Positions 1 to 64,000 of a DNA stretch of 64,000 bases are shown here, piece after piece (position 1 is the first letter of the stretch; every line of letters starts with the position of its first letter). The notes beneath the pieces were generated by a model. That model had not been told where the DNA came from. It did not search any database and saw nothing but the letters and a program-made list of their open reading frames with translations. Position numbers and translations under genes: made by a program. This stretch comes from Sedimentibacter sp. SX930 (GTDB taxonomy: Bacteria; Bacillota; Bacilli; Lactobacillales; Aerococcaceae). The stretch is from positions 558,001 through 622,000 of the forward strand of contig MUZD01000001.1 of assembly GCA_002155105.1 (NCBI GenBank), written 5' to 3'.

Positions 1-429
1 GCGTTTGTCCTGACGCTCCAGAGCAGGGAGCAGCATATCCGCCGCGAAAAAGCGACTTCCTATATGAGTTCGAACCAAGCCTTGAATGCCTTGGCCTCCG
101 CCGTCTGCATGGCAGCCCTCGGGAAACAGGGTGTCCAGGAAATGGCGCAACTGAACGTCGACAAAGCGGCTTATCTTGCCCAAGCTTTGCAGGATAAAGG
201 CTTCGCGATCCTGAACCAGTCGCCGTTCTTCAATGAGTTCGTCATCGATCTGCCTTTCCCGGCCGAAGAAGCCAACCGCGCTCTGCTGGAGGCGGGCATC
301 ATCGGCGGCTACAGCTTGGCGGAAACCTATAAAAAACCAAATCAATTGTTGGTTTGTGCCACCGAAAAACGCACGAAGGAAGAAATCGACCGATTCATTG
401 CGGTATTGGAGGGTATGAATCATGCGTAA
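1..429 (+). CDS. gcvPA: Glycine dehydrogenase (decarboxylating) subunit 1, C-terminal part
   Basis: The frame is open from the first base of the window, so the gene begins upstream; only about 142 C-terminal residues are present. The opening residues ([20 protein letters not shown]) match the region of the P-protein alpha subunit near the end of its PLP-fold domain. With subunit 2 it forms the glycine-cleavage P protein, which decarboxylates glycine and loads the aminomethyl group on the lipoyl H protein. The stop lies inside the next gene (8-nt overlap), a translationally coupled arrangement typical of gcvPA-gcvPB. The PLP lysine belongs to the partner subunit in this two-gene form. Confidence 0.93.
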
Positions 430-1870
430 AACGAAAAATGTGATCTTTGAATTAAGCCGTCCGGGTCGCGTCGGCTACAGCTTGCCGAAGAGCGATGTCC
501 CGAAAACGGACTTCAAAGCCAGACTGCCGGAGCATCTCGTCCGCAAACAACCTGCAGAACTGCCTGAAATCAGCGAACTGCAGCTGATGCGCCATTACAC
601 CAACCTTTCCCAGGACAACTTCGGTGTGGAAAACGGCTTTTATCCGCTGGGTTCCTGCACAATGAAATACAATCCGAAAATCAATGAGGTGACCGCCCGC
701 TTGGACGGCTTCGCCAATATCCATCCTTATCAACCGGTGGAGACCGTCCAAGGCGCGTTGCAGTTGATGCATGAGTTGCAGGAAGATCTGGCCGTCATCA
801 CCGGCATGGACGACGTTTCCCTGCAACCGGCAGCCGGTGCGCACGGCGAATGGACCGGCCTCATGATGGTGCGTGCTTACCATGAAAAGAATGGCGATCT
901 CCAGCGCACGAAGGTTTTCGTGCCGGATAGTGCCCATGGAACCAACCCATCCAGTGCCCATATCGCGGGGTTCGATGTGGTAAGCATCCCATCGACCGCT
1001 GAAGGTTTGGTCGATCTCGAAGCCTTGCGCAATGCAGTTGATGACCAGACTGCCGCCTTGATGCTGACGAATCCGAATACGCTTGGCCTGTTCGAACGCG
1101 ACATCGTTCAGATCGCGGAAATCATCCATGGAGCCGGAGGATTGCTTTATTACGACGGAGCGAACCTGAACGCCATCCTCAGCAAAACGACGCCGGGCAC
1201 GATGGGCTTCGATATCGTCCATTTGAATCTGCACAAGACCTTCAGCACGCCGCATGGCGGCGGCGGACCGGGAGCCGGTCCGGTAGGCGTAAAAGCACAT
1301 ATCAAGGAGTTCCTGCCGATCCCGAGAGTGGAAAAGACGGAAGATGGCTATGTGCTTAACAGCAATCATCCCGCTTCAATCGGCCCGGTCAAAGGCTATT
1401 ACGGCAACTTCGGCGTCCTGGTGCGGGCCTACACCTACATCCGCACGATGGGTCCGGTCGGCTTGCGCAAAGTTTCCGAGAGCGCTGTGCTGCATGCCAA
1501 TTATCTGCGCAAGCTTCTCGAAAATGATTTTGACACGCCGTACCCGGTCATCTGCAAGCATGAATTCGTCCTCTCAGGAAACCGCCAGAAGAAAGGCGGC
1601 GTAAGGACTTTGGATATGGCCAAACGCTTGCTGGATTACGGTTATTACGCTCCGACCGTCTATTTCCCGCTGATCGTCGAGGAAGCCTTGATGATCGAAC
1701 CGACGGAAACCGAGAGCAAAGAAACGCTCGATGACTTCGCGGCCGCGCTGATCGCAATCGCCCGCGAAGCTGCCGAAACGCCTGAAACCGTCACCCAAGC
1801 GCCGCATCATACATCGGTCAGACGACTGGATGAAGTGCGCGCCGCTAGGGTGATCAAGGTGAAATACTGA
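422..1870 (+). CDS. gcvPB: Glycine dehydrogenase (decarboxylating) subunit 2
   Basis: This 482-residue protein has the usual length of the beta subunit of two-gene P proteins. The PLP-binding lysine is in the [17 protein letters not shown] segment (K272 by count), followed by the glycine-rich loop of the family. The N-terminal half carries the [10 protein letters not shown] motif near residue 77. The start overlaps the end of gcvPA. A strong hairpin follows the stop, so gcvPB ends its transcription unit. No gcvT or gcvH gene is in the window; they may lie upstream. Identification is secure from the motifs and the pairing. Confidence 0.96.
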
Positions 1871-1886
1871 TTTATTTTCATAAAGA

Positions 1887-1934
1887 GAACAGCCCCCGAT
1901 TATCCATTGATTAATGGATCGGCGGGGGCTGTTC
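1887..1934. terminator. Bidirectional intrinsic terminator between gcvPB and the convergent gene
   Basis: Perfect 12-bp arms (GAACAGCCCCCG at 1887-1898 and its complement at 1923-1934) enclose a second short stem ATCCAT/ATGGAT. The hairpin separates two converging genes and can serve both. The T-tract is weak on the plus side. Confidence 0.75.
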
Positions 1935-1950
1935 GTTGTCTGCGCAGTGA

Positions 1951-2280
1951 TTATTGTGCGACAGTCTGTTCCAGCAACAGGTTCATGTTCAGGAAGCCGC
2001 GCTCGCTTTTCAGTTGGAAAGCGTGCTTAGTGGCGTTGAAGTCAACGACATTGTCGCTGTCGAGGAAAACCAGTGCCCATTTTTGAGCAGGAACAGGTCC
2101 GATGTTCGTTTCGATTACGGCATCGTATTCCGCCATTCCGGCATCATTGACCTTCAGCATGAAAATACCGGTGCTCGGGCAGCCGCAATCTTCACCGACT
2201 GCATAGAACAGGCTGATGTCCTTAAGGTCGTAACGTTTTTGGATTTCCGCGATGGCGGAATCGGTAAAAGTGAATTTCAT
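1951..2280 (-). CDS. HesB/IscA-like iron-sulfur biosynthesis family protein
   Basis: The start is the ATG at 2280, preceded by AAAGGGA; this gives 109 residues, the size of small Firmicutes proteins of the Fe-S biosynthesis (HesB/IscA-like) fold. An EDCGCPSTG segment at residues 30-38 holds a CxC pair (C32, C34). The classical IscA set of one Cys plus a C-terminal CxC is not present, so scaffold or carrier activity cannot be assumed. Proteins of this kind are common as stand-alone genes in lactic acid bacteria. It is convergent with gcvPB. Family assignment is likely; function is unknown. Confidence 0.7.
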   Translation of the reverse strand: MKFTFTDSAIAEIQKRYDLKDISLFYAVGEDCGCPSTGIFMLKVNDAGMAEYDAVIETNIGPVPAQKWALVFLDSDNVVDFNATKHAFQLKSERGFLNMNLLLEQTVAQ

Positions 2281-2395
2281 AATATAATCCCTTTCTTTCT
2301 GTATGTTAACCGCAAGTGACCGTTCGGGGAAACTGCCTATCCGGTTGTGTATTCTTACTATAAGTATACGACATATGGCCCAAAAAACAAGAAAA

Positions 2396-2419
2396 GCCAT
2401 CTTCCGGATGGAGGATGGC
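2396..2419 (-). terminator. Intrinsic terminator downstream of the DedA gene
   Basis: Read on the minus strand, a GCCATC/GATGGC stem with an inner TCC/GGA extension is followed by a T-rich tail of TTTTC and a further run of six T. It lies 8 nt after the DedA stop codon. Confidence 0.65.
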
Positions 2420-2427
2420 CAGGCTTG

Positions 2428-3024
2428 TCAGTCTGTTTTAACAGGCTGTTTTCGTTTGCGGATATACCAAATGATGACGGCAATCCCGATAATAGCGATG
2501 ATCACGTAGGCGATGTTGGAATAGATATCCATATAATGGACAATCGTTTCCCACTGCGAGCCGACAGCCGCGCCCAGATAGATCAGGACTGTGTTCCAGA
2601 TGACGGTTCCGATAGTCGTGAACAGAAGGAAAAGACCGAAGTTCATGTTCGCCATTCCGGCTGGTAAAGAGATCAAGCTCCTGATCAAAGGCACGAAGCG
2701 GCAGAAGAAAACCGTCCAGAAGCCATAGCGATCGAACCAAGAATCTGCTTTGTGGATATCAGCATGCGTGATGCGCAGGATGTTGCCGTACTTGTCGACG
2801 ATTTTGTCCAGTCTTTCGACATCCAATAAGGTACCGAGACCATAAAGAATCGCAGCCCCGACGACTGCACCGATTGTGGCAGCGACAATCATCAAGGGGA
2901 TATTGAGCTCCGTAGTGGTTGTCATAAAACCGCCAAAAGTCAAAATGACTTCAGAAGGGATCGGCGGAAAAAGATTTTCGATCATAATCAAAAATGCTAC
3001 GCCGAAGTAGCCAAATTGCTCCAT
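2428..3024 (-). CDS. DedA family membrane protein
   Basis: This is a polytopic protein of 198 residues counted from the ATG at 3024. Family signatures are present: ENLFPPIPSE at residues 16-25 and FFCRFVPLIRSLISLPAG near residues 109-126, the conserved region with the membrane-facing arginines. DedA/SNARE-associated proteins act as proton-dependent flippases or transporters for undecaprenyl phosphate and other lipids. The start is unusual. The ATG at 3024 has no ribosome site at a proper distance, whereas AGAGGAG lies about 9 nt before an in-frame ATC at 3048, and the intervening codons (IEAWIQSI) look like the usual DedA N-terminus. The true start may therefore be non-canonical. Confidence 0.9.
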   Translation of the reverse strand: MEQFGYFGVAFLIMIENLFPPIPSEVILTFGGFMTTTTELNIPLMIVAATIGAVVGAAILYGLGTLLDVERLDKIVDKYGNILRITHADIHKADSWFDRYGFWTVFFCRFVPLIRSLISLPAGMANMNFGLFLLFTTIGTVIWNTVLIYLGAAVGSQWETIVHYMDIYSNIAYVIIAIIGIAVIIWYIRKRKQPVKTD

Positions 3025-3222
3025 AATGCTTTGAATCCAAGCTTCGATAGTGATTCACTCCTCTAAAAATAGTTCTATATTATTCCAATGTTCTAATCTA
3101 ACTATACACGAAGCACCGGCATTTTCAATTTATTTTGAACATTCTTAAGAAAATCCTATCAGAAATTGAAGTCAGAATCATGCCCACAACCTGTTCCAAC
3201 GTGTGTCCTTCGAATCGTTCTT

Positions 3223-3251
3223 TTTACATCGATAGGCAACTTTGGTAGAAT
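3223..3251 (+). promoter_or_regulatory. Sigma-A promoter for the chromate-type transporter pair
   Basis: TTTACA at 3223-3228 and TAGAAT at 3246-3251 are separated by 17 bp, about 45 nt upstream of the first transporter start. Confidence 0.6.
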
Positions 3252-3295
3252 CAAAAGTATATGAGTTGAAATTGAAGAAGAGGTGGGGAGAAACT

Positions 3296-3874
3296 TTGGC
3301 AAATAAAGAAAAATCAGCCCAGTTGTTTTGGACGCTGTTCAAATCAACGTTTGTGCTGAGCGCATTCACATTCGGCGGCGGCTACGTGATCGTGCCGTTG
3401 ATGCAAAAGAAATTCGTGGAAGAACTCAAGTGGATCGAGGCGGACGAGATGCTGGATCTGGTCGCTTTGGGGCAGTCCGCTCCGGGTGCGATCGCCGTCA
3501 ATACGTCCATTCTGATCGGCTACCGGATGGCGGGATTTTTTGGTGCTTTGGTGACGGTTTTCGGGACAGTTACGCCGCCGCTTATCATCATCACGCTCAT
3601 TTCCTATTTTTACATGAATTTCCGTGAAAATCCGATTGTGGATGCTTTGATGATCGGGATGCAGGCCGGTGTGGCTGCGGTCATCGTCAATGTCGTCATC
3701 GGCATGGTCAGTGGCGTCGTCAAACAACGGGACATCATCAACACCTTGTTGTTGATTTCAGCATTCATAGCTTCTTACTTTTTTGATGTCCACGTAGTCC
3801 TGATCATTTTCCTGGCCGGGCTGATCGGTTTCATCAACTTGAGCTACCGCGCGAAGATGGGGGTGGGCAAATGA
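3296..3874 (+). CDS. Chromate transporter family protein, first subunit (short CHR)
   Basis: The start chosen is TTG at 3296, which has AGGTGGGGAG just upstream; an earlier in-frame ATG at 3242 has no such site. The protein has about 192 residues, one CHR domain, half the size of long ChrA. Family motifs are FTFGGGYVIVPLM near the N-terminus and GQSAPGAIAVNTSILIGYRMAGFFGAL. Several hydrophobic segments follow. It overlaps the next CHR gene by 4 nt, the standard arrangement for short CHR pairs, in which the two products form one antiparallel transporter. Substrate is not certain: many such pairs have no proven chromate role. Confidence 0.9.
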   Translation: MANKEKSAQLFWTLFKSTFVLSAFTFGGGYVIVPLMQKKFVEELKWIEADEMLDLVALGQSAPGAIAVNTSILIGYRMAGFFGALVTVFGTVTPPLIIITLISYFYMNFRENPIVDALMIGMQAGVAAVIVNVVIGMVSGVVKQRDIINTLLLISAFIASYFFDVHVVLIIFLAGLIGFINLSYRAKMGVGK

Positions 3875-4434
3875 TCTATCTTCAATTATTCTGGTCTTTT
3901 TTCCAGATCGGCTTATTCACGATCGGCGGGGGCTATGCTTCCTTGCCGCTGATTCGGGATGAAATCGTCACGAATCAGGGCTGGCTCACGATGCAGGAAT
4001 ACACGGACATCATCACGATATCGCAGATCACCCCGGGTCCGATCGCCATCAATTCGGCGACTTTCGTCGGGACAAAAGTGGGTGGTTTCGCCGGCGCAAT
4101 TGTCGCGACACTCGGTACGGTCACGCCTTCGATCATCCTTTCGCTGATTCTGGCATGGGCCTACTACAAGTACCGCGACATCAAAATCATGCAGGGAATC
4201 CTCGGCGGGCTCCGTCCGGCAGTCGTGGCTTTGATTGCTGCGGCTGGACTGGCGCTCTTTGTGGCAGCCTTATTCCAATCCGGCGGGACAGCCATCGGTG
4301 GGATCACCATCAATTTCCTCGCGGTGGCAATCTTCCTTGCGGCACTGTACGCGCTCCGGACCACTAAAATCGATTCGATCTGGCTGATACTCGTATCGGG
4401 AGCCGTGAGCATCCTCTTCCATTTATTCAGCTGA
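3871..4434 (+). CDS. Chromate transporter family protein, second subunit (short CHR)
   Basis: This 187-residue CHR-domain protein has FTIGGGYASLPLIRDEI at its N-terminus and QITPGPIAINSATFVGTKVGGFAGA, the same motifs as its partner. Its ATG lies inside the ATGA overlap with the upstream gene, indicating coupled translation and a two-component transporter. A TATAAT-like hexamer directly after the stop (4442-4447) could start a separate transcript for the following gene. Confidence 0.9.
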   Translation: MIYLQLFWSFFQIGLFTIGGGYASLPLIRDEIVTNQGWLTMQEYTDIITISQITPGPIAINSATFVGTKVGGFAGAIVATLGTVTPSIILSLILAWAYYKYRDIKIMQGILGGLRPAVVALIAAAGLALFVAALFQSGGTAIGGITINFLAVAIFLAALYALRTTKIDSIWLILVSGAVSILFHLFS

Positions 4435-4488
4435 CAGGGTGTATAATGAAAAAATAGCACATTCACTTCGTCAAGAAAGGAACTTGTC

Positions 4489-5061
4489 ATGACGTCAAAC
4501 CATACAGGTAAAGAGCTTCAGTCTAAAAAGAATCTGCCTAAGAAGTGGCACGGCCTGAAGCCATCACGTTTCGCAAAGTACCGCAGTTGGATCAACAGCG
4601 GCAGCCCAGGGATCTGCGGAACGTATTGCAGCGCCGTGCTGGTACATGATGCGGTTCTGCAGAAATACAAGCATTCCCTTGATAAAGATACGTTGCTGGC
4701 AGGTTTGCTGACGGTCGTTGACGAATTTCTGCCCTACAAAGGAACGTTTTTCTGGGATGTGCAGCACGGCCTGAAAGTCTTGCTGGCAGATATTCCGGAT
4801 TGGACCGTGAAGTCGGGCCTCATCACGGAAAAAATCGTTCCGGCGTTGTTGGATCGCCCGGATCCGGTGCCTGTCATAGTGGGAACGACGCGTCTATTCA
4901 ACAGCAAGTACAAGAACCATTGGGTGGTCGTCTATGCTTACGGCTACAACGAAGACGGCAAGCTTTTCTATAAAGCTTACGATAACCATGGCCGCTACCA
5001 GGCCATTTTGCCGGCATCGCAGACGATCGGGTGTGTTTGGTTGGAAGAAAGAAAAAAATAA
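4489..5061 (+). CDS. Protein with papain-like (peptidase C39-like) features
   Basis: This 190-residue soluble protein has no signal peptide. The layout resembles C39-like cysteine peptidases: a GICGTYCSAVLVHD segment with Cys43 and Cys47, then NHWVVVYAYGYNEDG with His144, then YDNHGRY with Asp165. This Cys-His-Asp order fits a papain-fold triad, but the assignment comes from motif shape only. The start is supported by AAGAAAGGAA upstream. The gene lies 34 nt before glutathione reductase and is probably cotranscribed with it, which hints at thiol or stress physiology. It could equally be an inactive member of the fold. Confidence 0.6.
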   Translation: MTSNHTGKELQSKKNLPKKWHGLKPSRFAKYRSWINSGSPGICGTYCSAVLVHDAVLQKYKHSLDKDTLLAGLLTVVDEFLPYKGTFFWDVQHGLKVLLADIPDWTVKSGLITEKIVPALLDRPDPVPVIVGTTRLFNSKYKNHWVVVYAYGYNEDGKLFYKAYDNHGRYQAILPASQTIGCVWLEERKK

Positions 5062-5095
5062 TTGAGAATACTATAGATAGTAACGGAGGAACAAA

Positions 5096-6445
5096 ATGAG
5101 GGAATACGATTTTATCGCCATCGGAGGCGGCAGCGGCGGCATCGCAACGATGAACCGTGCGTCAGAATATGGTGCCAAAACAGCTGTTATTGAAGGGAAA
5201 TTATTGGGGGGAACCTGCGTGAACATCGGTTGCGTACCGAAAAAAATCATGTGGTATGCGTCCCAAATATCCGAGGCGATCCACAAATACGGACCGGATT
5301 ATGGGTTCGATATAGGCGCGCACAAAATCGACTTCCCGACCTTATTGAAGAACCGGGATGCCTACGTCGAACGCTCCCGCAACTCCTATCAAGCCGGATT
5401 CGAACGCCGCAATGTCAATGTGATCGAAGGCTTCGCCAAATTCGTCGACAACCATACCGTTGAAGTGAACGGAGAGCTGATCCGCTCCAAGCACATCCTG
5501 ATTGCGACCGGCGCAAAACCGATCCGTCCACGGATTCCTGGAGCAAAGCTCGGCGACGTATCCGATACGTTCTTCGAATGGACAGAATTACCGGAAAAAG
5601 TCGCTGTCGTCGGTGCGGGTTACATTGCCATCGAATTGGCCGGCGTGCTGCATAATTTGGGCGTGGATACACATCTGTATGTCCGTTACGACACGCCATT
5701 GCGCAAATACGATGACAGTATCATCGAAGGCTTGATGCAGGAAATCGAAAAAGACGGTCCGACGCTGCACACACATGCTGTCTCAAAAGCAGTCGAAAAG
5801 AATGCGGACGGTACTTTGACGCTGCATCTTGAGGACGGTAGATCGGAAATTTTCGATAAAATCATCTGGGCGATCGGCCGGACCGCCAACATAGACGGTT
5901 TAAACATCGAAGCGACGGATGTGAAAGTCAGCGACAAAAAATTCATCATCGTCGACGAGTACGAGAATAGCTCAGTTGACGGCATCTACGCGGTAGGGGA
6001 CGTAACCGGCAAGAACATGCTGACGCCTGTTGCGATCGCGGCTGGCCGCAGACTGTCGGAACGCCTATTCAACAACAAGCCGAATGAAAAACTGGACTAC
6101 GACAACATTCCAACCGTGATCTTCAGCCACCCGCCAATCGGCAGCATCGGATTGAGTGAAAAAGACGCTGTAGTGAAGTTTGGTGTGGATCAGGTGAAAG
6201 TATACAAGTCCACTTTTGCATCGATGTACACGGCCGTTACAGCCCATCGTCAGCTTGTGAAGATGAAACTGGTCTGTGTAGGAGAAAACGAGAAAGTAGT
6301 CGGACTCCACGGAATCGGCTATGGCGTCGATGAAATGATCCAAGGCTTTGCGGTTGCCATCAAAATGGGCGCCACCAAAGCCGACTTCGACAACACCGTA
6401 GCCATCCATCCGACTGGCGCGGAAGAATTCGTGACTATGAGATAG
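5096..6445 (+). CDS. gor: Glutathione-disulfide reductase
   Basis: At 449 residues it has the normal length of a class I flavoprotein disulfide reductase. The FAD motif GGGSGG is at residues 10-15 and the redox pair Cys41/Cys46 is in [14 protein letters not shown] second Rossmann motif ([13 protein letters not shown]) is near residue 170, followed by [12 protein letters not shown] with arginines that suit NADPH. The C-terminus has the catalytic HPTGAEE (His438). It reduces oxidised glutathione with NADPH. It follows the C39-like gene by 34 nt and has its own ribosome site (GGAGG). Glutathione reductase rather than dihydrolipoamide dehydrogenase is favoured by the NADPH-type arginines and the C-terminus. 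Confidence 0.92.
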
Positions 6446-6485
6446 AGAGCGAGATGAATCCCGGGTAGAAATCGAGCATTAAGAG

Positions 6486-6527
6486 GACTAGCACAAAGCG
6501 GCCGCTTTTTGGTCGCTTGACCTAGTC
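6486..6527. repeat. Imperfect inverted repeat downstream of gor
   Basis: Arms GACTAG (6486-6491) and CTAGTC (6522-6527) enclose AAGCGGCC and GGTCGCTT, which pair with one mismatch around a T-rich loop. It may terminate gor transcription, although there is no T-tract outside the stem. Confidence 0.4.
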
Positions 6528-6595
6528 AGCTTAGGCACAGATTTCTGGGATTCAGAACGCGTTTGATAGAGAGCGACAATTCGCGCGTCTCAACG

Positions 6596-6735
6596 CACGA
6601 GATAACCCGCCAAAACCATTTCGGCGGGCAAACTGAATACACTTTACCGTGAGATAGCCCGCCAAATGCATTTTGGCGGGCTATTTCTGACGATATCGAG
6701 GCCATATAGCCCGCCAAATCCCTTTTGGCGGGCTA
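6596..6735 (+). repeat. Three-hairpin repeat cluster A
   Basis: Three GC-rich hairpins are built on CCCGCCAAA/TTTGGCGGG: 6606-6628 (imperfect), 6654-6684 (perfect 13-nt arms, loop TGCAT) and 6707-6735 (12-nt arms). They are spaced about 50 bp apart. The word CACGAGAT precedes the first, and a close variant precedes the second. A degenerate half-unit follows near 6745. The same unit recurs at 7869-8002 and, inverted, at 50274-50401. The stretch 6446-6853 contains no credible gene. Confidence 0.85.
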
Positions 6736-6853
6736 AATGACCTACCGCCAAACAAAATAATCCGAACCACCCCAGGATCCAAATAAAAATTCATGAATGT
6801 GAAAAGCAATCACAGGGCCTTCGCGCATATTACATTCGAAAACAAAAATAGAG

Positions 6854-7759
6854 GTGAGTGCTATCGCGTACAAGGAACGAACAAAGTCAAAGCTTTTGAA
6901 CATTTACCAGGTATTATCTTCACGTATGCATTTGGCAAGCGACGACTACTATTATTATCTTAATTTACTAAAAGGATTCGAAGGGGAGAGGCGTTTCGAT
7001 GAATTTACTGAAAAACTGAAGGAGTTTTGCTTGATTCTTAATGATCTGCAATTGGAAATCAGGCGATCTTCTTTCCAAATCGATACCTTGCTGATCTTGT
7101 TTGACAGAATAATTTTGTTTGAGATAAAAAATTATGAAGGGGTGCATTATTGGGGCAAAGATAAATTAACCAAACTCAACGGAGTCGCTATGGAAGATCC
7201 CGCGTTGCAACTGCAGAAGACGCGGGTTCGGCTGGAATTGCTGCTGTCGGAATTGGGCTGTCAGATGAAAGTGGAGGCGTTAGTCGTATACGTCAATCCG
7301 GAATTCACGTTGTTGGGTGCTCCGGCCTATGAACAATTGCTGCTGCACAGCCAGATTCCTGGATATTTTGGGAATCTGCGTAGGGGTGCTGCACCGGCTG
7401 CAGAACAGATAAAATTAGCGGAATCACTTGTGAAATTACACAAACCAGATTACCCAAGCAAAATGCCAGAGTATCGCTACGACCAACTAAGTAAAGGAAT
7501 TCCTTGCACTGCATGCGGTGCTCTTCTGGAAACATTCAGCGGACATCGTCAATCATGCGCGAAGTGCGGAAAGAAAGTGAATGTCAAAAACGCAATCAAG
7601 ACCAGCGTTTCGGATTTTCGCTTGTTGTTTCCGAATGAACCAGTGACCTCAGCTCGAATGACGGATTGGTGCGGAATAGGACGGAGGGACCGAATTTTTC
7701 GGGTTTTGAGGGAGGAATATGCTGCTAAAGGAAGCGGAAATATGCGCTATTACGTATAG
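6854..7759 (+). CDS. NERD domain protein with C-terminal zinc ribbon
   Basis: This protein has 301 residues from the GTG at 6854; the ribosome site is weak, so the start is uncertain. Residues about 40-150 fit a nuclease-related domain (NERD): GFEGERRFDEF, then Asp77 in FQIDTLLI and Glu90-x-Lys92 in LFEIKNYEG, a D...ExK arrangement like restriction-type nucleases. The C-terminus has a zinc ribbon with Cys218, Cys221, Cys235 and Cys238. The coding sequence appears more AT-rich than its neighbours. Hairpin clusters lie on both sides in the same orientation, which may mean it arrived as a module. Role unknown; DNA or RNA processing is only a suggestion. Confidence 0.75.
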   Translation: MSAIAYKERTKSKLLNIYQVLSSRMHLASDDYYYYLNLLKGFEGERRFDEFTEKLKEFCLILNDLQLEIRRSSFQIDTLLILFDRIILFEIKNYEGVHYWGKDKLTKLNGVAMEDPALQLQKTRVRLELLLSELGCQMKVEALVVYVNPEFTLLGAPAYEQLLLHSQIPGYFGNLRRGAAPAAEQIKLAESLVKLHKPDYPSKMPEYRYDQLSKGIPCTACGALLETFSGHRQSCAKCGKKVNVKNAIKTSVSDFRLLFPNEPVTSARMTDWCGIGRRDRIFRVLREEYAAKGSGNMRYYV

Positions 7760-7868
7760 TATTGCAGGAAAAATTTCTGTGGAGGGGATAATCTGACTTG
7801 TATAGCTTGTTTATGGGCGAAGCCCCGCATTTATTCTGCATGGGAATTGAGTTTGGGCTCAAAACTAA

Positions 7869-8002
7869 CCCGCCAAAATCAATTTGGCGGGGAAAAACAG
7901 CTCCGAAAACCACGAGAAAACCCGCCGAAACCACTTCGGCGGGGAAAAACGCCCGCAGACTACACGAGATAGCCCGCCAAACGCATTTTGGCGGGCTATC
8001 TC
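7869..8002 (+). repeat. Three-hairpin repeat cluster B
   Basis: Hairpins lie at 7869-7891, 7921-7943 and 7966-8002; the last has perfect 16-nt arms (GAGATAGCCCGCCAAA and its complement) around CGCAT. The linkers contain GGGGAAAAAC and CACGAGAT. Units and linkers align with cluster C read on the opposite strand, so the whole element of about 135 bp is repeated, not just the palindromes. Apparent open frames across it come from the GC-rich repeat and are not genes. Confidence 0.85.
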
Positions 8003-8048
8003 GCCCCGAACCCACACCGACCCACGCGCCAGACCACCAGATCAAAAA

Positions 8049-8087
8049 GAAAACCCCGCCACGACCATAAGTCGCGACGGGGTTTTC
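8049..8087 (-). terminator. Intrinsic terminator of the P-type ATPase gene
   Basis: Ten-base arms GAAAACCCCG (8049-8058) and their complement (8078-8087) lie just after the stop codon on the minus strand and are followed by a T-rich tail. Confidence 0.8.
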
Positions 8088-8099
8088 CACTTATATTTA

Positions 8100-10772
8100 T
8101 TATTCTTTGATTTGGTTCACTTTTTTGTCATATCCGACAGCACGTAAGATTGCTTTCATAATCTCTACGAATGGGATAACTGACAATGCAGCTGCGACAA
8201 CAATCATCCATTGTTGGCCAGTCATGTCGTAGATGCCGAAGATTCTGTTCAATCCAGGTGTGAATGCCACCATCAGCATCAATGCTAACGAAAGCAAGAT
8301 AGCGTAGTTGAACATTTTATTGCCGAACGGGTTGACCGAGAACAATGATTTGAATACTGATTTACAGTTGAAGGCATGTGACAATTGGATGAATCCTAAT
8401 GTCAAGAAGGCCATTGCTTCACCGATGTGCAGTTCAAAGCCATAGTAGCCAGTTGCCAACCAGAATACGAACAATGTGATCCCACCTTCATAGATACCTT
8501 GGTAGATCATGCTGGCGAATACGCCGTTCGAGAAGAAGTTGGAAGAACGGCCACGAGGCGCTTGTTCCATAACATCTTTCTCGGCTTCTTCCAAACCTAA
8601 AGCGATAGCAGGGAATACGTCAGTAACCAAGTTGATCCACAACAAGTGGATTGGCTCAAGGATCTGCCATCCCAAAACAGTTGCGATGAACAATGTCAAT
8701 ACTTCACCCAAGTTAGCGGAAAGCAAGTATTGAACCGCTTTTTGGATGTTTGCGAAAACTTTACGTCCTTCTTCAACCGCGTGAACGATTGTAGCGAAGT
8801 TATCATCAGCCAATACCATATCGGAAGCGCCTTTAGATACTTCCGTACCTGTGATACCCATACCGATACCGATGTCAGCTTGTTTCAATGAAGGAGCATC
8901 GTTTACACCGTCACCAGTCATGGCAACAACTTTACCTTGGTCTTGCCAAGCTTTAACGATACGTACTTTATGCTCAGGAGAAACACGAGCGTATACAGAG
9001 TAGTTTTGAACCGTGCGCAAGAAATCATCATCAGAGATATCATTCAATTCAGCACCCGTGATGACTGCTTTAGCAGAAGAGTTCTCATTCAAAATGCCTA
9101 AACGCGTTGCGATAGCAGATGCAGTGTCTCTGTGGTCACCAGTGATCATGACTGTACGGATACCCGCTTTTTGGGCTTGAGCGATTGCTTCTTTTGCTTC
9201 CGGACGCTCTGGGTCGATCATACCGATCAAACCGGCAAAGACTAAGTCCGTTTCGACTGCTTCAGTCGTCATTTTTGCAGGTACAGCAGCGACGTTTTTG
9301 AATGCCATCGCCAATACGCGCAATGCTTGGATAGCCAAGCTGTGGTTTGTGTCCAGGATTGCGTTTCTGTCAGCTTCTGTGATCGGTGAAATGACGCCAG
9401 CTTTGATGATGTGCGTACAACGTTTCAACAATTCATCAGGAGCACCTTTTGTTGCGATCATGAATTGATTGCCTTCAGGGTGGATCGTTGACATCAATTT
9501 ACGGTCTGATTCAAAAGGAACCTCAGCAACACGCGGCATGTCAACCAATTTGGCGGAAAGGTCAAAACCTTTTTCCAAACCATATTGAACCATTGCTGTT
9601 TCAGTAGGGTCACCGATCAATGATTTGTCGTGGGCGATTTTTGTATCATTAGCCAAGTTCATGATCTTCATGACAGGCAATTCCAAGTCGATGTTTTCAT
9701 CGGCATCGTGGACTTGGCCATCGTAGTAAACTTTTTCAATCGTCATTTTATTTTGAGTCAATGTACCGGTTTTGTCGGAACAGATAACTTCAGTACCACC
9801 CAATGTTTCAACAGCAGGTAATTTGCGGACAAGCGCATTTCTGCTCGCCATTTTTTGCGTACCCAACGCCAAGATGATTGTCGTGATGGCAGGCAAACCT
9901 TCAGGAATAGCGGCAACGGCTACGGAGATGGAAACCATCAACATATCCAACCAAGGACGGCCATTGAAACCGAAGCCGATGATGAACATCAATACAGCGA
10001 TGACCAAAATCAGAATAGTCAAAGATTTACCCATTTGATCTTGGTTGATCTGTAATGGCGTTTTCTTCTCTTCAGCGTTTTGCAGCATGTTCGCGATATG
10101 TCCGACTTCTGTGTTCATCCCTGTAAGGACGACGACACCTTCAGCGCGGCCATAAGTTACGTTAGTGCTTGAGAACGCCATGTTCTTGCGGTCACCCAAA
10201 GCAGCATCGGTTTCAACGTCGCGCAAGTCTTTTTCGACCGGTACAGACTCACCAGTCAAAGCAGCTTCTTCAACTTTAAGCGAATTTACATCGTAAAGGC
10301 GGATATCTGCAGGAACAACATCTCCGGCTTCCAAAACGATGATGTCACCAGGCACAAGTAATTCGGACTTGACTTGGATGACTTCTCCGCCACGTTTTAC
10401 GTTAGCGAGTGGTGAAGCCATTTTCTTCAAAGCTTCGATCGCTTCTTCTGCCTTGTTTTCTTGGAAGACACCCAGGAATGCGTTGATGATAACAACAGCT
10501 AAGATGATGATAGCATCAGCGATTTCATGACCGATAGTACCAGATATGATAGCTGCAGCCAATAGAACGAGAATCATGAAGTCCTTGAATTGATCCAAGA
10601 ATTTTTGTAAAGTGGTGCGTTTTTCACCTGCTTCTAGTACGTTCTCGCCATACTCAGCCAATCTCTTCGCGGCTTCCTCGTTAGTAAGTCCACCTCTGGT
10701 CGAATTAAGTTCTGCTAAGACTTCCTCTTCCGTTTGCGCGAAGAACGCTTTATTCAGTTGTTCTTTTGACAC
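8100..10772 (-). CDS. P-type cation ATPase (Ca2+-ATPase-like, probable Mn2+ exporter)
   Basis: The start is GTG at 10772 with AGAGGGG upstream, giving 890 residues, normal for P2-type ATPases. The phosphorylation motif DKTGTLT begins at Asp333 by count. TGES, the TGDGVNDAPSLK hinge, AAIPEGLP in M4 and NLVTDVFPAIALG in M6 are all present. By sequence alone it would be called a calcium ATPase. A yybP-ykoY riboswitch with a terminator lies in the leader, and homologues behind this switch (for example Lactococcus YoaB) serve manganese homeostasis, so Mn2+ export is the better inference. Calcium transport is not excluded. Confidence 0.9.
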   Translation of the reverse strand: MSKEQLNKAFFAQTEEEVLAELNSTRGGLTNEEAAKRLAEYGENVLEAGEKRTTLQKFLDQFKDFMILVLLAAAIISGTIGHEIADAIIILAVVIINAFLGVFQENKAEEAIEALKKMASPLANVKRGGEVIQVKSELLVPGDIIVLEAGDVVPADIRLYDVNSLKVEEAALTGESVPVEKDLRDVETDAALGDRKNMAFSSTNVTYGRAEGVVVLTGMNTEVGHIANMLQNAEEKKTPLQINQDQMGKSLTILILVIAVLMFIIGFGFNGRPWLDMLMVSISVAVAAIPEGLPAITTIILALGTQKMASRNALVRKLPAVETLGGTEVICSDKTGTLTQNKMTIEKVYYDGQVHDADENIDLELPVMKIMNLANDTKIAHDKSLIGDPTETAMVQYGLEKGFDLSAKLVDMPRVAEVPFESDRKLMSTIHPEGNQFMIATKGAPDELLKRCTHIIKAGVISPITEADRNAILDTNHSLAIQALRVLAMAFKNVAAVPAKMTTEAVETDLVFAGLIGMIDPERPEAKEAIAQAQKAGIRTVMITGDHRDTASAIATRLGILNENSSAKAVITGAELNDISDDDFLRTVQNYSVYARVSPEHKVRIVKAWQDQGKVVAMTGDGVNDAPSLKQADIGIGMGITGTEVSKGASDMVLADDNFATIVHAVEEGRKVFANIQKAVQYLLSANLGEVLTLFIATVLGWQILEPIHLLWINLVTDVFPAIALGLEEAEKDVMEQAPRGRSSNFFSNGVFASMIYQGIYEGGITLFVFWLATGYYGFELHIGEAMAFLTLGFIQLSHAFNCKSVFKSLFSVNPFGNKMFNYAILLSLALMLMVAFTPGLNRIFGIYDMTGQQWMIVVAAALSVIPFVEIMKAILRAVGYDKKVNQIKE

Positions 10773-10819
10773 AGTATTTCCCCTCTCTTGACCTGAATGT
10801 AGTAGTGTTAAAATGAAAA

Positions 10820-10870
10820 GAGACCTATGCATAAAATTGTCTTTCAGACAACACTGTATGCATAAGTCTC
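10820..10870 (-). terminator. Riboswitch-controlled terminator
   Basis: On the minus strand GAGAC-T-TATGCATA pairs with TATGCATA-G-GTCTC (one internal mismatch) around a smaller TTGTCT/AGACAA hairpin; TTTTCATTTT follows. The 5' arm includes the 3' strand of the aptamer P1 helix, so ligand binding and termination exclude each other. Confidence 0.75.
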
Positions 10871-10956
10871 ACTATTTAAGGTAACACCAGCAGATAGGAT
10901 TACTCTACTTATTGTTGACATTACCACAGCCTTGTACTGCTAGTTACTCCCCTATG
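10861..10956 (-). ncRNA. yybP-ykoY (Mn2+) riboswitch aptamer
   Basis: The minus strand has the conserved GGGGAGTA element directly after the P1 5' strand CATAGG (10956-10951). GTGGTAATGTCAACA follows in the middle region, and GTGAGACTTATG ends the aptamer. P1 is CATAGG paired with CTTATG. These are hallmarks of the yybP-ykoY family, which binds Mn2+. The P1 3' strand is reused by the terminator, so the predicted logic is transcription ON when Mn2+ is bound. Recognised by eye, not by a covariance model. Confidence 0.82.
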
Positions 10957-10983
10957 GAGATATTCAGTTTAACACTCGAATTT

Positions 10984-11012
10984 ATTATATCGACAAAATC
11001 ATGTAATCGCAA
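10984..11012 (-). promoter_or_regulatory. Sigma-A promoter of the riboswitch-ATPase transcript
   Basis: On the minus strand TTGCGA (11012-11007), a 17-bp spacer and TATAAT (10989-10984) place the start about 20 nt before the aptamer. Confidence 0.75.
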
Positions 11013-11053
11013 CAATTTATTACCGAAAACGAAAACAATTAAAAAAATGGACA

Positions 11054-11075
11054 CATTTCCGATCAATCGGAAATG
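11054..11075 (-). terminator. Intrinsic terminator of the NCS2 permease gene
   Basis: The arms CATTTCCGAT and ATCGGAAATG are perfectly complementary. They are followed on the minus strand by TGTCCA and seven T. Confidence 0.75.
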
Positions 11076-11087
11076 CGCCCAGTCATA

Positions 11088-12551
11088 TTAAAGCAATGCC
11101 AAAATGATGAAGTTGGCCAAGAATAAAGCCGAAGAGAACCACACGATCGGGTGGATTTCGTACGACTTTCCTTTTACGACTTTCACGATGCAGTAGAAGA
11201 AGAAGCCGGCTGCGATACCGTAGGAAATGCTGTAAGAAAGACCCATGAAGATGGATGCGAAGAAAGCAGGGATCGCATCTTCCAGATCATGCCAGTTGAT
11301 TTCCGTGAATGATCCCATCATCAAAATACCGACAAGGATCAAAGCAGGAGCTGTTGCAGCAGCGGGAACAACACCGATCAGCGGTGCGAAGAATGCGCTG
11401 ATGATGAACATGCCGGCAACAACAACTGCAGTCAAACCAGTACGTCCGCCAGCACCGATACCGGCAGCACTTTCAACGTAAGTAGTAGTATTTGAAGTAC
11501 CGAAGATCGAACCGATTACCGTACCGACTGAATCGGCGAACAAAGCTTTATCCATTTTCGAACTGAATCCGGATCCTTCTTCAAGCGCTTTTTCATCTTC
11601 TTCAGAGAAGATACCAGTACGACGGCCAGTTCCGATAAATGTACCGATTGTGTCGAAAGTATCGGAAAGGCTGAATGCGAAGATGGTCATCAATACTAAT
11701 GGCAGTTGGGAAACATCGGAGAACAAGGACAAAAGACCTTCTGAACCGAATGCAGCACCGAATGTTACACCTAATTCGGAAATAGCTGTTGCAAGCGAGT
11801 TTGCTTGCAGGCTTGCGGTTGAAATATCAACAACACCCATCGGGATACCCAACAGAGTAGTTGCAACGATACCGATAAGGATAGCGCCGCGGACATTTTT
11901 GACCATCAGTACAGCTGTAATGACCAAACCGATCAAAGCCAATAAAGCAGGCATTTGCGTGAAATTAACCAAGGCAGGGACGATGCCGCCGCCAGTTACG
12001 ACTGATCCTACTCCGCCAGTGAAAGTCTCAGCTGTTGCGTCATAAGGAGCGCCGTTGATTGCAGTGATGGAGCTGGCGTCGGAAGAGAATTCCAAAAAGC
12101 CGGCGTTTTTGATCCCGATATAAGCGATGAAGATGCCGATACCGCCGCTGATTGCGTGCTGCAGGCTTTCAGGAATCGATTTGATGATCATTTTTCTGAT
12201 TTTTGTTACTGTGATCAGAACGTTGACCATCCCACAGATGAATACCATGGCCAAAGCTTGTTGCCAAGTGAAACCAAGTGAGAAGACGACAGTGAAAGTG
12301 AAGAAGGCGTTCAAGCCCATACCCGGTGCCAAAGCATAAGGTACGTTTGCGAAAAGGCCCATCACCAAAGTGCTGACTGCAGCGGAAATGATTGTTGCCA
12401 AGAAGACTGCTTGGCTAGGCATCCCAGATAAAGAAAGGATTGCCGGATTGACGAAAATGATATACGACATTGCGAAGAAAGTTGTGATCCCCGCAACAAC
12501 TTCTGTGGAAACTGTTGTTCCGTGTTCTTTGAGTTTAAAGAAATTTTCCAT
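11088..12551 (-). CDS. NCS2 family nucleobase permease (AzgA-like)
   Basis: The start chosen is the ATG at 12551; the earlier in-frame ATG at 12569 overlaps the ribosome site GGGAG. The 487-residue protein is hydrophobic throughout with about 12-14 membrane segments. MENFFKLKEHGTTVSTEVVA followed by FFAMSYIIFVNPAIL, and ALAPGMGLNAFF, are typical of the AzgA/PbuG branch, which imports hypoxanthine, guanine or adenine by proton symport. FSLSDTFDTIGTFIGTGRRTG is the second family signature. No purine riboswitch is visible in the leader, which is a difference from Bacillus pbuG. It has its own promoter and terminator, so it is monocistronic. Confidence 0.92.
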   Translation of the reverse strand: MENFFKLKEHGTTVSTEVVAGITTFFAMSYIIFVNPAILSLSGMPSQAVFLATIISAAVSTLVMGLFANVPYALAPGMGLNAFFTFTVVFSLGFTWQQALAMVFICGMVNVLITVTKIRKMIIKSIPESLQHAISGGIGIFIAYIGIKNAGFLEFSSDASSITAINGAPYDATAETFTGGVGSVVTGGGIVPALVNFTQMPALLALIGLVITAVLMVKNVRGAILIGIVATTLLGIPMGVVDISTASLQANSLATAISELGVTFGAAFGSEGLLSLFSDVSQLPLVLMTIFAFSLSDTFDTIGTFIGTGRRTGIFSEEDEKALEEGSGFSSKMDKALFADSVGTVIGSIFGTSNTTTYVESAAGIGAGGRTGLTAVVVAGMFIISAFFAPLIGVVPAAATAPALILVGILMMGSFTEINWHDLEDAIPAFFASIFMGLSYSISYGIAAGFFFYCIVKVVKGKSYEIHPIVWFSSALFLANFIILALL

Positions 12552-12645
12552 TTTGAAAAGATCTCCCATCTGAATTTTTTTCGGCAGCGACAGGAAACAG
12601 TAACAATAAATGATTTCAGATGCTTTCCTTGCTTACCACTCGACT

Positions 12646-12674
12646 ATTATAACCAATCACACAAAAGCTTGCAA
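12646..12674 (-). promoter_or_regulatory. Sigma-A promoter of the NCS2 permease gene
   Basis: TTGCAA (12674-12669), a 17-bp spacer and TATAAT (12651-12646) read on the minus strand. The leader of about 90 nt shows no recognised riboswitch. Confidence 0.75.
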
Positions 12675-12889
12675 TAAATAAGTGAATGATTTAATCAATT
12701 TATCACTTTAATGTTCGTGATTTGCTGAATTCAATAATGAAAGCGCATCAAAAACGCCGTCCTTACAACTTAACGTTAGCATTTCAGGAAATTAGGTCCT
12801 TTTTTTGGTAAATCTGCCTGAGCAGGAAAGTGGGTGATATGCTAAAATGAGAAGGAGCGAAACAGTCTGAAAGTTAGAAGGTGATGATT

Positions 12890-13597
12890 GTGAAAGACGA
12901 AGTGTTTGTGGTGGGCGATGTCCATGGGGAGATCACCTTACTGAAGAAATTATTGGAAAAGTGGGACCGGGAGAAGCAACAGTTGATTTTTATCGGTGAT
13001 TTGGGGGACCGCGGCGAAAATTCGAAAGCTTGTTTTCTGCTGGCGAAGGAGCTTGTGGAAAAACAAGGTGCCATCTATCTGAAGGGCAATCATGAGGGCA
13101 TCCTGCTGAATTTCATCGCAAAGCCGGAGGAATTCGCAGGCAATTATTTCCTGAACGGCGGGTTGGGTTCCTTGGAAAGTTTCCTGCATGAGCACATCAA
13201 CGAGGAGTATTCGCCTACCGAAATCGCGCTGATGATGAAACACTATTACAAGGATCTGCTCGCTTTTTTGGCCGAGCTTCCTTTGTACTATGAATGGGAA
13301 CAGTACGTTTTTGTCCATGCCGGCGTTAATCTGAGCAAAAAGGATTGGCACGACAGCACCGAGGAGGACTTTCTCTGGATCCGCGAACCATTCCACAAAA
13401 AGAAGAACCGCACCGGTAAAACGATCGTATTCGGGCATACCCCGACCTTTTACCTGCATGGTGACAATGACCGTTCGGATCTCTGGATTTCGGACGACAA
13501 AATCGGCATCGATGGCGGAGCCGTCTACGGCGGATCGCTGCACGGCGTCGTGTTTGACAAAAACGGTCTGAAAGAGGACCATATTATAAAGAAATGA
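12890..13597 (+). CDS. PPP-family metallophosphoesterase (PrpE/ApaH-like)
   Basis: The start chosen is GTG at 12890, 8 nt after AGAAGG; GTG 12881 and ATG 12884 are in frame but too close to that site. The protein has 235 residues. The metal-binding motifs are in order: GDVHGE (Asp10, His12), GDLGDRG (Asp37, Asp40), GNHE (Asn67, His68), then VHAGV and FGHTPTF. This set defines the PPP/bis(5'-nucleosyl)-tetraphosphatase group, which hydrolyses phosphoprotein or Ap4A with a dimetal centre. Which substrate applies cannot be told. An extended -10 (TGCTAAAAT) lies upstream. Confidence 0.88.
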   Translation: MKDEVFVVGDVHGEITLLKKLLEKWDREKQQLIFIGDLGDRGENSKACFLLAKELVEKQGAIYLKGNHEGILLNFIAKPEEFAGNYFLNGGLGSLESFLHEHINEEYSPTEIALMMKHYYKDLLAFLAELPLYYEWEQYVFVHAGVNLSKKDWHDSTEEDFLWIREPFHKKKNRTGKTIVFGHTPTFYLHGDNDRSDLWISDDKIGIDGGAVYGGSLHGVVFDKNGLKEDHIIKK

Positions 13598-13649
13598 TGA
13601 AGTTGCCGAAAGGGCAGTTTTATTTTGAAAGGCAGGAGTATTTAATAAA

Positions 13650-15827
13650 ATGACAGAAACAGCACAACAAATCGTTTTGGACTTGGTGAAAGCCGAACTG
13701 AACCAATTCAGACCCGCACAGATCGAAAAAGTACTTCAACTATTGGAAGAGGGCAATACCGTCCCGTTCATCGCACGCTACCGGAAGGAAGTTACGGGCT
13801 CGCTTGACGAGGTCGAAATCCGCCAAATCGAAGAGCGCCACCAGTACGCGACGAACCTGCACAAGCGCAAGGAAGAAGTCATCCGCATCATCGAGGAGCA
13901 AGGCAAGCTGACGCCGAAGCTCAAAGCGGATATCGAACGCGCCGAAAAGATGCAACGCGTTGAAGACCTATACCGTCCCTACAAACAAAAACGCCGCACG
14001 AAAGCCGCAATCGCCCGCGAAAAAGGACTGGCTCCGTTTGCCGAGTGGCTATTAAGCGGTCCAATGAACGGATCCGTAGAGACGAAAGCCAAGGAATTCC
14101 TGAATGAAGAAATGGAACTTGCTACTATAGAAGACGTCTTGGCCGGCGCGCATGAAATCATCGCCGAAATCGTCAGCGACGAACCGGCTTACCGCGAACA
14201 CATCCGCGAATTCACGCGCAAAAACGGCCAGGTCGTCAGCACGGTGAAGGATGCTGAAAGCGACGAGAAGGGCGTCTTCGAGATGTACTACGATTTTTCC
14301 CAGGGTGTGGCCACGGCCGTACCGCACCGCATCCTGGCAATGAACCGCGGCGAAAAAACCGGCATCCTGAAGGTTACGATCGCGGTCGATGAAGAAAAAA
14401 TCTTCGCTTACTTGGCGAAAAAGGTAGTGAAGAATCCGAAAAGCATCGCCGTACCTTATTTGCAGGCTGCCTATGAAGACAGCTACCGCCGTTTCATCGG
14501 ACCGGCCATCGAACGCGAACTGCGCAATGAATTGACCGAAGCCGCCGATGCGCAAGCAATCGATGTATTCGGCGACAACCTGCGCAACTTGTTGCTGCAG
14601 CCGCCTTTGAAAGGCAAAGTTGTGCTCGGTTTGGATCCAGCTTACCGTACCGGCTGCAAGTTGGCGATCGTCGATGCCACCGGTAAAGTGTTGGCGAAGA
14701 GCGTCATTTATCCGCACAAACCGGCCAACCAGGAAAAACGCGCCGCAGCCGGTCCGGCTTTCCGCAAAATGCTTTCGGACTACAGAGTGGAAATGGTCGC
14801 CATCGGGAACGGAACCGCCAGCCGTGAATCCGAGCTGTTCGTCTCCGATCAGATCAAACAAGTCGCCGAAACCGTTTATTACGTCATCGTCAATGAAGCT
14901 GGCGCATCGGTCTATTCCGCCAGCGATATCGCCCGTGAGGAGTTCCCTGATTTCCAGGTCGAAGAACGCAGTGCCGTCAGCATCGCGCGCCGTCTGCAGG
15001 ATCCGCTTGCCGAATTGGTGAAGATCGATCCGAAATCGGTTGGTGTCGGCCAGTACCAGCATGATGTTTCCCAAAAACAATTGGGTGAACGCTTGGACTT
15101 CGTCGTCGAAACCGCAGTCAACCAAGTCGGCGTCAACCTGAACACAGCCAGTGCGCCTTTGCTGCAGCACGTTGCCGGCCTGAACAAAACAATCGCCAAC
15201 AATATCGTTGCTTTCCGCGAAGAGAACGGCGCCTTCGACAGCCGCCAACAGTTGAAGAAAGTGCCGCGCCTCGGCCCGAAAGCTTTTGAACAATCGGTCG
15301 GCTTCATGCGCATCGCCGGCGGCAAGAACATCCTCGACAACACCGATATCCATCCGGAATCCTATCCGGCCGCCAAAGAAGTGTTGGCGTTGGCTGGACT
15401 CAGCCTGAAGGACATCGGCACCGAACAAGCCCGCGAAGCGTTGGGCGCCTTGGATCGCACCAAAGCCCGGGAAGTGACCGGACTCGGTAAAGAAACTTTG
15501 CAGGACATCATCGCCGGCTTGACAAAACCAGGCCGCGATCCGCGCGACGATATCGCCCAACCATTACTGCGCCAAGATGTGCTCTCGATGGAAGACCTGA
15601 AGCCGGGCATGGAACTGCAGGGAACCGTCCGCAACGTTGTGGACTTTGGCGCCTTCGTCGACATCGGCGTCAAACAGGACGGCATGGTACACATATCGAA
15701 ACTCAGCAACCGCTTCGTCAAGCATCCATCCGATGTTGTCGCGGTCGGCGACATCGTGACCGTCTGGGTCGATAATGTGGACACGAACAAAGGCCGTGTT
15801 GCTCTGACGATGCTGCCGCAAAAATAA
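13650..15827 (+). CDS. tex: RNA-binding transcriptional accessory protein Tex
   Basis: The 725-residue length matches Tex. The N-terminal helical region contains VPFIARYRKEVTGSLDE. The YqgF-like RNase H fold centres on VLGLDPAYRTGCKLAIVD near residue 330. Helix-hairpin-helix repeats cover about 490-560 (NIVAFREENGAF, KVPRLGPKAFEQSVGF). A C-terminal S1 domain lies at about 650-720 (GTVRNVVDFGAFVDIG...GMVHIS). Tex binds nucleic acids and is linked to transcription and stress tolerance. sprT follows after 13 nt, as in many lactic acid bacteria, and is probably cotranscribed. Confidence 0.96.
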   Translation: MTETAQQIVLDLVKAELNQFRPAQIEKVLQLLEEGNTVPFIARYRKEVTGSLDEVEIRQIEERHQYATNLHKRKEEVIRIIEEQGKLTPKLKADIERAEKMQRVEDLYRPYKQKRRTKAAIAREKGLAPFAEWLLSGPMNGSVETKAKEFLNEEMELATIEDVLAGAHEIIAEIVSDEPAYREHIREFTRKNGQVVSTVKDAESDEKGVFEMYYDFSQGVATAVPHRILAMNRGEKTGILKVTIAVDEEKIFAYLAKKVVKNPKSIAVPYLQAAYEDSYRRFIGPAIERELRNELTEAADAQAIDVFGDNLRNLLLQPPLKGKVVLGLDPAYRTGCKLAIVDATGKVLAKSVIYPHKPANQEKRAAAGPAFRKMLSDYRVEMVAIGNGTASRESELFVSDQIKQVAETVYYVIVNEAGASVYSASDIAREEFPDFQVEERSAVSIARRLQDPLAELVKIDPKSVGVGQYQHDVSQKQLGERLDFVVETAVNQVGVNLNTASAPLLQHVAGLNKTIANNIVAFREENGAFDSRQQLKKVPRLGPKAFEQSVGFMRIAGGKNILDNTDIHPESYPAAKEVLALAGLSLKDIGTEQAREALGALDRTKAREVTGLGKETLQDIIAGLTKPGRDPRDDIAQPLLRQDVLSMEDLKPGMELQGTVRNVVDFGAFVDIGVKQDGMVHISKLSNRFVKHPSDVVAVGDIVTVWVDNVDTNKGRVALTMLPQK

Positions 15828-15840
15828 TGAGGAATAATTA

Positions 15841-16293
15841 ATGAACGAACAAGAGCTGCAAAGGTTGGTGGAAGATATTTCACAAGCGGTCTTTGATAAA
15901 CCGTTCCGCCACCGCGCAACCTTCAACCTCCGTCTGCGCACGACAGGCGGGCGGTACCACCTGGGAAGCCACGATTTGGATTTCAACCCCTTGGTGCTGG
16001 AACTGCACGGACCCGAGGAACTGGAAAAAGTTGTGAAGCATGAACTCTGCCACTATCATCTGCATCTGGAGGGGCGAGGTTATCAGCATCGGGATGCTGA
16101 TTTCCGCAAGCTGCTGAAGGAGAGCGGGGGGAGCCGGTTTGTGAAGGACCTGCGCGGACCGGTGGATGCGGCTCCGCCGAAATGGCTCTACAGCTGCAGT
16201 GCCTGCGGACAGATGTATCCAAGGAAAAGAAGAATCGATCTGAAGAAATATGTCTGCGGGAAGTGCAAGGGGAAGCTGCGAATAACGGTTTAA
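15841..16293 (+). CDS. sprT: SprT-like zinc metalloprotease domain protein
   Basis: This 150-residue protein has the zinc motif HELCH (His67, Glu68, His71) followed by YHLHLEGRGYQHRDADFRKLLK, the SprT-like signature. A C-terminal zinc ribbon has two Cys pairs (CSACG and CGKCKG). Bacterial SprT/YdcK proteins are small and of unproven function; the fold is that of the Spartan DNA-protein crosslink protease. It follows tex closely and ends at a strong terminator. Ribosome site GAGGAA precedes the ATG. Confidence 0.9.
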   Translation: MNEQELQRLVEDISQAVFDKPFRHRATFNLRLRTTGGRYHLGSHDLDFNPLVLELHGPEELEKVVKHELCHYHLHLEGRGYQHRDADFRKLLKESGGSRFVKDLRGPVDAAPPKWLYSCSACGQMYPRKRRIDLKKYVCGKCKGKLRITV

Positions 16294-16314
16294 CAGTTTA
16301 ATAAATCAAATAAT

Positions 16315-16378
16315 AGAATACAAAAAAAGTCTTTAGAGATTCGTTAGTTGCAGTCTCTCAGGACTTTTTTTGTATTCT
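16315..16378 (+). terminator. Strong intrinsic terminator of tex-sprT
   Basis: Perfect 17-nt arms at 16315-16331 and 16362-16378 include seven A and seven T, with an inner AGAG/CTCT stem. The right arm supplies the U-tract. Confidence 0.8.
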
Positions 16379-16431
16379 GGGAGCTGAGGAAGGGCAACTA
16401 AAGTTCATACAGTTCTATTCTGAATTATTTT

Positions 16432-16459
16432 TTGACATAATTCATAGTGCAAGTATGAT
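16432..16459 (+). promoter_or_regulatory. Promoter for the glycan module and long leader
   Basis: TTGACA (16432-16437), 16 bp and TATGAT (16454-16459). The next gene starts at 16783, so the transcript has a leader of about 315 nt without a credible gene. In the leader, CTAAT/ATTAG (around 16569-16587) sits inside a larger AAAAAGAAC/GTTCTTTT pairing (16558-16630). Confidence 0.65.
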
Positions 16460-16782
16460 GAACGAGTTCAATTTTATTTAAAGAAATGTGATATTTTTGT
16501 TGTTTAATTGTCGTGCTCTAAGGTATGCTTAAACGGAATCATGGGAATGATTACATGAAAAAGAACTCCTAATTACCTCCTGATTAGGTAGCGTTATGTT
16601 ACTCAGATACGTAATTTTAGTGGTTCTTTTAGAAATTTCATGGATAGGTCAAAAACAGGCGGTCGAAATGGTATTGTATGTTAACAATCGGCAAAACAGC
16701 GATTGAAGTGATTAACTTGAATGTCCAGAAACAAGAGAAGAATAGATAAACAATAATTTATAGCTGAAGGAGTGCATTTTTG

Positions 16783-17988
16783 ATGCTTACTATCACAAAA
16801 TCAGAAAAAAATAGCATGATTTTTGAGAACCTATACCTGATTCTCTATTCTGTTATCCTCACAATAAATTTATTAGGTACGACAATGTTTTATATCCCAT
16901 GGCCAAAATTTACGACAATTGTATTACTCGAAGTTATGTTGATTATCCTTGGGGCGAAAATCATCCTTATAGACAAGCGCAATAATAAAGAAATGTTTCT
17001 GTATCTCATTCTTTTCATTGGTTTTTTCGGAGCATTTCTAAACACTGGATATGCATTTTTGATATTCGATCTTATTCTGATTTTAGGTGCAAAAAATGTT
17101 TCATTTAAAAAAGTAATCAAGTTGTTTTGTGTGATTTCCGGGATAATTATCATCATCACGATGCTATCATCCCAATTTGGTTTAGTCGAGAATCTAATTT
17201 ATGAGAGAGGAAACCGAAGCAGGATTTCTTTTGGTTTCGAGTATCCGACTGATTTCACCGCCCACATATTTTATCTTGTAATGGGTTATTGTTATCTCAG
17301 GAAGGAAAAATTAATGTATCTGGAATTAGCCGGTATTTTTGCGCTAAGTCTGTTTACCTATATTTTTTGTGATGCTAGGACGAATGCAATCAGTCTTTTC
17401 ATGACATTTGCTGTGTTCCTCTATTTGAAAATAAGAAACCAAGCAAGTGGAAAAAAAGGAACCTGCTATGTTATGAATCCAAAATTCAGCAAAATACTTG
17501 CTTTTGCAATGCCATTGTGTGCTTTCGCCTTCATTGCGTTAACCTTCTTGTACCATTTCCAACCAACCAACTCCTTGATGAAAGCAATCAATAAGCTTGT
17601 CAGTGGACGTTTGGAATTGGGGGCCGTTGGCTTTGAACGATATGGCTTCAGCTTTTTTGGCAATGCTTTCCAGATGAATGGTTTTGGCGGCAGTACTTCA
17701 CCCCGAATGGATTACTTTTTCCTGGATTCCTCTTATGTGTTACTCTTGATCCGCTACGGGAGTTTGGTTTTGTTAGCGGTACTTGTTATTTTTAGTCTAG
17801 TTTCGCTGCGTGCTGAAAAACAGAAAGATTTTCATCTTCTTTGGATTCTGGCGCTGATAGCCGTTCAGTGTACAATAGAACACCATTTGCTAGAAATAGC
17901 CTACAATCCTTTTCTGTTTTTGTTATTGACAGAAAGCTTGTCATTAAAGAAATCTTACTTACATCCGCTTACAATTCATGGGAAATAA
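16783..17988 (+). CDS. Wzy-like polysaccharide polymerase / O-antigen ligase-type membrane protein
   Basis: The ATG at 16783 follows AAGGAG; the TTG at 16780 is an alternative. The protein has about 401 residues with 9-11 membrane segments and a cytoplasmic or external loop holding RGNRSRISFGFEYPTDFTAHIFY. This segment, the overall topology and the late SGRLELG loop resemble Wzy-type polymerases of Gram-positive exopolysaccharide loci. Such enzymes join repeat units on undecaprenyl diphosphate outside the membrane. Sequence conservation in the group is low, so this is a topology-based call. It is more AT-rich than surrounding core genes and opens a surface-glycan module. Confidence 0.65.
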   Translation: MLTITKSEKNSMIFENLYLILYSVILTINLLGTTMFYIPWPKFTTIVLLEVMLIILGAKIILIDKRNNKEMFLYLILFIGFFGAFLNTGYAFLIFDLILILGAKNVSFKKVIKLFCVISGIIIIITMLSSQFGLVENLIYERGNRSRISFGFEYPTDFTAHIFYLVMGYCYLRKEKLMYLELAGIFALSLFTYIFCDARTNAISLFMTFAVFLYLKIRNQASGKKGTCYVMNPKFSKILAFAMPLCAFAFIALTFLYHFQPTNSLMKAINKLVSGRLELGAVGFERYGFSFFGNAFQMNGFGGSTSPRMDYFFLDSSYVLLLIRYGSLVLLAVLVIFSLVSLRAEKQKDFHLLWILALIAVQCTIEHHLLEIAYNPFLFLLLTESLSLKKSYLHPLTIHGK

Positions 17989-18032
17989 TGATGCCTTGGT
18001 AGGGTAACACATACGAGGTAATGCTACTTTTG

Positions 18033-18085
18033 ATCATATAACTATTTTCACTTTAGTCCGAACTAAATAAAAATAGTTATATGAT
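18033..18085 (+). terminator. Intrinsic terminator after the polymerase gene
   Basis: The 16-nt arms ATCATATAACTATTTT (18033-18048) and their complement (18070-18085) are perfect and are followed by TTTTTATTTTT. Confidence 0.8.
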
Positions 18086-18186
18086 TTTTATTTTTATATA
18101 CAATAATCAGGAAATATAATTAAAAATTCGTAATAAATAATGTTACAATTGAAAAAAGTACATGTCAACGCTATAAGGAGCAGAAA

Positions 18187-18639
18187 ATGAAAGAGACCTT
18201 TTATGATAAGGGGAAAATGGCGTACGCATCCAATCTTCTGAAAGAATTCGGACGATATATCTTGGTTGGTGGATCTGCGTTTATCATTGATTCCAGCCTC
18301 CTCTATATATTCAAGGAGCATGTGTTTTACAATCTTGATATTATTGGATTATATATTTCGACAGCACTTGGGTTCACAGGAGGACTAATCTATAACTACA
18401 TCTTATCTTTGGCGTTTGTATTCAGAGGTGGGAAGGAGAGGAAGAGAGGCAATGGTGCTAGTACCTTCATTTCTTTTGCGGTAGTTGGAATAGTTGGGTT
18501 GCTGCTTACCGAATGGGGGCTTTATGTCGGTGTGGAAAAGCTTGGTTTCCATTACTTATCGGTTAAGGCTATGATGGCTGCAGTTGTTTTGATTTGGAAT
18601 TATGTGGGGAGAAAGGTTTTGTTATTCAAATACAACTAA
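18187..18639 (+). CDS. GtrA family membrane protein
   Basis: This 150-residue protein has four predicted membrane segments. FGRYILVGGSAFIIDSSLLYIF at the N-terminus and the later FTGGLIYNYILSLAFVF are the GtrA (PF04138) signature. GtrA proteins assist transfer of polyprenyl-linked sugars across the membrane for cell-surface glycans. The ribosome site is AAGGAG. It lies 18 nt before the flavin oxidoreductase, suggesting one transcript and a joint role in sugar-lipid handling. Confidence 0.88.
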   Translation: MKETFYDKGKMAYASNLLKEFGRYILVGGSAFIIDSSLLYIFKEHVFYNLDIIGLYISTALGFTGGLIYNYILSLAFVFRGGKERKRGNGASTFISFAVVGIVGLLLTEWGLYVGVEKLGFHYLSVKAMMAAVVLIWNYVGRKVLLFKYN

Positions 18640-18657
18640 ATTATGGGAGTGATTTTT

Positions 18658-20271
18658 TTGGATAAACACCGTGTCGTTATTATCGGGGCAGGGCCAGCAG
18701 GTCTGACTGCAGCATATCAATTATTGAAAACAACTGACATAAAACCAATCCTCATTGAAGAATCTGCGTTTGTTGGCGGAATAGCCAGAACCGTAGTATA
18801 CAACAACAACCGTATCGATATAGGCGGACATAGGTTTTTCACCAAAAACGATCAGGTGAAAGCCATTTGGGAAACGGTGATGCCTTTACAAGGCGCTCCG
18901 TCTATGGATGATATCAAACTACATAGGGAATTTGAATGGTCACCAAATGGGCCAGATCCGGAAAAAGAGGATACAGTCTTCTTGAAGCGCAATAGAGTCT
19001 CCAGAATATTTTACTTGAGAAAATTCTTTGATTATCCTATTTCCCTTAAGCCTGAAACATTTTTAAATATGGGATTCAAAAGGACGGTTAGGGTTGGATC
19101 AGGTTATCTAGCATCGTTATTGTATAAATGTAAGGAAAATTCCTTAGAAGATTTTTATATCAACCGTTTTGGCAAACCGCTTTACCAGATGTTTTTCGAA
19201 GATTATACAACTAAATTGTGGGGCGTACATCCTTCAAAAATTTCACCGGATTGGGGTGCACAACGCGTCAAAGGGCTCTCATTGTCAAAAATGGTTCTCA
19301 CGTTCTTCACAAAACCTTTTGTGAATTCAGATGAAGGAGAAACTTCCCTTATCGAGGAATTCCATTATCCAAAATATGGGCCAGGTCAATTTTGGGAAAC
19401 GATGGCTACGGAGATAACGAAACTGGGAGGGGAAATCGTTTTTGATACTGCAGTAGATAAAATTGATTTTAGCGATACTGGTTCTGTAAAGTTACAGGGG
19501 ACCAGAGCTGATGGAACGATTGCCAGTTATTCAGGGGATTCGCTCTTTTCATCCATGCCGATTAAAGATTTGATTGAAGCAATGGAGAAACCTGCACCAA
19601 CAAAAGTTTCACAGATTGCTTCCGAACTGCCTTATAGGGATTTCATAACAGTCGGTTTGCTGTTAGATAAGATGTTAATCAAAAATGAGACGAAAATAGA
19701 GACGCTATCAAACATCGTTCCAGATTGTTGGATATATATTCAAGAACCCGATGTGCAACTGGGTAGAGTACAAATATTCAACAATTGGTCCCCGTATATG
19801 GTTGATAAGCCCGAGGATACAGTTTGGATCGGACTTGAATATTTCTGCAATGAAGGGGATGAAAAATGGAAGCTGTCAGAAGAGGGATTTATTGCGTTTG
19901 CCAAAGGTGAATTGGAAAAAATAGGCATGATCAATAAAGAAGATGTACTTGACGCAACCTGTATAAAAGTTAAAAAAGCTTACCCAGCTTATTTCGGAAG
20001 CTTCAGCGAGTTTGACACAGTAAAGGACTATTTGAACAGTATCGACAATTTATATTGCATCGGCAGAAATGGCCAGCATCGCTATAACAATATGGACCAC
20101 TCTATGCTGACGGCGATTGAGGCGGTTTCCTGTTATGCGCATAATATAAAGAGTAAAGAAACGATTTGGCAGGTCAATACGGAAAAGGAATACCATGAAG
20201 CAAACAGTGCAGAAGAAAGTTTGAATACTGAACGAACAGTGCAAGAAGAGCAAAAATTAGAAACTGAGTAA
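18658..20271 (+). CDS. FAD-dependent oxidoreductase (UDP-galactopyranose mutase/protoporphyrinogen oxidase-like)
   Basis: The start chosen is TTG at 18658, preceded by GGGAGTG; an upstream ATG at 18643 overlaps that site. The 537-residue protein opens with HRVVIIGAGPAGLTAAYQLL, a dinucleotide-binding motif, and then GGIARTV and IGGHRFFTKND. That GGHRFF stretch is shared with UDP-galactopyranose mutase and amine-oxidase-like flavoproteins. Its size exceeds UGM (about 370). Neighbours (GtrA, GT-C-like, Wzy-like) imply sugar or polyprenyl-sugar modification. The last 40 residues are charged and of low complexity. Substrate unknown. Confidence 0.8.
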   Translation: MDKHRVVIIGAGPAGLTAAYQLLKTTDIKPILIEESAFVGGIARTVVYNNNRIDIGGHRFFTKNDQVKAIWETVMPLQGAPSMDDIKLHREFEWSPNGPDPEKEDTVFLKRNRVSRIFYLRKFFDYPISLKPETFLNMGFKRTVRVGSGYLASLLYKCKENSLEDFYINRFGKPLYQMFFEDYTTKLWGVHPSKISPDWGAQRVKGLSLSKMVLTFFTKPFVNSDEGETSLIEEFHYPKYGPGQFWETMATEITKLGGEIVFDTAVDKIDFSDTGSVKLQGTRADGTIASYSGDSLFSSMPIKDLIEAMEKPAPTKVSQIASELPYRDFITVGLLLDKMLIKNETKIETLSNIVPDCWIYIQEPDVQLGRVQIFNNWSPYMVDKPEDTVWIGLEYFCNEGDEKWKLSEEGFIAFAKGELEKIGMINKEDVLDATCIKVKKAYPAYFGSFSEFDTVKDYLNSIDNLYCIGRNGQHRYNNMDHSMLTAIEAVSCYAHNIKSKETIWQVNTEKEYHEANSAEESLNTERTVQEEQKLETE

Positions 20272-20366
20272 AAAAAATTTACTTCTGACATCCTGGGTGC
20301 TTGATTTGAAGCCTTTTTCAAGATGGGAAAACCTTAGTGAAGGAGATTAGTAAAGGAGATAGATAG

Positions 20367-21833
20367 ATGGAAAATGAAATAGAGTTACGGAGGGGCATAT
20401 CTCCAAAGGAGAAGAGGATGCTAATGCCGTTGCTTTTGATGCCCTGTCTTTTTGTTCTTGTCAAGGAGTTGGACAATGATATTTGGTTTTTGCTGAACAG
20501 CGGTCGGTATGTGTTAGCGAACGGAATTCCGCATATGGAGCCGTTCACCATTCATCAAGGTTGGAATTTTGTGATGCAACAATGGTTATCCGCGGTAATA
20601 TTTTGGCTAACCTACAATAGCTTCGGAGAGATGGGGTTGCGCATACTTGTAATGGCACTTTATGGCCTTATTATTTTTTTCGCATATCGATTATGCATGA
20701 AAATTTCTGAGGAAAACTTCATTGTTTCTTATGCAACGTGTTTTGCTGTGAGTGTATTGTTAATTCCGTTTATGACGGAACGGCCATTCATGTTTTCGAA
20801 TTTGATTCTGTTGGGTGAAATATATGTGCTGGAGAGTTACCTTTTGCAAAAAGATAGGCAATATCTTTTTGCCTTGCCGCTTTTATCGGTGTCGCTAGTG
20901 AATCTTCATGCTGCGATGTGGCCAATGTTGTTCATTATTTTGGTCCCTTACCTCATCGATTCCTTTCGGTTCAAACTTGGAATCCTAGTCGGTCAAGGGT
21001 ACGAAAAAAAGGGAATACTTTTAACATCCTTGTTCATGCTCGTAGCAGGATTTATCAATCCTTACGGAATTGATGGAATGATCTATGTTTTCAATTCATA
21101 TGGTTATCCTGAAATCAATGCAATGGTGAGAGAAATGCAGGCAATAAACATCAATTCCACTATTGGGCTAATGATTTTTTTTGCCTTTTTTCTCCAATTT
21201 CTGGTCTACTGCTACTGTATTTTCAAGAAAGGGAAAATGAGTATTCGGTACATTTTGCTGACATTAGGAACGACCTACATGGCCTTGTCATCCATAAGAA
21301 GTCTTTCTATTTTCGCTATCTGTGGCTTTTTCCCAATAGCCTTTTTTCTTAAAGATTACAAAATAAAAGAGTCCGGCAAAGAGACACCGCGATTAAGAAA
21401 ATTTTTGATTGCTTTGCTAATTGTTACTATCTTGGTTGGAGGGGGGCAGTATATTCGGAAGTCAGACAACGGGGCTGAATATGATGAATTAAATGCAACA
21501 ATTGACTATATTTTTAAAAATGCGGAAGTCGAAGAAGTTGTTTTGTACACGGGATATAATGATGGCGGTTTGGCTGAATTTAGAGGCATAGCCTCTTATA
21601 TTGATCCAAGGGCCGAAGTATTTGTTAAGAAAAATAATAAAAAAGAAGATGTCATGAATGAATATTACCAACTTCAGATGGGAATACAATATTATAAATC
21701 GTTCTTGAATAAATATGGATTTACTCACATCATTGTTAAAGAAGATGATATCCTGAATGCCTATTTACCGTATGATGCCGATTATGAGCAAGTATACTCC
21801 AACGAGGATTATAGCTTATATACAAAAAAATAG
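20367..21833 (+). CDS. Polytopic membrane protein, GT-C glycosyltransferase-like
   Basis: This 488-residue protein has about 10-11 membrane segments. After the first one comes LDNDIWFLLNSGRYVLANGI then PHMEPFT, a loop like the acidic first periplasmic loop of GT-C fold transferases. A long C-terminal soluble domain (about 395-488) follows. AAAGGAG precedes the ATG by the right distance. As the last gene of the glycan module it could transfer a sugar from a polyprenyl-phosphate donor supplied by GtrA. No specific family was recognised, and the transferase call is an inference. Confidence 0.6.
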   Translation: MENEIELRRGISPKEKRMLMPLLLMPCLFVLVKELDNDIWFLLNSGRYVLANGIPHMEPFTIHQGWNFVMQQWLSAVIFWLTYNSFGEMGLRILVMALYGLIIFFAYRLCMKISEENFIVSYATCFAVSVLLIPFMTERPFMFSNLILLGEIYVLESYLLQKDRQYLFALPLLSVSLVNLHAAMWPMLFIILVPYLIDSFRFKLGILVGQGYEKKGILLTSLFMLVAGFINPYGIDGMIYVFNSYGYPEINAMVREMQAININSTIGLMIFFAFFLQFLVYCYCIFKKGKMSIRYILLTLGTTYMALSSIRSLSIFAICGFFPIAFFLKDYKIKESGKETPRLRKFLIALLIVTILVGGGQYIRKSDNGAEYDELNATIDYIFKNAEVEEVVLYTGYNDGGLAEFRGIASYIDPRAEVFVKKNNKKEDVMNEYYQLQMGIQYYKSFLNKYGFTHIIVKEDDILNAYLPYDADYEQVYSNEDYSLYTKK

Positions 21834-21904
21834 TTTAATATAATACGGAATTGAAATGATGAATAATCAGGGTTTTCACAACGTATGAGGCTTCAGCAGC
21901 ACAG

Positions 21905-21953
21905 CAAAAAAGATGGGACTGCGCTCAAAACGAACGCGATCCCATCTTTTTTG
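21905..21953. terminator. Bidirectional terminator between convergent genes
   Basis: Arms CAAAAAAGATGGGA (21905-21918) and their complement (21940-21953), plus inner CGCG pairings, sit between the glycan module and the TetR gene. Both outer sides are A/T runs. Confidence 0.8.
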
Positions 21954-21985
21954 GGTTCTATAAAAGCTAAATAATAAGATAATGA

Positions 21986-22570
21986 TTACTTGTTTATGTT
22001 TTCGATTTTAAAATTGTAGAAATCAACGAAGTCTTGTGTCACCGTTTCAGGAGAAGTAGAAAAATCTTCAGATATCCATCCGGAAATTGTACCCATCAAT
22101 CCATAAGTAAATATTTTTGTATATGTCTTCAATCTGTGTTCGGCCATTTCGGCTTGTGGAGACCAGATGTCCATCAGCTTATCCTGCATAGTCTGTGAAT
22201 ATTTTTGGGAAATCATAGGCAGAATATCAGTTTGCTTAAAGATTGAAAGGCTGTATCTGTTCCGATAGACGAAGTCAAAAATGATGATGTCCTTTTTATC
22301 CATCAATATTTTGCTCTTCGGATGGTATTTTTGAAAGCTTGTTTGGAGGGCAGCACCAAATTCGTCAAGCAGATCCTGAGTCACATCATCCAACAGCGCA
22401 AATTTGTCGACGTAGTGATTGTAGAAGGTCGTGCGGTTAAACTCGGCCGTTTCAACGATATCCTTGACCGATATATAGGCGAAACTTTCCGTCTCCAATA
22501 AACGCAGCAAAGCGTTCTTGAACAAATTCCTCGTTCTGTGCGCACTTCTGCTATCCGATCCATGTTGCAT
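21986..22570 (-). CDS. TetR/AcrR family transcriptional regulator
   Basis: This 194-residue protein has an N-terminal helix-turn-helix: RTRNLFKNALLRLLE, then ISVKDIVETAEFNRTTFYNHY, the TetR recognition region. The C-terminal domain is of the DhaS/TetR_C_8 kind (IFTYGLMGTISGWI), common in Firmicutes. AAGGAGG precedes the ATG. It is divergent from the Tad pilus locus, so control of that locus is the most economical guess, but no operator pair could be confirmed by eye. Confidence 0.85.
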   Translation of the reverse strand: MQHGSDSRSAHRTRNLFKNALLRLLETESFAYISVKDIVETAEFNRTTFYNHYVDKFALLDDVTQDLLDEFGAALQTSFQKYHPKSKILMDKKDIIIFDFVYRNRYSLSIFKQTDILPMISQKYSQTMQDKLMDIWSPQAEMAEHRLKTYTKIFTYGLMGTISGWISEDFSTSPETVTQDFVDFYNFKIENINK

Positions 22571-22676
22571 CCATAATCCTCCTTCAATAAAGAAACAAAT
22601 TCATTCCAAATGTTGAAAATATGAACAAATCACTCCGTTGTGTCCAGAATTTGCACAAAGCTCCGGAATCTGTGTA

Positions 22677-23326
22677 TTGAATATACTTAAAAATATTATA
22701 AAATAAGGACATAAGTTAAATACACCACAAAAAAGAACGGAACAACATTCCGACGCAACGAACTGTATCTTCAAGCTTCACACCTTCAAACTGACCGATC
22801 CGGTCTACAACACTTTCATCATCTTATTACCCTTCATTACATTCAAATCTATCAAAAAAATTCAAAGTTTTTAATACGATGTCTCCAACCAACAACAACA
22901 ACTGCACAACTCTTCTTTGAAATCCATCAACAGCTTGCTTCAGCTTCTGCATTTATTACCGCACACAAATCTATTTAATCCAACAACTACCGAGTTACTT
23001 ACCATTAAGTTAGTGGGATGAACATACAATCAAGGTGATTTTAACGCTCTTTTCAATGCGCAGATAAATTGTCAAAAAAAATAAAATATAGTTATCTTCA
23101 ATATAACCTTTTTTGGGTAACTTGTAAATAACTACATGAGAATTATTTAATGTAAATGCCATTAACGGATTCATTCCGATGGCCTCCATTTTTGAATAGA
23201 TATAAAACGGGAAATATATCGATTGAAAAATGGAGTTGTTGCTCAATGAAGTGACTTCAGCAACCGAAGCCGCCTCATAAACAACAACAACATTAAAAAA
23301 GCGGATAGAAAGAGGAGGAAAAGATC
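22677..23326 (+). promoter_or_regulatory. Candidate promoter and long G-poor leader of the Tad locus
   Basis: TTGAAT (22677-22682), 16 bp and TAAAAT (22699-22704) would start a transcript near 22712, over 600 nt before flp. From 22741 to 22980 the plus strand has only about 19 G in 240 bases while C and A dominate, so an RNA from it would be largely unstructured. A small hairpin (GTTGCT/AGCAAC, 23238-23264) lies near the pilin gene. No gene was found in this stretch; an AT-rich minus-strand frame near 23010-23246 lacks a ribosome site. Confidence 0.5.
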
Positions 23327-23491
23327 ATGGAAATCATGAGAAGATTGGTTCAGGAAGAAGAAGGACAAGGTTTGGTAGAGTATGCGTTGATTATTGGTTT
23401 AATTTCAGTTGTCGCTGTTGCACTTATGACTAACGTTGGTGACGGTATTAAAACAGCTTTTAATAAAGTAATAGCACAACTACCGGAATAA
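23327..23491 (+). CDS. flp: Flp/Fap-type pilin
   Basis: This 54-residue prepilin follows AGAGGAGG. The sequence EEEGQGLVEYALIIGLISVV shows the Flp motif: cleavage is expected after Gly13, leaving Glu at +5 and Tyr at +6, then one hydrophobic helix. The mature pilin of about 41 residues ends in QLPE. It is the major subunit of a Tad pilus, processed by the adjacent TadV. A terminator-like hairpin follows, which would make flp mRNA more abundant than the downstream assembly genes. Confidence 0.93.
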   Translation: MEIMRRLVQEEEGQGLVEYALIIGLISVVAVALMTNVGDGIKTAFNKVIAQLPE

Positions 23492-23504
23492 TAATACAGA
23501 AAAT

Positions 23505-23531
23505 TCCCGCTGATTCCGGCGGGATTTTTTT
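23505..23531 (+). terminator. Hairpin between flp and tadV (partial terminator)
   Basis: TCCCGC (23505-23510) pairs with GCGGGA (23519-23524), followed by seven T. Its place after the pilin gene suggests partial termination that sets the pilin to machinery ratio. Confidence 0.7.
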
Positions 23532-23632
23532 CTAAAAACTCCTGCATGATATCCGTAAATAATACAGCAATCATTAGATAGTAATTCATTTATCCAAAAA
23601 TAAAAACTAAGAACATGAAAGGAGCGATTACT

Positions 23633-24205
23633 ATGGTTACGGCAAACAACTTACTGCTGCTGATGCTCGTCGCGGTATCGGGATTTTTTGACCTGAAGGA
23701 GCGGAAAATCCCGAACAAAATCACTTTCACGGGCATTCTCATCGGCATTCTGTTCAACATCATCACGGGAGGCTGGATGGGTTTGTTGCAAAGCCTGCTC
23801 GGGATGTTTGCCGGCTTGGCGATCTTTTTCCTGCCTTTTGTGATGGGCGGAATGGGAGCCGGGGACGTCAAACTGATGGGAGCGATCGGTGCCTTGATGG
23901 GCTGGCGCTTTTCACTGGTCACGGCGCTCTATTCAGCTTTGGTCGGTGGGGTGATGGTCCTGATCTATCTAATTTATACAGGAAAATTGAAGGACACACT
24001 CAAAAAAATGATCTTGGCATTGATCAGTCAATTATTCCATCTCCTGAACCAGATGGGCTACAACAAAACAATCGACCAGATCCAGCAACGTTACGTCAAA
24101 GATGGGCAAACGTACAAGAAAATCTATATTCCCTATGGCGTTGCCATCGCAGGCGGAACCGTACTTGTCTTGCTGGCAACCAGTCAAGGGATCCATATTT
24201 TCTGA
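23633..24205 (+). CDS. tadV: Prepilin peptidase, TadV/CpaA family
   Basis: The ATG at 23633 is preceded by AAAGGAG; an in-frame ATG at 23615 lies before that site. The protein has about 190 residues, a membrane aspartyl peptidase of the A24 family. The two catalytic aspartates are in FFDLKERKIPN near the N-terminus and GMGAGDVKLMGAIGALMGW near residue 77. It lacks the N-methyltransferase zinc domain of PilD, as expected for TadV. It cleaves the Flp and TadE leaders. A C-terminal extension of about 60 residues with one more membrane segment is slightly unusual. Confidence 0.92.
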   Translation: MVTANNLLLLMLVAVSGFFDLKERKIPNKITFTGILIGILFNIITGGWMGLLQSLLGMFAGLAIFFLPFVMGGMGAGDVKLMGAIGALMGWRFSLVTALYSALVGGVMVLIYLIYTGKLKDTLKKMILALISQLFHLLNQMGYNKTIDQIQQRYVKDGQTYKKIYIPYGVAIAGGTVLVLLATSQGIHIF

Positions 24206-24223
24206 TGAAAGAAGGTGGTCGTC

Positions 24224-24616
24224 TTGAGGCTATTATCAAAATTACGAAAAAATGAAAAAGGCCAGTCACTTGTCGAATTTGCGCTGGTGTTGCCGATTCT
24301 GTTGCTTTTGGTCCTGGGAATGCTGGAATACGGCTGGATGCTCAATGCAAAAATATCCGTTACCGGCGCAGCAAGGGAAGGGGCACGGGCAAGCTCCGTT
24401 GTAGGAAAAGCGAACAGCAGTCAAGCCTATGCAAAAGCTTTTGCCGCAGCGAATGCATATATGGGCGTGGGAACATTGGCGCCTGGCGACGTGACGGTAA
24501 CGGTTTCGGCAGATAACGTAAAAGTGACCATCAAGTATGATAAGGAACCGCTTGTCGGCCTTTATATCAAGGATGATATGCTCATAACGAGCAGTGTGAC
24601 GATGCGGATGGAGTAG
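24224..24616 (+). CDS. tadE: TadE-like minor pilin
   Basis: The start chosen is TTG at 24224, 8 nt after AAGAAGG; GTG at 24215 overlaps that site. The protein has about 130 residues. The N-terminus KNEKGQSLVEFALVLPILLL is a class-IV-type prepilin: cleavage after Gly13 gives Glu at +5 and Phe at +6, so TadV should process it. A single hydrophobic helix is followed by a small beta-rich domain. TadE pseudopilins are needed for assembly of Flp fibres. Confidence 0.9.
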   Translation: MRLLSKLRKNEKGQSLVEFALVLPILLLLVLGMLEYGWMLNAKISVTGAAREGARASSVVGKANSSQAYAKAFAAANAYMGVGTLAPGDVTVTVSADNVKVTIKYDKEPLVGLYIKDDMLITSSVTMRME

Positions 24617-24679
24617 AGCTGTTTCGTTGGTTGTTCTATCAGATTTTATTATGCAACAAGTAGGAGAGGTGAGCGGTTT

Positions 24680-25390
24680 ATGAAGACCAAAAAAAGAGTT
24701 TGGATCATCACTGCTGTATTGGCGTTGATCACAACGGCCATGGTCTATCTTTATTTAGGCCAAGTGAAGGCAGCCAGCCAGGAGAATAAGGTAGAAATGA
24801 GTCAGGTAGTCGTCGCGCTCAGTGAAATCCCAGCCCACGTCAAAGTGACGGAGGAGATGCTGGAAATCAAGGAGATACCAACGGAAGCAGTGCATGGGGA
24901 CACGTATACGGATATCACTGATGTGGTCGGTGGCACAACGACGACGAAGTTGATAGCGGGCGAGCAAGTCCTGAGCGATCGTATCGTTTTGGATACAGGG
25001 GAGTCGGAATTGTCCTACCGTATTCCGGAAAATATGCGGGCAATCACAGTGCCGGCATCGGAAGTCAACGGCTTAGGCGGATACATTGTCTCGGGGGATA
25101 AGCTGGATATTCTGGTCAGCTACGTCCCTTCGGACGGGGTGCAGGTTGTCTACACACAATTGCAGAATATTGAAGTGTTGGAAACGGGGCCAAACATGGC
25201 AGCCGCTGAAGCTGAATCGGCAGTCCCGACATCCCTGACCTTATTGGTTACCCCAGCACAGGCAGAAGTGATCGCTTACGCGAATTTGAGCGGCAGCTTC
25301 CACTTCACATTGCGCAATCCGGTCGATACGGGATGGCAGGAAGTACCCAGCTATGGCACGGAAAATTTTGATTCTTGGAGAGAGCGGTGA
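24680..25390 (+). CDS. cpaB: Flp pilus assembly protein CpaB/RcpC
   Basis: This 236-residue protein has one N-terminal membrane segment (VWIITAVLALITTAMVYLYL). A SAF-type domain follows (VVVALSEIPAHVKVTEEML...TTTKLIAGEQVL), then the RcpC/CpaB domain (AITVPASEVNGLGGYIVSGD KLDILVSY). In Gram-negatives CpaB works near the secretin; in Gram-positives it is probably a cell-wall-facing part of the apparatus. It overlaps tadZ by 4 nt. Confidence 0.9.
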   Translation: MKTKKRVWIITAVLALITTAMVYLYLGQVKAASQENKVEMSQVVVALSEIPAHVKVTEEMLEIKEIPTEAVHGDTYTDITDVVGGTTTTKLIAGEQVLSDRIVLDTGESELSYRIPENMRAITVPASEVNGLGGYIVSGDKLDILVSYVPSDGVQVVYTQLQNIEVLETGPNMAAAEAESAVPTSLTLLVTPAQAEVIAYANLSGSFHFTLRNPVDTGWQEVPSYGTENFDSWRER

Positions 25391-26565
25391 GTACAGTGAA
25401 CAAAATGAGAGTGATATTACTAGCGGACTTAGAAACCGAGCGTCTGGACCTAGTCGACATGTTGAAAAACATAGATTACATTCAATTAATCGGAGATTTC
25501 ATAGCTGAAGAAGAGGCTTGGCAAATGATGGAACGCTCCCCAGCGGACATCCTTTTGGTCGGAGCGGGCAGCAATGGCGAACGCTACGCATTCACGCAAA
25601 AAATTTCTTCCCACTATCCTCAAGCCGGCATCATCATGATCGAAGGGGAGCTGCAGGAAGAGACCATGCACAATGCGTTGTTCGCAGGAGCGAAAGATGT
25701 GCTGATCAAACCAATCGTTCCGGAGAAGTTGATGAATGCCATTTACCGCATCCACCAACTGAAGGAGCGCATCGGCACCGCCAAGCAGGAAGCCCCGCAA
25801 AAGAAAATCAGGAAGAGCGAATTGGGGCAGGTATATACAGTGTTCAGCACCAAGGGAGGGGTTGGCAAAACCTTCGTATCCATCAATCTGGCGGCGGCTT
25901 TGGCAAAGGACTCTCAAAAAAGGGTTGTACTTGTCGATTTGGACCTCGATTTTGGCAACGCAGCTTTGGCCTTGAATCTGTATCCCAAATTCACTATCTC
26001 GGATGTCATCGACGACATTCGCCATGTGGACAGCGACTTGATCGAAAGCTACCTCATTCCGCATGAATCAGGCATCAAGTTGCTGCCCGCCAACAGTCAG
26101 CCATCGCTGAATGAATTCATCAATGCGGAACATATCCGGATCATTCTGGAAGCCCTGCGGGAATCCTTTGACTATGTCATCGTCGATATGCCTGCGCGGT
26201 TCTTCGAAACGATCATGCCCGCTTTGGCTCTGGCCGATCATCTCCTAGTCATCACCACCCCTGAAATCTCCTCGGTCCGCAACATCAAATCCATGTTGGT
26301 CACCTTGAAAGATTTGAATTTTCCACAATCGAAGATCCGCATCGTCCTGAACAAAGCAGATAGCCGAGGCGACATCAAGAAAAATGATGTGGAAGCCACT
26401 CTGAATAAAAAGGTGGATGCTTCGATCGGATTCGATTACCGCAGGGTGCTTTCATCGTTGAACCGTGGCGTACCACTTGTCCATGAATATCCTAAAAATA
26501 TCCTTTCCAAAAACATTGATAAAATGAAGATACAATTCGAACAGAATGAGCCACTGAAGGCATAA
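25387..26565 (+). CDS. tadZ: TadZ/CpaE-like ATPase
   Basis: The GTG at 25387 lies in a GTGA overlap with cpaB. The protein has 392 residues. Residues about 8-120 look like a receiver-like domain without an obvious phosphoacceptor set. Residues 145-390 form a MinD/ParA-type ATPase: FSTKGGVGKTFVSINLA (deviant Walker A) and VVLVDLDLDFGNAALAL. TadZ proteins place the pilus machine, often at a pole. Position and domain order match the family. Confidence 0.92.
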   Translation: MSTVNKMRVILLADLETERLDLVDMLKNIDYIQLIGDFIAEEEAWQMMERSPADILLVGAGSNGERYAFTQKISSHYPQAGIIMIEGELQEETMHNALFAGAKDVLIKPIVPEKLMNAIYRIHQLKERIGTAKQEAPQKKIRKSELGQVYTVFSTKGGVGKTFVSINLAAALAKDSQKRVVLVDLDLDFGNAALALNLYPKFTISDVIDDIRHVDSDLIESYLIPHESGIKLLPANSQPSLNEFINAEHIRIILEALRESFDYVIVDMPARFFETIMPALALADHLLVITTPEISSVRNIKSMLVTLKDLNFPQSKIRIVLNKADSRGDIKKNDVEATLNKKVDASIGFDYRRVLSSLNRGVPLVHEYPKNILSKNIDKMKIQFEQNEPLKA

Positions 26566-26598
26566 ATCAGAATGCACACATAAAAGAGGGTGAAAGAC

Positions 26599-27993
26599 AT
26601 GAATCTAGGATCTTACGGGAACTTTGGTTTGACGGAGAGCTACAGCCGTGAAGAAAAAGAGGAAACTCAAAATGGCCTTGTGAAGAGGCGGAGGGACCTG
26701 GATGAACTGGCTTATGAGGTTCTGCAGATTGTGATAGACCAAATTTCTGCGACAAAAGAGGATAGCAACGATGTCTCTGTGCAGAAAAAAAACCAGGAAA
26801 AAATCAATGAAATCATCGGCAGCATCATCTTTGAACAAAAGCGGCACCTGTCCTTTGCGGATAAACAAAAAGTGAACCAATCCGTCATGAATGAGATTTA
26901 CCAATTCGGTCCGATTAGTGACTTATTGAGTGATGATTCAATCACCGAAATAATGGTGAACGGCCCCAAAAAAATCTTCATTGAACGCAAGGGGAAGATC
27001 ATTCAGACGGACAACGAATTCAGGGATGACAAACATGTTATGCACATCATCGATAAAATCATCTCGCCGCTCGGAAGAAGGGTTGACGAGAGTTCCCCAT
27101 TGGTGGATGCCCGATTGCCGGATGGATCGCGGGTGAACATCATCATTCCGCCATTGGCTGTGAAAGGTCCGTCCATCACAATCCGGAAATTCTCCAAAGA
27201 CCCTTTGATGACCGATGATTTGATTTCCTTCGGTACGCTCAGCGGCGATATAGCAGAGTTTCTCCGTTTGTGCGTAAAGGGAAGGACCAACATCCTGGTT
27301 TCCGGAGGGACCGGCTCAGGGAAGACAACGTTGCTGAATGTCCTGTCCAGCTACATACCTGAGTCCGAGCGGATTGTGACGATTGAGGATGCCGCCGAGG
27401 TCCAACTGCAGCAATCACATGTGGTCACGTTGGAATCACGGCCTGCAAATATTGAAGGAAAAGGAAACATCACAATCCGCGATCTGGTCGTCAATTCACT
27501 GCGGATGCGCCCGGATCGCATCATTGTCGGGGAGGTGCGCGGTGGGGAGGCGCTTGATATGCTGCAGGCCATGAATACAGGGCATGACGGTTCTTTGACG
27601 ACGATCCATGCGAACACACCAAGGGACAGCCTTTCCCGATTGGAGACGATGGTTATGATGTCCGGCATCGAATTGCCCTCGCGCGCCATCCGGGAACAAG
27701 TAGCGGCCGCCATCGACCTGATCGTCCAAGTGGAGCGGATGATCGATGGCAGCCGGAAGGTGACAAAAATCAGTGAACTCGTCGGTTTGGAGGGCGAAAT
27801 GGTCACCCTGCAGGATATATTCACATTCCGTCAGAATGGCATCGATGAAAAGGGTGTCGTGAAAGGCAAACACCAGGCGACGGGGATTATGCCGAATTTC
27901 TTGGATAAAATCCAAGCTCATGGCGAAACGGTTCCGCCGAGCCTGTTCAAGACAGGCGGAACGAATATCGACCCTTTCAGAAAGGGGTTTTAA
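26599..27993 (+). CDS. tadA: Type II/IV secretion ATPase TadA/CpaF
   Basis: The ATG at 26599 follows AGAGGG at a proper distance; 464 residues. The N-terminal domain has ITEIMVNGPKKIFIERKGKI. Walker A is SGGTGSGKTTLLNVLSS near residues 233-248. The Asp box, the GEVRGGEALDMLQAMNTGHDG box and the His box (TTIHANTP) follow. It is the hexameric motor that polymerises Flp pilin. It lies 1 nt before tadB, so translation is coupled. Confidence 0.96.
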   Translation: MNLGSYGNFGLTESYSREEKEETQNGLVKRRRDLDELAYEVLQIVIDQISATKEDSNDVSVQKKNQEKINEIIGSIIFEQKRHLSFADKQKVNQSVMNEIYQFGPISDLLSDDSITEIMVNGPKKIFIERKGKIIQTDNEFRDDKHVMHIIDKIISPLGRRVDESSPLVDARLPDGSRVNIIIPPLAVKGPSITIRKFSKDPLMTDDLISFGTLSGDIAEFLRLCVKGRTNILVSGGTGSGKTTLLNVLSSYIPESERIVTIEDAAEVQLQQSHVVTLESRPANIEGKGNITIRDLVVNSLRMRPDRIIVGEVRGGEALDMLQAMNTGHDGSLTTIHANTPRDSLSRLETMVMMSGIELPSRAIREQVAAAIDLIVQVERMIDGSRKVTKISELVGLEGEMVTLQDIFTFRQNGIDEKGVVKGKHQATGIMPNFLDKIQAHGETVPPSLFKTGGTNIDPFRKGF

Positions 27994-27994
27994 T

Positions 27995-28954
27995 ATGGGA
28001 ACGGTTGTGTTGCTGCTTGTCTTTGCGACAGCGATTTGCTTATTTTATGCGTTATTTCTGTTGTTCTTTGAACACCGCTATTCCGTCAAAAATCGGCTGA
28101 TTCAAGCAGGGGAATCTTTCAATCCCTATGAAGCAGAGGAAACAAAAAAACAGACCACCCTGCTGAAAGGACTGGTACGGCAAGCGATTAAGAACATCGA
28201 GAAATCCAATTACTACGCAAAGATAAAGACGAAATTATTGCAAGCCTACATCAAAATGAAACCGATCGAGTTCATCGAGATTTCGCTTATTTCGGGGCTG
28301 GCTTTGTCGGGCATCTTGTTCTTGCTTACCTCTAACGGGCTCCTGGCATCGATAGGATTACTTTTGGGGTTCAGGCTGCCTGAATCCGTCATCGAAACTA
28401 TCCGCAGGAAGCGCATGAAACAACTGAATGATCAGTTGCCCCAGGCGCTCAGTTTGGTCGCAAACGGGCTCCGGGCTGGTTTCAGCTTTCCGCAGGCAAT
28501 GGCTGTAGTCAGCCGGGAAATGGAAGCGCCGATTGCCGATGAGTTCGCCAAGGTGCTGCGGGATAATTCCTTCGGCAAAAATATGGATGAAGCACTGGAG
28601 GATTTGGGGAAAAGAACCGATGATGAGGATCTGGATATCTTCATCACAACCTTGTTGATCCATCTCCAGGTCGGCGGCGATCTGTCCGAAATTCTGGACA
28701 CCATTTCCGGAACAATCCGGGAACGCGTCAAACTGAAAGGGGATATCCGAACGCTTATTTCCCAAAGCAAAATGTCAGCTTGGGTAATCGGCGTCCTTCC
28801 GGTGGCAATCGGAGCAGCGTTGTTTGTCCTTAACCCTGATTATATGGGGACCATGCTGAACGAACCAATGGGCTTGGCCCTATTGGGCATTGCCGGAGGG
28901 ATGATCCTGCTCGGCGCTTTTGTATTGACTAAAATCGTAAAAATTAAATTATAG
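27995..28954 (+). CDS. tadB: Pilus assembly inner membrane protein TadB
   Basis: The ATG at 27995 starts 1 nt after the tadA stop, with AAAGGGG inside tadA as the ribosome site. The protein has 319 residues. It has a GspF/T2SF domain at about 165-290 (LPQALSLVANGLRAGFSFPQAM, the family hallmark) and membrane segments at both ends. With TadC it forms the platform on which the TadA motor acts. Confidence 0.93.
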   Translation: MGTVVLLLVFATAICLFYALFLLFFEHRYSVKNRLIQAGESFNPYEAEETKKQTTLLKGLVRQAIKNIEKSNYYAKIKTKLLQAYIKMKPIEFIEISLISGLALSGILFLLTSNGLLASIGLLLGFRLPESVIETIRRKRMKQLNDQLPQALSLVANGLRAGFSFPQAMAVVSREMEAPIADEFAKVLRDNSFGKNMDEALEDLGKRTDDEDLDIFITTLLIHLQVGGDLSEILDTISGTIRERVKLKGDIRTLISQSKMSAWVIGVLPVAIGAALFVLNPDYMGTMLNEPMGLALLGIAGGMILLGAFVLTKIVKIKL

Positions 28955-28965
28955 GGGGGATCACC

Positions 28966-29883
28966 ATGGAATTGCTCGTGTACATGTCTTTGTTTCTTAC
29001 CAGTTCATTTCTGTTCTATCTTTTCTATGAAGTATTGCTGCATCCGAAACAAGTATTGCGCGAACGACTTGACAATATCAAGGTGATGGCTGATACCCGC
29101 GATGTCTTTGATGAAGAAATGCGGGAGACCTTTGCCGAAAGAGTCATCAACCCAGCTTATGAGCGCTTGATTCAGGCGTTGGGGAATGTGGCACCCTCCG
29201 CAATAAAAGAGCAGTATGACTCGTTGCTCAACAGCAGCGGGACGAGGGACAAGATGCGGTTCAACAATGTCATCGCCATCCAACTGATGTTGGGCATCAT
29301 CCTCTCCTTTACAGCCTACTATCTAATGAGAGTGACCGCACAGCCGTCCAATAATCTTTATGTGTTCTTGGCGGGTGCCATCGGTTTCCTGCTCCCGTAT
29401 CTCTCGTTGAGATCAAAATCACAAAAAAGGATAGAGGCAATCAAATATGCCCTACCGAGCTTTCTTGACATCCTCTATGTGAGCGTGGAAGCGGGTTTGT
29501 CCTTCGATATGGCCATCTACCGGACCACTGATAAGATGAAAGGGCCGTTGAGTGAAGAACTGCTTTACACAATGAATGAGATGAATAAGGGGCGGGATCG
29601 ATCTGAAGCGTTGCGGGACATGGTCAAACGCACGCAAGTCGCTGATTTGGGGACTTTCGTGACATCGATCATCCAGGCTGAGGAGATGGGTTCCAACATC
29701 GGTAATGTCCTGCGGATACAGGCGGATACGATGCGGTTGAATAAACGCCAGCGTGCGGAGGAAAAAGCGGCCAAAATACCGACGACCATGCTATTTCCGA
29801 TCGTATTTTTCATGTTCCCGGCTTTATTCGTCGTCATACTGGGGCCGGCTGCCATCAATATCATGGGCACACTAATGAACTAA
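28966..29883 (+). CDS. tadC: Pilus assembly inner membrane protein TadC
   Basis: This 305-residue T2SF-domain protein shows LPSFLDILYVSVEAGLSFDMA and the later QAEEMGSNIGNVLRIQADTM, which are the TadC counterparts of the TadB motifs. It has four membrane segments. GGGGG precedes the ATG by a normal distance and the gene is 11 nt after tadB. It is the second half of the platform pair. Confidence 0.93.
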   Translation: MELLVYMSLFLTSSFLFYLFYEVLLHPKQVLRERLDNIKVMADTRDVFDEEMRETFAERVINPAYERLIQALGNVAPSAIKEQYDSLLNSSGTRDKMRFNNVIAIQLMLGIILSFTAYYLMRVTAQPSNNLYVFLAGAIGFLLPYLSLRSKSQKRIEAIKYALPSFLDILYVSVEAGLSFDMAIYRTTDKMKGPLSEELLYTMNEMNKGRDRSEALRDMVKRTQVADLGTFVTSIIQAEEMGSNIGNVLRIQADTMRLNKRQRAEEKAAKIPTTMLFPIVFFMFPALFVVILGPAAINIMGTLMN

Positions 29884-29905
29884 TAATAGAAAGGAGACGA
29901 GCTGC

Positions 29906-32401
29906 ATGACCATCAAAAAAGGATGGATAATCTGTGTTATGATGGCGCTTGTCGGCTTCGGAAGCATGCCGGTTTACTCAGCAGCAGAGACCGGCACATC
30001 TAAGAAGATTGCGGTTTCGCTTGTGATCGATACATCCGGCAGCATGAAGGAAACGGACCCTGCCAACCTCAGAAAAACGGCTGCGGATATCTTTGTGGAT
30101 ATGCTCAGTCCGGATGACTATGTCGGCATCGTCTCCTTTTCTACTGAAGTGACGGAATTGGCGCCGCTGCAACAAGTTGGGGATGCGACGAACAAGCAGG
30201 CCATAAAAGCAGCGCTTGCCCCAATTGTCAATGCGAACGGGAACACGAACTATCAGTTGGCCTTGCAAAAAGCGGAACAGCAATTGGACAGCTATACGCA
30301 AGAGGATGTCCGCAAGGTCGTCATTTTCCTTACGGATGGCGTCCCGGAGCCGGACTATGCATTGCGGGAAGATGCTGCCTTCATGTCATCGTATATGGAA
30401 TCGCTTTGGCAAACGACCGCCCAACTTGGGCTGAAGAACTATGCCGTCTACGCGCTCGGATTCGGAACAGCTGATCCGAGCGCCCTGCAACGGATCGCCA
30501 GCGAAACGCGTGGAGAAGCCAAATTCCTCGGAAATGCCAATGAAATCGCAGTCAATTTTTTTGAGGTACTGCGCACACTGAAGAACAGACAGGGATTCTG
30601 GAACGAGACAATTGCAGTTGCGGGCGAAACGGTTTTGCCTTTTCAGATAGACGGGTATGATTCCCAGGTTACGATGGCAGTGACGTTTGACGCAACAGGC
30701 ATGGATGCATGGGTACGGTCAAAAAATGGATTGGACAGCACCGGGAAAATGAATATCCAAAAAAACGAAAGTTACACCATCCTCACGCTGAATCAGACAG
30801 ATAATGAGTTGGCAGGGGAATGGGAATTGGTGCTCAGCGGTGCAGGTACCGCGCAATTATTCGGAGACAAGGATTTGAACTTGAAAGCCTGGATGCAGGA
30901 ACCGAAGGCCAATGTGCAGCTTTCTTTGGATGAACCCATTGAATTAGCCGTAGTCGTTACCGGTGAGATAACAGAGGATATGTCTGTGGCTGTTCTTATC
31001 TCAAAAAACGGCAGCACGGAAATAGAAACGGTTCCTTTGGTACTGAAGGACGGTACATACATGGCGACATATGAGAACGTCGACCAAGCGGGAACCTATA
31101 TTTTGGAAACACAGATCAGCGAAAACGGAACCGCAATCACAAGCAATTCCACATCCGTTTCTGTTCAACAACTCCCGGCAGTGATAAGTGAAACGGTTAT
31201 CCAGGACGGCATCTATAAATTGTCGGAAAGCCAATTCATAAGCGGATCGCTTGACTTGGACGGTGTCCCGTTGACGGGCATACCGGAACTTAACATCACC
31301 AGCTTCAGCCTCATCGAACATTTTTCGGATGGCCGTCAGGAAATTCATCCGATGTCGGACAGCGAATCCGAAAACAGCGGCGATGCGCTGAATGGAGACG
31401 GCATCTATTCATATCCTCTGTCTATGGATGAAGACGGGGATTTCACTGCCAGTTTGATGGTTCAAGGGATTTATCAAGGCGGTTCGTTTACGCTCGAAAA
31501 GGAATTGGGCAACTATCAGGTCGTTTCCGGCGGGATGATCTCCGGAACATTTGCAGAAGCTGAGCTTTTCGGAAAGCCAGGCGGAGAGCTGACCATTCCC
31601 GTACAACTCGAAAACAATTCAGAAAGGAGCGAAACGGTCCATGTTTCACTGCTTTCGGAAAAGGCAATTTCCGATGAGCAGATACTGACGCTGGAAGCCG
31701 GAGAAAAGATCGAAACAGCCTTTTCAGTGAAACTGGCTGCTGACACACCGCTCGAGAAGCAGCAAGTTTCGCTGGCGCTATCTGCCGAAGATCCTTTGAC
31801 AAGCGTGGAGGGAGGGAAGAAAATAAGCATAGCGGTGCTATCTGGAAATGCTTTGGTCATCAGAAATTTGGGTATTTTTCTTTCTAATAATACACTTCTG
31901 ATAGTGTCCCTACTGTTGTTGCCACTGCTGATCTTCATGCTGGGAAGAATCCTGTACGCTCTCAAGATGAAAAAAGCTTTGCAAATAGCACGTTCTTTAA
32001 AATATTCCCGCACAGAAAACCTTGAGGATGCAAAAGAACTCCGTTTGCCGAAGAAAGCTGGGAAATTAAGGATTGCAATGGGCGAAGAAACTACTGATGC
32101 GGATCTCTTTCTGCTGGGGCCAAAAATCCCTTATCTGTTGACTGTGGAAATAGGCTTCCATCCATCTGGAAGTAAATGGCTGGAAGGGTTGCGTTCTTTT
32201 TCGAAGGCACATCTGCCTATGCATATAACGGTTGCCACCACACCTCCCGGTATCATCAAATTGAACGGTGAAGTTTACACGAGCAAAGAAATATTTGATC
32301 AGGACGTTTTTGAATCCGGTGGTTATCAATTCACCTATCAGGCAGAAAAAGCTCTGATGGAAGAAGACAAAGCCAGAAATCTATTGGAAGGTAAAATGTG
32401 A
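29906..32401 (+). CDS. Secreted/membrane-anchored VWA-domain protein of the Tad locus
   Basis: This 831-residue protein has a signal peptide (about residues 1-26, ending near VYSAA). A von Willebrand A domain covers about 34-225, with the MIDAS motif DTSGSMKETD at Asp42-Ser44-Ser46 and a later TDGVPEPD. Several beta-sandwich-like segments follow, then one membrane helix near 655-680, then a basic linker and a cytoplasmic domain of about 140 residues. The layout suggests an externally exposed adhesin or assembly factor. The size is unusual beside typical TadG (VWA about 400-500 residues). The gene sits within the operon, 22 nt after tadC. The cytoplasmic tail was not recognised. Confidence 0.8.
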   Translation: MTIKKGWIICVMMALVGFGSMPVYSAAETGTSKKIAVSLVIDTSGSMKETDPANLRKTAADIFVDMLSPDDYVGIVSFSTEVTELAPLQQVGDATNKQAIKAALAPIVNANGNTNYQLALQKAEQQLDSYTQEDVRKVVIFLTDGVPEPDYALREDAAFMSSYMESLWQTTAQLGLKNYAVYALGFGTADPSALQRIASETRGEAKFLGNANEIAVNFFEVLRTLKNRQGFWNETIAVAGETVLPFQIDGYDSQVTMAVTFDATGMDAWVRSKNGLDSTGKMNIQKNESYTILTLNQTDNELAGEWELVLSGAGTAQLFGDKDLNLKAWMQEPKANVQLSLDEPIELAVVVTGEITEDMSVAVLISKNGSTEIETVPLVLKDGTYMATYENVDQAGTYILETQISENGTAITSNSTSVSVQQLPAVISETVIQDGIYKLSESQFISGSLDLDGVPLTGIPELNITSFSLIEHFSDGRQEIHPMSDSESENSGDALNGDGIYSYPLSMDEDGDFTASLMVQGIYQGGSFTLEKELGNYQVVSGGMISGTFAEAELFGKPGGELTIPVQLENNSERSETVHVSLLSEKAISDEQILTLEAGEKIETAFSVKLAADTPLEKQQVSLALSAEDPLTSVEGGKKISIAVLSGNALVIRNLGIFLSNNTLLIVSLLLLPLLIFMLGRILYALKMKKALQIARSLKYSRTENLEDAKELRLPKKAGKLRIAMGEETTDADLFLLGPKIPYLLTVEIGFHPSGSKWLEGLRSFSKAHLPMHITVATTPPGIIKLNGEVYTSKEIFDQDVFESGGYQFTYQAEKALMEEDKARNLLEGKM

Positions 32402-32402
32402 T

Positions 32403-32747
32403 ATGGGTAAAATAATCAATATGAGAACGAACGAAATTATCTTGGATGACCTGCAGACCGCGGATACCTTTCTGACAAGGTTCCGTGGCCTGATGGGAGT
32501 CAAGGCGATAGCCAAAAATATGGGGTTGAGGATTGCTCCGTGCAACAGCGTGCATTGTTTTTTTATGCGTTTTCCGATTGATGTCATTTTTTTGGACAAG
32601 CAGAATCAGGTCATCCATATCCAAAAAAACATGAAGCCCGGAAGCATTTCCCCAATCATCAAAAAGGCAAAGAGCGTGATCGAAGCCAATGCCGACACCC
32701 TCAGTAATGTCTTGGAGCTAGGAGATAAACTAGCTTTTTATGATTAA
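32403..32747 (+). CDS. DUF192 family protein
   Basis: This 114-residue protein starts 1 nt after the VWA gene stop. The DUF192 core is visible: LTRFRGLMGVK, then IAPCNSVHCFFMRFPIDVIFLD, then VIHIQKNMKPGSI and an ending ANTLSNVLELGDKL-like segment. The family is small, beta-rich and of unknown function, and appears repeatedly in Tad loci. No signal peptide is present here, so it is cytoplasmic, unlike many secreted members. Tight spacing indicates membership of the pilus operon. Confidence 0.85.
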   Translation: MGKIINMRTNEIILDDLQTADTFLTRFRGLMGVKAIAKNMGLRIAPCNSVHCFFMRFPIDVIFLDKQNQVIHIQKNMKPGSISPIIKKAKSVIEANADTLSNVLELGDKLAFYD

Positions 32748-32818
32748 GCGGTTAGTGAGCCGACTGATTTTTGATGTAACGTCTTATGGAGGAATATATT
32801 TTGAAAGGAGGGCAGGCC

Positions 32819-33748
32819 ATGCTGAAAATCTTCAAGAATTTCAAGAAAGAAGAGTCAGGGCAGGCGCTGATCATGGTTGCTTTGCTGCTGGGCGTCTTAG
32901 GAGGATTCACGGCACTGGTAGTCGATGTGGGCTACATGTATGTCCAAAAGAGTCAACTGCAGAGCGCAGCGGATGCTGCTGCTTTGGCTGGAGCGATTAC
33001 GTTAGGGAAAACGACAACTGGCGTAAATACTGCTGTCAACGCTACGGTGGGTACATATCTTGACGACAATTTGGATGGAGCCTTCATATACACCCAGGCG
33101 GATGACCTCGTGGTGGATGCAACGATCAGGACGGTTAAGGTATCTGTAGGACAGGTCACACCGAAGTTTTTTGCCGGCATCCTTTCCGCTGGAACAACTA
33201 CAATCAAGGCGGATGCTACGGCCAAGTATACGGAACGATGGGACGGTGAAGCATTGCCGTTTGTAAATTTGGATGATGATTACACTAAAGCCAATCTTCA
33301 GATCCAACTGTGGGAAAAGTTGGGAAATGGTGATTTCGAAAGTTTATGGAAAGATGATTACAAGGCAGTCAACAGCGGCGAGAGTAATGCCTTTTTTGAT
33401 GTTGAATATGCGGATGGCCTATCCGTCACGAAAGGTGTCGTAGCGGAAGGTCCGGAAAAGATAAAGTCAAATATGCAAATCATCATGGACCGCAAACAGG
33501 ATGTCTATATCTTGAGTCTGTCAAAAGCAGTCATAGACTCAAAAAAATATGCAGATATCGGGAATAAGTTGGTGATCGATTTCAAGGATCTTGTGCTGAT
33601 CAAGGTAGAGATTGTATCTTTTGATCCAAACGGCAACAATCCTGCATTGGTACTGAAGGTTAAGAACGTCTACAATATCGGATCGGGAGAGTATCCTGTC
33701 GACTATAATCTATTGAATGGATTGGTTAAATCTACCTTAATTGAATAA
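32819..33748 (+). CDS. TadG-like pilus assembly protein (Tad N-terminal helix)
   Basis: The ATG at 32819 follows AAAGGAGGG; an in-frame ATG at 32786 is upstream of that site. The protein has 309 residues. The N-terminus FKKEESGQALIMVALLLGVLGGFTALVVDVGYMY plus KSQLQSAADAAALAGA is the Tad/TadG-like signature. Position +5 after the glycine is Met rather than Glu, so cleavage by TadV is doubtful. The rest is a beta-rich extracellular domain with no VWA fold; the VWA function may be supplied by the large protein upstream. It is the last gene of the locus. Confidence 0.85.
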   Translation: MLKIFKNFKKEESGQALIMVALLLGVLGGFTALVVDVGYMYVQKSQLQSAADAAALAGAITLGKTTTGVNTAVNATVGTYLDDNLDGAFIYTQADDLVVDATIRTVKVSVGQVTPKFFAGILSAGTTTIKADATAKYTERWDGEALPFVNLDDDYTKANLQIQLWEKLGNGDFESLWKDDYKAVNSGESNAFFDVEYADGLSVTKGVVAEGPEKIKSNMQIIMDRKQDVYILSLSKAVIDSKKYADIGNKLVIDFKDLVLIKVEIVSFDPNGNNPALVLKVKNVYNIGSGEYPVDYNLLNGLVKSTLIE

Positions 33749-33762
33749 GGGAGCATAATAAT

Positions 33763-33795
33763 GAAGCCGGCTTTTCAACAGTTGGCTTTTTAAGA
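33763..33795 (+). terminator. Weak terminator at the end of the Tad locus
   Basis: AAGCC and GGCTT with a partly paired interior are followed by TTTT. It lies shortly after the last Tad gene. Confidence 0.45.
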
Positions 33796-33835
33796 TTATC
33801 AACAAAATGCTCAAAAAAATATTTTGCAACTTTCG

Positions 33836-33864
33836 TTGACAGAAAACCACTTCAAAAGTATAAT
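33836..33864 (+). promoter_or_regulatory. Consensus sigma-A promoter of tRNA-Leu
   Basis: TTGACA (33836-33841), exactly 17 bp, TATAAT (33859-33864): a perfect consensus. The start is expected near 33871, 9 nt before the tRNA. Confidence 0.88.
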
Positions 33865-33879
33865 GAAATAGTTGGTTTT

Positions 33880-33963
33880 GCGGTCATGGCGGAATGGCAG
33901 ACGCGCCAGCTTGAGGGGCTGGTGGGAGTATCTCCCGTGGAAGTTCGAGTCTTCTTGGCCGCA
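33880..33963 (+). tRNA. tRNA-Leu (anticodon GAG)
   Basis: This 84-nt class II tRNA has acceptor arms GCGGTCA and TGGCCGC (one G-U pair), anticodon stem CCAGC/GCTGG and loop TTGAGGG, giving anticodon GAG for CUC and CUU codons. A long variable arm (GGGAGTATCTCCC) and a TTCGAGT loop complete it. The CCA end is not encoded; TAATAAT follows the discriminator A, so nucleotidyltransferase must add CCA. It has its own promoter and terminator. Confidence 0.95.
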
Positions 33964-33970
33964 TAATAAT

Positions 33971-34019
33971 ACAAAAAAAGGGTTTCCTTCATCGCATTGA
34001 TGTCGGAAACCTTTTTTGT
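33971..34019. terminator. Bidirectional terminator between tRNA-Leu and the Ltp gene
   Basis: ACAAAAAAAGGGTTTCC (33971-33987) pairs with GGAAACCTTTTTTGT (from 34005). It serves the tRNA and the convergent gene. Confidence 0.8.
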
Positions 34020-34027
34020 TGATTTTC

Positions 34028-34738
34028 TTAATTCAAATTTGCAATTGCGTAGTCAGCTTCTTCTTGAGTGAACTTTTCTCCGTAATCCGATATCAATTGG
34101 TCTCTGATGCCTTCTGGGGACATGCTCATTGTTTCTTGATAGCTCTGTGCTTTTTTCAATGCGTTGTCATTCCAATCGGCAACGATGTTATCAATAGCAT
34201 ATTGGGCTTCTTCGGGAGTAAATTGTTCCCCAAATTCTGAAATTAATTGATCATATATTCCGGCCTTGGACATATGCATCGTTTCAGCATAACTTTCTGC
34301 ACTCTTTAATGCGTTCTCATTCCAATCAGCTTGAATATTATCAATGGCATATTGAGCAGCTTCAGGAGAAAATTGTTCTCCGTATTCGGATGTCAATTGG
34401 CCATACAAGCCTGCTTTGGACATATGCATCTTATTTACGTAAGCATCTGCCTTATTTAAGGCGGATCTGAATTCAGTCGGAATGTCAGTTTCTGGCACAG
34501 CTTCCACCTCAACTGCTTCTTCGACTATTTCCTCATTTGCAACCGCGTCTGCGACAATTTCCGAAGAGACACTTTCGCTTACAACATCTGCATCTGCATT
34601 GTTGTCAGTCGCGTCTTCTCCTCCCAGTGAACCAATCCCTAAAACTAGAATTACAACTAACCAAACCCACCATTTTTTGTAGAACGGTTTCTTTACCACG
34701 TAAATTCTGCCATCTTCACCCTTGATCTTTTTAGCCAT
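34028..34738 (-). CDS. Membrane-anchored protein with three Ltp-type repeats
   Basis: The ATG at 34738 lies 9 nt after GGAGG; the nearer in-frame ATG at 34744 is too close. The protein has 236 residues. One N-terminal membrane segment (KKWWVWLVVILVLGIGSLGG) lacks a lipobox cysteine. A very acidic linker follows, then three repeats of about 47 residues of the host-cell surface-exposed lipoprotein type (ALxxAxSYxxxMxMSKxGIYDQLISEFGEQFTPEEAQYAI with variations). The same domain is used by phage TP-J34 Ltp to block DNA injection, but it is also common in chromosomal surface proteins. It lies next to a tRNA gene. Function unproven. Confidence 0.8.
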   Translation of the reverse strand: MAKKIKGEDGRIYVVKKPFYKKWWVWLVVILVLGIGSLGGEDATDNNADADVVSESVSSEIVADAVANEEIVEEAVEVEAVPETDIPTEFRSALNKADAYVNKMHMSKAGLYGQLTSEYGEQFSPEAAQYAIDNIQADWNENALKSAESYAETMHMSKAGIYDQLISEFGEQFTPEEAQYAIDNIVADWNDNALKKAQSYQETMSMSPEGIRDQLISDYGEKFTQEEADYAIANLN

Positions 34739-34938
34739 AATCATATTCCTCCAATATATAGTATTAATCGGCAGACCACTTGCCGTCATTATCATTATAC
34801 TCTAATAAATAATATATATTGTGGACAAAATAAGATGTTTTATTTTCGTGAAAATGAAACAAATTCTGTTGAACGGTTTATATTCTTTCATTACATACCG
34901 GGCACTGCATTTTTGGTTTATAAAGTGTACTACTGCTC

Positions 34939-34966
34939 TTTCCATCTTCCATATATCTGTTATAAT
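34939..34966 (+). promoter_or_regulatory. Putative promoter of the yitT-like gene
   Basis: TTTCCA (34939-34944), 16 bp, TATAAT (34961-34966); the -35 is weak. About 65 nt upstream of the chosen start. Confidence 0.45.
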
Positions 34967-35035
34967 GGCGTGGATATCTTTTTACTGAAAGTTAGTTACC
35001 CAGCTACTTTTCATCCCAATAAAGGAGGGGCTTGT

Positions 35036-35902
35036 TTGAAGCTTTTACATACATTAAAACCGATAGTTGCAGTCATTGCCGGGAACATTATTGTCGCATT
35101 TGCGATTGCGGCGTTCATTTTGCCGAAGAATCTGATAGCCGGGGGATCGACGGGGCTTGCCATTATTTTGAATCATTTCTTCGGCTTGAACATTTCCTTG
35201 GTCGTGCTGATCTTCAACGGCTTCATGTTTTTCGTCGGAGCGGCTTTGCTGGGCAGGAAGTTCGCCTTGACGACAATCCTGAGCACCATCATATTTCCGA
35301 CTTTTTTGACTTTTTTCCGGACGGTGCCTACTTTGCAGAACATGACTGACGACATCTTACTTTCGGCAATCTATGCGGGGATCCTGTGCGGGTTGGGTGT
35401 CGGGCTGGTGTTCAAGGTCGGCGCTTCAACGGGAGGGATGGACATTCCGCCATTGCTCCTGAACAAGCACTTCCGCATTCCGGTAGCGGTGGGGATGTAT
35501 GCGTTTGACGTCATCTTCCTGTTGATCCAGGCCTTCTTTTCCAGCATGGAACAGATTCTTTACGGGCTCATCATGGTGTTCCTGACGTCCATCGTCATAA
35601 ACAAAGTCATGGTCACCGGGACAAATAAGATGCAGCTTTTCATCATTTCCAAAAAGTTTGAGGAAATCAAAGAGGCGTTGCTGTATGTGCAGGATGTCGG
35701 GCTGACGCTGGTGAACATCGAAACGGCCTTTGAAGGGGTACAGCAGCAAGCAGTGCTTTGCGTCATCGAGCAGCGTAAACTGTCCGCCATCAATGCCTTG
35801 GTCAACGATATCGATCCGTTTGCTTTCGTGATCATCGGACAGGTGCATGAGGTCGCAGGGAAGGGCTTCACGTTGGAACGCCAATCCGGGCTTGTAGAAT
35901 AG
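35036..35902 (+). CDS. YitT family membrane protein
   Basis: The start chosen is TTG at 35036 after AAAGGAGGGG; upstream in-frame codons have no ribosome site. The 288-residue protein has six membrane segments in the first 190 residues (AFILPKNLIAGGSTGLAIIL, FKVGASTGGMDIPPLLL), then a soluble DUF2179 domain with VTGTNKMQLFIISKKFEEI. YitT/YebE proteins are widespread in Firmicutes; transport function is presumed but not established. A strong terminator follows, so it is monocistronic. Confidence 0.9.
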   Translation: MKLLHTLKPIVAVIAGNIIVAFAIAAFILPKNLIAGGSTGLAIILNHFFGLNISLVVLIFNGFMFFVGAALLGRKFALTTILSTIIFPTFLTFFRTVPTLQNMTDDILLSAIYAGILCGLGVGLVFKVGASTGGMDIPPLLLNKHFRIPVAVGMYAFDVIFLLIQAFFSSMEQILYGLIMVFLTSIVINKVMVTGTNKMQLFIISKKFEEIKEALLYVQDVGLTLVNIETAFEGVQQQAVLCVIEQRKLSAINALVNDIDPFAFVIIGQVHEVAGKGFTLERQSGLVE

Positions 35903-35910
35903 AATCAGAA

Positions 35911-35950
35911 AACAGAGGCGTGCTCCAAATCGGAGCACGCCTCTGTTTTT
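35911..35950 (+). terminator. Strong intrinsic terminator after yitT
   Basis: Perfect 16-nt arms AACAGAGGCGTGCTCC (35911-35926) and complement (35932-35947) with loop AAATC and a T-tract. Confidence 0.9.
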
Positions 35951-36022
35951 CTGCACATGCAGATGGGGTGTTTCATGACCGGGTTACCGGTCCACATTAG
36001 GTTAGGTTATCAAGGCTTGGTT

Positions 36023-36115
36023 TGTCGGTTGTTCTGGCTGCGTTCGTACGTCAACAACCGACAGAAAGCCGAAGTGTCGGCTGTTCCGGCAGAGAACCGA
36101 CGCAAACAGCCGACA
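36023..36115. repeat. Two tandem related palindromes
   Basis: TGTCGGTTGTT (36023-36033) pairs with its complement at 36053-36063; TGTCGGCTGTT (36075-36085) pairs with its complement at 36105-36115. The two units differ by one compensated base pair, and each left arm is followed by CTGGC or CCGGC. The interval between the yitT terminator and thiT has no gene. Confidence 0.8.
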
Positions 36116-36148
36116 TAGCTCATCAACAATGGTTGGATCGGCACAAAA

Positions 36149-36724
36149 TCAGTACCCGCGCGCCGATTTTTTCGGAACGAACAACTGCGGATTCGTTTTT
36201 GCGATGACGGCCAGTACCATAATCGTGAATGCGCCGGTCGCCAAGGCGCTGGCGCCGTTCAGCGTGATCGAGTAGAACCATGCGCTCCAGCCTTCAGGGG
36301 CGTAGGATCCCCAGAAATAGTAGCCGGCGATCGTGTGCCAGAAGTAGCGGCCGACCGTGCCGACGATAGTGCCCAAGATGACTTGCCATACTAATGCTTT
36401 TTTGTTCTGATCCGCGATTGCTTGTTGGACTTTCGGCGTGAACAGACCGGCCAAACCGGTGAAACCGAAGGCGATGAAGTACTCGATGAATCCTTGCAGC
36501 GGTGTCAGGATGTATGCAGTCCCGATCAGGATGTGCAACACACCCCACAGGAAACTGGCGAAGAAACCGGGAACCAGACCGCGGCGCAGGCAATAAAGAA
36601 TCATGACAGGCGCTCCTACCGTTACCGAAAAACTAGGGCCGATATTGAAAGGGATCAAAGACAACACTGTCGCTAAAGCAGCGATGATGGTCCCTTCAAT
36701 CCAGATGTTCAGATTTTTTGACAT
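36149..36724 (-). CDS. thiT: Thiamine ECF transporter S component ThiT
   Basis: The start is ATG at 36724; the protein has 191 residues and six membrane segments. The thiamine-binding C-terminal region GRYFWHTIAGYYFWGSYAPEGWSAWFYS is diagnostic for ThiT. It confers thiamine specificity on the shared ECF AAT' module, whose genes are elsewhere. A TPP riboswitch in the leader independently supports the substrate. Its ribosome site AAAGGAGGAG is part of a hairpin that ends in six T just before the start codon. Confidence 0.96.
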   Translation of the reverse strand: MSKNLNIWIEGTIIAALATVLSLIPFNIGPSFSVTVGAPVMILYCLRRGLVPGFFASFLWGVLHILIGTAYILTPLQGFIEYFIAFGFTGLAGLFTPKVQQAIADQNKKALVWQVILGTIVGTVGRYFWHTIAGYYFWGSYAPEGWSAWFYSITLNGASALATGAFTIMVLAVIAKTNPQLFVPKKSARGY

Positions 36725-36772
36725 AAAAAACTCCTCCTTTTTGGGCATAATACACCATCAACAAAGGAGGAG
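36725..36772 (-). terminator. TPP expression platform: terminator stem containing the thiT ribosome site
   Basis: On the minus strand CTCCTCCTTT (36772-36763) pairs with AAAGGAGGAG (36740-36731), followed by six T and then ATG. The right arm is the ribosome site itself. A competing stem GAGAAT/ATTCTC lies immediately upstream and shares bases with the left arm. Confidence 0.75.
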
Positions 36773-36792
36773 AATGAATTTCAATTCTCAAT

Positions 36793-36876
36793 CACAATCC
36801 CTACGCTCGTGCTAACGAACAGGTTCGAAGGGTCAGAATCTAAGTTCAATCTCAGCCATGAAGGCACCCCTTTGTG
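36793..36876 (-). ncRNA. TPP riboswitch (THI element)
   Basis: Minus-strand reading gives CACAAAGGGGTGCC, then GGCTGAGA, then GACCCTTCGAACCTG, then GAGCGTAGGGATTGTG. These are the conserved P1, J3-2, P4 and closing parts of the TPP aptamer, in order and with P1 complementary ends. Ligand should switch thiT off. Confidence 0.94.
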
Positions 36877-36995
36877 AAACGGTTTATTTAGTTACAGCTA
36901 ACTTTACTACAGTTTATTTCGTTATGCAAGATTCACGCTGCACAAAGGCACGTCCGAAAAAACGGCGGCCTGAACAATCTTTTGTGCAAAACTAC

Positions 36996-37313
36996 CTATT
37001 TCAGTTCTTTTTCTGCCTGTGCCTTCAGGATGGCTTCGCGTTTCTTTTTCTTCTGGGTATTCAGGTAGGAATCGATTAGGCCGCCTATTATTGTGCCGAT
37101 ACCGAAGCCGATCGTCAGGTTGCCCGCGAAGTAGCCGATTGAAGCGCCTATCAGCATGCCGTACATCGTGTAAGTAAAGGAATTTTGCAATGTTGGATCT
37201 TCATCCACCGGCAGATTTTTCTTTGCCGCTGCTTGTTTATTTTTATGCAGTTCCGGTATTGTTGGGGTCACATTTCTGCGTTGGATCTGGTTACCTTTGT
37301 TCTTTTTCGCCAT
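36996..37313 (-). CDS. Small membrane protein with glycine-zipper-like segment
   Basis: The ATG at 37313 follows GGAAGG; 105 residues. The first 45 residues are basic and polar (MAKKNKGNQIQRRN...). Two hydrophobic stretches are glycine-rich (GMLIGASIGYFAGNLTIGFG, IGTIIGGLID), giving a hairpin-type membrane insertion. The tail is lysine-rich. No family was recognised. Similar short proteins are common in lactic acid bacteria and may be envelope or stress related, which is a guess. Confidence 0.6.
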   Translation of the reverse strand: MAKKNKGNQIQRRNVTPTIPELHKNKQAAAKKNLPVDEDPTLQNSFTYTMYGMLIGASIGYFAGNLTIGFGIGTIIGGLIDSYLNTQKKKKREAILKAQAEKELK

Positions 37314-37457
37314 TTTGTGTACTTCCTTCCGTCTATTTGACACTTGTATTGTCTCCAATGAACATCATATCAGTTCATTTCCGGCTCTTCAATAGCTTTT
37401 GGAGGCGGATGCAGGCGAAACCGTGCAAAAACGGGAATTTGTTCATAAATCGACGTC

Positions 37458-38243
37458 TCAATCCTCTTCGGATAGTTCAACGGGATCGCCGTTATCATCC
37501 TTAAAGAAACCCTTCAGCACAAAGGCATCATCTGTCGGCCGATAACCGATGGCGGTGCGCGCCTGCGAGATGTCCAGGCGCGGGAAACGATTGTCGGAAA
37601 GTCCGTTCACCAACAAGAATGGCTCAACAAGCTTCGCTTTCAGGGCGCAGTCGACCAAGTGGCAAAAATCCCGTGGTGACAGGTATTCTGCCAATCCCGC
37701 TTCGTCGACGATTGGATCATCGATATTTTCATTGAAGTTGCCGATGCGGATGCCGATCGATTCCTGGCCTTCGGTAAAGGCGAAATGGCTGGCCAAACCC
37801 TCCAGATAGACTTTCGAAACGCCGTAAAGGTCACCAGGGCGAACTGGCACGTCGACCGGAACCTGGACATTTTTCGGGTAGGCGCTGACAGCATGGATAG
37901 AGCTGGCGAAGATGATGCGCTTGACGAAGTTTTCGTACTTGGAGGATTCCTTGAACAGGTAGTAGGGCATCTTGTAGTTCAACCCGATCAGCGCATCATC
38001 GAAAACGGCATCGGGTGAAGGGTTTCCGGCCAGATGGATAACGTAATCGATCCCTTCAAGCAGGCCATCCCAGTTGCCGACGACAGTCAGGTCCAATTCC
38101 TTGACGATGGTACCCTCCAAAAGGGCCGGCTCGACGTCATGGAAATGGACATCAACCAAAGTCAGCTCGTAGCTCTTCTTCAGATAATCCACCAAAACTC
38201 TTCCTATATTACCGCTTGCACCGGTGATCATTATCGTGGTCAT
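37458..38243 (-). CDS. NAD-dependent epimerase/dehydratase (extended SDR; uronate dehydrogenase-like)
   Basis: The start is ATG at 38243; 261 residues. The Rossmann motif TGASGNIGR is at residues 7-15, an Asp ends beta-2 (LVDVHFHD), SSIHAV is the Ser region and YGVSK the catalytic Tyr-x-x-x-Lys near residue 147. The length and the HLAGNPSPDA and SSIHAVSAYP segments resemble uronate dehydrogenases and related sugar SDRs. Substrate cannot be fixed from sequence alone. It appears monocistronic. Confidence 0.8.
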   Translation of the reverse strand: MTTIMITGASGNIGRVLVDYLKKSYELTLVDVHFHDVEPALLEGTIVKELDLTVVGNWDGLLEGIDYVIHLAGNPSPDAVFDDALIGLNYKMPYYLFKESSKYENFVKRIIFASSIHAVSAYPKNVQVPVDVPVRPGDLYGVSKVYLEGLASHFAFTEGQESIGIRIGNFNENIDDPIVDEAGLAEYLSPRDFCHLVDCALKAKLVEPFLLVNGLSDNRFPRLDISQARTAIGYRPTDDAFVLKGFFKDDNGDPVELSEED

Positions 38244-38416
38244 TATCGGTATACCCCCTTGTTTCTGTTCAGCAAACATTGCTGGTATTCTCGTGAGTGG
38301 CTTTGCTTTAACTGTATGCAAGCCGCCGTAAAATGTCAAAGGATAGCCCTTACAAAAACGGTGATTACTCAGTCAAAAGGGGAATGTTATATTTCTGTAA
38401 GGAATGGGTAAATTAA

Positions 38417-38445
38417 TTGAGCCCGGGGAACTAACCTAGTATAAT
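38417..38445 (+). promoter_or_regulatory. Promoter of an uncharacterised short transcript
   Basis: TTGAGC (38417-38422), 17 bp, TATAAT (38440-38445). Downstream there is no recognised gene before a terminator at 38844-38885, leaving a candidate transcript of about 430 nt. Confidence 0.6.
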
Positions 38446-38506
38446 AGGGGTAAGATGATAGGCAAGGGCAAGATACTTTTCAATCGAAAACGAAGGGGTG
38501 AGTCGG

Positions 38507-38635
38507 ATGGACTTGTTGAATATGCAAATGCGCGCTTCTCAAGGTCAGTGCGGATCTGTTGTGCAACAATCTTCCCATTCATTCTTTTGCCCGACAGAGC
38601 ACGTGCTTTCGCATGTGTTTTTTTGTTGGTCCTGA
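38507..38635 (+). CDS. Possible 42-residue peptide, unrecognised
   Basis: An ATG at 38507 lies 7 nt after AAGGGG, downstream of a good promoter. The peptide begins MDLLNMQMRASQGQCGSVVQ and ends in a Cys, His and Phe-rich part. A second short frame (38658-38765) and a GCTGTCA/TGACAGC hairpin (38754-38771) follow in the same presumed transcript. An overlapping frame in another phase is also open. Coding status is uncertain and the RNA may act as such. Confidence 0.3.
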   Translation: MDLLNMQMRASQGQCGSVVQQSSHSFFCPTEHVLSHVFFCWS

Positions 38636-38843
38636 CTGGGATCAGCGGGGCTTATCATCATGAACATGAGCATTAAAACGGGGGTGATCATTATCAAACT
38701 TTCTCAAAATAAGACAAAAAGGAAAGGAACGGTGATCCGACGCATATCTCCTAGCTGTCAGGTGTGACAGCCATCGTATCGATGAAAGGCGTGAGGCCGG
38801 ATAGAATGGTAACGTATCACCCAAATGGATGTAAACATAGAAA

Positions 38844-38885
38844 AACTGGCGAGGATCCCTTTCGGGGAGCCTCGCCAGTTTTTTT
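38844..38885. terminator. Bidirectional terminator before phnA
   Basis: AACTGGCGAGG (38844-38854) pairs with its complement (38870-38880), followed by TTTTT on the plus side and flanked by A-rich sequence on the other. Confidence 0.8.
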
Positions 38886-38895
38886 GGAATCGGGA

Positions 38896-39237
38896 TTATG
38901 CTTTTTTAACGAACTCGGATTTAAGTTTCATAGCGCCGAAGCCGTCGATTTTGCAGTCGATGTTGTGGTCGCCTTCCACCAGGCGGATGCCTTTGACTTT
39001 TGTTCCGACTTTCAAGGCACTTGAGCTGCCTTTGACTTTCAGGTCCTTGATGACTGTAACAGTGTCGCCGTCCTGCAGCAGGTTGCCGTTAGCGTCCTTG
39101 ACGATCAATTGATCTTTGCTTGTTGCCTCAGCAGCATCCGCGCTCCATTCGTGCGCGCACTCGGGGCAGACCAGCATCGCGCCGTCTTCGTAAGTGTAAG
39201 TGGAGCCGCATTTCGGGCAATTAGGTAATTCCATCAT
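38896..39237 (-). CDS. phnA: PhnA/YjdM family zinc-ribbon protein
   Basis: This 113-residue protein follows GGAGG. The N-terminal zinc ribbon has two CxxC pairs ([16 protein letters not shown] and VCPECAHEW). A PhnA domain follows with [25 protein letters not shown] and [20 protein letters not shown]. Despite the historical name it is not needed for phosphonate breakdown in most bacteria; the role is unknown. It is monocistronic, convergent with the putative short transcript. Confidence 0.92.
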
Positions 39238-39430
39238 GATTTTTATTCCTCCGTTGTTTTGATTAGTTGTCTTCTGACTTTTCATTTCCGGCCTTTTTCA
39301 AAGGCGGAAGATGCTTATATACTGCCACATTTTCGCCTTGTTGACAATAGAATCCGGACAATATAAGAATAATAACCAATAAGAAGAAAGATAACGGATC
39401 GGGGGAGGCTCTATATGTGTTGTTGGCTGA

Positions 39431-39463
39431 GGTTGTCCGATAACCGAGAAGAATCGGACAACC
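39431..39463. repeat. Isolated palindrome
   Basis: GGTTGTCCGAT (39431-39441) and its perfect complement (39453-39463) lie in a gene-free interval of about 250 bp between phnA and the ppdK terminator, about 33 bp before the terminator. No T-tract follows, so it is not an obvious terminator. Confidence 0.7.
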
Positions 39464-39490
39464 AGAGCGCAAGCGCATTATGACATTCCA

Positions 39491-39527
39491 AAAAGGCCCG
39501 GATCGAGGTCATCGATCCGGGCCTTTT
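39491..39527 (-). terminator. Intrinsic terminator of the ccpN-ppsR-ppdK operon
   Basis: Perfect 16-nt arms AAAAGGCCCGGATCGA and complement, 4 nt after the ppdK stop, with T-rich tail on the minus strand. Confidence 0.88.
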
Positions 39528-39530
39528 CGA

Positions 39531-42200
39531 TTAGATGCCGCTCATTACGGCATCTTTCCCTACAGACATTTTCGCTCTGTTTTCTTTGATCGCTACTTGC
39601 GCGGAAGCCAAGCGGGCGATCGGCACACGGTAAGGCGAGCAGGAAACGTAATCCAAGCCAATGCTTGAGAAGAAGGCGATGGATTCAGGATCACCACCGT
39701 GTTCGCCACAGACGCCCAGCACCAAGCCAGGGTTGGTTTCGCGTCCCAGTTTGGCGGACAATTTGACTAGTTTGCCGATGCCTTTCACATCCAATGAGTG
39801 GAACGGATTCGGCTTCAGCAAGCCTTTGTCTTCGTACTCCTGCAGGAACTTGCCGGCGTCATCGCGCGAGAAGCCGAAGCCCATCTGCGTCATGTCGTTC
39901 GTGCCGAAGCTGAAGAAGTCGGCCTCCATCGCGATTTCGTCGGAAGTGACGGCTGCGCGCGGAATCTCGATCATGGTTCCGATCAGATAAGGTATGGTCG
40001 CAGCTTTTTCGGAGAGGACTTCCTCAATCTCCGCAACGATTTCCGCTTTGACGTAGCGCAGTTCGTCGACATCGCAGACCAACGGAATCATAATTTCCGG
40101 TGTGATCGTGCTGCCGGTTTCTTCGGAAGCGGCGATGGCGCCTTCGATGATGGCGCGCGCCTGCATCCTGTAGATTTCCGGGTAAGTGACGGCCAAACGG
40201 CAGCCGCGATGGCCAAGCATCGGATTGACTTCATGCAAGGAATCGATGTGCGCCTCCAAGCCAGCCAAAGTGCCTCCCATGGCTTCAGCCAGCGCTACTT
40301 TGTCAGCCAGCGCTGTCGGCAGGAATTCATGCAACGGCGGGTCCAACAAGCGGACGGTCATCGGGCGATCCTGCAGCAAGGCGAACATTTCCTGGAAATC
40401 CTGGCGCTGCATTCCCAACAGCTCAGCCAAGTATTTTTTTCGTTCGTCCAACGTTTGGGAAAGGATCATTTGGCGGACAACCGGTATCCGGTCCTTATGG
40501 AAGAACATGTGCTCAGTCCGGCACAGGCCGACGCCTTCCGCACCCAAGGACAATGCCTGTTTGACGTCGGTCGGGGAGTCCGCATTGGCTTTGACCTGCA
40601 GCACTTTCATTTCATTTACCCATTCCATGAAGATGCTGAATTTGCCTCCCAAAGTCGGGTTCTGCTTGGCGATGTTGCCGGCGTAGACTCTTCCGGTTGC
40701 GCCGTCGATCGACAGTAAGTCGCCTTGGTGCAGGGTGACAGCATCGATGACGACGGTTTTGTTTTCTTCGTCGATTACCGCTGCCGTGCAGCCTGCGACA
40801 CAGCATTTGCCCAAACCGCGGGCAACGACTGCCGCGTGCGAAGTCATGCCGCCGCGCGCCGTCAGGATGCCTTCCGAACTCATCATGCCGGCCAAATCTT
40901 CAGGGGACGTTTCGCGGCGGACGAGGATGACTGGCAGGCCGTCCTTTTGGGCCGCTTCGGCATCAGCAGTGGAGAAGTAGATATGTCCGGAAGCCGCTCC
41001 TGGCGAAGCGCCGAGTCCGGTCGCCAATATTGCAGCTTCCTCAAGTGCTTTCGTGTCGAAAGTAGGGTGGAGCAATTTGTCCAACTGGCCGGTTTCGATG
41101 CGCATCACGGCTTCTTCTTTCGTGATCAGGCCTTCATCGGCCAAATCGACGGCCACTGCGACGGCTGCAGCTGCTGTCCGTTTCCCGTTGCGTGTCTGCA
41201 ACAGGTACAGTTTGCCTTTTTCGATCGTGAACTCGATGTCCTGCATATCGGCGTAGTGGTCCTCCAGTTTCTCGGCGATGGCCTTGAATTCGTTGTAGAC
41301 GGCTGGCATCACTTCCTCTAGTGTGTCGATGTCCAAAGGTGTGCGGATGCCGGCCACGACATCTTCGCCTTGCGCATTCATCAGGAATTCTCCGAACAGT
41401 TTTTTCTCGCCGGTCGCCGGGTTGCGCGTGAAGGCCACGCCGGTGCCGGAATCGTTGCCGCGGTTTCCGAACACCATGCTTTGGATAGTGACCGCTGTGC
41501 CGAGGTTATGCGAAATGTTGTGGATTTCGCGGTAAAGGATAGCCCTTTCATTGTTCCATGAAGAGAAGACGGCTTGGACGGCTTGGTGCAATTGATCCAG
41601 CGGTTCCTGCGGGAAAGTTTCGCCGGTTTCGCGTTGGTAAACGGTCTTGTATTGCGCGACCAACTGGGTTAGGTCTTCCAGAGTCAATTGGTTGTCGAAT
41701 AGGTAACCGCTCTCATTTTTGACTGTATCCAGTATTGATTCGAAATGGATGCGCGGCACGGATTTCACGACATCGGCGAACATCTGGATGAAACGGCGGT
41801 AGCTGTCGAAAGCGAATGTCGGGTTCTGCGTCTGTTCGGCCAAACCGGCGACTGAAGCATCGTTCAGCCCCAAATTCAGAATCGTGTCCATCATGCCGGG
41901 CATCGAGAAGGCGGCACCGGAACGGACCGACACAAGCAACGGGTTGGCAGGGTCATGGAAAGATTTCCCGACCGCGTTTTCCAGGTCGATGAGGGCGGAG
42001 TCGATCTGCTGCTGGATTGCAGTCCAAAGCGTCCGGCCTTCATCGAAATAATGGATGCAGGATTCCGTCGTGATCGTGAATCCTGGAGGGATGGGCAGGC
42101 TGAGATTGGTCATCTCGGCGAGGTTTGCGCCTTTGCCTCCCAATAACATCTTTTGTTCTTTTTTGCCTTCTGAAAAACGGTAAACCCATTGCTTCGTCAT
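39531..42200 (-). CDS. ppdK: Pyruvate, phosphate dikinase
   Basis: At 889 residues it has full length. The ATP-grasp N-terminal part begins MTKQWVYRFSEGKKEQKMLLGGKGANLAEM. The swivelling domain carries the catalytic histidine in GGMTSHAAVVARGLGKCC (His455 by count, as in clostridial enzyme). The C-terminal TIM barrel has GAEGVGLCRTEHMF, VCGEHGGDPESI and the end VPIARLASAQVA. It interconverts pyruvate and PEP using ATP and phosphate. It is third in an operon after ccpN and ppsR, whose products should control its expression and activity. Confidence 0.97.
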   Translation of the reverse strand: MTKQWVYRFSEGKKEQKMLLGGKGANLAEMTNLSLPIPPGFTITTESCIHYFDEGRTLWTAIQQQIDSALIDLENAVGKSFHDPANPLLVSVRSGAAFSMPGMMDTILNLGLNDASVAGLAEQTQNPTFAFDSYRRFIQMFADVVKSVPRIHFESILDTVKNESGYLFDNQLTLEDLTQLVAQYKTVYQRETGETFPQEPLDQLHQAVQAVFSSWNNERAILYREIHNISHNLGTAVTIQSMVFGNRGNDSGTGVAFTRNPATGEKKLFGEFLMNAQGEDVVAGIRTPLDIDTLEEVMPAVYNEFKAIAEKLEDHYADMQDIEFTIEKGKLYLLQTRNGKRTAAAAVAVAVDLADEGLITKEEAVMRIETGQLDKLLHPTFDTKALEEAAILATGLGASPGAASGHIYFSTADAEAAQKDGLPVILVRRETSPEDLAGMMSSEGILTARGGMTSHAAVVARGLGKCCVAGCTAAVIDEENKTVVIDAVTLHQGDLLSIDGATGRVYAGNIAKQNPTLGGKFSIFMEWVNEMKVLQVKANADSPTDVKQALSLGAEGVGLCRTEHMFFHKDRIPVVRQMILSQTLDERKKYLAELLGMQRQDFQEMFALLQDRPMTVRLLDPPLHEFLPTALADKVALAEAMGGTLAGLEAHIDSLHEVNPMLGHRGCRLAVTYPEIYRMQARAIIEGAIAASEETGSTITPEIMIPLVCDVDELRYVKAEIVAEIEEVLSEKAATIPYLIGTMIEIPRAAVTSDEIAMEADFFSFGTNDMTQMGFGFSRDDAGKFLQEYEDKGLLKPNPFHSLDVKGIGKLVKLSAKLGRETNPGLVLGVCGEHGGDPESIAFFSSIGLDYVSCSPYRVPIARLASAQVAIKENRAKMSVGKDAVMSGI

Positions 42201-42224
42201 ATGCTTTTCCTCCTTGTGAGTGGT

Positions 42225-43058
42225 CTATAGTTGCTTGCGGCTGATATTCATGACATCCATGTAGTGCAGGATGTGGTCTGCAGTTTCTTCGATAGCTTTG
42301 CTCGAAACATCTATGACTTCGCAGCCGATCTGTTTCATGATCTGGTCTGCGTATTCGAGTTCCTCCAGGATGCGTTCCATACCGGCGTAGCTGGCGGAGG
42401 GCGGCAGCCCCAACGTTTTCAGGCGTTCTTTGCGGACTTCATTGAGCTTTTTCGGCGAATTCACGAGGCCAATGATCCGCTCCGGCGCAATCGTGAAGAT
42501 TTCTTTTGGTGGTTTCGATTCCGGGAAGAGCGGGATGTTCGCGACTTTCACGTTCTTGTTCGCCAGATAGATCGATAGCGGCGTCTTGGAGGTGCGGGAT
42601 ACGCCGACCAGCACGATATCCGCTTTTTCGATGCCGCGCGGATCGCGTCCATCGTCATATTTGACGGAAAATTCGATGGCTTCGACGCGGTTGAAATAGT
42701 CCTCGTTAAGCTGGCGGTTCATGCCCGGTTTTTCCTTGGCCGGAAGCTGGAACAGTTGCCCCAAACCGGTCAGGATCGGACTGTAGATGTCGACACCGAT
42801 CAGATTGGCTTGTTCGATCCGCTCCTTCATGTAATCGGCCATTTCCTTTTTAACGAAGGTGTAGAAGATCATCGCCTTCTCATCTTCGGCCGCTTTTGCG
42901 CAGATGTCGTCGATCTCCTCGGTCGTCTGCACATAGGAATATTTCTTCAGTTGGTAATTTTCCGTCTCGAATTGGTAGAGGGCGGAACGGATCACCACAT
43001 CGGCTGTCTCACCGATGGAATCGGATACTAAGTAGATCGCATTAAGCTCCATTTGCAC
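42225..43058 (-). CDS. ppsR: Pyruvate phosphate dikinase regulatory kinase/phosphorylase (DUF299)
   Basis: The start is GTG at 43058, 5 nt after AGGAGG; the ATG at 43052 is possible. The protein has 277 residues. The family opens with YLVSDSIGETADVV, and GVSRTSKTPLSIYLA is the P-loop-like motif near residue 150. These proteins use ADP to phosphorylate, and phosphate to dephosphorylate, a threonine next to the catalytic histidine of PPDK. Here that residue would be in GGMTSHAA. It sits 24 nt upstream of ppdK, which supports PPDK as the target. Confidence 0.94.
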   Translation of the reverse strand: MQMELNAIYLVSDSIGETADVVIRSALYQFETENYQLKKYSYVQTTEEIDDICAKAAEDEKAMIFYTFVKKEMADYMKERIEQANLIGVDIYSPILTGLGQLFQLPAKEKPGMNRQLNEDYFNRVEAIEFSVKYDDGRDPRGIEKADIVLVGVSRTSKTPLSIYLANKNVKVANIPLFPESKPPKEIFTIAPERIIGLVNSPKKLNEVRKERLKTLGLPPSASYAGMERILEELEYADQIMKQIGCEVIDVSSKAIEETADHILHYMDVMNISRKQL

Positions 43059-43067
43059 ACTTTCCTC

Positions 43068-43703
43068 CTAAAGGTCTTTGTTGAATATATCAAGCAGTAA
43101 TCTGCTGGCGGTCGATTTCGAAAATTTTCCGATGACTTCTTTTTTTCCGGTCTCTTCATACACGGAACGGGAAAGCACTGGTAAACTGTCGACGCGATGG
43201 GTGACGAGCAATTTCGTGGCATCGACAACGAGCGTATCACTGAAGACGGTATACAGATTCGGCATCTTCGTCATGACCATTCCGACCGGGATGGCATTCA
43301 GATCGGAATCGCCCAACGCGCTCTTGAGCAAGTCCTTGCGGGAAACGATCCCCAGTATTTCCCGGTTGTCTGTGACGTAAAGGGACCCGCAATCCTCCAG
43401 GAAAAGCTGGATGATGGCATCCTGGATGCTCGTCTCTTTGGTGAGATTGACTGAGATGGCCATCACCTTTTCGACTTTTTGTTTGGCGATCTGTTCGACC
43501 AGCACGGAATTGGTGTGCTCCTCGTTGATGAGATAGCCGACTTTCGGTTTGGCCTGAAGGATGCCGCTCATCGTCAGCAGCGAAAAGTCGGGGCGCAGTG
43601 TCGCCCGCGCAAATCCCAGTATGGAGGCAATCTTTTCACCGGAAATCGGCTGCTGCTTCTTGACGATTTCGATGATCTGTTTTTGCCTATCGGTAAGTTC
43701 CAT
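43068..43703 (-). CDS. ccpN: CcpN-type transcriptional repressor (HTH plus two CBS domains)
   Basis: This 211-residue protein has an N-terminal winged helix-turn-helix (LTDRQKQIIEIVKKQQPISGEKIASILGFARATLRPDFSLLTMSGIL), followed by paired CBS domains over about 78-205 (LFLEDCGSLYVTDNREILGIVSRKDLLKS). This is the architecture of Bacillus CcpN, a repressor of gluconeogenic genes that senses the ATP/ADP state. As in Bacillus it is paired with the ppsR/yqfL homologue. A CcpN-like operator overlies its own promoter. Target here is likely ppdK. Confidence 0.93.
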   Translation of the reverse strand: MELTDRQKQIIEIVKKQQPISGEKIASILGFARATLRPDFSLLTMSGILQAKPKVGYLINEEHTNSVLVEQIAKQKVEKVMAISVNLTKETSIQDAIIQLFLEDCGSLYVTDNREILGIVSRKDLLKSALGDSDLNAIPVGMVMTKMPNLYTVFSDTLVVDATKLLVTHRVDSLPVLSRSVYEETGKKEVIGKFSKSTASRLLLDIFNKDL

Positions 43704-43743
43704 TTTTCCACCTCAATTCTTAATGTGATGTGTTAATGAATAT

Positions 43744-43772
43744 ATAGTATGTCACATTGGGTGCGTTGTCAA
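43744..43772 (-). promoter_or_regulatory. ccpN promoter with CcpN-type operator
   Basis: TTGACA (43772-43767), 17 bp, TACTAT (43749-43744) on the minus strand. TGTGACATACT at 43756-43746 fits the published Bacillus CcpN consensus TRTGHYATAYW at every position and overlaps the -10, as expected for an autoregulated repressor. Confidence 0.7.
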
Positions 43773-43930
43773 CACAAAGTGACATCTTTTTTTGCGGATA
43801 TGGTTCAGAGGGCAGTGAGTGGTGGGGCTGAATTCTGTCGCATCCAACAAACCCGGCACCATTTTTGTAGCATGCTGCACCTTGCTCTATGGTAAAATAG
43901 CAGAGACTATATGTGTAAGGGTGTGAACCA

Positions 43931-46900
43931 ATGACGATTAATGCGACATACAATAGGCGGGAAATCAAAAATCTGACGAACAACTATATGACCTTTGAGA
44001 AAGGGGGACGTCTGTATAAAAGTGGAGCCGTAAAAGAAGTCACCATTAGCGCAGATGAGAAGGTTATCGTTTCCAAAATCCACGACAAAGCAACATACAC
44101 GGGGAAATTAAAACTGGACAAGTTTGGTAAGATTGATGATTACGAATGCTCCTGTGAGTATTTCCAAAGCAATCCGGAAGTGCCTTGCTATCATCTGGTC
44201 GCCCTTATGCTGACGGTGCTGCACCTTGCTGAGGAATATAGGCAGAAGGCTGCTGTACTGGCACCACTAACCAGCAATCAAACGCACCCACCTGTTCAAC
44301 ATGATAAATACTACAATGTCGCAGAAACAAACCGTCTTTTGGGATTCCTCCAGTACGAATTGATGGATGAAAATGATTTTTACGAGCGCGTACCTTTGCA
44401 GGTGGAATATATGCTGACATATCACCCTTATCAGGACAATCACAATTTCAGTCTGCGGATGAAAGTTGGTCTCGACCACCTGTATCAGGTGAAAGATTGC
44501 GAGTCTGTGGTCAATGATATTTTGAACGGCAACCAGCTTCCTTTCGGGAAAAAGTTCATCTATACACCGGAGCAACATGAACTGACCGAGGCGGACCATG
44601 CTGTTTTTGTACTGCTGAAGCAGATTGCCGAGGCCGCACGCACTTCGGGACGTGACCTTCGCACTGTTGAGGACCGCAAGGAAATCATCATCCCGAACAG
44701 TATGATGAAGGAAATATTGCTGAAATTTGCCAAAAATACGAATGTGTCACTGAAAACGAATCAGTACCAGAAGCAGGAGATGCGTCTGCGTCCGGAACAC
44801 TTTGTGACGGAATTCAAAAAGCTGCCGCTCAGTTTCGCCGTCAGTGCATTGCCGGACGGGGGGCTTCTCTTTTCGGAAATGAAGGATCTTGAGAAAACGG
44901 TGCTGCTTTTCGGTGATAGCGGCTTGCTGTTGGTCGATGAAACCATCTACTTTCTGAACCAAAGTACGTGGGAGCGCCTGGCGGCCGTCAACTCTGTACT
45001 TTTCCATTCTGCTAAGGAGGGCATGCGTGTCCCACCGGATAAGGCAGCTGATTTTCTGGCGATTGCGGTTCCGGCAATGCGGAAAATTGTCGAAGTGCTG
45101 CTGACCGATGAAGTGCAAGGAAAATACCGCAGCTTCCCATTGAAGACCGAGCTTTATTTGGATTGGCAAAAGGAGCGTTTGATCCTGGAGGTGTTCTTCA
45201 ACTACGGCGAGGCGAAAATCGATGTCGTAAAAGAATCGATGGAGCGCATAGATTTAACGCCGGAATCGGTCATCCGTGACCGAGTTGCCGAAAGAGTCAT
45301 CTCCAAAAAGGTTATGGATGCAGGAAAACACACCTACCTTTATGAGGATAAGCTGTTTCTGCAGGATGTGGACCAAATCAGCGCCTTCCTTTACGAAGGT
45401 CTTGAGAAGCTCGCGCCGCATTGCGAAATATTCACGACAGCGGCTGTCGAGAACCTGCTTTACCAACCGGTCAGGCCGCCGAAAGTCGCCATTGAGGTCA
45501 ACAACCAGTCGCGGCTTTTGGATGTGACCTTCAGCACCGACGAAATCAATGTCGAGGACCTGAAGCAGATGATCCGGCAGATTGCGGCGAACAAGTCGTA
45601 TCATCGATTGTCCAACGGCAAAATCGTCAATCTGCGCCAGAAAGAAATCAAGGAACTGACCGATGCGGTCGTGCAACTGGATGTCCCATTGAAGGATCTG
45701 AAAAAAGAGATGTCCTTGCCGCTCTATAAGGCTTTCGGTGTGGATACCGATGCGGGGATTGTCCATCAGGATGAGGATTTCATGACGCTCATCAATCGGA
45801 TGGAGAAACCCGAAAAGATCGACTTCGACTTGCCTGATGATTTGCAAGCTACCTTGCGTCCTTACCAAGAAACAGGCTACAAATGGCTAAAGGGACTTGA
45901 TCATTACGGCTTTGGCGGTATCCTAGCGGACGACATGGGCCTTGGGAAGACACTGCAGATCATCAGCTTCATTGCTGGTTCGCTTGGGGAAGGCGACGGC
46001 AAACCCTATTTGGTCGTCTGTCCCTCCAGTGTGCTCTACAATTGGCAGAAAGAATTCAAACAGTTCGCGCCCGGCATCCAAACGCAGCTCATCACCGGCA
46101 CGAAGAGCGAAAGAAGCGACTGCGTAACGACCGCAATCGCCGAAAATATTCCGGTCTGGATCACCTCCTATCCGCTGCTGCAGCGCGATGAGGATCTCTA
46201 TGAAGGGCAAGCCTTCCGGACCGTCATCCTGGATGAAGCCCAGAGCGTCAAGAACGCCACCGCGAAGACGACCAAGGCCGCTTCCGCGCTCATCGCCAAC
46301 AATAAGATCGCTCTGAGCGGGACGCCGATCGAAAATGCTTTGTCAGAACTATACACCATTTTCAGCATTGCGCAGCCCGGCCTTTTCGGAACGAGAACGG
46401 ATTTCAAGAAAATGGAACCGGCTCAGATCGCCAAAAAAGTCAAACCATTCATCCTGCGCAGGCTGAAGGCGGATGTGCTGAAGGATCTGCCGCCGAAGAT
46501 CGAATCGATCTCCTACATCGAAATGACCGAAAAACAGAAGACCGTGTATTTGTCGCAGCTGCAGTTGATGCGCCAGGAAACAAAAGAAATGCTGGACGCG
46601 GATACGCTGAACGAAAACCGGATCAAAATCTTGGCAGGCCTGACGCGCCTGCGCCAAATCTGTTGCGATCCGGCCTTGGTCATGGCCGATTATAAAGGTG
46701 GTTCCGGCAAATTGGACAGGCTGATGGAATATTTGGCGGAGGCCAAAGAGAACGGCAGACGCGTCGTGTTGTTCTCCCAATTCACGCAAATGCTTGCCAT
46801 CATCCGCGAGAAACTGGATGCTGCCGGCGAGACCTATTTCTATCTCGATGGGCAGACACCGAATCAGGATCGCTTGACCCTCACGACCCGCTTCAACGAA

Positions 46901-47215
46901 GGCGAGAAGGATCTGTTCCTGATTTCCCTGAAGGCAGGCGGAACCGGCCTGAACTTGACCGGCGGGGATACCGTCATCCTCTATGACTCCTGGTGGAACC
47001 CGGCCGTCGAAAGCCAGGCGACCGACCGTGTGCACCGTTTCGGCCAGAAAAAGGTCGTGCAGGTCGTCCGCCTGATTGCGACCGGCACGATTGAGGAACG
47101 GATCAACGAATTGCAGGAACAGAAACGCGAAATGATCGATTCCGTCATCCAGGCAGGCGGCCAATCGGTCACCTCCTTGACGAAGGAAGAATTGATGCAG
47201 CTGCTGGAAATATAG
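43931..47215 (+). CDS. SNF2-family helicase with SWIM zinc finger
   Basis: This 1094-residue protein has a SWIM finger near residues 72-90 (CSCEYFQSNPEVPCYH), an SNF2-associated middle region to about 640, and two RecA-like lobes. Walker A is ILADDMGLGKTLQ near 667, the DEAQ box about 767, and motif VI ATDRVHRFGQKK near the end. Such proteins are ATP-dependent double-strand DNA translocases. The full-length family in Bacillus (YwqA/YqhH group) is of uncertain role, possibly transcription-linked repair. No restriction or defence partners lie beside it, so it is probably housekeeping. Confidence 0.93.
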   Translation: MTINATYNRREIKNLTNNYMTFEKGGRLYKSGAVKEVTISADEKVIVSKIHDKATYTGKLKLDKFGKIDDYECSCEYFQSNPEVPCYHLVALMLTVLHLAEEYRQKAAVLAPLTSNQTHPPVQHDKYYNVAETNRLLGFLQYELMDENDFYERVPLQVEYMLTYHPYQDNHNFSLRMKVGLDHLYQVKDCESVVNDILNGNQLPFGKKFIYTPEQHELTEADHAVFVLLKQIAEAARTSGRDLRTVEDRKEIIIPNSMMKEILLKFAKNTNVSLKTNQYQKQEMRLRPEHFVTEFKKLPLSFAVSALPDGGLLFSEMKDLEKTVLLFGDSGLLLVDETIYFLNQSTWERLAAVNSVLFHSAKEGMRVPPDKAADFLAIAVPAMRKIVEVLLTDEVQGKYRSFPLKTELYLDWQKERLILEVFFNYGEAKIDVVKESMERIDLTPESVIRDRVAERVISKKVMDAGKHTYLYEDKLFLQDVDQISAFLYEGLEKLAPHCEIFTTAAVENLLYQPVRPPKVAIEVNNQSRLLDVTFSTDEINVEDLKQMIRQIAANKSYHRLSNGKIVNLRQKEIKELTDAVVQLDVPLKDLKKEMSLPLYKAFGVDTDAGIVHQDEDFMTLINRMEKPEKIDFDLPDDLQATLRPYQETGYKWLKGLDHYGFGGILADDMGLGKTLQIISFIAGSLGEGDGKPYLVVCPSSVLYNWQKEFKQFAPGIQTQLITGTKSERSDCVTTAIAENIPVWITSYPLLQRDEDLYEGQAFRTVILDEAQSVKNATAKTTKAASALIANNKIALSGTPIENALSELYTIFSIAQPGLFGTRTDFKKMEPAQIAKKVKPFILRRLKADVLKDLPPKIESISYIEMTEKQKTVYLSQLQLMRQETKEMLDADTLNENRIKILAGLTRLRQICCDPALVMADYKGGSGKLDRLMEYLAEAKENGRRVVLFSQFTQMLAIIREKLDAAGETYFYLDGQTPNQDRLTLTTRFNEGEKDLFLISLKAGGTGLNLTGGDTVILYDSWWNPAVESQATDRVHRFGQKKVVQVVRLIATGTIEERINELQEQKREMIDSVIQAGGQSVTSLTKEELMQLLEI

Positions 47216-47296
47216 ATCTTGCTGTAATGAATCGGCGTGGGCTGCTCGCAGGCTGCGCACAAGCCAATAATGTTTTGAGAAGGAAGGGGGATTTGG

Positions 47297-48082
47297 ATGA
47301 CAGTTACACCTAATCCGGAAATGGATTTTGAATTATACATGGATACAGCGGTCCTGGCCGGGCAAATCATGCTGGAAAGCAACGCGGAAACCTACCGTGT
47401 CGAGGATACGGTGACGCGCATCCTGAAGAAGACTGGGCTGCAGATGACAGAAGCCTTGGCTTTGACGACCGGGCTGGTGGCTACGCTCGACAGTCCGAAT
47501 ATGCACGCGATTACAGTCGTCAAACGGATCACGGAACGCACGACGAACTTGAACCGAGTGTCCCGCGTCAATGCCGTTTCGCGGAATTTCGTCGAAGACA
47601 GATTGACGATCCAAGAGGCTTACGATGCGCTGCAGAACATCGACGAAATCCAATACAGCAGGCGTCAGAAAAGCTTTGCTCTGATCGGCTTTATCCAATT
47701 GTTCATCTTTTTGATGGGCGGGACTTTCTATGACTTTCTGGCGATGATTCCGGTCAGCGCCGCAGTTTCTTTTGTTTGGCACATCGCGGTCAAATGGAAG
47801 ATCCGCCCGTTCATCCAGAACATGGTCTCCAGTTTTGTGATCGCGGTGTTGACGGCTATTTTGTCCGAACTGTTGACGTTTCCGATACAGCCGGATACAA
47901 TCATCATCAGTGCCATCATGCCCTTGTTGCCCGGCACTGTATTGACGAACGGCATCCGTGACACCTTCCGGGGTGATTACATGTCTGGAGCAGCCAAGAT
48001 ATTGGAGGCCTTTGTGATTGCCGTATTCATCGCGATCGGCATCGGTGCCGGTTTGATCGTCGGAGGGGAGGTGATCCGATGA
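47297..48082 (+). CDS. Threonine/serine exporter family protein, ThrE N-terminal half
   Basis: This 261-residue protein has a cytoplasmic N-terminal region (LAGQIMLESNAETYRVEDTVTRIL, MTEALALTTGLVATLDSP) and five membrane segments. This is the ThrE (PF06738) half found as a separate gene in Firmicutes. It overlaps the second half by 4 nt. Together they equal one Corynebacterium ThrE, an exporter of threonine and serine driven by proton motive force; the substrate here is inferred. Confidence 0.9.
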   Translation: MTVTPNPEMDFELYMDTAVLAGQIMLESNAETYRVEDTVTRILKKTGLQMTEALALTTGLVATLDSPNMHAITVVKRITERTTNLNRVSRVNAVSRNFVEDRLTIQEAYDALQNIDEIQYSRRQKSFALIGFIQLFIFLMGGTFYDFLAMIPVSAAVSFVWHIAVKWKIRPFIQNMVSSFVIAVLTAILSELLTFPIQPDTIIISAIMPLLPGTVLTNGIRDTFRGDYMSGAAKILEAFVIAVFIAIGIGAGLIVGGEVIR

Positions 48083-48543
48083 ATTTGCTTAGCATCGTTG
48101 TGGAAATGGTCGTCGCTTTTGTTGCTGTCTACTTCATTGCCATCACTTTGGAAGCGCCGAAACGGACATTGCGGTATGGCGCGTTGGGAGGGGCTTTGGG
48201 CTGGGGTGTTTACCTTGGCGGGTTGTCTTTTTTGGACATCGTTGGGGCCACTTTTCTGGCCAGCCTGTTCATCGCTTGGATCGCGCACCTGTTCGCGCGT
48301 CATCTGAAGACGCCGGTGACGATCTATTTCATCCCGGCCTTCATCGCCCTGGTTCCTGGAGCCGGCGTTTATCAATCGGTCTATTCCTTCATCAACAAAG
48401 AATATGCAGTCGCGCAGCAGCATCTGGTCCTGACGCTGCAGATATCGGGCGCTATCGCACTTGCGATCTTCATTGTGGACAGTCTCTTCGGGCTCATGGC
48501 CAGAATCAAGGCTACAAAGGAAAAGAATAGCCCCGCCAATTAG
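48079..48543 (+). CDS. Threonine/serine exporter family protein, ThrB/ThrE C-terminal half
   Basis: This 154-residue protein with four to five membrane segments starts in the ATGA overlap with its partner. LGGALGWGVYLGG and FIPAFIALVPGAGVYQSVYSFI are the ThrE_2 (DUF3815) signature. It completes the two-subunit exporter. Confidence 0.9.
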   Translation: MNLLSIVVEMVVAFVAVYFIAITLEAPKRTLRYGALGGALGWGVYLGGLSFLDIVGATFLASLFIAWIAHLFARHLKTPVTIYFIPAFIALVPGAGVYQSVYSFINKEYAVAQQHLVLTLQISGAIALAIFIVDSLFGLMARIKATKEKNSPAN

Positions 48544-48663
48544 TGTTTGCGAGGCGCGGGCAATCGAGTGCATGGTTTTCCGTGACACAAAGTTGTAAAC
48601 TGGATTTAACGCAGCCGTCTCGGAAATATGCTAAACTTGTATCATTCAGAAGGGGGCTCCTGC

Positions 48664-49317
48664 ATGTCCGAGAACAATCAAAAACCGACCAGACAAGATT
48701 TACACCGAAATCATAAACGCAATAACCTGCTCGTTATATTGGGCATCATCGCAGCCGCATTTTTAGGGCTCGTGCTCCTTTATAATATTTTTTACGGGAA
48801 TGATGAAGAACCATCCATCGCGGCAGGTAATCAAACAAACTCACAAAGCATGATCATCACCGAATCGGATGACTCCAGCGAAAAGTCTTCTTCAACTAAA
48901 AAATCTTCGGACGTAGAGAAAGACAGCGCCGAGGAAGATTCGGAAGAAGAGAACGATAAAGATAAAGACAAAGACACCGAGACGGAGAAAGTTCCATCAA
49001 CCGATGACAATGTGAGCACGGCCTATACCGGTGACTGGGAACCGATCGGCACGACCCAAACCGGGGAACATGTCACGGATTACAGCGACGGCTCCGCCGA
49101 CCGCAATGAAATCAGGCAAGCCATCTCTGCCGTGACCGGCATCAGCGCCGATAACATGATCGAATGGTGGATCGGAAACGCCGGCGATCAACAAGTGACC
49201 GCCACAGTCTCCGATACACAGAAAGAGAAGATTGCACGCGTCCAGCTCAACTGGATCGACGGCGAAGGCTGGCAAGTCACGCTTGTGGAAGAACTGAACG
49301 AGATACCGAATAACTGA
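48664..49317 (+). CDS. YrrS-like DUF1510 membrane-anchored protein
   Basis: The ATG at 48664 follows AGAAGGGG; 217 residues. A basic N-terminus leads to one membrane helix (LLVILGIIAAAFLGLVLLYNIFY), then a Ser/Asp/Glu/Lys-rich low-complexity spacer (about 60-115), then a conserved outer domain (WEPIGTTQTGEHVTDYSDGSADRNEI...DNMIEWWIGN) typical of DUF1510. In Bacillus YrrS is encoded next to a penicillin-binding protein; none is here. Probably cell-wall associated. Confidence 0.85.
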   Translation: MSENNQKPTRQDLHRNHKRNNLLVILGIIAAAFLGLVLLYNIFYGNDEEPSIAAGNQTNSQSMIITESDDSSEKSSSTKKSSDVEKDSAEEDSEEENDKDKDKDTETEKVPSTDDNVSTAYTGDWEPIGTTQTGEHVTDYSDGSADRNEIRQAISAVTGISADNMIEWWIGNAGDQQVTATVSDTQKEKIARVQLNWIDGEGWQVTLVEELNEIPNN

Positions 49318-49335
49318 TCAACTGATCAACACCAC

Positions 49336-49363
49336 AAGGCGCTCTTTGATAGGGCGCTTTTTT
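49336..49363 (+). terminator. Intrinsic terminator after the YrrS-like gene
   Basis: AAGGCGCTC (49336-49344) and GGGCGCTTT (49352-49360) pair with G-U wobbles, followed by TTT. Confidence 0.7.
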
Positions 49364-49416
49364 GCGTTGCTTATTTGGAAATGGTTCTGTACGGAATACT
49401 GGTTTTGGGGTAAACT

Positions 49417-49433
49417 ATTTCTAAATAGGAAAC
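49417..49433 (+). promoter_or_regulatory. Putative IclR operator upstream of iclR
   Basis: ATTTCTAAATAGGAAAC. The same 17-mer with one change occurs on the other strand upstream of kdgK (50584-50600). It ends 18 nt before the iclR start, a position suited to autoregulation. Confidence 0.55.
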
Positions 49434-49451
49434 AGTTGAGGGGTGTCAAAA

Positions 49452-50228
49452 ATGGAAGAAGAGAAAAAACCTTACGGAACGGTCCTGCTGAAAGCCGCAA
49501 AAATCATCGATCATTTGTCCAATTGCAAGGAAGCCCAGAGTCTGGCCGCAATCGCAGCCAGCACCGGTCTGTCCAGCCCAACGGCACTGAAGATCCTGGA
49601 TACGCTGCTTTTGATCGGATATGTCGAGAAGGATGAGCAGACGAAGCGGTTTACCTTGGGCAGTGCGCTGATCCGCTATGCGAACAACCGGCTGGCGAAT
49701 CTCGACATCATCAAAATCACCGATCCGTACCTGCGGAATCTGCAGGCGGGCCTGGACGAAACGGTCCATTTGGGCATTCTGGACAAGGATGAGGTCCTCT
49801 ACGTCAATAAATTGGAGACCCAGAAAGCGATCGCCAACATCAATTCCCGCATAGGCAACACCAACCATCTCTACAGTTCCGCGATGGGCAAGGCGATGCT
49901 GGCCGCCTTCAGCGACGAAGAGTTGGCAGCCTATCTGGAGCGGGTCGAACTGGTCGCGGATACACCGAACACCATAACGGATCGTGATGTTCTGAAGGAA
50001 GAAGTGAAAAGAGTCAAAGAGTCGGGTTTTGCTACCGATGACGAAGAGAACGACCTGGATGTCATCTGCATTGGGGCAGCGCTCGTGATCGACAACAAAA
50101 TCTATGGCGCATTCAGCGTCAGCACGCCGAAGTACCGTTTCGAACGCGAGAAGACGATCGAAAAGGTGCTGGAAACGAAAAAAAATTTATTGGCCGAATT
50201 GAGTAGGACGAACACGTTTATTAGTTGA
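49452..50228 (+). CDS. IclR family transcriptional regulator (probable KDG regulon)
   Basis: The ATG at 49452 follows GAGGGG; an in-frame GTG at 49443 overlaps that site. The protein has 258 residues. The N-terminal winged helix is KAAKIIDHLSNCKEAQSLAAIAASTGLSSPTALKILDTL. The C-terminal effector domain shows HLYSSAMGKAMLAAFSDEELAAYL and FATDDEENDLDVICIGAALV. IclR proteins of this type (KdgR-like) respond to 2-keto-3-deoxygluconate or related acids. The next gene downstream is KDG kinase and shares an upstream motif with this gene, so KDG control is likely. Confidence 0.88.
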   Translation: MEEEKKPYGTVLLKAAKIIDHLSNCKEAQSLAAIAASTGLSSPTALKILDTLLLIGYVEKDEQTKRFTLGSALIRYANNRLANLDIIKITDPYLRNLQAGLDETVHLGILDKDEVLYVNKLETQKAIANINSRIGNTNHLYSSAMGKAMLAAFSDEELAAYLERVELVADTPNTITDRDVLKEEVKRVKESGFATDDEENDLDVICIGAALVIDNKIYGAFSVSTPKYRFEREKTIEKVLETKKNLLAELSRTNTFIS

Positions 50229-50273
50229 TTTGGTATTCTGGTTCGAGTTTGCGCGTTCTGATTTGACAGGACC

Positions 50274-50401
50274 TCCCCGCCAAAATGTGTTTGGCGGGGA
50301 ATCTCGTGTTGTCCATGGACGTTTTTCCCCGCCAAGGTGGTTTCGGCGGGTTTTTTTCTGTGATTTGAACTGTTTCTCCCCGTCAAAATGCTTTTGGCGG
50401 G
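50274..50401 (-). repeat. Three-hairpin repeat cluster C (inverted copy)
   Basis: Hairpins lie at 50274-50300 (11-nt arms TCCCCGCCAAA), 50328-50350 and 50379-50401. Read on the minus strand the order, the central CCGCCGAAACCACC unit and the linkers (GGGGAAAAACG, CACGAGAT at 50308-50301) align with cluster B. It separates iclR from the kdgK promoter region. Confidence 0.85.
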
Positions 50402-50523
50402 TTATTTTTGTGCGGTAATTCATATCCCTATGTTCCGAAGCCCTAAATCTCTGGGAATTGAGAATGTTAAGTGACAGACTACTGTCCAAACAGCAATAAA
50501 AGAGAATTTCGATCACTTAGGTG

Positions 50524-50552
50524 TTGAAATAACTAAAAGGAAACCGTATAAT
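50524..50552 (+). promoter_or_regulatory. kdgK promoter
   Basis: TTGAAA (50524-50529), 17 bp, TATAAT (50547-50552). The spacer holds CTAAAAGGAAAC, a half-match to the putative operator. Confidence 0.7.
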
Positions 50553-50563
50553 GAAATCAAAGA

Positions 50564-50600
50564 ATTTCCTAAAAGAAAACGAGGTTTCCTATTTGGAAAT
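50564..50600 (+). promoter_or_regulatory. Two putative IclR operators downstream of the kdgK promoter
   Basis: ATTTCCTAAAAGAAAAC (50564-50580; 14 of 17 match) and, inverted, GTTTCCTATTTGGAAAT (50584-50600; 16 of 17 match to the iclR-upstream site). Starts are 20 bp apart, about two helical turns, in the early transcribed region. The untranslated stretch to 50709 has nothing else recognisable. Confidence 0.55.
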
Positions 50601-50709
50601 CAATCGAGTTTCACATCATGCATTTCAGGGCGGTTGCGTCATACCAGCAAGAAGAATGTAACCGCGTTCAGCAAAAAAAACATTAACATAATCGGGAGCG
50701 TGCGAGAAG

Positions 50710-51714
50710 ATGAGTAAAATTTTGACATTGGGCGAAATCATGTTGCGCCTATCTACAGATCCAGGAACATTGATGACCTATTCCACAAATTTCACAGGGC
50801 ATTACGGCGGCGGGGAAGCGAACGTCGGCATCAGTCTGGCGAATTTTGGCCATGAAGTGGCTTTCGCAAGCAAAGTGCCGGCCAATCCGCTTGGTGTTGC
50901 GGTCCGCAAACATCTGAAGAGCTACGGAATTTGTACAGCCTTGCTTAGAAAAGGTGGCGAACGCCTGGGCACCTACTATTTGGAAAGCGGTGTTGGGGAA
51001 CGTGCGGCTTCCGTTGTCTATGACCGTGCCCATTCAAGTTTCTCAAGCATGGAAGCCTTGGAGTGGGATTTCGATGAATTGTTCGAGGATGTGAACCTGT
51101 TCCATATTTCCGGCGTCACTGCTGCACTCACAAAGGATTGGGCTGCATGGTCGGTCGTGTTGGTGCGGGAAGCGAAAAGACGCGGGATCAAAGTCAGTTT
51201 CGACATCAACTACCGCGCCAAACTTTGGACGCAGGCCGAATGCGGGGCTTTCCTGCAGCAAGTCTTACCGTTGACCGACTATCTTTCTGCTGGTAAATTG
51301 GATGCCTTGTATTTGATGGGGATTCCGGAAAATACAAGCGAGCAGGAAGACGTGACCTATTATTACGAGAAGATGGCGGAAAAATATCCGAACATCGAAG
51401 TCTTCTATTCCACAATCCGTCAGGTGCATTCCGCCAGCCACAATGTGCTCCAAGGGACAATGTGGCGCAACGGGGAGACGACATTCTCGAACGTGCACAC
51501 AATCACACCGATCGTTGACCGGGTCGGCGGCGGGGATGCTTATGCCGCCGGGATCCTGCATGGCATCCTGTCCGGGTATACGGCAGAGCATACGGTCGAT
51601 TTCGCGATTGCCGCATCCAGCATGAAACACACAATCCATGGCGACTGTAACCAGTTTTCCGCCGAAGAAGTGGAAGATTTCATGAATTCCGAGTCCGGAG
51701 CGATCAAACGATAA
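50710..51714 (+). CDS. kdgK: 2-dehydro-3-deoxygluconokinase (PfkB family)
   Basis: This 334-residue sugar kinase has the PfkB N-terminal motif GGGEANVGISLANFGHEVAF near residues 34-53. The substrate-side GERLGTYYLESG segment is characteristic of KDG kinases. The C-terminal signature DRVGGGDAYAAGIL carries the catalytic Asp. It phosphorylates KDG to KDPG in uronate or pectin breakdown. An aldolase gene (eda) normally nearby is not present; a terminator follows directly. The upstream IclR gene is the likely regulator. Confidence 0.92.
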   Translation: MSKILTLGEIMLRLSTDPGTLMTYSTNFTGHYGGGEANVGISLANFGHEVAFASKVPANPLGVAVRKHLKSYGICTALLRKGGERLGTYYLESGVGERAASVVYDRAHSSFSSMEALEWDFDELFEDVNLFHISGVTAALTKDWAAWSVVLVREAKRRGIKVSFDINYRAKLWTQAECGAFLQQVLPLTDYLSAGKLDALYLMGIPENTSEQEDVTYYYEKMAEKYPNIEVFYSTIRQVHSASHNVLQGTMWRNGETTFSNVHTITPIVDRVGGGDAYAAGILHGILSGYTAEHTVDFAIAASSMKHTIHGDCNQFSAEEVEDFMNSESGAIKR

Positions 51715-51728
51715 AAAATATGCATATC

Positions 51729-51772
51729 AAAAAGGCAAACGTTCGGTAAAAAACCGAATGCTTGCCTTTTTT
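51729..51772 (+). terminator. Intrinsic terminator of kdgK
   Basis: AAAAGGCAA...TTCGGT pairs with ACCGAA...TTGCCTTTT around a short A-rich loop, followed by T residues. Confidence 0.85.
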
Positions 51773-51802
51773 GGCGGCTGCGCCGTGATATAGATTTAAT
51801 AA

Positions 51803-52027
51803 TCAGATGAATTCGCTGTCGTATTGCTTCTCCAACTGTTTCATTTCATTTTGACTCACTTGGTCGAGCGTCATGAAAGCCAACAACAGGTTGAAATCGT
51901 CGCGGGCTTCCGGATCGGTGGCATCCCAGATTAGCGTGTGCGCCGCTTCGTCCTCATCGAGATCCTCCGAAAGATCGACCATGTTGTCGCGCCATTTGAT
52001 GTATGCTTCGTATTGTCCAGGTTTCAT
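51803..52027 (-). CDS. Small acidic hypothetical protein
   Basis: This 74-residue soluble acidic protein (DLSEDLDEDEAAHTLIWDATDPEARDDF in parts) has a helical C-terminus ending KQLEKQYDSEFI. No family recognised. It is preceded by a GAGGAAAC ribosome site and follows the GNAT gene by 19 nt on the same strand, so cotranscription is likely. Codon use is like the neighbours, which supports a real gene. Confidence 0.6.
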   Translation of the reverse strand: MKPGQYEAYIKWRDNMVDLSEDLDEDEAAHTLIWDATDPEARDDFNLLLAFMTLDQVSQNEMKQLEKQYDSEFI

Positions 52028-52046
52028 ATTGTTTCCTCACTTTTCA

Positions 52047-52490
52047 TTATTTCGTGATGTAGATCATTTCGATTTCGCGCTTTTCGAGATCGGTGCTGCG
52101 CTTCATGAAGCCGGCGTTTTCGAGCGTTTCCCGTCCCCATTGGTTGCCGATCTGGATGGATGCCTGCAGCAGCGTGCAGTCGAATTGGGTCTCGATCCAT
52201 TTCGCAATTTCCCTTACGCTTTCGGAACCGAAACTTTTGGATTGGAAGGGTTGGCCGATCATGATCTGTTCCAGCGTCATGATCGCTGTCTTCTGCTCTT
52301 TTTTGACGAACGCCAAGCCGACCAGTGCTTCTTCAGCATAAAGGGCGACAGGGAACAATTCTTGCGGTTGGACATAAGCCAACGCGATCATTTCCGCATT
52401 CGTTCGAACATATTTGCGTTGCCAATCATCGACGCTCAACGCAAGCGCGGCCTCGATATTGTCTTGTGAAAGGTTACGTATAGTGATCAT
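52047..52490 (-). CDS. GNAT family N-acetyltransferase
   Basis: This 147-residue protein has the GNAT order: MITIRNLSQDNIEAALALSVDDWQ as beta-1/alpha-1, VALYAEEALVGLAFV as the central strands, ESVREIAKWIETQFDC, and the C-terminal LLQASIQIGNQWGRETLENAGF typical of the beta-5/alpha-4 region. The classical Q/RxxGxG/A acetyl-CoA loop is not clear. Substrate unknown. Confidence 0.7.
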   Translation of the reverse strand: MITIRNLSQDNIEAALALSVDDWQRKYVRTNAEMIALAYVQPQELFPVALYAEEALVGLAFVKKEQKTAIMTLEQIMIGQPFQSKSFGSESVREIAKWIETQFDCTLLQASIQIGNQWGRETLENAGFMKRSTDLEKREIEMIYITK

Positions 52491-52499
52491 TTTTTGCTC

Positions 52500-53210
52500 C
52501 TAGTCCGTTTCGTTATTTTTGGTCTCCGTATCGAAGGTGATGAGATAGGCTTCAAGCCAATTACCGCTGCTCTTCAAGGCGAAGTAGCCCAGGATAGCAA
52601 CGATCGCTGCTGCGGTGCAGTTCACAATCAGGTCACCCATCGTATCCAATAAAGCCGCCTGGCCGATCAGTGGGACGCCCTCGATCGTCATGGTCCGTTG
52701 CGTGTTCTGTCCCATGATGCTGTCGGCGAAAAACTCATAAAATTCCCAGAGCACACCGATTGTAGTTGCCAGGCAGAAAGAAAAAAGCGAAGACAAAACC
52801 GGTGTCAGGTTCAATCTTTGGACGCCTCCCTCCTGCAGATTGGCGATGACGGAAAATCCGAGCACCCCGAACAGAGCAGAACTCAAGGCATGTTGGATAG
52901 TATCCCATTCGGCAACCGTGTCATAGAAACCGCCAAGACTGCCCAACAAGAGAGCCAAATAGAGAAACACAGCATAGATAAAGGTGATTCTTTGAGGCAA
53001 GAGGATGCGCGTATGTTGCTTCAGGAGCGAAGGGAAGAGCAAGGCAACCAGTCCGAAGCCAACTTGAACAAGCCTCAGGAAATGCTCAGCTTGCTTCTCA
53101 GTGCCTCTCGTTTGGACGAACCGCACAAATTCATAGCCGGTGATCAGGATGAAGCTCGCAAAGATGAACAGGATAACAGCGTAACTGAATTTTTTCAGCG
53201 TTTCACGCAT
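52500..53210 (-). CDS. DUF2238/YjdF-like membrane protein
   Basis: This 236-residue protein has about six membrane segments. Conserved polar motifs lie within the membrane: EWDTIQHALSSALFGVLGF, then GVLWEFYEFFADSIMG, then LDTMGDLIVNCTAA. These Asp/His/Glu positions resemble the DUF2238 family and hint at a metal or lipid head-group site, but no function is established. It is upstream of the GNAT gene by 9 nt and probably the first gene of a three-gene unit. Confidence 0.7.
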   Translation of the reverse strand: MRETLKKFSYAVILFIFASFILITGYEFVRFVQTRGTEKQAEHFLRLVQVGFGLVALLFPSLLKQHTRILLPQRITFIYAVFLYLALLLGSLGGFYDTVAEWDTIQHALSSALFGVLGFSVIANLQEGGVQRLNLTPVLSSLFSFCLATTIGVLWEFYEFFADSIMGQNTQRTMTIEGVPLIGQAALLDTMGDLIVNCTAAAIVAILGYFALKSSGNWLEAYLITFDTETKNNETD

Positions 53211-53306
53211 GGTTCTTCAGCCTTCTTTCATTTGTTCAGCGCATATATCATCTACTCTCATTTTAGTCGACTTCAGCGGGATTCGCAACTTGTCAGGCCT
53301 CTTTAT

Positions 53307-53348
53307 GCCGCGAAAAAAGGATACCGTTATGGCATCCTTTTTTGCGGC
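53307..53348 (-). terminator. Terminator of the aroE-aroK-tyrA operon
   Basis: GCCGC and an A6/T6-containing GGAT stem (53307-53322 with 53334-53348) form a long hairpin downstream of the tyrA stop on the minus strand. Confidence 0.75.
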
Positions 53349-53370
53349 GATCCAAAATAAATACGGGCGC

Positions 53371-54231
53371 TTATCTGTCGAACTTTTCCCGTCGCTTGGT
53401 GGACTTGATGAAAAGCTGTTTTAACGCAATACTGTCATCGTTCTTGATGGCTGCCTTGATCAGGTCGAGCTGATCTTCGAACGTCTGGATGCTCTTCAGC
53501 AAATACTCTTTGTTCTCAAGGAAAAGTTCGCTCCACAGGTCCTCGTTGATCTTGGCGATCCGGGTCAACTCACGGTAACTGTCACCGGTGAATTTCTCCG
53601 TTTCGCGGCCTTCGACATCACTGTTGACCAAAGCGACGGCGATCGCGTGCGGCAACTGGCTGGTGAAAGCGATCATTTCGTCATGGTAATCGGCAGAGAT
53701 GCGCGTGATCCTCCCGAAGCCCATCTCCATGATCAAATCTTCCATGAAAGCAAGATTCTCCTCTTTGTTGGAAGGGAGCGGCGTGAGGATGTAATTCGCA
53801 TTTTTGTAGACGGAACTGCTGGCGAAATCGATGCCTTTTTTCTCGCGTCCGGCCATCGGATGACCGAAGACAAAATCAATCGAGGCAGGCAAAACCGACA
53901 GGATATCCTCGATGAAGAACTTTTTGACACCCGTCGCATCCGTCAGAATCGAGCCCGGCTTGAAATGCTGCTTATGGGTGACGATGAAATCATGCACCAG
54001 ACGGGGATAGAGCGAAAAGATCACCAAATCGGATTGCGGAAGGATGTCCTTTCCATCCTGATAGCCCTCCTTGATGAGCTGTTGCGCTTTGGCTTTGTCC
54101 AGCGTCGCCTGGTCGATGTCGATGCCGTAAAGATTGCGGTACCCGGCATCGTGAAGGGCCATCGCGAAAGACCCGCCAATCACGCCCAGTCCGACGATCG
54201 TGATGTTCAGCTCCTTATTGAGGATTGTCAT
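53371..54231 (-). CDS. tyrA: Prephenate dehydrogenase
   Basis: The ATG at 54231 follows AGGAAGG; 286 residues. The NAD-binding motif is VGLGVIGGSFAMAL near residue 12. GHPMAGREKKGIDFA is the prephenate-binding motif, and QLPHAIAVAL and GDSYRELTRIAKIN are further family segments. It converts prephenate to 4-hydroxyphenylpyruvate for tyrosine. There is no C-terminal ACT domain, so direct Tyr feedback by that route is not expected. It overlaps aroK by 17 nt. Confidence 0.94.
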   Translation of the reverse strand: MTILNKELNITIVGLGVIGGSFAMALHDAGYRNLYGIDIDQATLDKAKAQQLIKEGYQDGKDILPQSDLVIFSLYPRLVHDFIVTHKQHFKPGSILTDATGVKKFFIEDILSVLPASIDFVFGHPMAGREKKGIDFASSSVYKNANYILTPLPSNKEENLAFMEDLIMEMGFGRITRISADYHDEMIAFTSQLPHAIAVALVNSDVEGRETEKFTGDSYRELTRIAKINEDLWSELFLENKEYLLKSIQTFEDQLDLIKAAIKNDDSIALKQLFIKSTKRREKFDR

Positions 54232-54754
54232 GTGCGTCGCCTTCCTTTCCTGCTCCAATGTGGTGCGCGATGATTTCAGCGGCAAGCTCTTCCAAGGGTT
54301 TATCGTTCTTGACGACGAAATCCGCAGCGTCCTGATAGAGGGTCTCGCGCTCGGACTTCAGCGCATAGATCCTTTCCAAACCATCCTTCAGCAGCGGACG
54401 ATGGGAAACTTCGATATCATGCGTGATATCTTCGACTGCCCGGTCGATGTAGTAGATTGTGCCGCTCTGTTTCAAGACCACGATATTTTCGTTGCGCTTG
54501 ACGACACCGCCGCCCGTGCTGACAATAGTATCTTCGAACTCGGCAATTTCCTTATAGGCATCCGACTCGATGTTGCGGAAATAGTCCTCTCCGATTTGGA
54601 AGAGGTCGGTGATGCTTTTGCCGGTCTTCTCCTCAATGAAGGCATCCGAATCGATGAAACGGTAACCGATTATATTGCTCAATAATTTCCCTAAAGTCGT
54701 CTTGCCTGCGCCAGGCAGTCCAATTAGGATGATATTTTTTCCCAAATCCTTCAC
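54215..54754 (-). CDS. aroK: Shikimate kinase
   Basis: This protein has 179 residues from the GTG at 54754; the TTG at 54745 is an alternative. The P-loop GLPGAGKTTLGKLLS is near residue 12, followed by the shikimate-binding FIDSDAFIEEKTG. VSTGGGVVKR is the conserved glycine-rich substrate loop, and HRPLL is in the lid region. It phosphorylates shikimate. It lies between aroE and tyrA in one operon with a 17-nt overlap at its end. Confidence 0.94.
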   Translation of the reverse strand: MKDLGKNIILIGLPGAGKTTLGKLLSNIIGYRFIDSDAFIEEKTGKSITDLFQIGEDYFRNIESDAYKEIAEFEDTIVSTGGGVVKRNENIVVLKQSGTIYYIDRAVEDITHDIEVSHRPLLKDGLERIYALKSERETLYQDAADFVVKNDKPLEELAAEIIAHHIGAGKEGDAHDNPQ

Positions 54755-54763
54755 CTATTCCCG

Positions 54764-55573
54764 TTATGATGTTATTTTATCATAGATTTCTTGGTTCAAT
54801 GTAAGCTCGAAAGGCCGTTCCAGCCAGATTTCCTGTGATTTGATGCCTTGATGCACCAACATTTCCAATCCGTTGCAGATCTTCAGACCGGCTGTTTTTG
54901 CCAAACGGAGAAATTCCGTTTCCTGCGGGTTGTAGATCAGATCCACTGCCGCACTGAAATGACGGATCACTTCGACCGGTACCGCGCTGATGCCGATGTT
55001 GTCAGGGAACATGCCAAGCGGCGTCGTGTTGATGATCAGATCGCCTGAGATGTCCGCTATGTCATCATAACTCATCAAGGAGATGCGCGGATCGTCCGGA
55101 ATATCAGTAAGAGCGCCTTTTTTTCGTGAAACGATGATAATGTTATTGATGCCATTATCCAGTAAATATAGAAGGACCGCCTTGGCGGATCCGCCGAAAC
55201 CCAAGACCATTGCCGTCTGGTTTTCGACTGCGATGCCGTGCGAAGCCAACATGGTGCCGAATCCGTAATAGTCGGTGTTGGCACCGTAGAGCTTGCCGTC
55301 TTTCACCTTGATTGTGTTGACTGCACCGATGCGCGTGGCTTCCGGTGTGATTTCGTCCAAGTAAGGCATCACCGTCTGTTTATAGGGAATCGTCACGTTG
55401 ACGCCGACAAACCGAAGCACGCGGATCCCTTCGATCGCCGCTGCCAGCTCGTCTGGGGGTATCTCAATATGTTTATAACCGGCATTCATTCCGATCAGAT
55501 CGAAAAAAGTCGAATGGATTCTTTCTGAATAACTGTGGCTCAGATGTTCGCCGAATAAGCCGAAAAATTGCAT
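54764..55573 (-). CDS. aroE: Shikimate dehydrogenase
   Basis: The ATG at 55573 lies 9 nt after AGGAG; 269 residues. GLFGEHLSHSYSERIH is the substrate-binding N-terminus, and NVTIPYKQTVMPYLDEIT holds the catalytic lysine. VLGFGGSAKAVLLYLLDNG is the NADP motif, and NTTPLGMFP follows. It reduces 3-dehydroshikimate to shikimate. It is first in the minus-strand operon; the promoter is very close to the ribosome site, leaving a leader of about 15 nt. Confidence 0.95.
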   Translation of the reverse strand: MQFFGLFGEHLSHSYSERIHSTFFDLIGMNAGYKHIEIPPDELAAAIEGIRVLRFVGVNVTIPYKQTVMPYLDEITPEATRIGAVNTIKVKDGKLYGANTDYYGFGTMLASHGIAVENQTAMVLGFGGSAKAVLLYLLDNGINNIIIVSRKKGALTDIPDDPRISLMSYDDIADISGDLIINTTPLGMFPDNIGISAVPVEVIRHFSAAVDLIYNPQETEFLRLAKTAGLKICNGLEMLVHQGIKSQEIWLERPFELTLNQEIYDKITS

Positions 55574-55595
55574 CAAGTTTCACTCCTTTTAGGAA

Positions 55596-55624
55596 ATTGT
55601 AGATTATTGCCATGTAAATTTCAA
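55596..55624 (-). promoter_or_regulatory. Promoter of aroE-aroK-tyrA
   Basis: TTGAAA (55624-55619), 17 bp, TACAAT (55601-55596) on the minus strand. No leader peptide or terminator fits between it and aroE. Confidence 0.6.
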
Positions 55625-55660
55625 TACCCAGATTAAATTAAAAAAAAATTAAAAAAACTA

Positions 55661-55688
55661 TTGCAATGATTAGAGTGTTTGTTATAAT
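55661..55688 (+). promoter_or_regulatory. Promoter of the aroF operon leader
   Basis: TTGCAA (55661-55666), 16 bp, TATAAT (55683-55688). The start near 55695 leaves a leader of about 330 nt before aroF, with the aromatic peptide and terminator inside. Confidence 0.75.
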
Positions 55689-55756
55689 AATTGAAATCAG
55701 ACGTTTTCATTATGAGTTCAGCTGATTAAATGATACACAAGAGAAGAGGTCATCCG

Positions 55757-55906
55757 ATGGGTTCCACGCATGCTATCAATCTTTTACAAACAAACTTTTA
55801 CTTTACATACTTTACATTCTGGGGCTTCTATTTTAGCGCTGGATATTTTGTTTGGAAAAAATTGCATAGAGCGAATATGAGAAACATCAGGGGATGCGAG
55901 AAATAG
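55757..55906 (+). CDS. Aromatic leader peptide (Phe/Tyr/Trp attenuator)
   Basis: An open frame of 49 codons runs from an ATG preceded by AGAAGAGG. Residues 14-33 contain 7 Phe, 4 Tyr and 2 Trp out of 20 (NFYFTYFTFWGFYF, then SAGYFVW). No membrane-protein family was recognised, and the frame ends in charged residues before TAG. A hairpin (TTGC/GCAA outer, GACG/CGTC inner, 55908-55930) follows the stop, and an intrinsic terminator precedes aroF. Position, content and the downstream biosynthetic genes fit a leader peptide whose translation measures charged tRNA-Phe, tRNA-Tyr and tRNA-Trp. It resembles pheL/trpL of enterics in logic, not in sequence. Confidence 0.8.
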   Translation: MGSTHAINLLQTNFYFTYFTFWGFYFSAGYFVWKKLHRANMRNIRGCEK

Positions 55907-55957
55907 GTTGCAGGACGGATCGTCAGGCAACAGCATTTTTGGATAACGAAGCTTAAG

Positions 55958-55997
55958 GCGGTGCTCATATAACATGGGCACCGCTTTTTATTTTTTT
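55958..55997 (+). terminator. Attenuator terminator before aroF
   Basis: GCGGTGCTCAT (55958-55968) pairs with ATGGGCACCGC (55974-55984) with one G-U, followed by TTTTTATTTTTTT. ATGAG inside the leader (around 55876) could pair with CTCAT of the left arm as part of an antiterminator; this is weak and only suggestive. Confidence 0.82.
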
Positions 55998-56028
55998 AAA
56001 AGCAAAAAAACACTAGGAGGAACAAGAC

Positions 56029-57054
56029 ATGATCATCATTTTGAAGAAAACGGCTAAAGTAGAGGAAATCAACGAACTGACAAAACGCTTAACGGATAAA
56101 GGGGTCATCGTGAGCCCGGTAATCGGCGAAACAATGACTATTTTGGGCTTGGTAGGGGATACTTCGAAAGTATCGATGGACACTATTCAGCAACATCACA
56201 TCGTAGAGCGCGTATTGAAAGTTCAGGAGCCCTACAAAAAAGCCAACCGCAAATTCCATCCGGACGATACGGTTGTCGAAATCGACGGCCAACGCATCGG
56301 TAACGGCTACTTCGGCGTGATCGCAGGTCCTTGTTCCGTTGAAGGCGAAGAACAGATCATCAGCATCGCACAACGCGCAAAAGCAGCAGGGGCTAACTTC
56401 CTCCGCGGTGGAGCTTTCAAACCGCGCACATCCCCATACAGCTTCCAAGGTTTGGAATTGGAAGGCTTGCGTTTGTTGAAATTGGCGAAGGAAGCGACTG
56501 GCTTGCCGATCGTAACCGAATTGATGTCCACGAAATTCGTTGATGAGTTCGAGGCGGATGTGGATATGATCCAAATCGGCGCCCGCAACATGCAGAATTT
56601 CGATCTGTTGAAGGAAGTCGGCAAAACCAAGACACCGGTCCTGTTGAAGCGCGGTCTGTCCGCAACTTACGAAGAATGGTTGATGTCTGCTGAATACATC
56701 ATGTCCGAAGGGAACGAAAACGTCATCCTTTGCGAACGTGGAATCCGCACATTCGAAACGGAAACACGCAATACTTTGGATATCCAAGCGGTTCCGGTCA
56801 TCCAAAAATTATCCCACTTGCCGATCATCATCGATCCAAGTCATGCCGGCGGTTCTGCTTACCTGGTGCCATCCATGTCCAAATCCGCAGTCATGTCAGG
56901 CGCGAACGGTCTGATGGTCGAAATCCACCACGATCCTGAGAACGCATGGAGCGATGGCCAACAGTGCCTGAACCCGAATGAGTTCGACGAGTTGATGGCT
57001 GTCGTAAAACAATTGATTGCCATTGAAGGAAAGCATTTGGATGCGGTAAAATAA
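56029..57054 (+). CDS. aroF: 3-deoxy-7-phosphoheptulonate synthase (DAHP synthase, AroF type)
   Basis: This 341-residue enzyme is type I-beta with an N-terminal ferredoxin-like (ACT-like) domain (residues 1-70, MIIILKKTAKVEEINELTKR). The catalytic barrel begins near GPCSVEGEEQIISIAQ, with RGGAFKPRTSPYSFQG and DPSHAGGSAYLVPSM. It condenses PEP and erythrose 4-phosphate, the first committed step of the shikimate pathway. The N-terminal domain is where Tyr or Phe feedback acts in related enzymes. It is first of five genes behind the attenuator. Confidence 0.96.
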   Translation: MIIILKKTAKVEEINELTKRLTDKGVIVSPVIGETMTILGLVGDTSKVSMDTIQQHHIVERVLKVQEPYKKANRKFHPDDTVVEIDGQRIGNGYFGVIAGPCSVEGEEQIISIAQRAKAAGANFLRGGAFKPRTSPYSFQGLELEGLRLLKLAKEATGLPIVTELMSTKFVDEFEADVDMIQIGARNMQNFDLLKEVGKTKTPVLLKRGLSATYEEWLMSAEYIMSEGNENVILCERGIRTFETETRNTLDIQAVPVIQKLSHLPIIIDPSHAGGSAYLVPSMSKSAVMSGANGLMVEIHHDPENAWSDGQQCLNPNEFDELMAVVKQLIAIEGKHLDAVK

Positions 57055-57115
57055 AGGAAGAACTTTCCTTGATAAAAAACGAAATCTGAATGAGATCTGA
57101 ATAAGGAGTGAAATA

Positions 57116-58189
57116 ATGGCTGAATTACATGTAGGACTCGGCAAAGACAGCTACACGATCCTGATTGAAAATGGTTTGCGCCACCGTCTTCCGGAAGAAA
57201 TCAAAAAAATCTACAGCGGCAAGAAGATTGCCATTATCACGGACCATAACGTCAACGCGCACTACGGTTCCCAGTTGGATGTTGGCCTGCAGGCAGCGGG
57301 ATATGAGACGCTTGTCGTAGCCTTGCCGCCAGGCGAGCAGACGAAAGATTTCCAGATGCTGCCGCTGATCTATGAACAATTGTTGGATTTCCAACTGAAC
57401 CGCAGTGAATTGATCATTGCCTTGGGTGGAGGCGTCATCGGGGATCTCGCAGGCTTTGCGGCTGCCAGTTTCCTGCGCGGAGTGCCCTTCATCCAAATCC
57501 CGACTTCCTTGTTGGCTCAAGTGGACAGCAGCATCGGCGGCAAGGTCGGCGTGGATCTGGCAAGGGGGAAGAATCTGGTCGGGGCTTTCAATCAACCGAA
57601 GAAAGTGTTCATCGATCCGGAAATGCTGAACACGTTGTCGGACCACTTTTTCCGCGACGGTCTCGGGGAAGTCATCAAATACGGCTGCATCAAGGACGCC
57701 GAATTCTTCAGTTTCCTGCAGACGCTGCATACCCGCGAAGAGATGATGGCGCACATCGAAAAAATCCTCTACACGTGCTGCGACATCAAGCGCAGAGTCG
57801 TGGAAGAGGACGAAAAGGACACCGGCGAAAGAATGCTGCTGAACTTTGGCCACACGATCGCGCACGCTTTGGAGACCTATACCAATTATGCGAAATATTC
57901 GCACGGTGAAGCGGTGGCCATCGGGATGGTCGCCATCACGCGCCTTTCCGAGAAAAAAGGTTTCACGCAACCCGGGACGGCCGCGGCGATCGAAGCATTG
58001 GCGAAACAAGTCGGCTTGCCTACGGAACTGCATATGGAAGAAATTGATTTGGACAGCTTGTTGGCGATCATGACGTTGGACAAAAAGAATTTGGACGACC
58101 ATCTGAAAGTCATCCTGTTGAAGGAAATAGGCAACAGCTACGTTCAGGATGAAACCATCGCCTTCTTTGACGATCTGGAGAACATGTAG
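57116..58189 (+). CDS. aroB: 3-dehydroquinate synthase
   Basis: This 357-residue protein has GGGVIGDLAGFAAASFLRGV as NAD-binding part, PTSLLAQVDSSIGGKVGVD as active-site region, and LNFGHTIAHALE plus SHGEAVAIGM with the metal-binding histidines. It cyclises DAHP to 3-dehydroquinate. The ribosome site is AAGGAG. Second gene of the operon. The next pathway enzyme, dehydroquinate dehydratase (aroD/aroQ), is not in the window. Confidence 0.96.
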   Translation: MAELHVGLGKDSYTILIENGLRHRLPEEIKKIYSGKKIAIITDHNVNAHYGSQLDVGLQAAGYETLVVALPPGEQTKDFQMLPLIYEQLLDFQLNRSELIIALGGGVIGDLAGFAAASFLRGVPFIQIPTSLLAQVDSSIGGKVGVDLARGKNLVGAFNQPKKVFIDPEMLNTLSDHFFRDGLGEVIKYGCIKDAEFFSFLQTLHTREEMMAHIEKILYTCCDIKRRVVEEDEKDTGERMLLNFGHTIAHALETYTNYAKYSHGEAVAIGMVAITRLSEKKGFTQPGTAAAIEALAKQVGLPTELHMEEIDLDSLLAIMTLDKKNLDDHLKVILLKEIGNSYVQDETIAFFDDLENM

Positions 58190-58247
58190 AGCTATACTAT
58201 AGAAGAAACAGAAGAAATAAAATCGAAGAAACAACAGGAGGATTACA

Positions 58248-59543
58248 ATGGATTTGACGATACAGCCACATAAGCTATCGGGAACAGTGACTGTCCCGCC
58301 TTCAAAAAGTTTGGCGCACCGTGCGGTCATCTGTGCCGCGCTTTCTGACGGCACCTGCAAGATCGACAACATCGCGCTTTCGGATGACATCATCGCAACT
58401 ACAGAGGCCATGAAGGCATTCGGAGCAATCATCGAGCAGGACGGCAGCACATTGACGATCACCGGCGCGGGCCAATACGTTACAGAAGCAAACGCCGCTG
58501 AGAGCGCAACGACCGCTGAGTACCTGATCGATTGCAATGAATCCGGTTCGACCTTGCGTTTTGTCGTACCGATTTCAACGCTTTTCCAAGGCGCGAGCCG
58601 CTTCGTCGGCAGAGGGAATCTGGGCAAACGTCCATTGACCATCTTCTACGATATTTTCGAAGAGCAGGGCATTTCTTACAAACCGACTGAAGGCGAACTT
58701 GATTTGGTAGTGGACGGGAACCTGAAACCGGGTCATTTCTCATTTCCTGGAAATGTCAGCTCGCAATTCATCACGGGTCTTTTGTTCACCTTGCCGCTAT
58801 TGGGCGGAGACTCGGTCATCACGATCACGACGCCGCTTGAATCGATCGGCTATATCGATTTGACGTTGGACGTCATGAACGCTTTCGGTGTGACCATCGA
58901 AAACGAAGGCCATCAACTTTTCCGGATCAAGGGTGGACAATCCTACAAAGCGACAGATTACCGCGTCGAAGGGGATTATTCCCAAGCGGCCTTCTTCCTT
59001 TGCGCTGACGCATTGGGGAACGACCTGTTGGTGGACGATCTCTCGATGGATTCCCTCCAGGGAGACCGCGCTGTCGTTTCCATTCTGGAAGCGATGGGCG
59101 TCTCTTTTGAACAGCAGGGCAACGGTTTGATCGGCACGGCAGCAAATGGGCTGCACGGCACGTTGATCGACGCAGCGCAATGCCCGGACATCATTCCGGT
59201 CGTCGCGTTGACGGCTTGCCTGAGCGAAGGCAAAACGGAAATCATCAACGCCGGCAGACTGCGCATCAAAGAATGCGATCGTCTGCAGGCGACGGCCAGC
59301 GAATTGAACAAACTGGGCGCTGACATCGAAGAATTGCCGGAAGGCCTGCTGATCCATGGCGTCAAATCGCTAAAGGGCGGAGAGACGGTCTGGAGCTACA
59401 AGGACCACCGCATCGCCATGATGCTGGCAATCGCTGCGACGGTCTGCGAACAGCCGATCACAGTCACGGATGCCGAGTGCGTTTCAAAATCGTATCCGAA
59501 TTTTTGGGAAGACTATAAAGCAATAGGGGGCAAGATACAATGA
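58248..59543 (+). CDS. aroA: 3-phosphoshikimate 1-carboxyvinyltransferase (EPSP synthase)
   Basis: This 431-residue enzyme shows PPSKSLAHRAVICAALSDGT, NESGSTLRFVVP, GNVSSQFITGLLF and RIKECDRLQATASEL, with the C-terminal DHRIAMMLAI. It transfers the enolpyruvyl group of PEP to shikimate 3-phosphate. The early SKSLAHR (rather than SKSxTxR) is a natural variant of the binding loop. Its stop overlaps the aroC start by 4 nt. Confidence 0.95.
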   Translation: MDLTIQPHKLSGTVTVPPSKSLAHRAVICAALSDGTCKIDNIALSDDIIATTEAMKAFGAIIEQDGSTLTITGAGQYVTEANAAESATTAEYLIDCNESGSTLRFVVPISTLFQGASRFVGRGNLGKRPLTIFYDIFEEQGISYKPTEGELDLVVDGNLKPGHFSFPGNVSSQFITGLLFTLPLLGGDSVITITTPLESIGYIDLTLDVMNAFGVTIENEGHQLFRIKGGQSYKATDYRVEGDYSQAAFFLCADALGNDLLVDDLSMDSLQGDRAVVSILEAMGVSFEQQGNGLIGTAANGLHGTLIDAAQCPDIIPVVALTACLSEGKTEIINAGRLRIKECDRLQATASELNKLGADIEELPEGLLIHGVKSLKGGETVWSYKDHRIAMMLAIAATVCEQPITVTDAECVSKSYPNFWEDYKAIGGKIQ

Positions 59544-60637
59544 GCGGTGTATTTGGGAATAAATTAAAGGTATCCATCTTCGGCGAATCACATGGTTCCG
59601 CAATCGGCGTCACCATCGACGGTCTGCCGCCAGGCCATAAGATCGATATGGATAAAGTTCTGGAGGAAATGAAACGGAGAGCGCCAGGCCAAGGGGCTTT
59701 GACGACGCCAAGGAAAGAAAAAGATCAGCCTGAGATCTTGAGCGGTTACTTCAACGACATGACGACAGGCAGCCCGCTTGCGGCGATCATCCGCAACAGC
59801 GACACGCGATCCAAAGACTACGGTCAGATGAAGAAATTGATGCGTCCCGGCCAGGCCGATTATCCAGGCTATGTCCGCTACGACGGCTTCAACGATTACC
59901 GCGGCAGCGGCCATTTCTCCGGCCGGATAACGGCACCGCTAGTGTTTGCTGGTGCGATCGCGAAGCAATTGCTTGAAAAGCAAGGCATCACCATCGGCGG
60001 CCACGTCAAGAGCGTAGCCAAAATCCAGGATGACAGCTTCCTGAACACAGAAGTCACACCGGAAATGCTGAAAAGTTTTGCAAGTAAAGAACTGCCGTTG
60101 TTGAACGAGTCGCTTGAAGAGGAAATGCGCAATCTGATCCGCGAAGCGAAAGCCAGCGGCGATTCCGTTGGTGGAACCGCAGAAATCTGTGTATTGGGCA
60201 TCCCGGCAGGAGTCGGCAATCCTTTCTTTGATTCCGTTGAGTCCGTTCTGGCGCACATTCTCTTCTCCGTGCCTGCCATCAAAGGCTTGGAATTCGGGAG
60301 CGGCTTCGGCATCGCAGAAATGCTTGGATCGGAAGCGAATGATTCCTATTATTATGACGGCGACCAGATCAAGACCCGCACGAACCACAACGGCGGTATT
60401 TTGGGCGGCATCACGGACGGCATGCCAATCATCTACAAAGTGGCGATCAAGCCGCCAGCTTCCATCACAAAGCTGCAGCAAACCATCAACATCGAAGACA
60501 AGACGGATGCGGAATTATCGGTTGAAGGCAGACACGATCCGATCATCGTACCGCGCGCCATTCCTGTATTGGAAGCCGTGACGGCGATCGCGATCCTGGA
60601 TCTGCTGTTGGATTCGAAATTCTACAAATACGACTGA
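59540..60637 (+). CDS. aroC: Chorismate synthase
   Basis: This 365-residue protein has GESHGSAIGVTIDGLPPGH at the N-terminus. RRAPGQGALTTPRKEKDQ, GYVRYDGFNDYRGSGHFSGR and the C-terminal HNGGILGGITDGMPI are the three signatures. It uses reduced FMN to make chorismate from EPSP. Coupled to aroA by ATGA. Confidence 0.96.
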   Translation: MSGVFGNKLKVSIFGESHGSAIGVTIDGLPPGHKIDMDKVLEEMKRRAPGQGALTTPRKEKDQPEILSGYFNDMTTGSPLAAIIRNSDTRSKDYGQMKKLMRPGQADYPGYVRYDGFNDYRGSGHFSGRITAPLVFAGAIAKQLLEKQGITIGGHVKSVAKIQDDSFLNTEVTPEMLKSFASKELPLLNESLEEEMRNLIREAKASGDSVGGTAEICVLGIPAGVGNPFFDSVESVLAHILFSVPAIKGLEFGSGFGIAEMLGSEANDSYYYDGDQIKTRTNHNGGILGGITDGMPIIYKVAIKPPASITKLQQTINIEDKTDAELSVEGRHDPIIVPRAIPVLEAVTAIAILDLLLDSKFYKYD

Positions 60638-60657
60638 GAACGGAGTGGAAGGCGAGT

Positions 60658-61803
60658 ATGACGGAGTTAGAAGACTATCGCAAAGAGTTGGACGCCCTTG
60701 ATCAGGAGCTTGTGGCTCTGTTCGAGAAACGGATGCACATTTCCCAAGCCATCGGCAATTACAAGGTGGCTCATGATTTGCCCATCTTTGATGAGGGCCG
60801 TGAGCAGCGTGTAGTGGAGCAGAATCTTACCCATCTGAAGAGTGATGACTTTGCGGTGCAGACCCATCATTTCCTGGATACGATCATGGATCTTTCGAAG
60901 GAAGTCCAAAAAGATGTCCGGGCAGCCTCGAACGATTACGAGCAGATTTTTGCGATCCACAATCCAAAAGAGCACGCGCAGATCGGTTACTTCGGGGAAA
61001 CGGGTTCGTTCTGTGAAGAAGCCATGTTGGCTTATTTCAAGGAAGCACCCCGCGATCCGAAAAACTATCATACCTTTGAATCGTTGTTCCTTGGCATCCA
61101 GAACGGGGAAATCGATTACGGCGTTCTGCCTGTGGAAAACTCCTCTACCGGTGCGATTTCTCAAGTGCTTGATCTGTTGTACAAATACGGCCTTTCCATC
61201 GTGGGCGAGCAATACATCAAAATCGAGCAGCATCTGATCGGCCTGGAAGGGACCGGTCTGGATCAGATTGAGGAAGTCTATTCGCACCCGCAAGGTTTCC
61301 AGCAATCCACCGATTATTTCAAGGATCATGAGCAGTGGCGTCAGATTCCGTTCCACAGCACCTCCGACAGCGCGAAAATGGTGAAGGATTCCGGTGATGC
61401 GCACAAAGGCGCCATCGCCAGCAGAAGGGCCGCCCAGATCCATGGCCTCTCCATATTGGCGGAGAGCATCCAGAATCAGAGCGAAAATACGACCCGCTTC
61501 ATCATCGTCGGCAAGGATCTCGAGTCGAACCCGCGCTGCAACAAAGTCAGTGTGGTGTTCTCTTTGGACAACCAAGCCGGTACCCTGTTCAAGCTGCTGC
61601 GTCATTTCGCGAGATACCACATCAACCTGATCAAAATCGAATCCCGCCCTGTCGAAGGGGAGAAATGGGAATACCTGTTGTACCTGGATTTCGAAGGCAA
61701 CATCGCCGACGAAAACGTCCATGAAGCCCTGCGCTTCATCCACCGGAGCAGCGTCTACTTCAGACTGCTGGGCTGCTATAAGGCCGCTACCGAAAACAAA
61801 TAA
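60658..61803 (+). CDS. pheA: Bifunctional chorismate mutase / prephenate dehydratase
   Basis: This 381-residue P-protein has an AroQ-type chorismate mutase at about 1-90 (RKELDALDQELVALFEKRMHISQAIGNYK). The prephenate dehydratase domain covers about 105-285, with VLPVENSSTGAISQV and the catalytic ENTTRFI. An ACT domain follows (SLDNQAGTLFKLLRHFA, KIESRPVEGEKWEYLLYLD) with the ESRP element that binds Phe. Fused PheA is usual in enterics but less common in Firmicutes, where the mutase is often separate. It ends the operon, so the attenuator also governs Phe synthesis. Confidence 0.94.
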   Translation: MTELEDYRKELDALDQELVALFEKRMHISQAIGNYKVAHDLPIFDEGREQRVVEQNLTHLKSDDFAVQTHHFLDTIMDLSKEVQKDVRAASNDYEQIFAIHNPKEHAQIGYFGETGSFCEEAMLAYFKEAPRDPKNYHTFESLFLGIQNGEIDYGVLPVENSSTGAISQVLDLLYKYGLSIVGEQYIKIEQHLIGLEGTGLDQIEEVYSHPQGFQQSTDYFKDHEQWRQIPFHSTSDSAKMVKDSGDAHKGAIASRRAAQIHGLSILAESIQNQSENTTRFIIVGKDLESNPRCNKVSVVFSLDNQAGTLFKLLRHFARYHINLIKIESRPVEGEKWEYLLYLDFEGNIADENVHEALRFIHRSSVYFRLLGCYKAATENK

Positions 61804-61837
61804 GCAAAGCTTTCCGCCCTTGCGCGGAAAGCCTGAA

Positions 61838-61885
61838 AAGCCAGCAATAACCGCTTCGGGCGGTCGTTGCTGGCTTTTTGTTTTT
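61838..61885 (+). terminator. Terminator of the aroF-pheA operon
   Basis: AAGCCAGCAA...ACCG pairs with CGGT...TTGCTGGCTT, followed by TTTGTTTTT. A smaller GCTTTCCGC/GCGGAAAGC hairpin (61809-61832) precedes it. Confidence 0.85.
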
Positions 61886-61954
61886 CGATTCTTGCAGTCC
61901 AGGGCAAAAATGGGTACTATTAAGAAGAGAACGCGTTACGGAAGGGTGATGTTT

Positions 61955-62479
61955 GTGAAAGCAGCAGAGAGACGAAATGAAATCATCAAATTATTGGAGG
62001 CCACGGATCAACCGGTGAACGCCACCCAACTGGCTGAACTGTTATCGGTCAGCCGTCAGGTCATCGTGGGCGATATCGCGTTGATTCGCGCCAAGGGGAT
62101 CGAGATTTTGGCAACGCCGCGGGGCTATCTATCAGCGAATGCATTCAAAGGCGAAGGCAGCCTGTTCACGGGCAAAATTGCCAGTCAGCACTCGCAAGCC
62201 GAGACCGTTACGGAACTGAACATCATCGTGGACAACGGCGGCGAGGTCGTGGATGTCCAGGTCGAGCACCCCGTCTACGGTACTTTGACCGGGGAACTGC
62301 ATATCCGCTCGCGCCATGATGTCATCGATTTTATGAAAAAAATCGCATCAAACGAAGCAGCGATGCTGTCTTCGCTGACGGGCGGCGTGCATCTGCATAC
62401 ACTTGCCTGCAAGGATGAAGAAACATTCCTGCGCATCAAAAAAGAACTGCAGGAAGCGGGCATCCTCTATTCCGATTGA
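61955..62479 (+). CDS. niaR: Niacin-responsive repressor NiaR (HTH plus 3H domain)
   Basis: The GTG at 61955 lies 9 nt after GGAAGG; ATG at 61949 is too near. The protein has 174 residues. An HTH_11 region covers 1-60 (RNEIIKLLEATDQPVNATQLAELLSVSRQVIVGDIALIR). The 3H domain follows, with its histidines in VEHPVYG, IRSRHDVIDFM and GGVHLHTL. NiaR (YrxA) represses NAD-precursor genes when niacin binds. It sits directly upstream of niaX with a palindromic site between them. Confidence 0.93.
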   Translation: MKAAERRNEIIKLLEATDQPVNATQLAELLSVSRQVIVGDIALIRAKGIEILATPRGYLSANAFKGEGSLFTGKIASQHSQAETVTELNIIVDNGGEVVDVQVEHPVYGTLTGELHIRSRHDVIDFMKKIASNEAAMLSSLTGGVHLHTLACKDEETFLRIKKELQEAGILYSD

Positions 62480-62497
62480 AAACGCATGAAAATATGC

Positions 62498-62525
62498 TTG
62501 ACAACTCCTGAAAAGATTATATAAT
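62498..62525 (+). promoter_or_regulatory. niaX promoter
   Basis: TTGACA (62498-62503), 16 bp, TATAAT (62520-62525). Confidence 0.78.
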
Positions 62526-62528
62526 ATA

Positions 62529-62552
62529 TTACAACTGTCAAGACAGTTGTAA
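62529..62552 (+). promoter_or_regulatory. Putative NiaR operator
   Basis: A 24-bp palindrome with perfect 11-nt arms (TTACAACTGTC and its complement) around AA, directly after the -10 and over the expected start site. Binding would block transcription initiation of niaX. Confidence 0.75.
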
Positions 62553-62575
62553 ACATCTTTGGAGGGATTGGCGAA

Positions 62576-63133
62576 ATGAATACACGTACACAAACGAAAC
62601 ATATTACGATAGCTGCTCTACTGATTGCGATAGGGATCCTGATACCAATGATATCCCCTTTGAAAATAATTCTGGAACCGGCTTCCTTTACTTTGGCTAG
62701 CCATGTGGCAACGATGATCGCCATGTTCCTTTCACCCGGCATCGCTGTTGCGGTTGCCTTTGGAACGGCAGTCGGCTTTATGCTTGGCGGCTTTCCCTTG
62801 GTCGTAGTCCTGCGTGCGGCAACGCACATGATTTTTTCTTATGTCGGTGCGAAATACATCCAAAAGCACCCGGAAATGGCGCACGATATCAAAAAATCGT
62901 TGTTATTCAGCCTGGTCCTTGGCGTGTTGCATGCTAGCTCCGAAGTCATCGTCGTGAGCCTGTTCTACTTTGCAGGCAACCTTACGACAGCCTATTACGA
63001 TAAAGGCCTGATTTCTTCCGTCATGCTGCTGGTCGGCGTCGGAACCGTCATCCACAGCATGGTCGATTACTGGTTGGCCCAAATCGTCTGGAAAACGGTC
63101 GGTAAAAAAGCCCTGCCTCTACGCTCTGTGTAG
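62576..63133 (+). CDS. niaX: Niacin ECF transporter S component NiaX
   Basis: This 185-residue protein has six membrane segments. The ITIAALLIAIGILIPMISP start, ASFTLASHVATMIAMFLSP and HMVDYWLAQIVW-like C-terminus fit NiaX. The call is reinforced by the adjacent niaR and its operator. It captures nicotinic acid or nicotinamide for the shared ECF module. GGAGGG precedes the ATG. Confidence 0.92.
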   Translation: MNTRTQTKHITIAALLIAIGILIPMISPLKIILEPASFTLASHVATMIAMFLSPGIAVAVAFGTAVGFMLGGFPLVVVLRAATHMIFSYVGAKYIQKHPEMAHDIKKSLLFSLVLGVLHASSEVIVVSLFYFAGNLTTAYYDKGLISSVMLLVGVGTVIHSMVDYWLAQIVWKTVGKKALPLRSV

Positions 63134-63153
63134 ATCGGAAAACGAATAAAATG

Positions 63154-63195
63154 AAAAGGACGCATCCCGGCTTTAATTGCGGGATGCGTCCTTTT
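63154..63195. terminator. Bidirectional terminator between niaX and carbonic anhydrase
   Basis: Perfect 16-nt arms AAAAGGACGCATCCCG and complement (63180-63195), T runs on both outer sides. Confidence 0.9.
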
Positions 63196-63226
63196 TCTGT
63201 GTGTACCATTCATTCTTCGAATTTGC

Positions 63227-63853
63227 TCAACCGTTGCCCAACAAAAATTCGCCTTTTTTCCGGTCATAGATGAAGACTTCACCGGTCTCGATGATGTAGT
63301 GCCACCCGCTGATTTTCAGTTTGCCTTCCCTCATTTTTTCAGCAATGTAGGGGAAAGTTATCAAATGCTTCAGCTGCTCCACGACATTGCCTTGCTCCAT
63401 CATCCAAGCCCGTGCTTCGGGTTCGGATTCCGGGATTTCCTTCAGGACGCGGTCGCGGACCGGATGGATCAGTTCCAGCCATTTGCGGGTGTGCGGCAAC
63501 TCCTCCAGTTTGCCTTCGGGATGCAGGCAAGCAGCACAGCCGCCGCAGTTGGAGTGGCCACAGATGATGATGTTCTCTACGCCAAGCGCGAGCACGGCAT
63601 ACTCGATGGCGGATGTCGTTGCCACGTATTCGGTAGTCATGCGATAAGGCGGCACGATATTGGCGATGTTACGGACGATGAACAATTCGCCCGGCAACGT
63701 TCCGGTGATCATATTTGGATCGATACGTGAGTCAGAACAGGAAATAAAGAGCGTATGAGGCTTCTGGGAAGCTTTTAAACCTTTGAAAAGCTCACGATGA
63801 GATTCAAAATCCCCTCTTCTGAAATTGACGATACCTTCTAATAACTTTTCCAT
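63227..63853 (-). CDS. Beta-carbonic anhydrase
   Basis: The ATG at 63853 is 8 nt after AAGAAGG; ATG at 63859 is too close. The protein has 208 residues. Zinc ligands Cys39, His100 and Cys103 lie in SCSDSRID (with the Asp41-Arg43 dyad) and CGHSNCGGC. The sequence matches the plant-type beta class. It hydrates CO2, supplying bicarbonate for carboxylations at low CO2. Confidence 0.94.
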   Translation of the reverse strand: MEKLLEGIVNFRRGDFESHRELFKGLKASQKPHTLFISCSDSRIDPNMITGTLPGELFIVRNIANIVPPYRMTTEYVATTSAIEYAVLALGVENIIICGHSNCGGCAACLHPEGKLEELPHTRKWLELIHPVRDRVLKEIPESEPEARAWMMEQGNVVEQLKHLITFPYIAEKMREGKLKISGWHYIIETGEVFIYDRKKGEFLLGNG

Positions 63854-63877
63854 GCTCATACCTTCTTTCTGAAATGA

Positions 63878-64000
63878 TTATCCGAACAAGAGTTGTGCAA
63901 ATTGCACGATGATCGGGATGGTGAATAAGGACAATAAAGTGGTCAAGACCACAAGACGCGCGCCGTATTCGTAGTCGCCGCCGAACAAACGGCCAAGGAT
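63878..64000 (-). CDS. AEC family permease, C-terminal fragment
   Basis: The last 40 codons of a minus-strand gene run off the window end. The peptide ILGRLFGGDYEYGARLVVLT followed by TLLSLFTIPII is the typical last part of auxin-efflux-carrier family transporters (malate/malonate-type). The stop is TAA at 63880-63878. Only the fragment is visible, so the substrate is open. Confidence 0.7.
   Translation of the reverse strand: MLGRLFGGDYEYGARLVVLTTLLSLFTIPIIVQFAQLLFG

Follow-up and report, generated by a model that had tools for sequence, protein, structure and literature searches.

In enteric bacteria, pheL, trpL and hisL encode leader peptides rich in the codons of the end product, on RNAs that form 1:2, 2:3 and 3:4 helices, and the trp leader has a pause hairpin; in Firmicutes, amino acid genes are usually expected to be controlled by T-boxes, and aromatic regulation in low-GC Gram-positives is said to have been covered by a comparative study of 2003. 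The leader that we describe here, ahead of an aroF operon, resembles the enteric ones in its end-product codons and in its predicted 1:2, 2:3 and 3:4 helices, but it would read three amino acids together to control the common pathway, and it has a long aromatic stretch and a further hairpin, P1, inside the 1:2 loop. The closest known system is a published aroF leader candidate in Acholeplasma, the uORFC-13-1 motif, found upstream of aroF only and published as a candidate attenuator, with 24 representatives confined to Acholeplasma and environmental sequences in the passages that describe it (PMC8632094). Like the present leader, it has a possible promoter, a ribosome site, a start codon and an intrinsic terminator, together with a U-run coding for at least one Phe and one further base-paired substructure; compared by description only, it has no antiterminator and no Tyr or Trp codons in those passages (PMC8632094). 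In Corynebacterium glutamicum, attenuation of aroF by a leader peptide was proposed, and a putative peptide (Phe-Tyr-Phe) likewise precedes the DAHP synthase gene, but this is an actinobacterium, and the text that sets out the proposal names three aromatic residues and describes no structural model (PMC4046766). Within Firmicutes, His genes have known or predicted leader-peptide attenuators (PMC2965389, PMC9413887), with terminator and antiterminator described in the Bacillus cereus group, Peptostreptococcaceae and Erysipelotrichales (PMC9413887), and the branched-chain operons of S. aureus and Listeria are likewise among the known or predicted targets of ribosome-mediated attenuation (PMC6123439). 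These systems share leader-peptide attenuation in Firmicutes with the aroF leader but concern other amino acids and operons, and nothing resembling P1 is described in the sections that bear on them (PMC9413887, PMC6123439). The statement of an earlier note on this DNA, that no described example of this kind was known in the group, must therefore be narrowed: an aroF leader candidate with Phe codons is in print for Acholeplasma (PMC8632094), as are His and branched-chain leader peptides in Firmicutes (PMC9413887, PMC6123439). A literature search, with subscription journals mostly outside it, found no description of the leader of Clostridia and Trichococcus. Attenuation by a leader peptide is thus of a known kind; the family, P1 and the breadth of the distribution appear new.

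The window, that is the whole stretch of 64,000 nucleotides that was analysed, carries the leader between a promoter and aroF as follows (all on the + strand):

55661..55688, +, sigma-A type promoter read from the sequence: -35 TTGCAA (55661-55666), 16-nt spacer, extended -10 TATAAT (55683-55688) in a TGnTATAAT context
55742..55749, +, ribosome binding site of the leader ORF, AGAAGAGG, read from the sequence
55757..55906, +, leader peptide ORF of 49 codons, ATG at 55757, stop TAG at 55904-55906, read from the sequence
55773..55794, +, strand 1, in the 5' half of the ORF, which folds onto the 3' half (about 55846-55869) beside the antiterminator strand (minimum-energy fold)
55818..55843, +, P1, hairpin in the reading frame, UCUGG-G-GCU / AGC-G-CUGGA, with a Trp codon (55820-55822) inside (folding and family comparison)
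55875..55888, +, strand 2, the antiterminator, AUAUGAG (55875-55881) and CAUC (55885-55888) (nascent fold)
55907..55931 (about), +, hairpin after the stop codon, at genus level (folds)
55955..55997, +, intrinsic terminator (3:4), hairpin 55955-55987 and T-run to 55997, whose 5' arm holds strand 3, GGUGCUCAUAU (55960-55970) (sequence and folding)
56029..57054, +, aroF, DAHP synthase with a ferredoxin-like domain, first gene of the operon, ATG at 56029 after GGAGG (Pfam PF00793, PF18152)
57116..61803, +, aroB, aroA, aroC and pheA, the rest of the operon under the leader (Pfam)

The promoter, the ribosome site, the 49-codon frame with 13 aromatic codons in 20 and the strong terminator ahead of aroF all lie where the earlier note had placed them, and its aroF-aroB-aroA-aroC-pheA operon is borne out by Pfam matches for all five genes (DAHP synthase, AroB, AroA, AroC, CM-prephenate dehydratase). 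A similar TTG..../TATAAT pair stands at the promoter place of the other Trichococcus leaders compared, and the 291 nt from 55705 fold better than 200 of 200 shuffles (z -3.68). Another of its claims, a hairpin just after the stop codon, holds in the window and in T. palustris, where it is kept with other letters, but has no general counterpart by eye in the wider family, and we have therefore left it out of the core parts. Around the leader, aroE, aroK and tyrA are divergent (53371-55573, - strand; Pfam) and not under its control, and 61721-63130 (+ strand) holds a gene for an HTH/3H-domain regulator and, after it, an ORF without a Pfam match, a pair that we take to be a niacin regulator and a transporter. 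Further away, Rfam places a TPP riboswitch aptamer at 36781-36881 (- strand, 62.6 bits).

From this arrangement, its conservation and its modelled folding, we consider it very probable that the leader is a ribosome-mediated transcription attenuator of the common aromatic pathway. Comparison and folding support the ORF, the three alternating helices and P1; from these we infer translation, stalling, coupling, a response to starvation and a role for P1.

The window's genome is, judging from its aroF protein (95-99% identical to those of eight named Trichococcus strains), a Trichococcus, and the leader is found in 11 of 13 genomes of the genus, its own included; the two without it are 51% and 63% complete and have no aroF match either. 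In scans of named genomes, related peptides were found upstream of aroF in Clostridium, Marinisporobacter, Pelosinus and Oscillospiraceae and in one other Lactobacillales genome (L141), and no leader match was found in the 700 nt searched in Alkalibacterium, Marinilactibacillus and Desemzia, which are close Lactobacillales by their aroF protein. Clostridium tyrobutyricum is among the carriers of such a leader (L045). A profile built from 19 related leader peptides (match threshold E 0.01) matched 12 of 398 Bacilli genomes (5 of the 12 with aroF in the same locus) and 14 of 398 genomes of a phylum sample (9 with aroF in the locus), the own genome being counted in both samples. It matched 85 of 147 genomes in the order of genome G1028; since G1028 and Clostridium sp. 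ZS2-4 have an identical leader region, we treat this order as Clostridiales. At 80 leader loci of that order (six of its 87 profile matches were not among the loci examined), the downstream gene on the same strand was aroF in 71, aroB in 7, aroK in 1 and none in 1, the single locus without an aro gene being a weak profile match. By these matches, the aromatic leader is frequent in Clostridiales and not peculiar to the window's genome; plasmid records searched with the leader DNA gave no match. On an aroF tree of 131 rows, the leader label needs 17 changes, compared to 41.4 in shuffles (0 of 500 as low), its 'none' label including some leaders that the search pattern missed as well as simpler aromatic leaders; Trichococcus (one row after thinning) stands there among mostly leaderless Lactobacillales, with the leader-bearing L141 basal in the clade.

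Several loci lie at the margins of this family. In seven (L211, L217, L222, L224, L234, L235, L240), the leader is followed by aroB, and in six of these also by aroA, with no aroF match within the stretch examined. In 15 more loci of other Carnobacteriaceae/Lactobacillales (L126-L129, L131-L140, L160; 16 of 53 scanned with L141 included), aroF is preceded by short ORFs that are dense in Phe and Tyr (for example FYNFFNFYFYFYGF and NSWFYFSFYFF) and lack the P1 peptide motif. These appear to be aromatic leaders of other designs, and some that were examined further show terminators by eye. A Fusobacteria MAG and a Bacillota MAG (L027, L032) also show, by eye, an aromatic leader upstream of aroF with a terminator and a P1-like hairpin (GCUCAA/UUGGGC and GCCCAA/UUGGGU, respectively). 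For the comparisons that follow, the nine of the 80 loci without aroF downstream were dropped before the counts, those without a recognised core were dropped as well (L072 and L177, 2 of 39; L231, L253 and L266, 3 of 71), and leaders more than 80% alike were thinned from 96 to 60.

The window's leader frame would encode MGSTHAINLLQTNFYFTYFTFWGFYFSAGYFVWKKLHRANMRNIRGCEK, with 7 Phe, 4 Tyr and 2 Trp codons among the 20 of its aromatic stretch (55796-55855), and it is the only one of the 1788 stop-to-stop frames of at least 20 codons in the whole window to reach 10 aromatics per 20 codons. The earlier note expected this enrichment to persist in relatives, and it does: counted from the Trp-position codon, positions -8 to -2, left free by the search pattern, are aromatic in 35-85% of the 60 thinned leaders, with Phe and Tyr exchanging, and positions +9 and +10 in 65% and 53%; the shares at 0, +2, +3 and +8 are set aside since the core-locating pattern partly fixes them. 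Its proposal that one peptide covers all three amino acids also extends to the family, as 91 of the 99 different peptides contain Phe, Tyr and Trp together. The median number of aromatic residues in a peptide is 15; peptides were read back as far as the preceding in-frame stop or for 70 residues at most, so that a few residues may precede the start. Trp contributes little, with two codons in the window's leader and one in those of T. palustris and T. ilyis. A Lys codon at +13 after the Trp position, outside P1, is kept in 40 of the 60 thinned leaders. A short ORF with a ribosome site and end-product codons, of the trpL/pheL kind, is thus present, and its translation is predicted: a Shine-Dalgarno-like stretch precedes the chosen start in 99 of 102 leader ORFs, starts having been chosen so as to favour one, and codon positions (392 of 938 substitutions at third positions) and gap lengths (242 of 674 divisible by three in the ORF versus 229 of 927 in the spacer) are weak signs of translation.

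The ability to form a terminator is likewise retained in relatives, as the earlier note had anticipated: one follows 102 of 105 leaders (a raw count, with no chance baseline), the three leaders without one by the criteria used being L063, L067 and L069. Its 5' arm reads CUCAUU in most Clostridia listed, CUCAUAU in Trichococcus and CUCAC in L054 and L182, and terminators of other kinds, without the CUCAU motif, are found in L166 and L181. An antiterminator and a protecting strand, both absent from the earlier note, were found in the family and covary. When the best partner of the 5' arm was searched between core and terminator in each of the 60 thinned leaders, it started +42 to +70 nt from the Trp-position codon in 53, versus 17.4 expected, and the partners AAUGAG, AUAUGAG, GUGAG and AGUGAG match the respective arms, that is, changes on one side are met by changes on the other. 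A strand near the ORF start also pairs with the antiterminator site (CUUAUUAGA with UCUAAUGAG in C. homopropionicum, L062), and in L175 this pairing is retained with quite different letters. Native strands pair better than strands swapped between leaders, for 2:3 (z -6.1) and for 1:2 (z -12.5; 0 of 2000 permutations each), compared to controls of z -0.8 and -0.5 and one that deviates, an upstream stretch against strand 2 (z -2.5, 13 of 2000). Taken singly, no more than 10 of 200 shuffles do as well as the native sequence in 12 of 34 leaders for 2:3 and in 16 of 36 for 1:2, and the window's leader is in neither set: its 2:3 duplex is no better than shuffles (93 of 200 as good) and its 1:2 duplex is equalled by 57 of 200 (4 of 200 in T. 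palustris). Three alternating helices, 1:2, 2:3 and 3:4, are thus supported by comparison of sequences: the intrinsic terminator at 55955-55997 lies between ORF and first gene, an antiterminator exclusive with it is indicated by the family swap test and by folding of the window, and a protector 1:2 that would free strand 3 is found for the family.

Folding of the nascent RNA up to the terminator loop, with an assumed ribosome footprint and omitting the RNA upstream of a stalled ribosome, suggests how these helices could follow the state of the ribosome. Over the 60 thinned leaders, the mean share of antiterminator pairs is 0.67 with the ribosome stalled at the Trp-position codon (0.67 to 0.69 over footprints of 13, 16 and 19 nt), 0.33 with no ribosome and 0.09 with the ribosome at the stop codon; these levels lean high, the site having been defined by the strongest duplex found at +42 to +80, and the contrast between states is independent of that choice. 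The stalled value exceeds the free one by more than 0.2 in 34 of 60 leaders (the reverse in 8) and the stop-codon one in 43 (the reverse in 1). With strand 1 shuffled, the ribosome-free share goes up from 0.33 to 0.55. At the stop codon, the share is 0.02 in 36 leaders, in which the stop precedes the end of strand 2 or is no more than 15 nt away from this strand and the ribosome would cover it, and 0.19 in the other 24, in which the stop is more distant and strand 1 would do the work. In the window, strand 2 pairs with 55960-55970 when the ribosome is stalled, the antiterminator share being 0.72-0.96 at five of the six aromatic stall positions and 0.28 at the sixth, with 0.07-0.16 without a ribosome and 0.14 at the stop; in T. 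palustris it is 0.33 and 0.94 stalled, 0.02 without a ribosome and 0.25 at the stop. Once the full terminator is present, equilibrium favours it in all states of the window (0.95-0.96), which means that the decision must be kinetic and fall during RNA synthesis, as in known attenuators.

The switch that we propose would work as follows. When charged Phe-, Tyr- and Trp-tRNA are all plentiful, the ribosome would reach the stop codon, where it would either cover strand 2 or have left strand 1 free to re-pair with it; with strand 2 occupied, strand 3 would be free and the terminator would form ahead of aroF. When any one of the three charged tRNAs is scarce, the ribosome would stall on the aromatic codons and strand 1 would be kept apart, strand 2 (AUAUGAG) could catch strand 3 (CUCAUAU) as it is made, and the polymerase would read into aroF-aroB-aroA-aroC-pheA. 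P1 would most likely be a pause or timing hairpin, by analogy with the trp leader, which could keep ribosome and polymerase in step.

P1 itself lies across the run of aromatic codons, an unusual place, and is written, for example as AGCUGGGGCU-loop-AGCGCUGGCU, in the codons of the conserved non-aromatic residues of the peptide (Gly, Ser, Ala, Gly), whose conservation would be superfluous for counting codons. Its pairs are kept where Trp-Gly has become Gln-Tyr (L182), where Trp has become Arg (L141, L166) and where Trp has become Tyr (L060, L071, as CCUAUGCC with GGCAUGGG), and 10 of 34 aligned leaders have an extra codon in the loop (34 of 36 leaders were aligned, L009 and L069 being left out). 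Measured against synonymous recodings that used the codon usage of the same aroF gene, P1 has a mean z of -2.56 over 81 distinct cores (79 below zero, 55 at p 0.05), compared to a mean of 0.01 over 60 for the control, aroF codons 21-32; the window's own P1 has z -2.00 (p 0.032). The outer helix is paired in 89.2% of cells, a value that 0 of 500 shuffles reach and to which slid controls come no closer than 52.5%, and its covariation score is also above all shuffles and slides. Two-sided changes in this helix are not specific (7 observed versus 11 and 9 on column slides of -1 and +1), and 249 of 500 shuffles reach the observed number of P1 pairs changed on both sides. An RNA hairpin in frame constrains the peptide, so that it drifts less than the earlier note had expected.

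These data bear on what else the conserved peptide could be. It might be a nascent-peptide sensor of the TnaC kind, itself arresting the ribosome when it senses a free aromatic amino acid, since Gly, Ser/Ala, Gly and Lys recur at fixed places over great distances; yet all of these but Lys map to the P1 stem, L182, L141 and L166 change residues while keeping its pairs, the loop accepts an added codon in 10 of 34 leaders and the stretch is more stable than its synonymous recodings. P1 therefore explains most of the non-aromatic conservation, which weakens this reading; residue conservation independent of RNA structure comes down to the Lys (40 of 60), for which P1 does not account, and we regard a peptide sensor as very unlikely. 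The frame also resembles a small membrane-like protein co-transcribed with aroF, having a hydrophobic run followed by basic residues and being recognisable across classes, but a terminator stands between it and aroF, a covarying antiterminator strand lies inside it or at its end, its lengths run from 26 residues upward with unrelated ends, and no curated family includes it, making an ordinary protein extremely improbable. Matches of the peptide to Pfam DUF2628 (the best Pfam match) and NCBIfam DLW-39 were below cut-offs, and the OsmE model was touched by 1 of 19 family peptides (E 0.063).

Alternatively, P1 could bind a protein or an aromatic amino acid, the main switch being riboswitch-like and the ORF secondary. 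Its letters are conserved beyond the pairs (12 of 60 columns at least 90% conserved in 34 leaders, some of them favoured by the search pattern), but its sequence differs between the Clostridium and Oscillospiraceae types, and the antiterminator, the start-of-frame strand and the aromatic codons suffice for a classical attenuator; we give this option very little credence. In a bolder and still improbable extension of the attenuator, P1 would be a second sensor or an element setting ribosome speed, written in the very codons that are counted; the leader would combine charged Phe-, Tyr- and Trp-tRNA with a signal received directly (a protein or free aromatic amino acid on P1) across Clostridia, Negativicutes, some Bacilli and perhaps Fusobacteria. 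The reading that we retain is the ribosome-mediated attenuator, with P1 as a candidate pause hairpin.

Rfam and NCBIfam searches gave no family for this leader, and at gathering score Rfam has two matches in the whole window, neither in the leader. Searched up to E 5 over 55600-56040, Rfam returns six weak matches (microRNA, sRNAs, sok, intron), none of them a leader family; the Phe_leader and Trp_leader covariance models do not match, nor does RF00230, and the earlier note too saw no T-box core sequence. T-boxes occur elsewhere in the genome (27 RF00230 matches, 15 over the cut-off), and one of them (98.5 bits) precedes a second DAHP synthase gene (L287:1772-3100, contig C32). The codon at what we take to be the usual specifier place of this T-box is, by eye, UUC (Phe).

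If the attenuator reading is true, a control frequent in the order taken as Clostridiales (85 of 147 genomes sampled) would act on the entry enzyme of the shikimate pathway with no family to represent it among the Rfam and NCBIfam entries searched. Since the second DAHP synthase gene stands behind a T-box, a single cell would offer both sensing systems for comparison at the same step. P1, for its part, would allow one to test clearly how the same letters can serve both an RNA structure and a peptide that counts codons.
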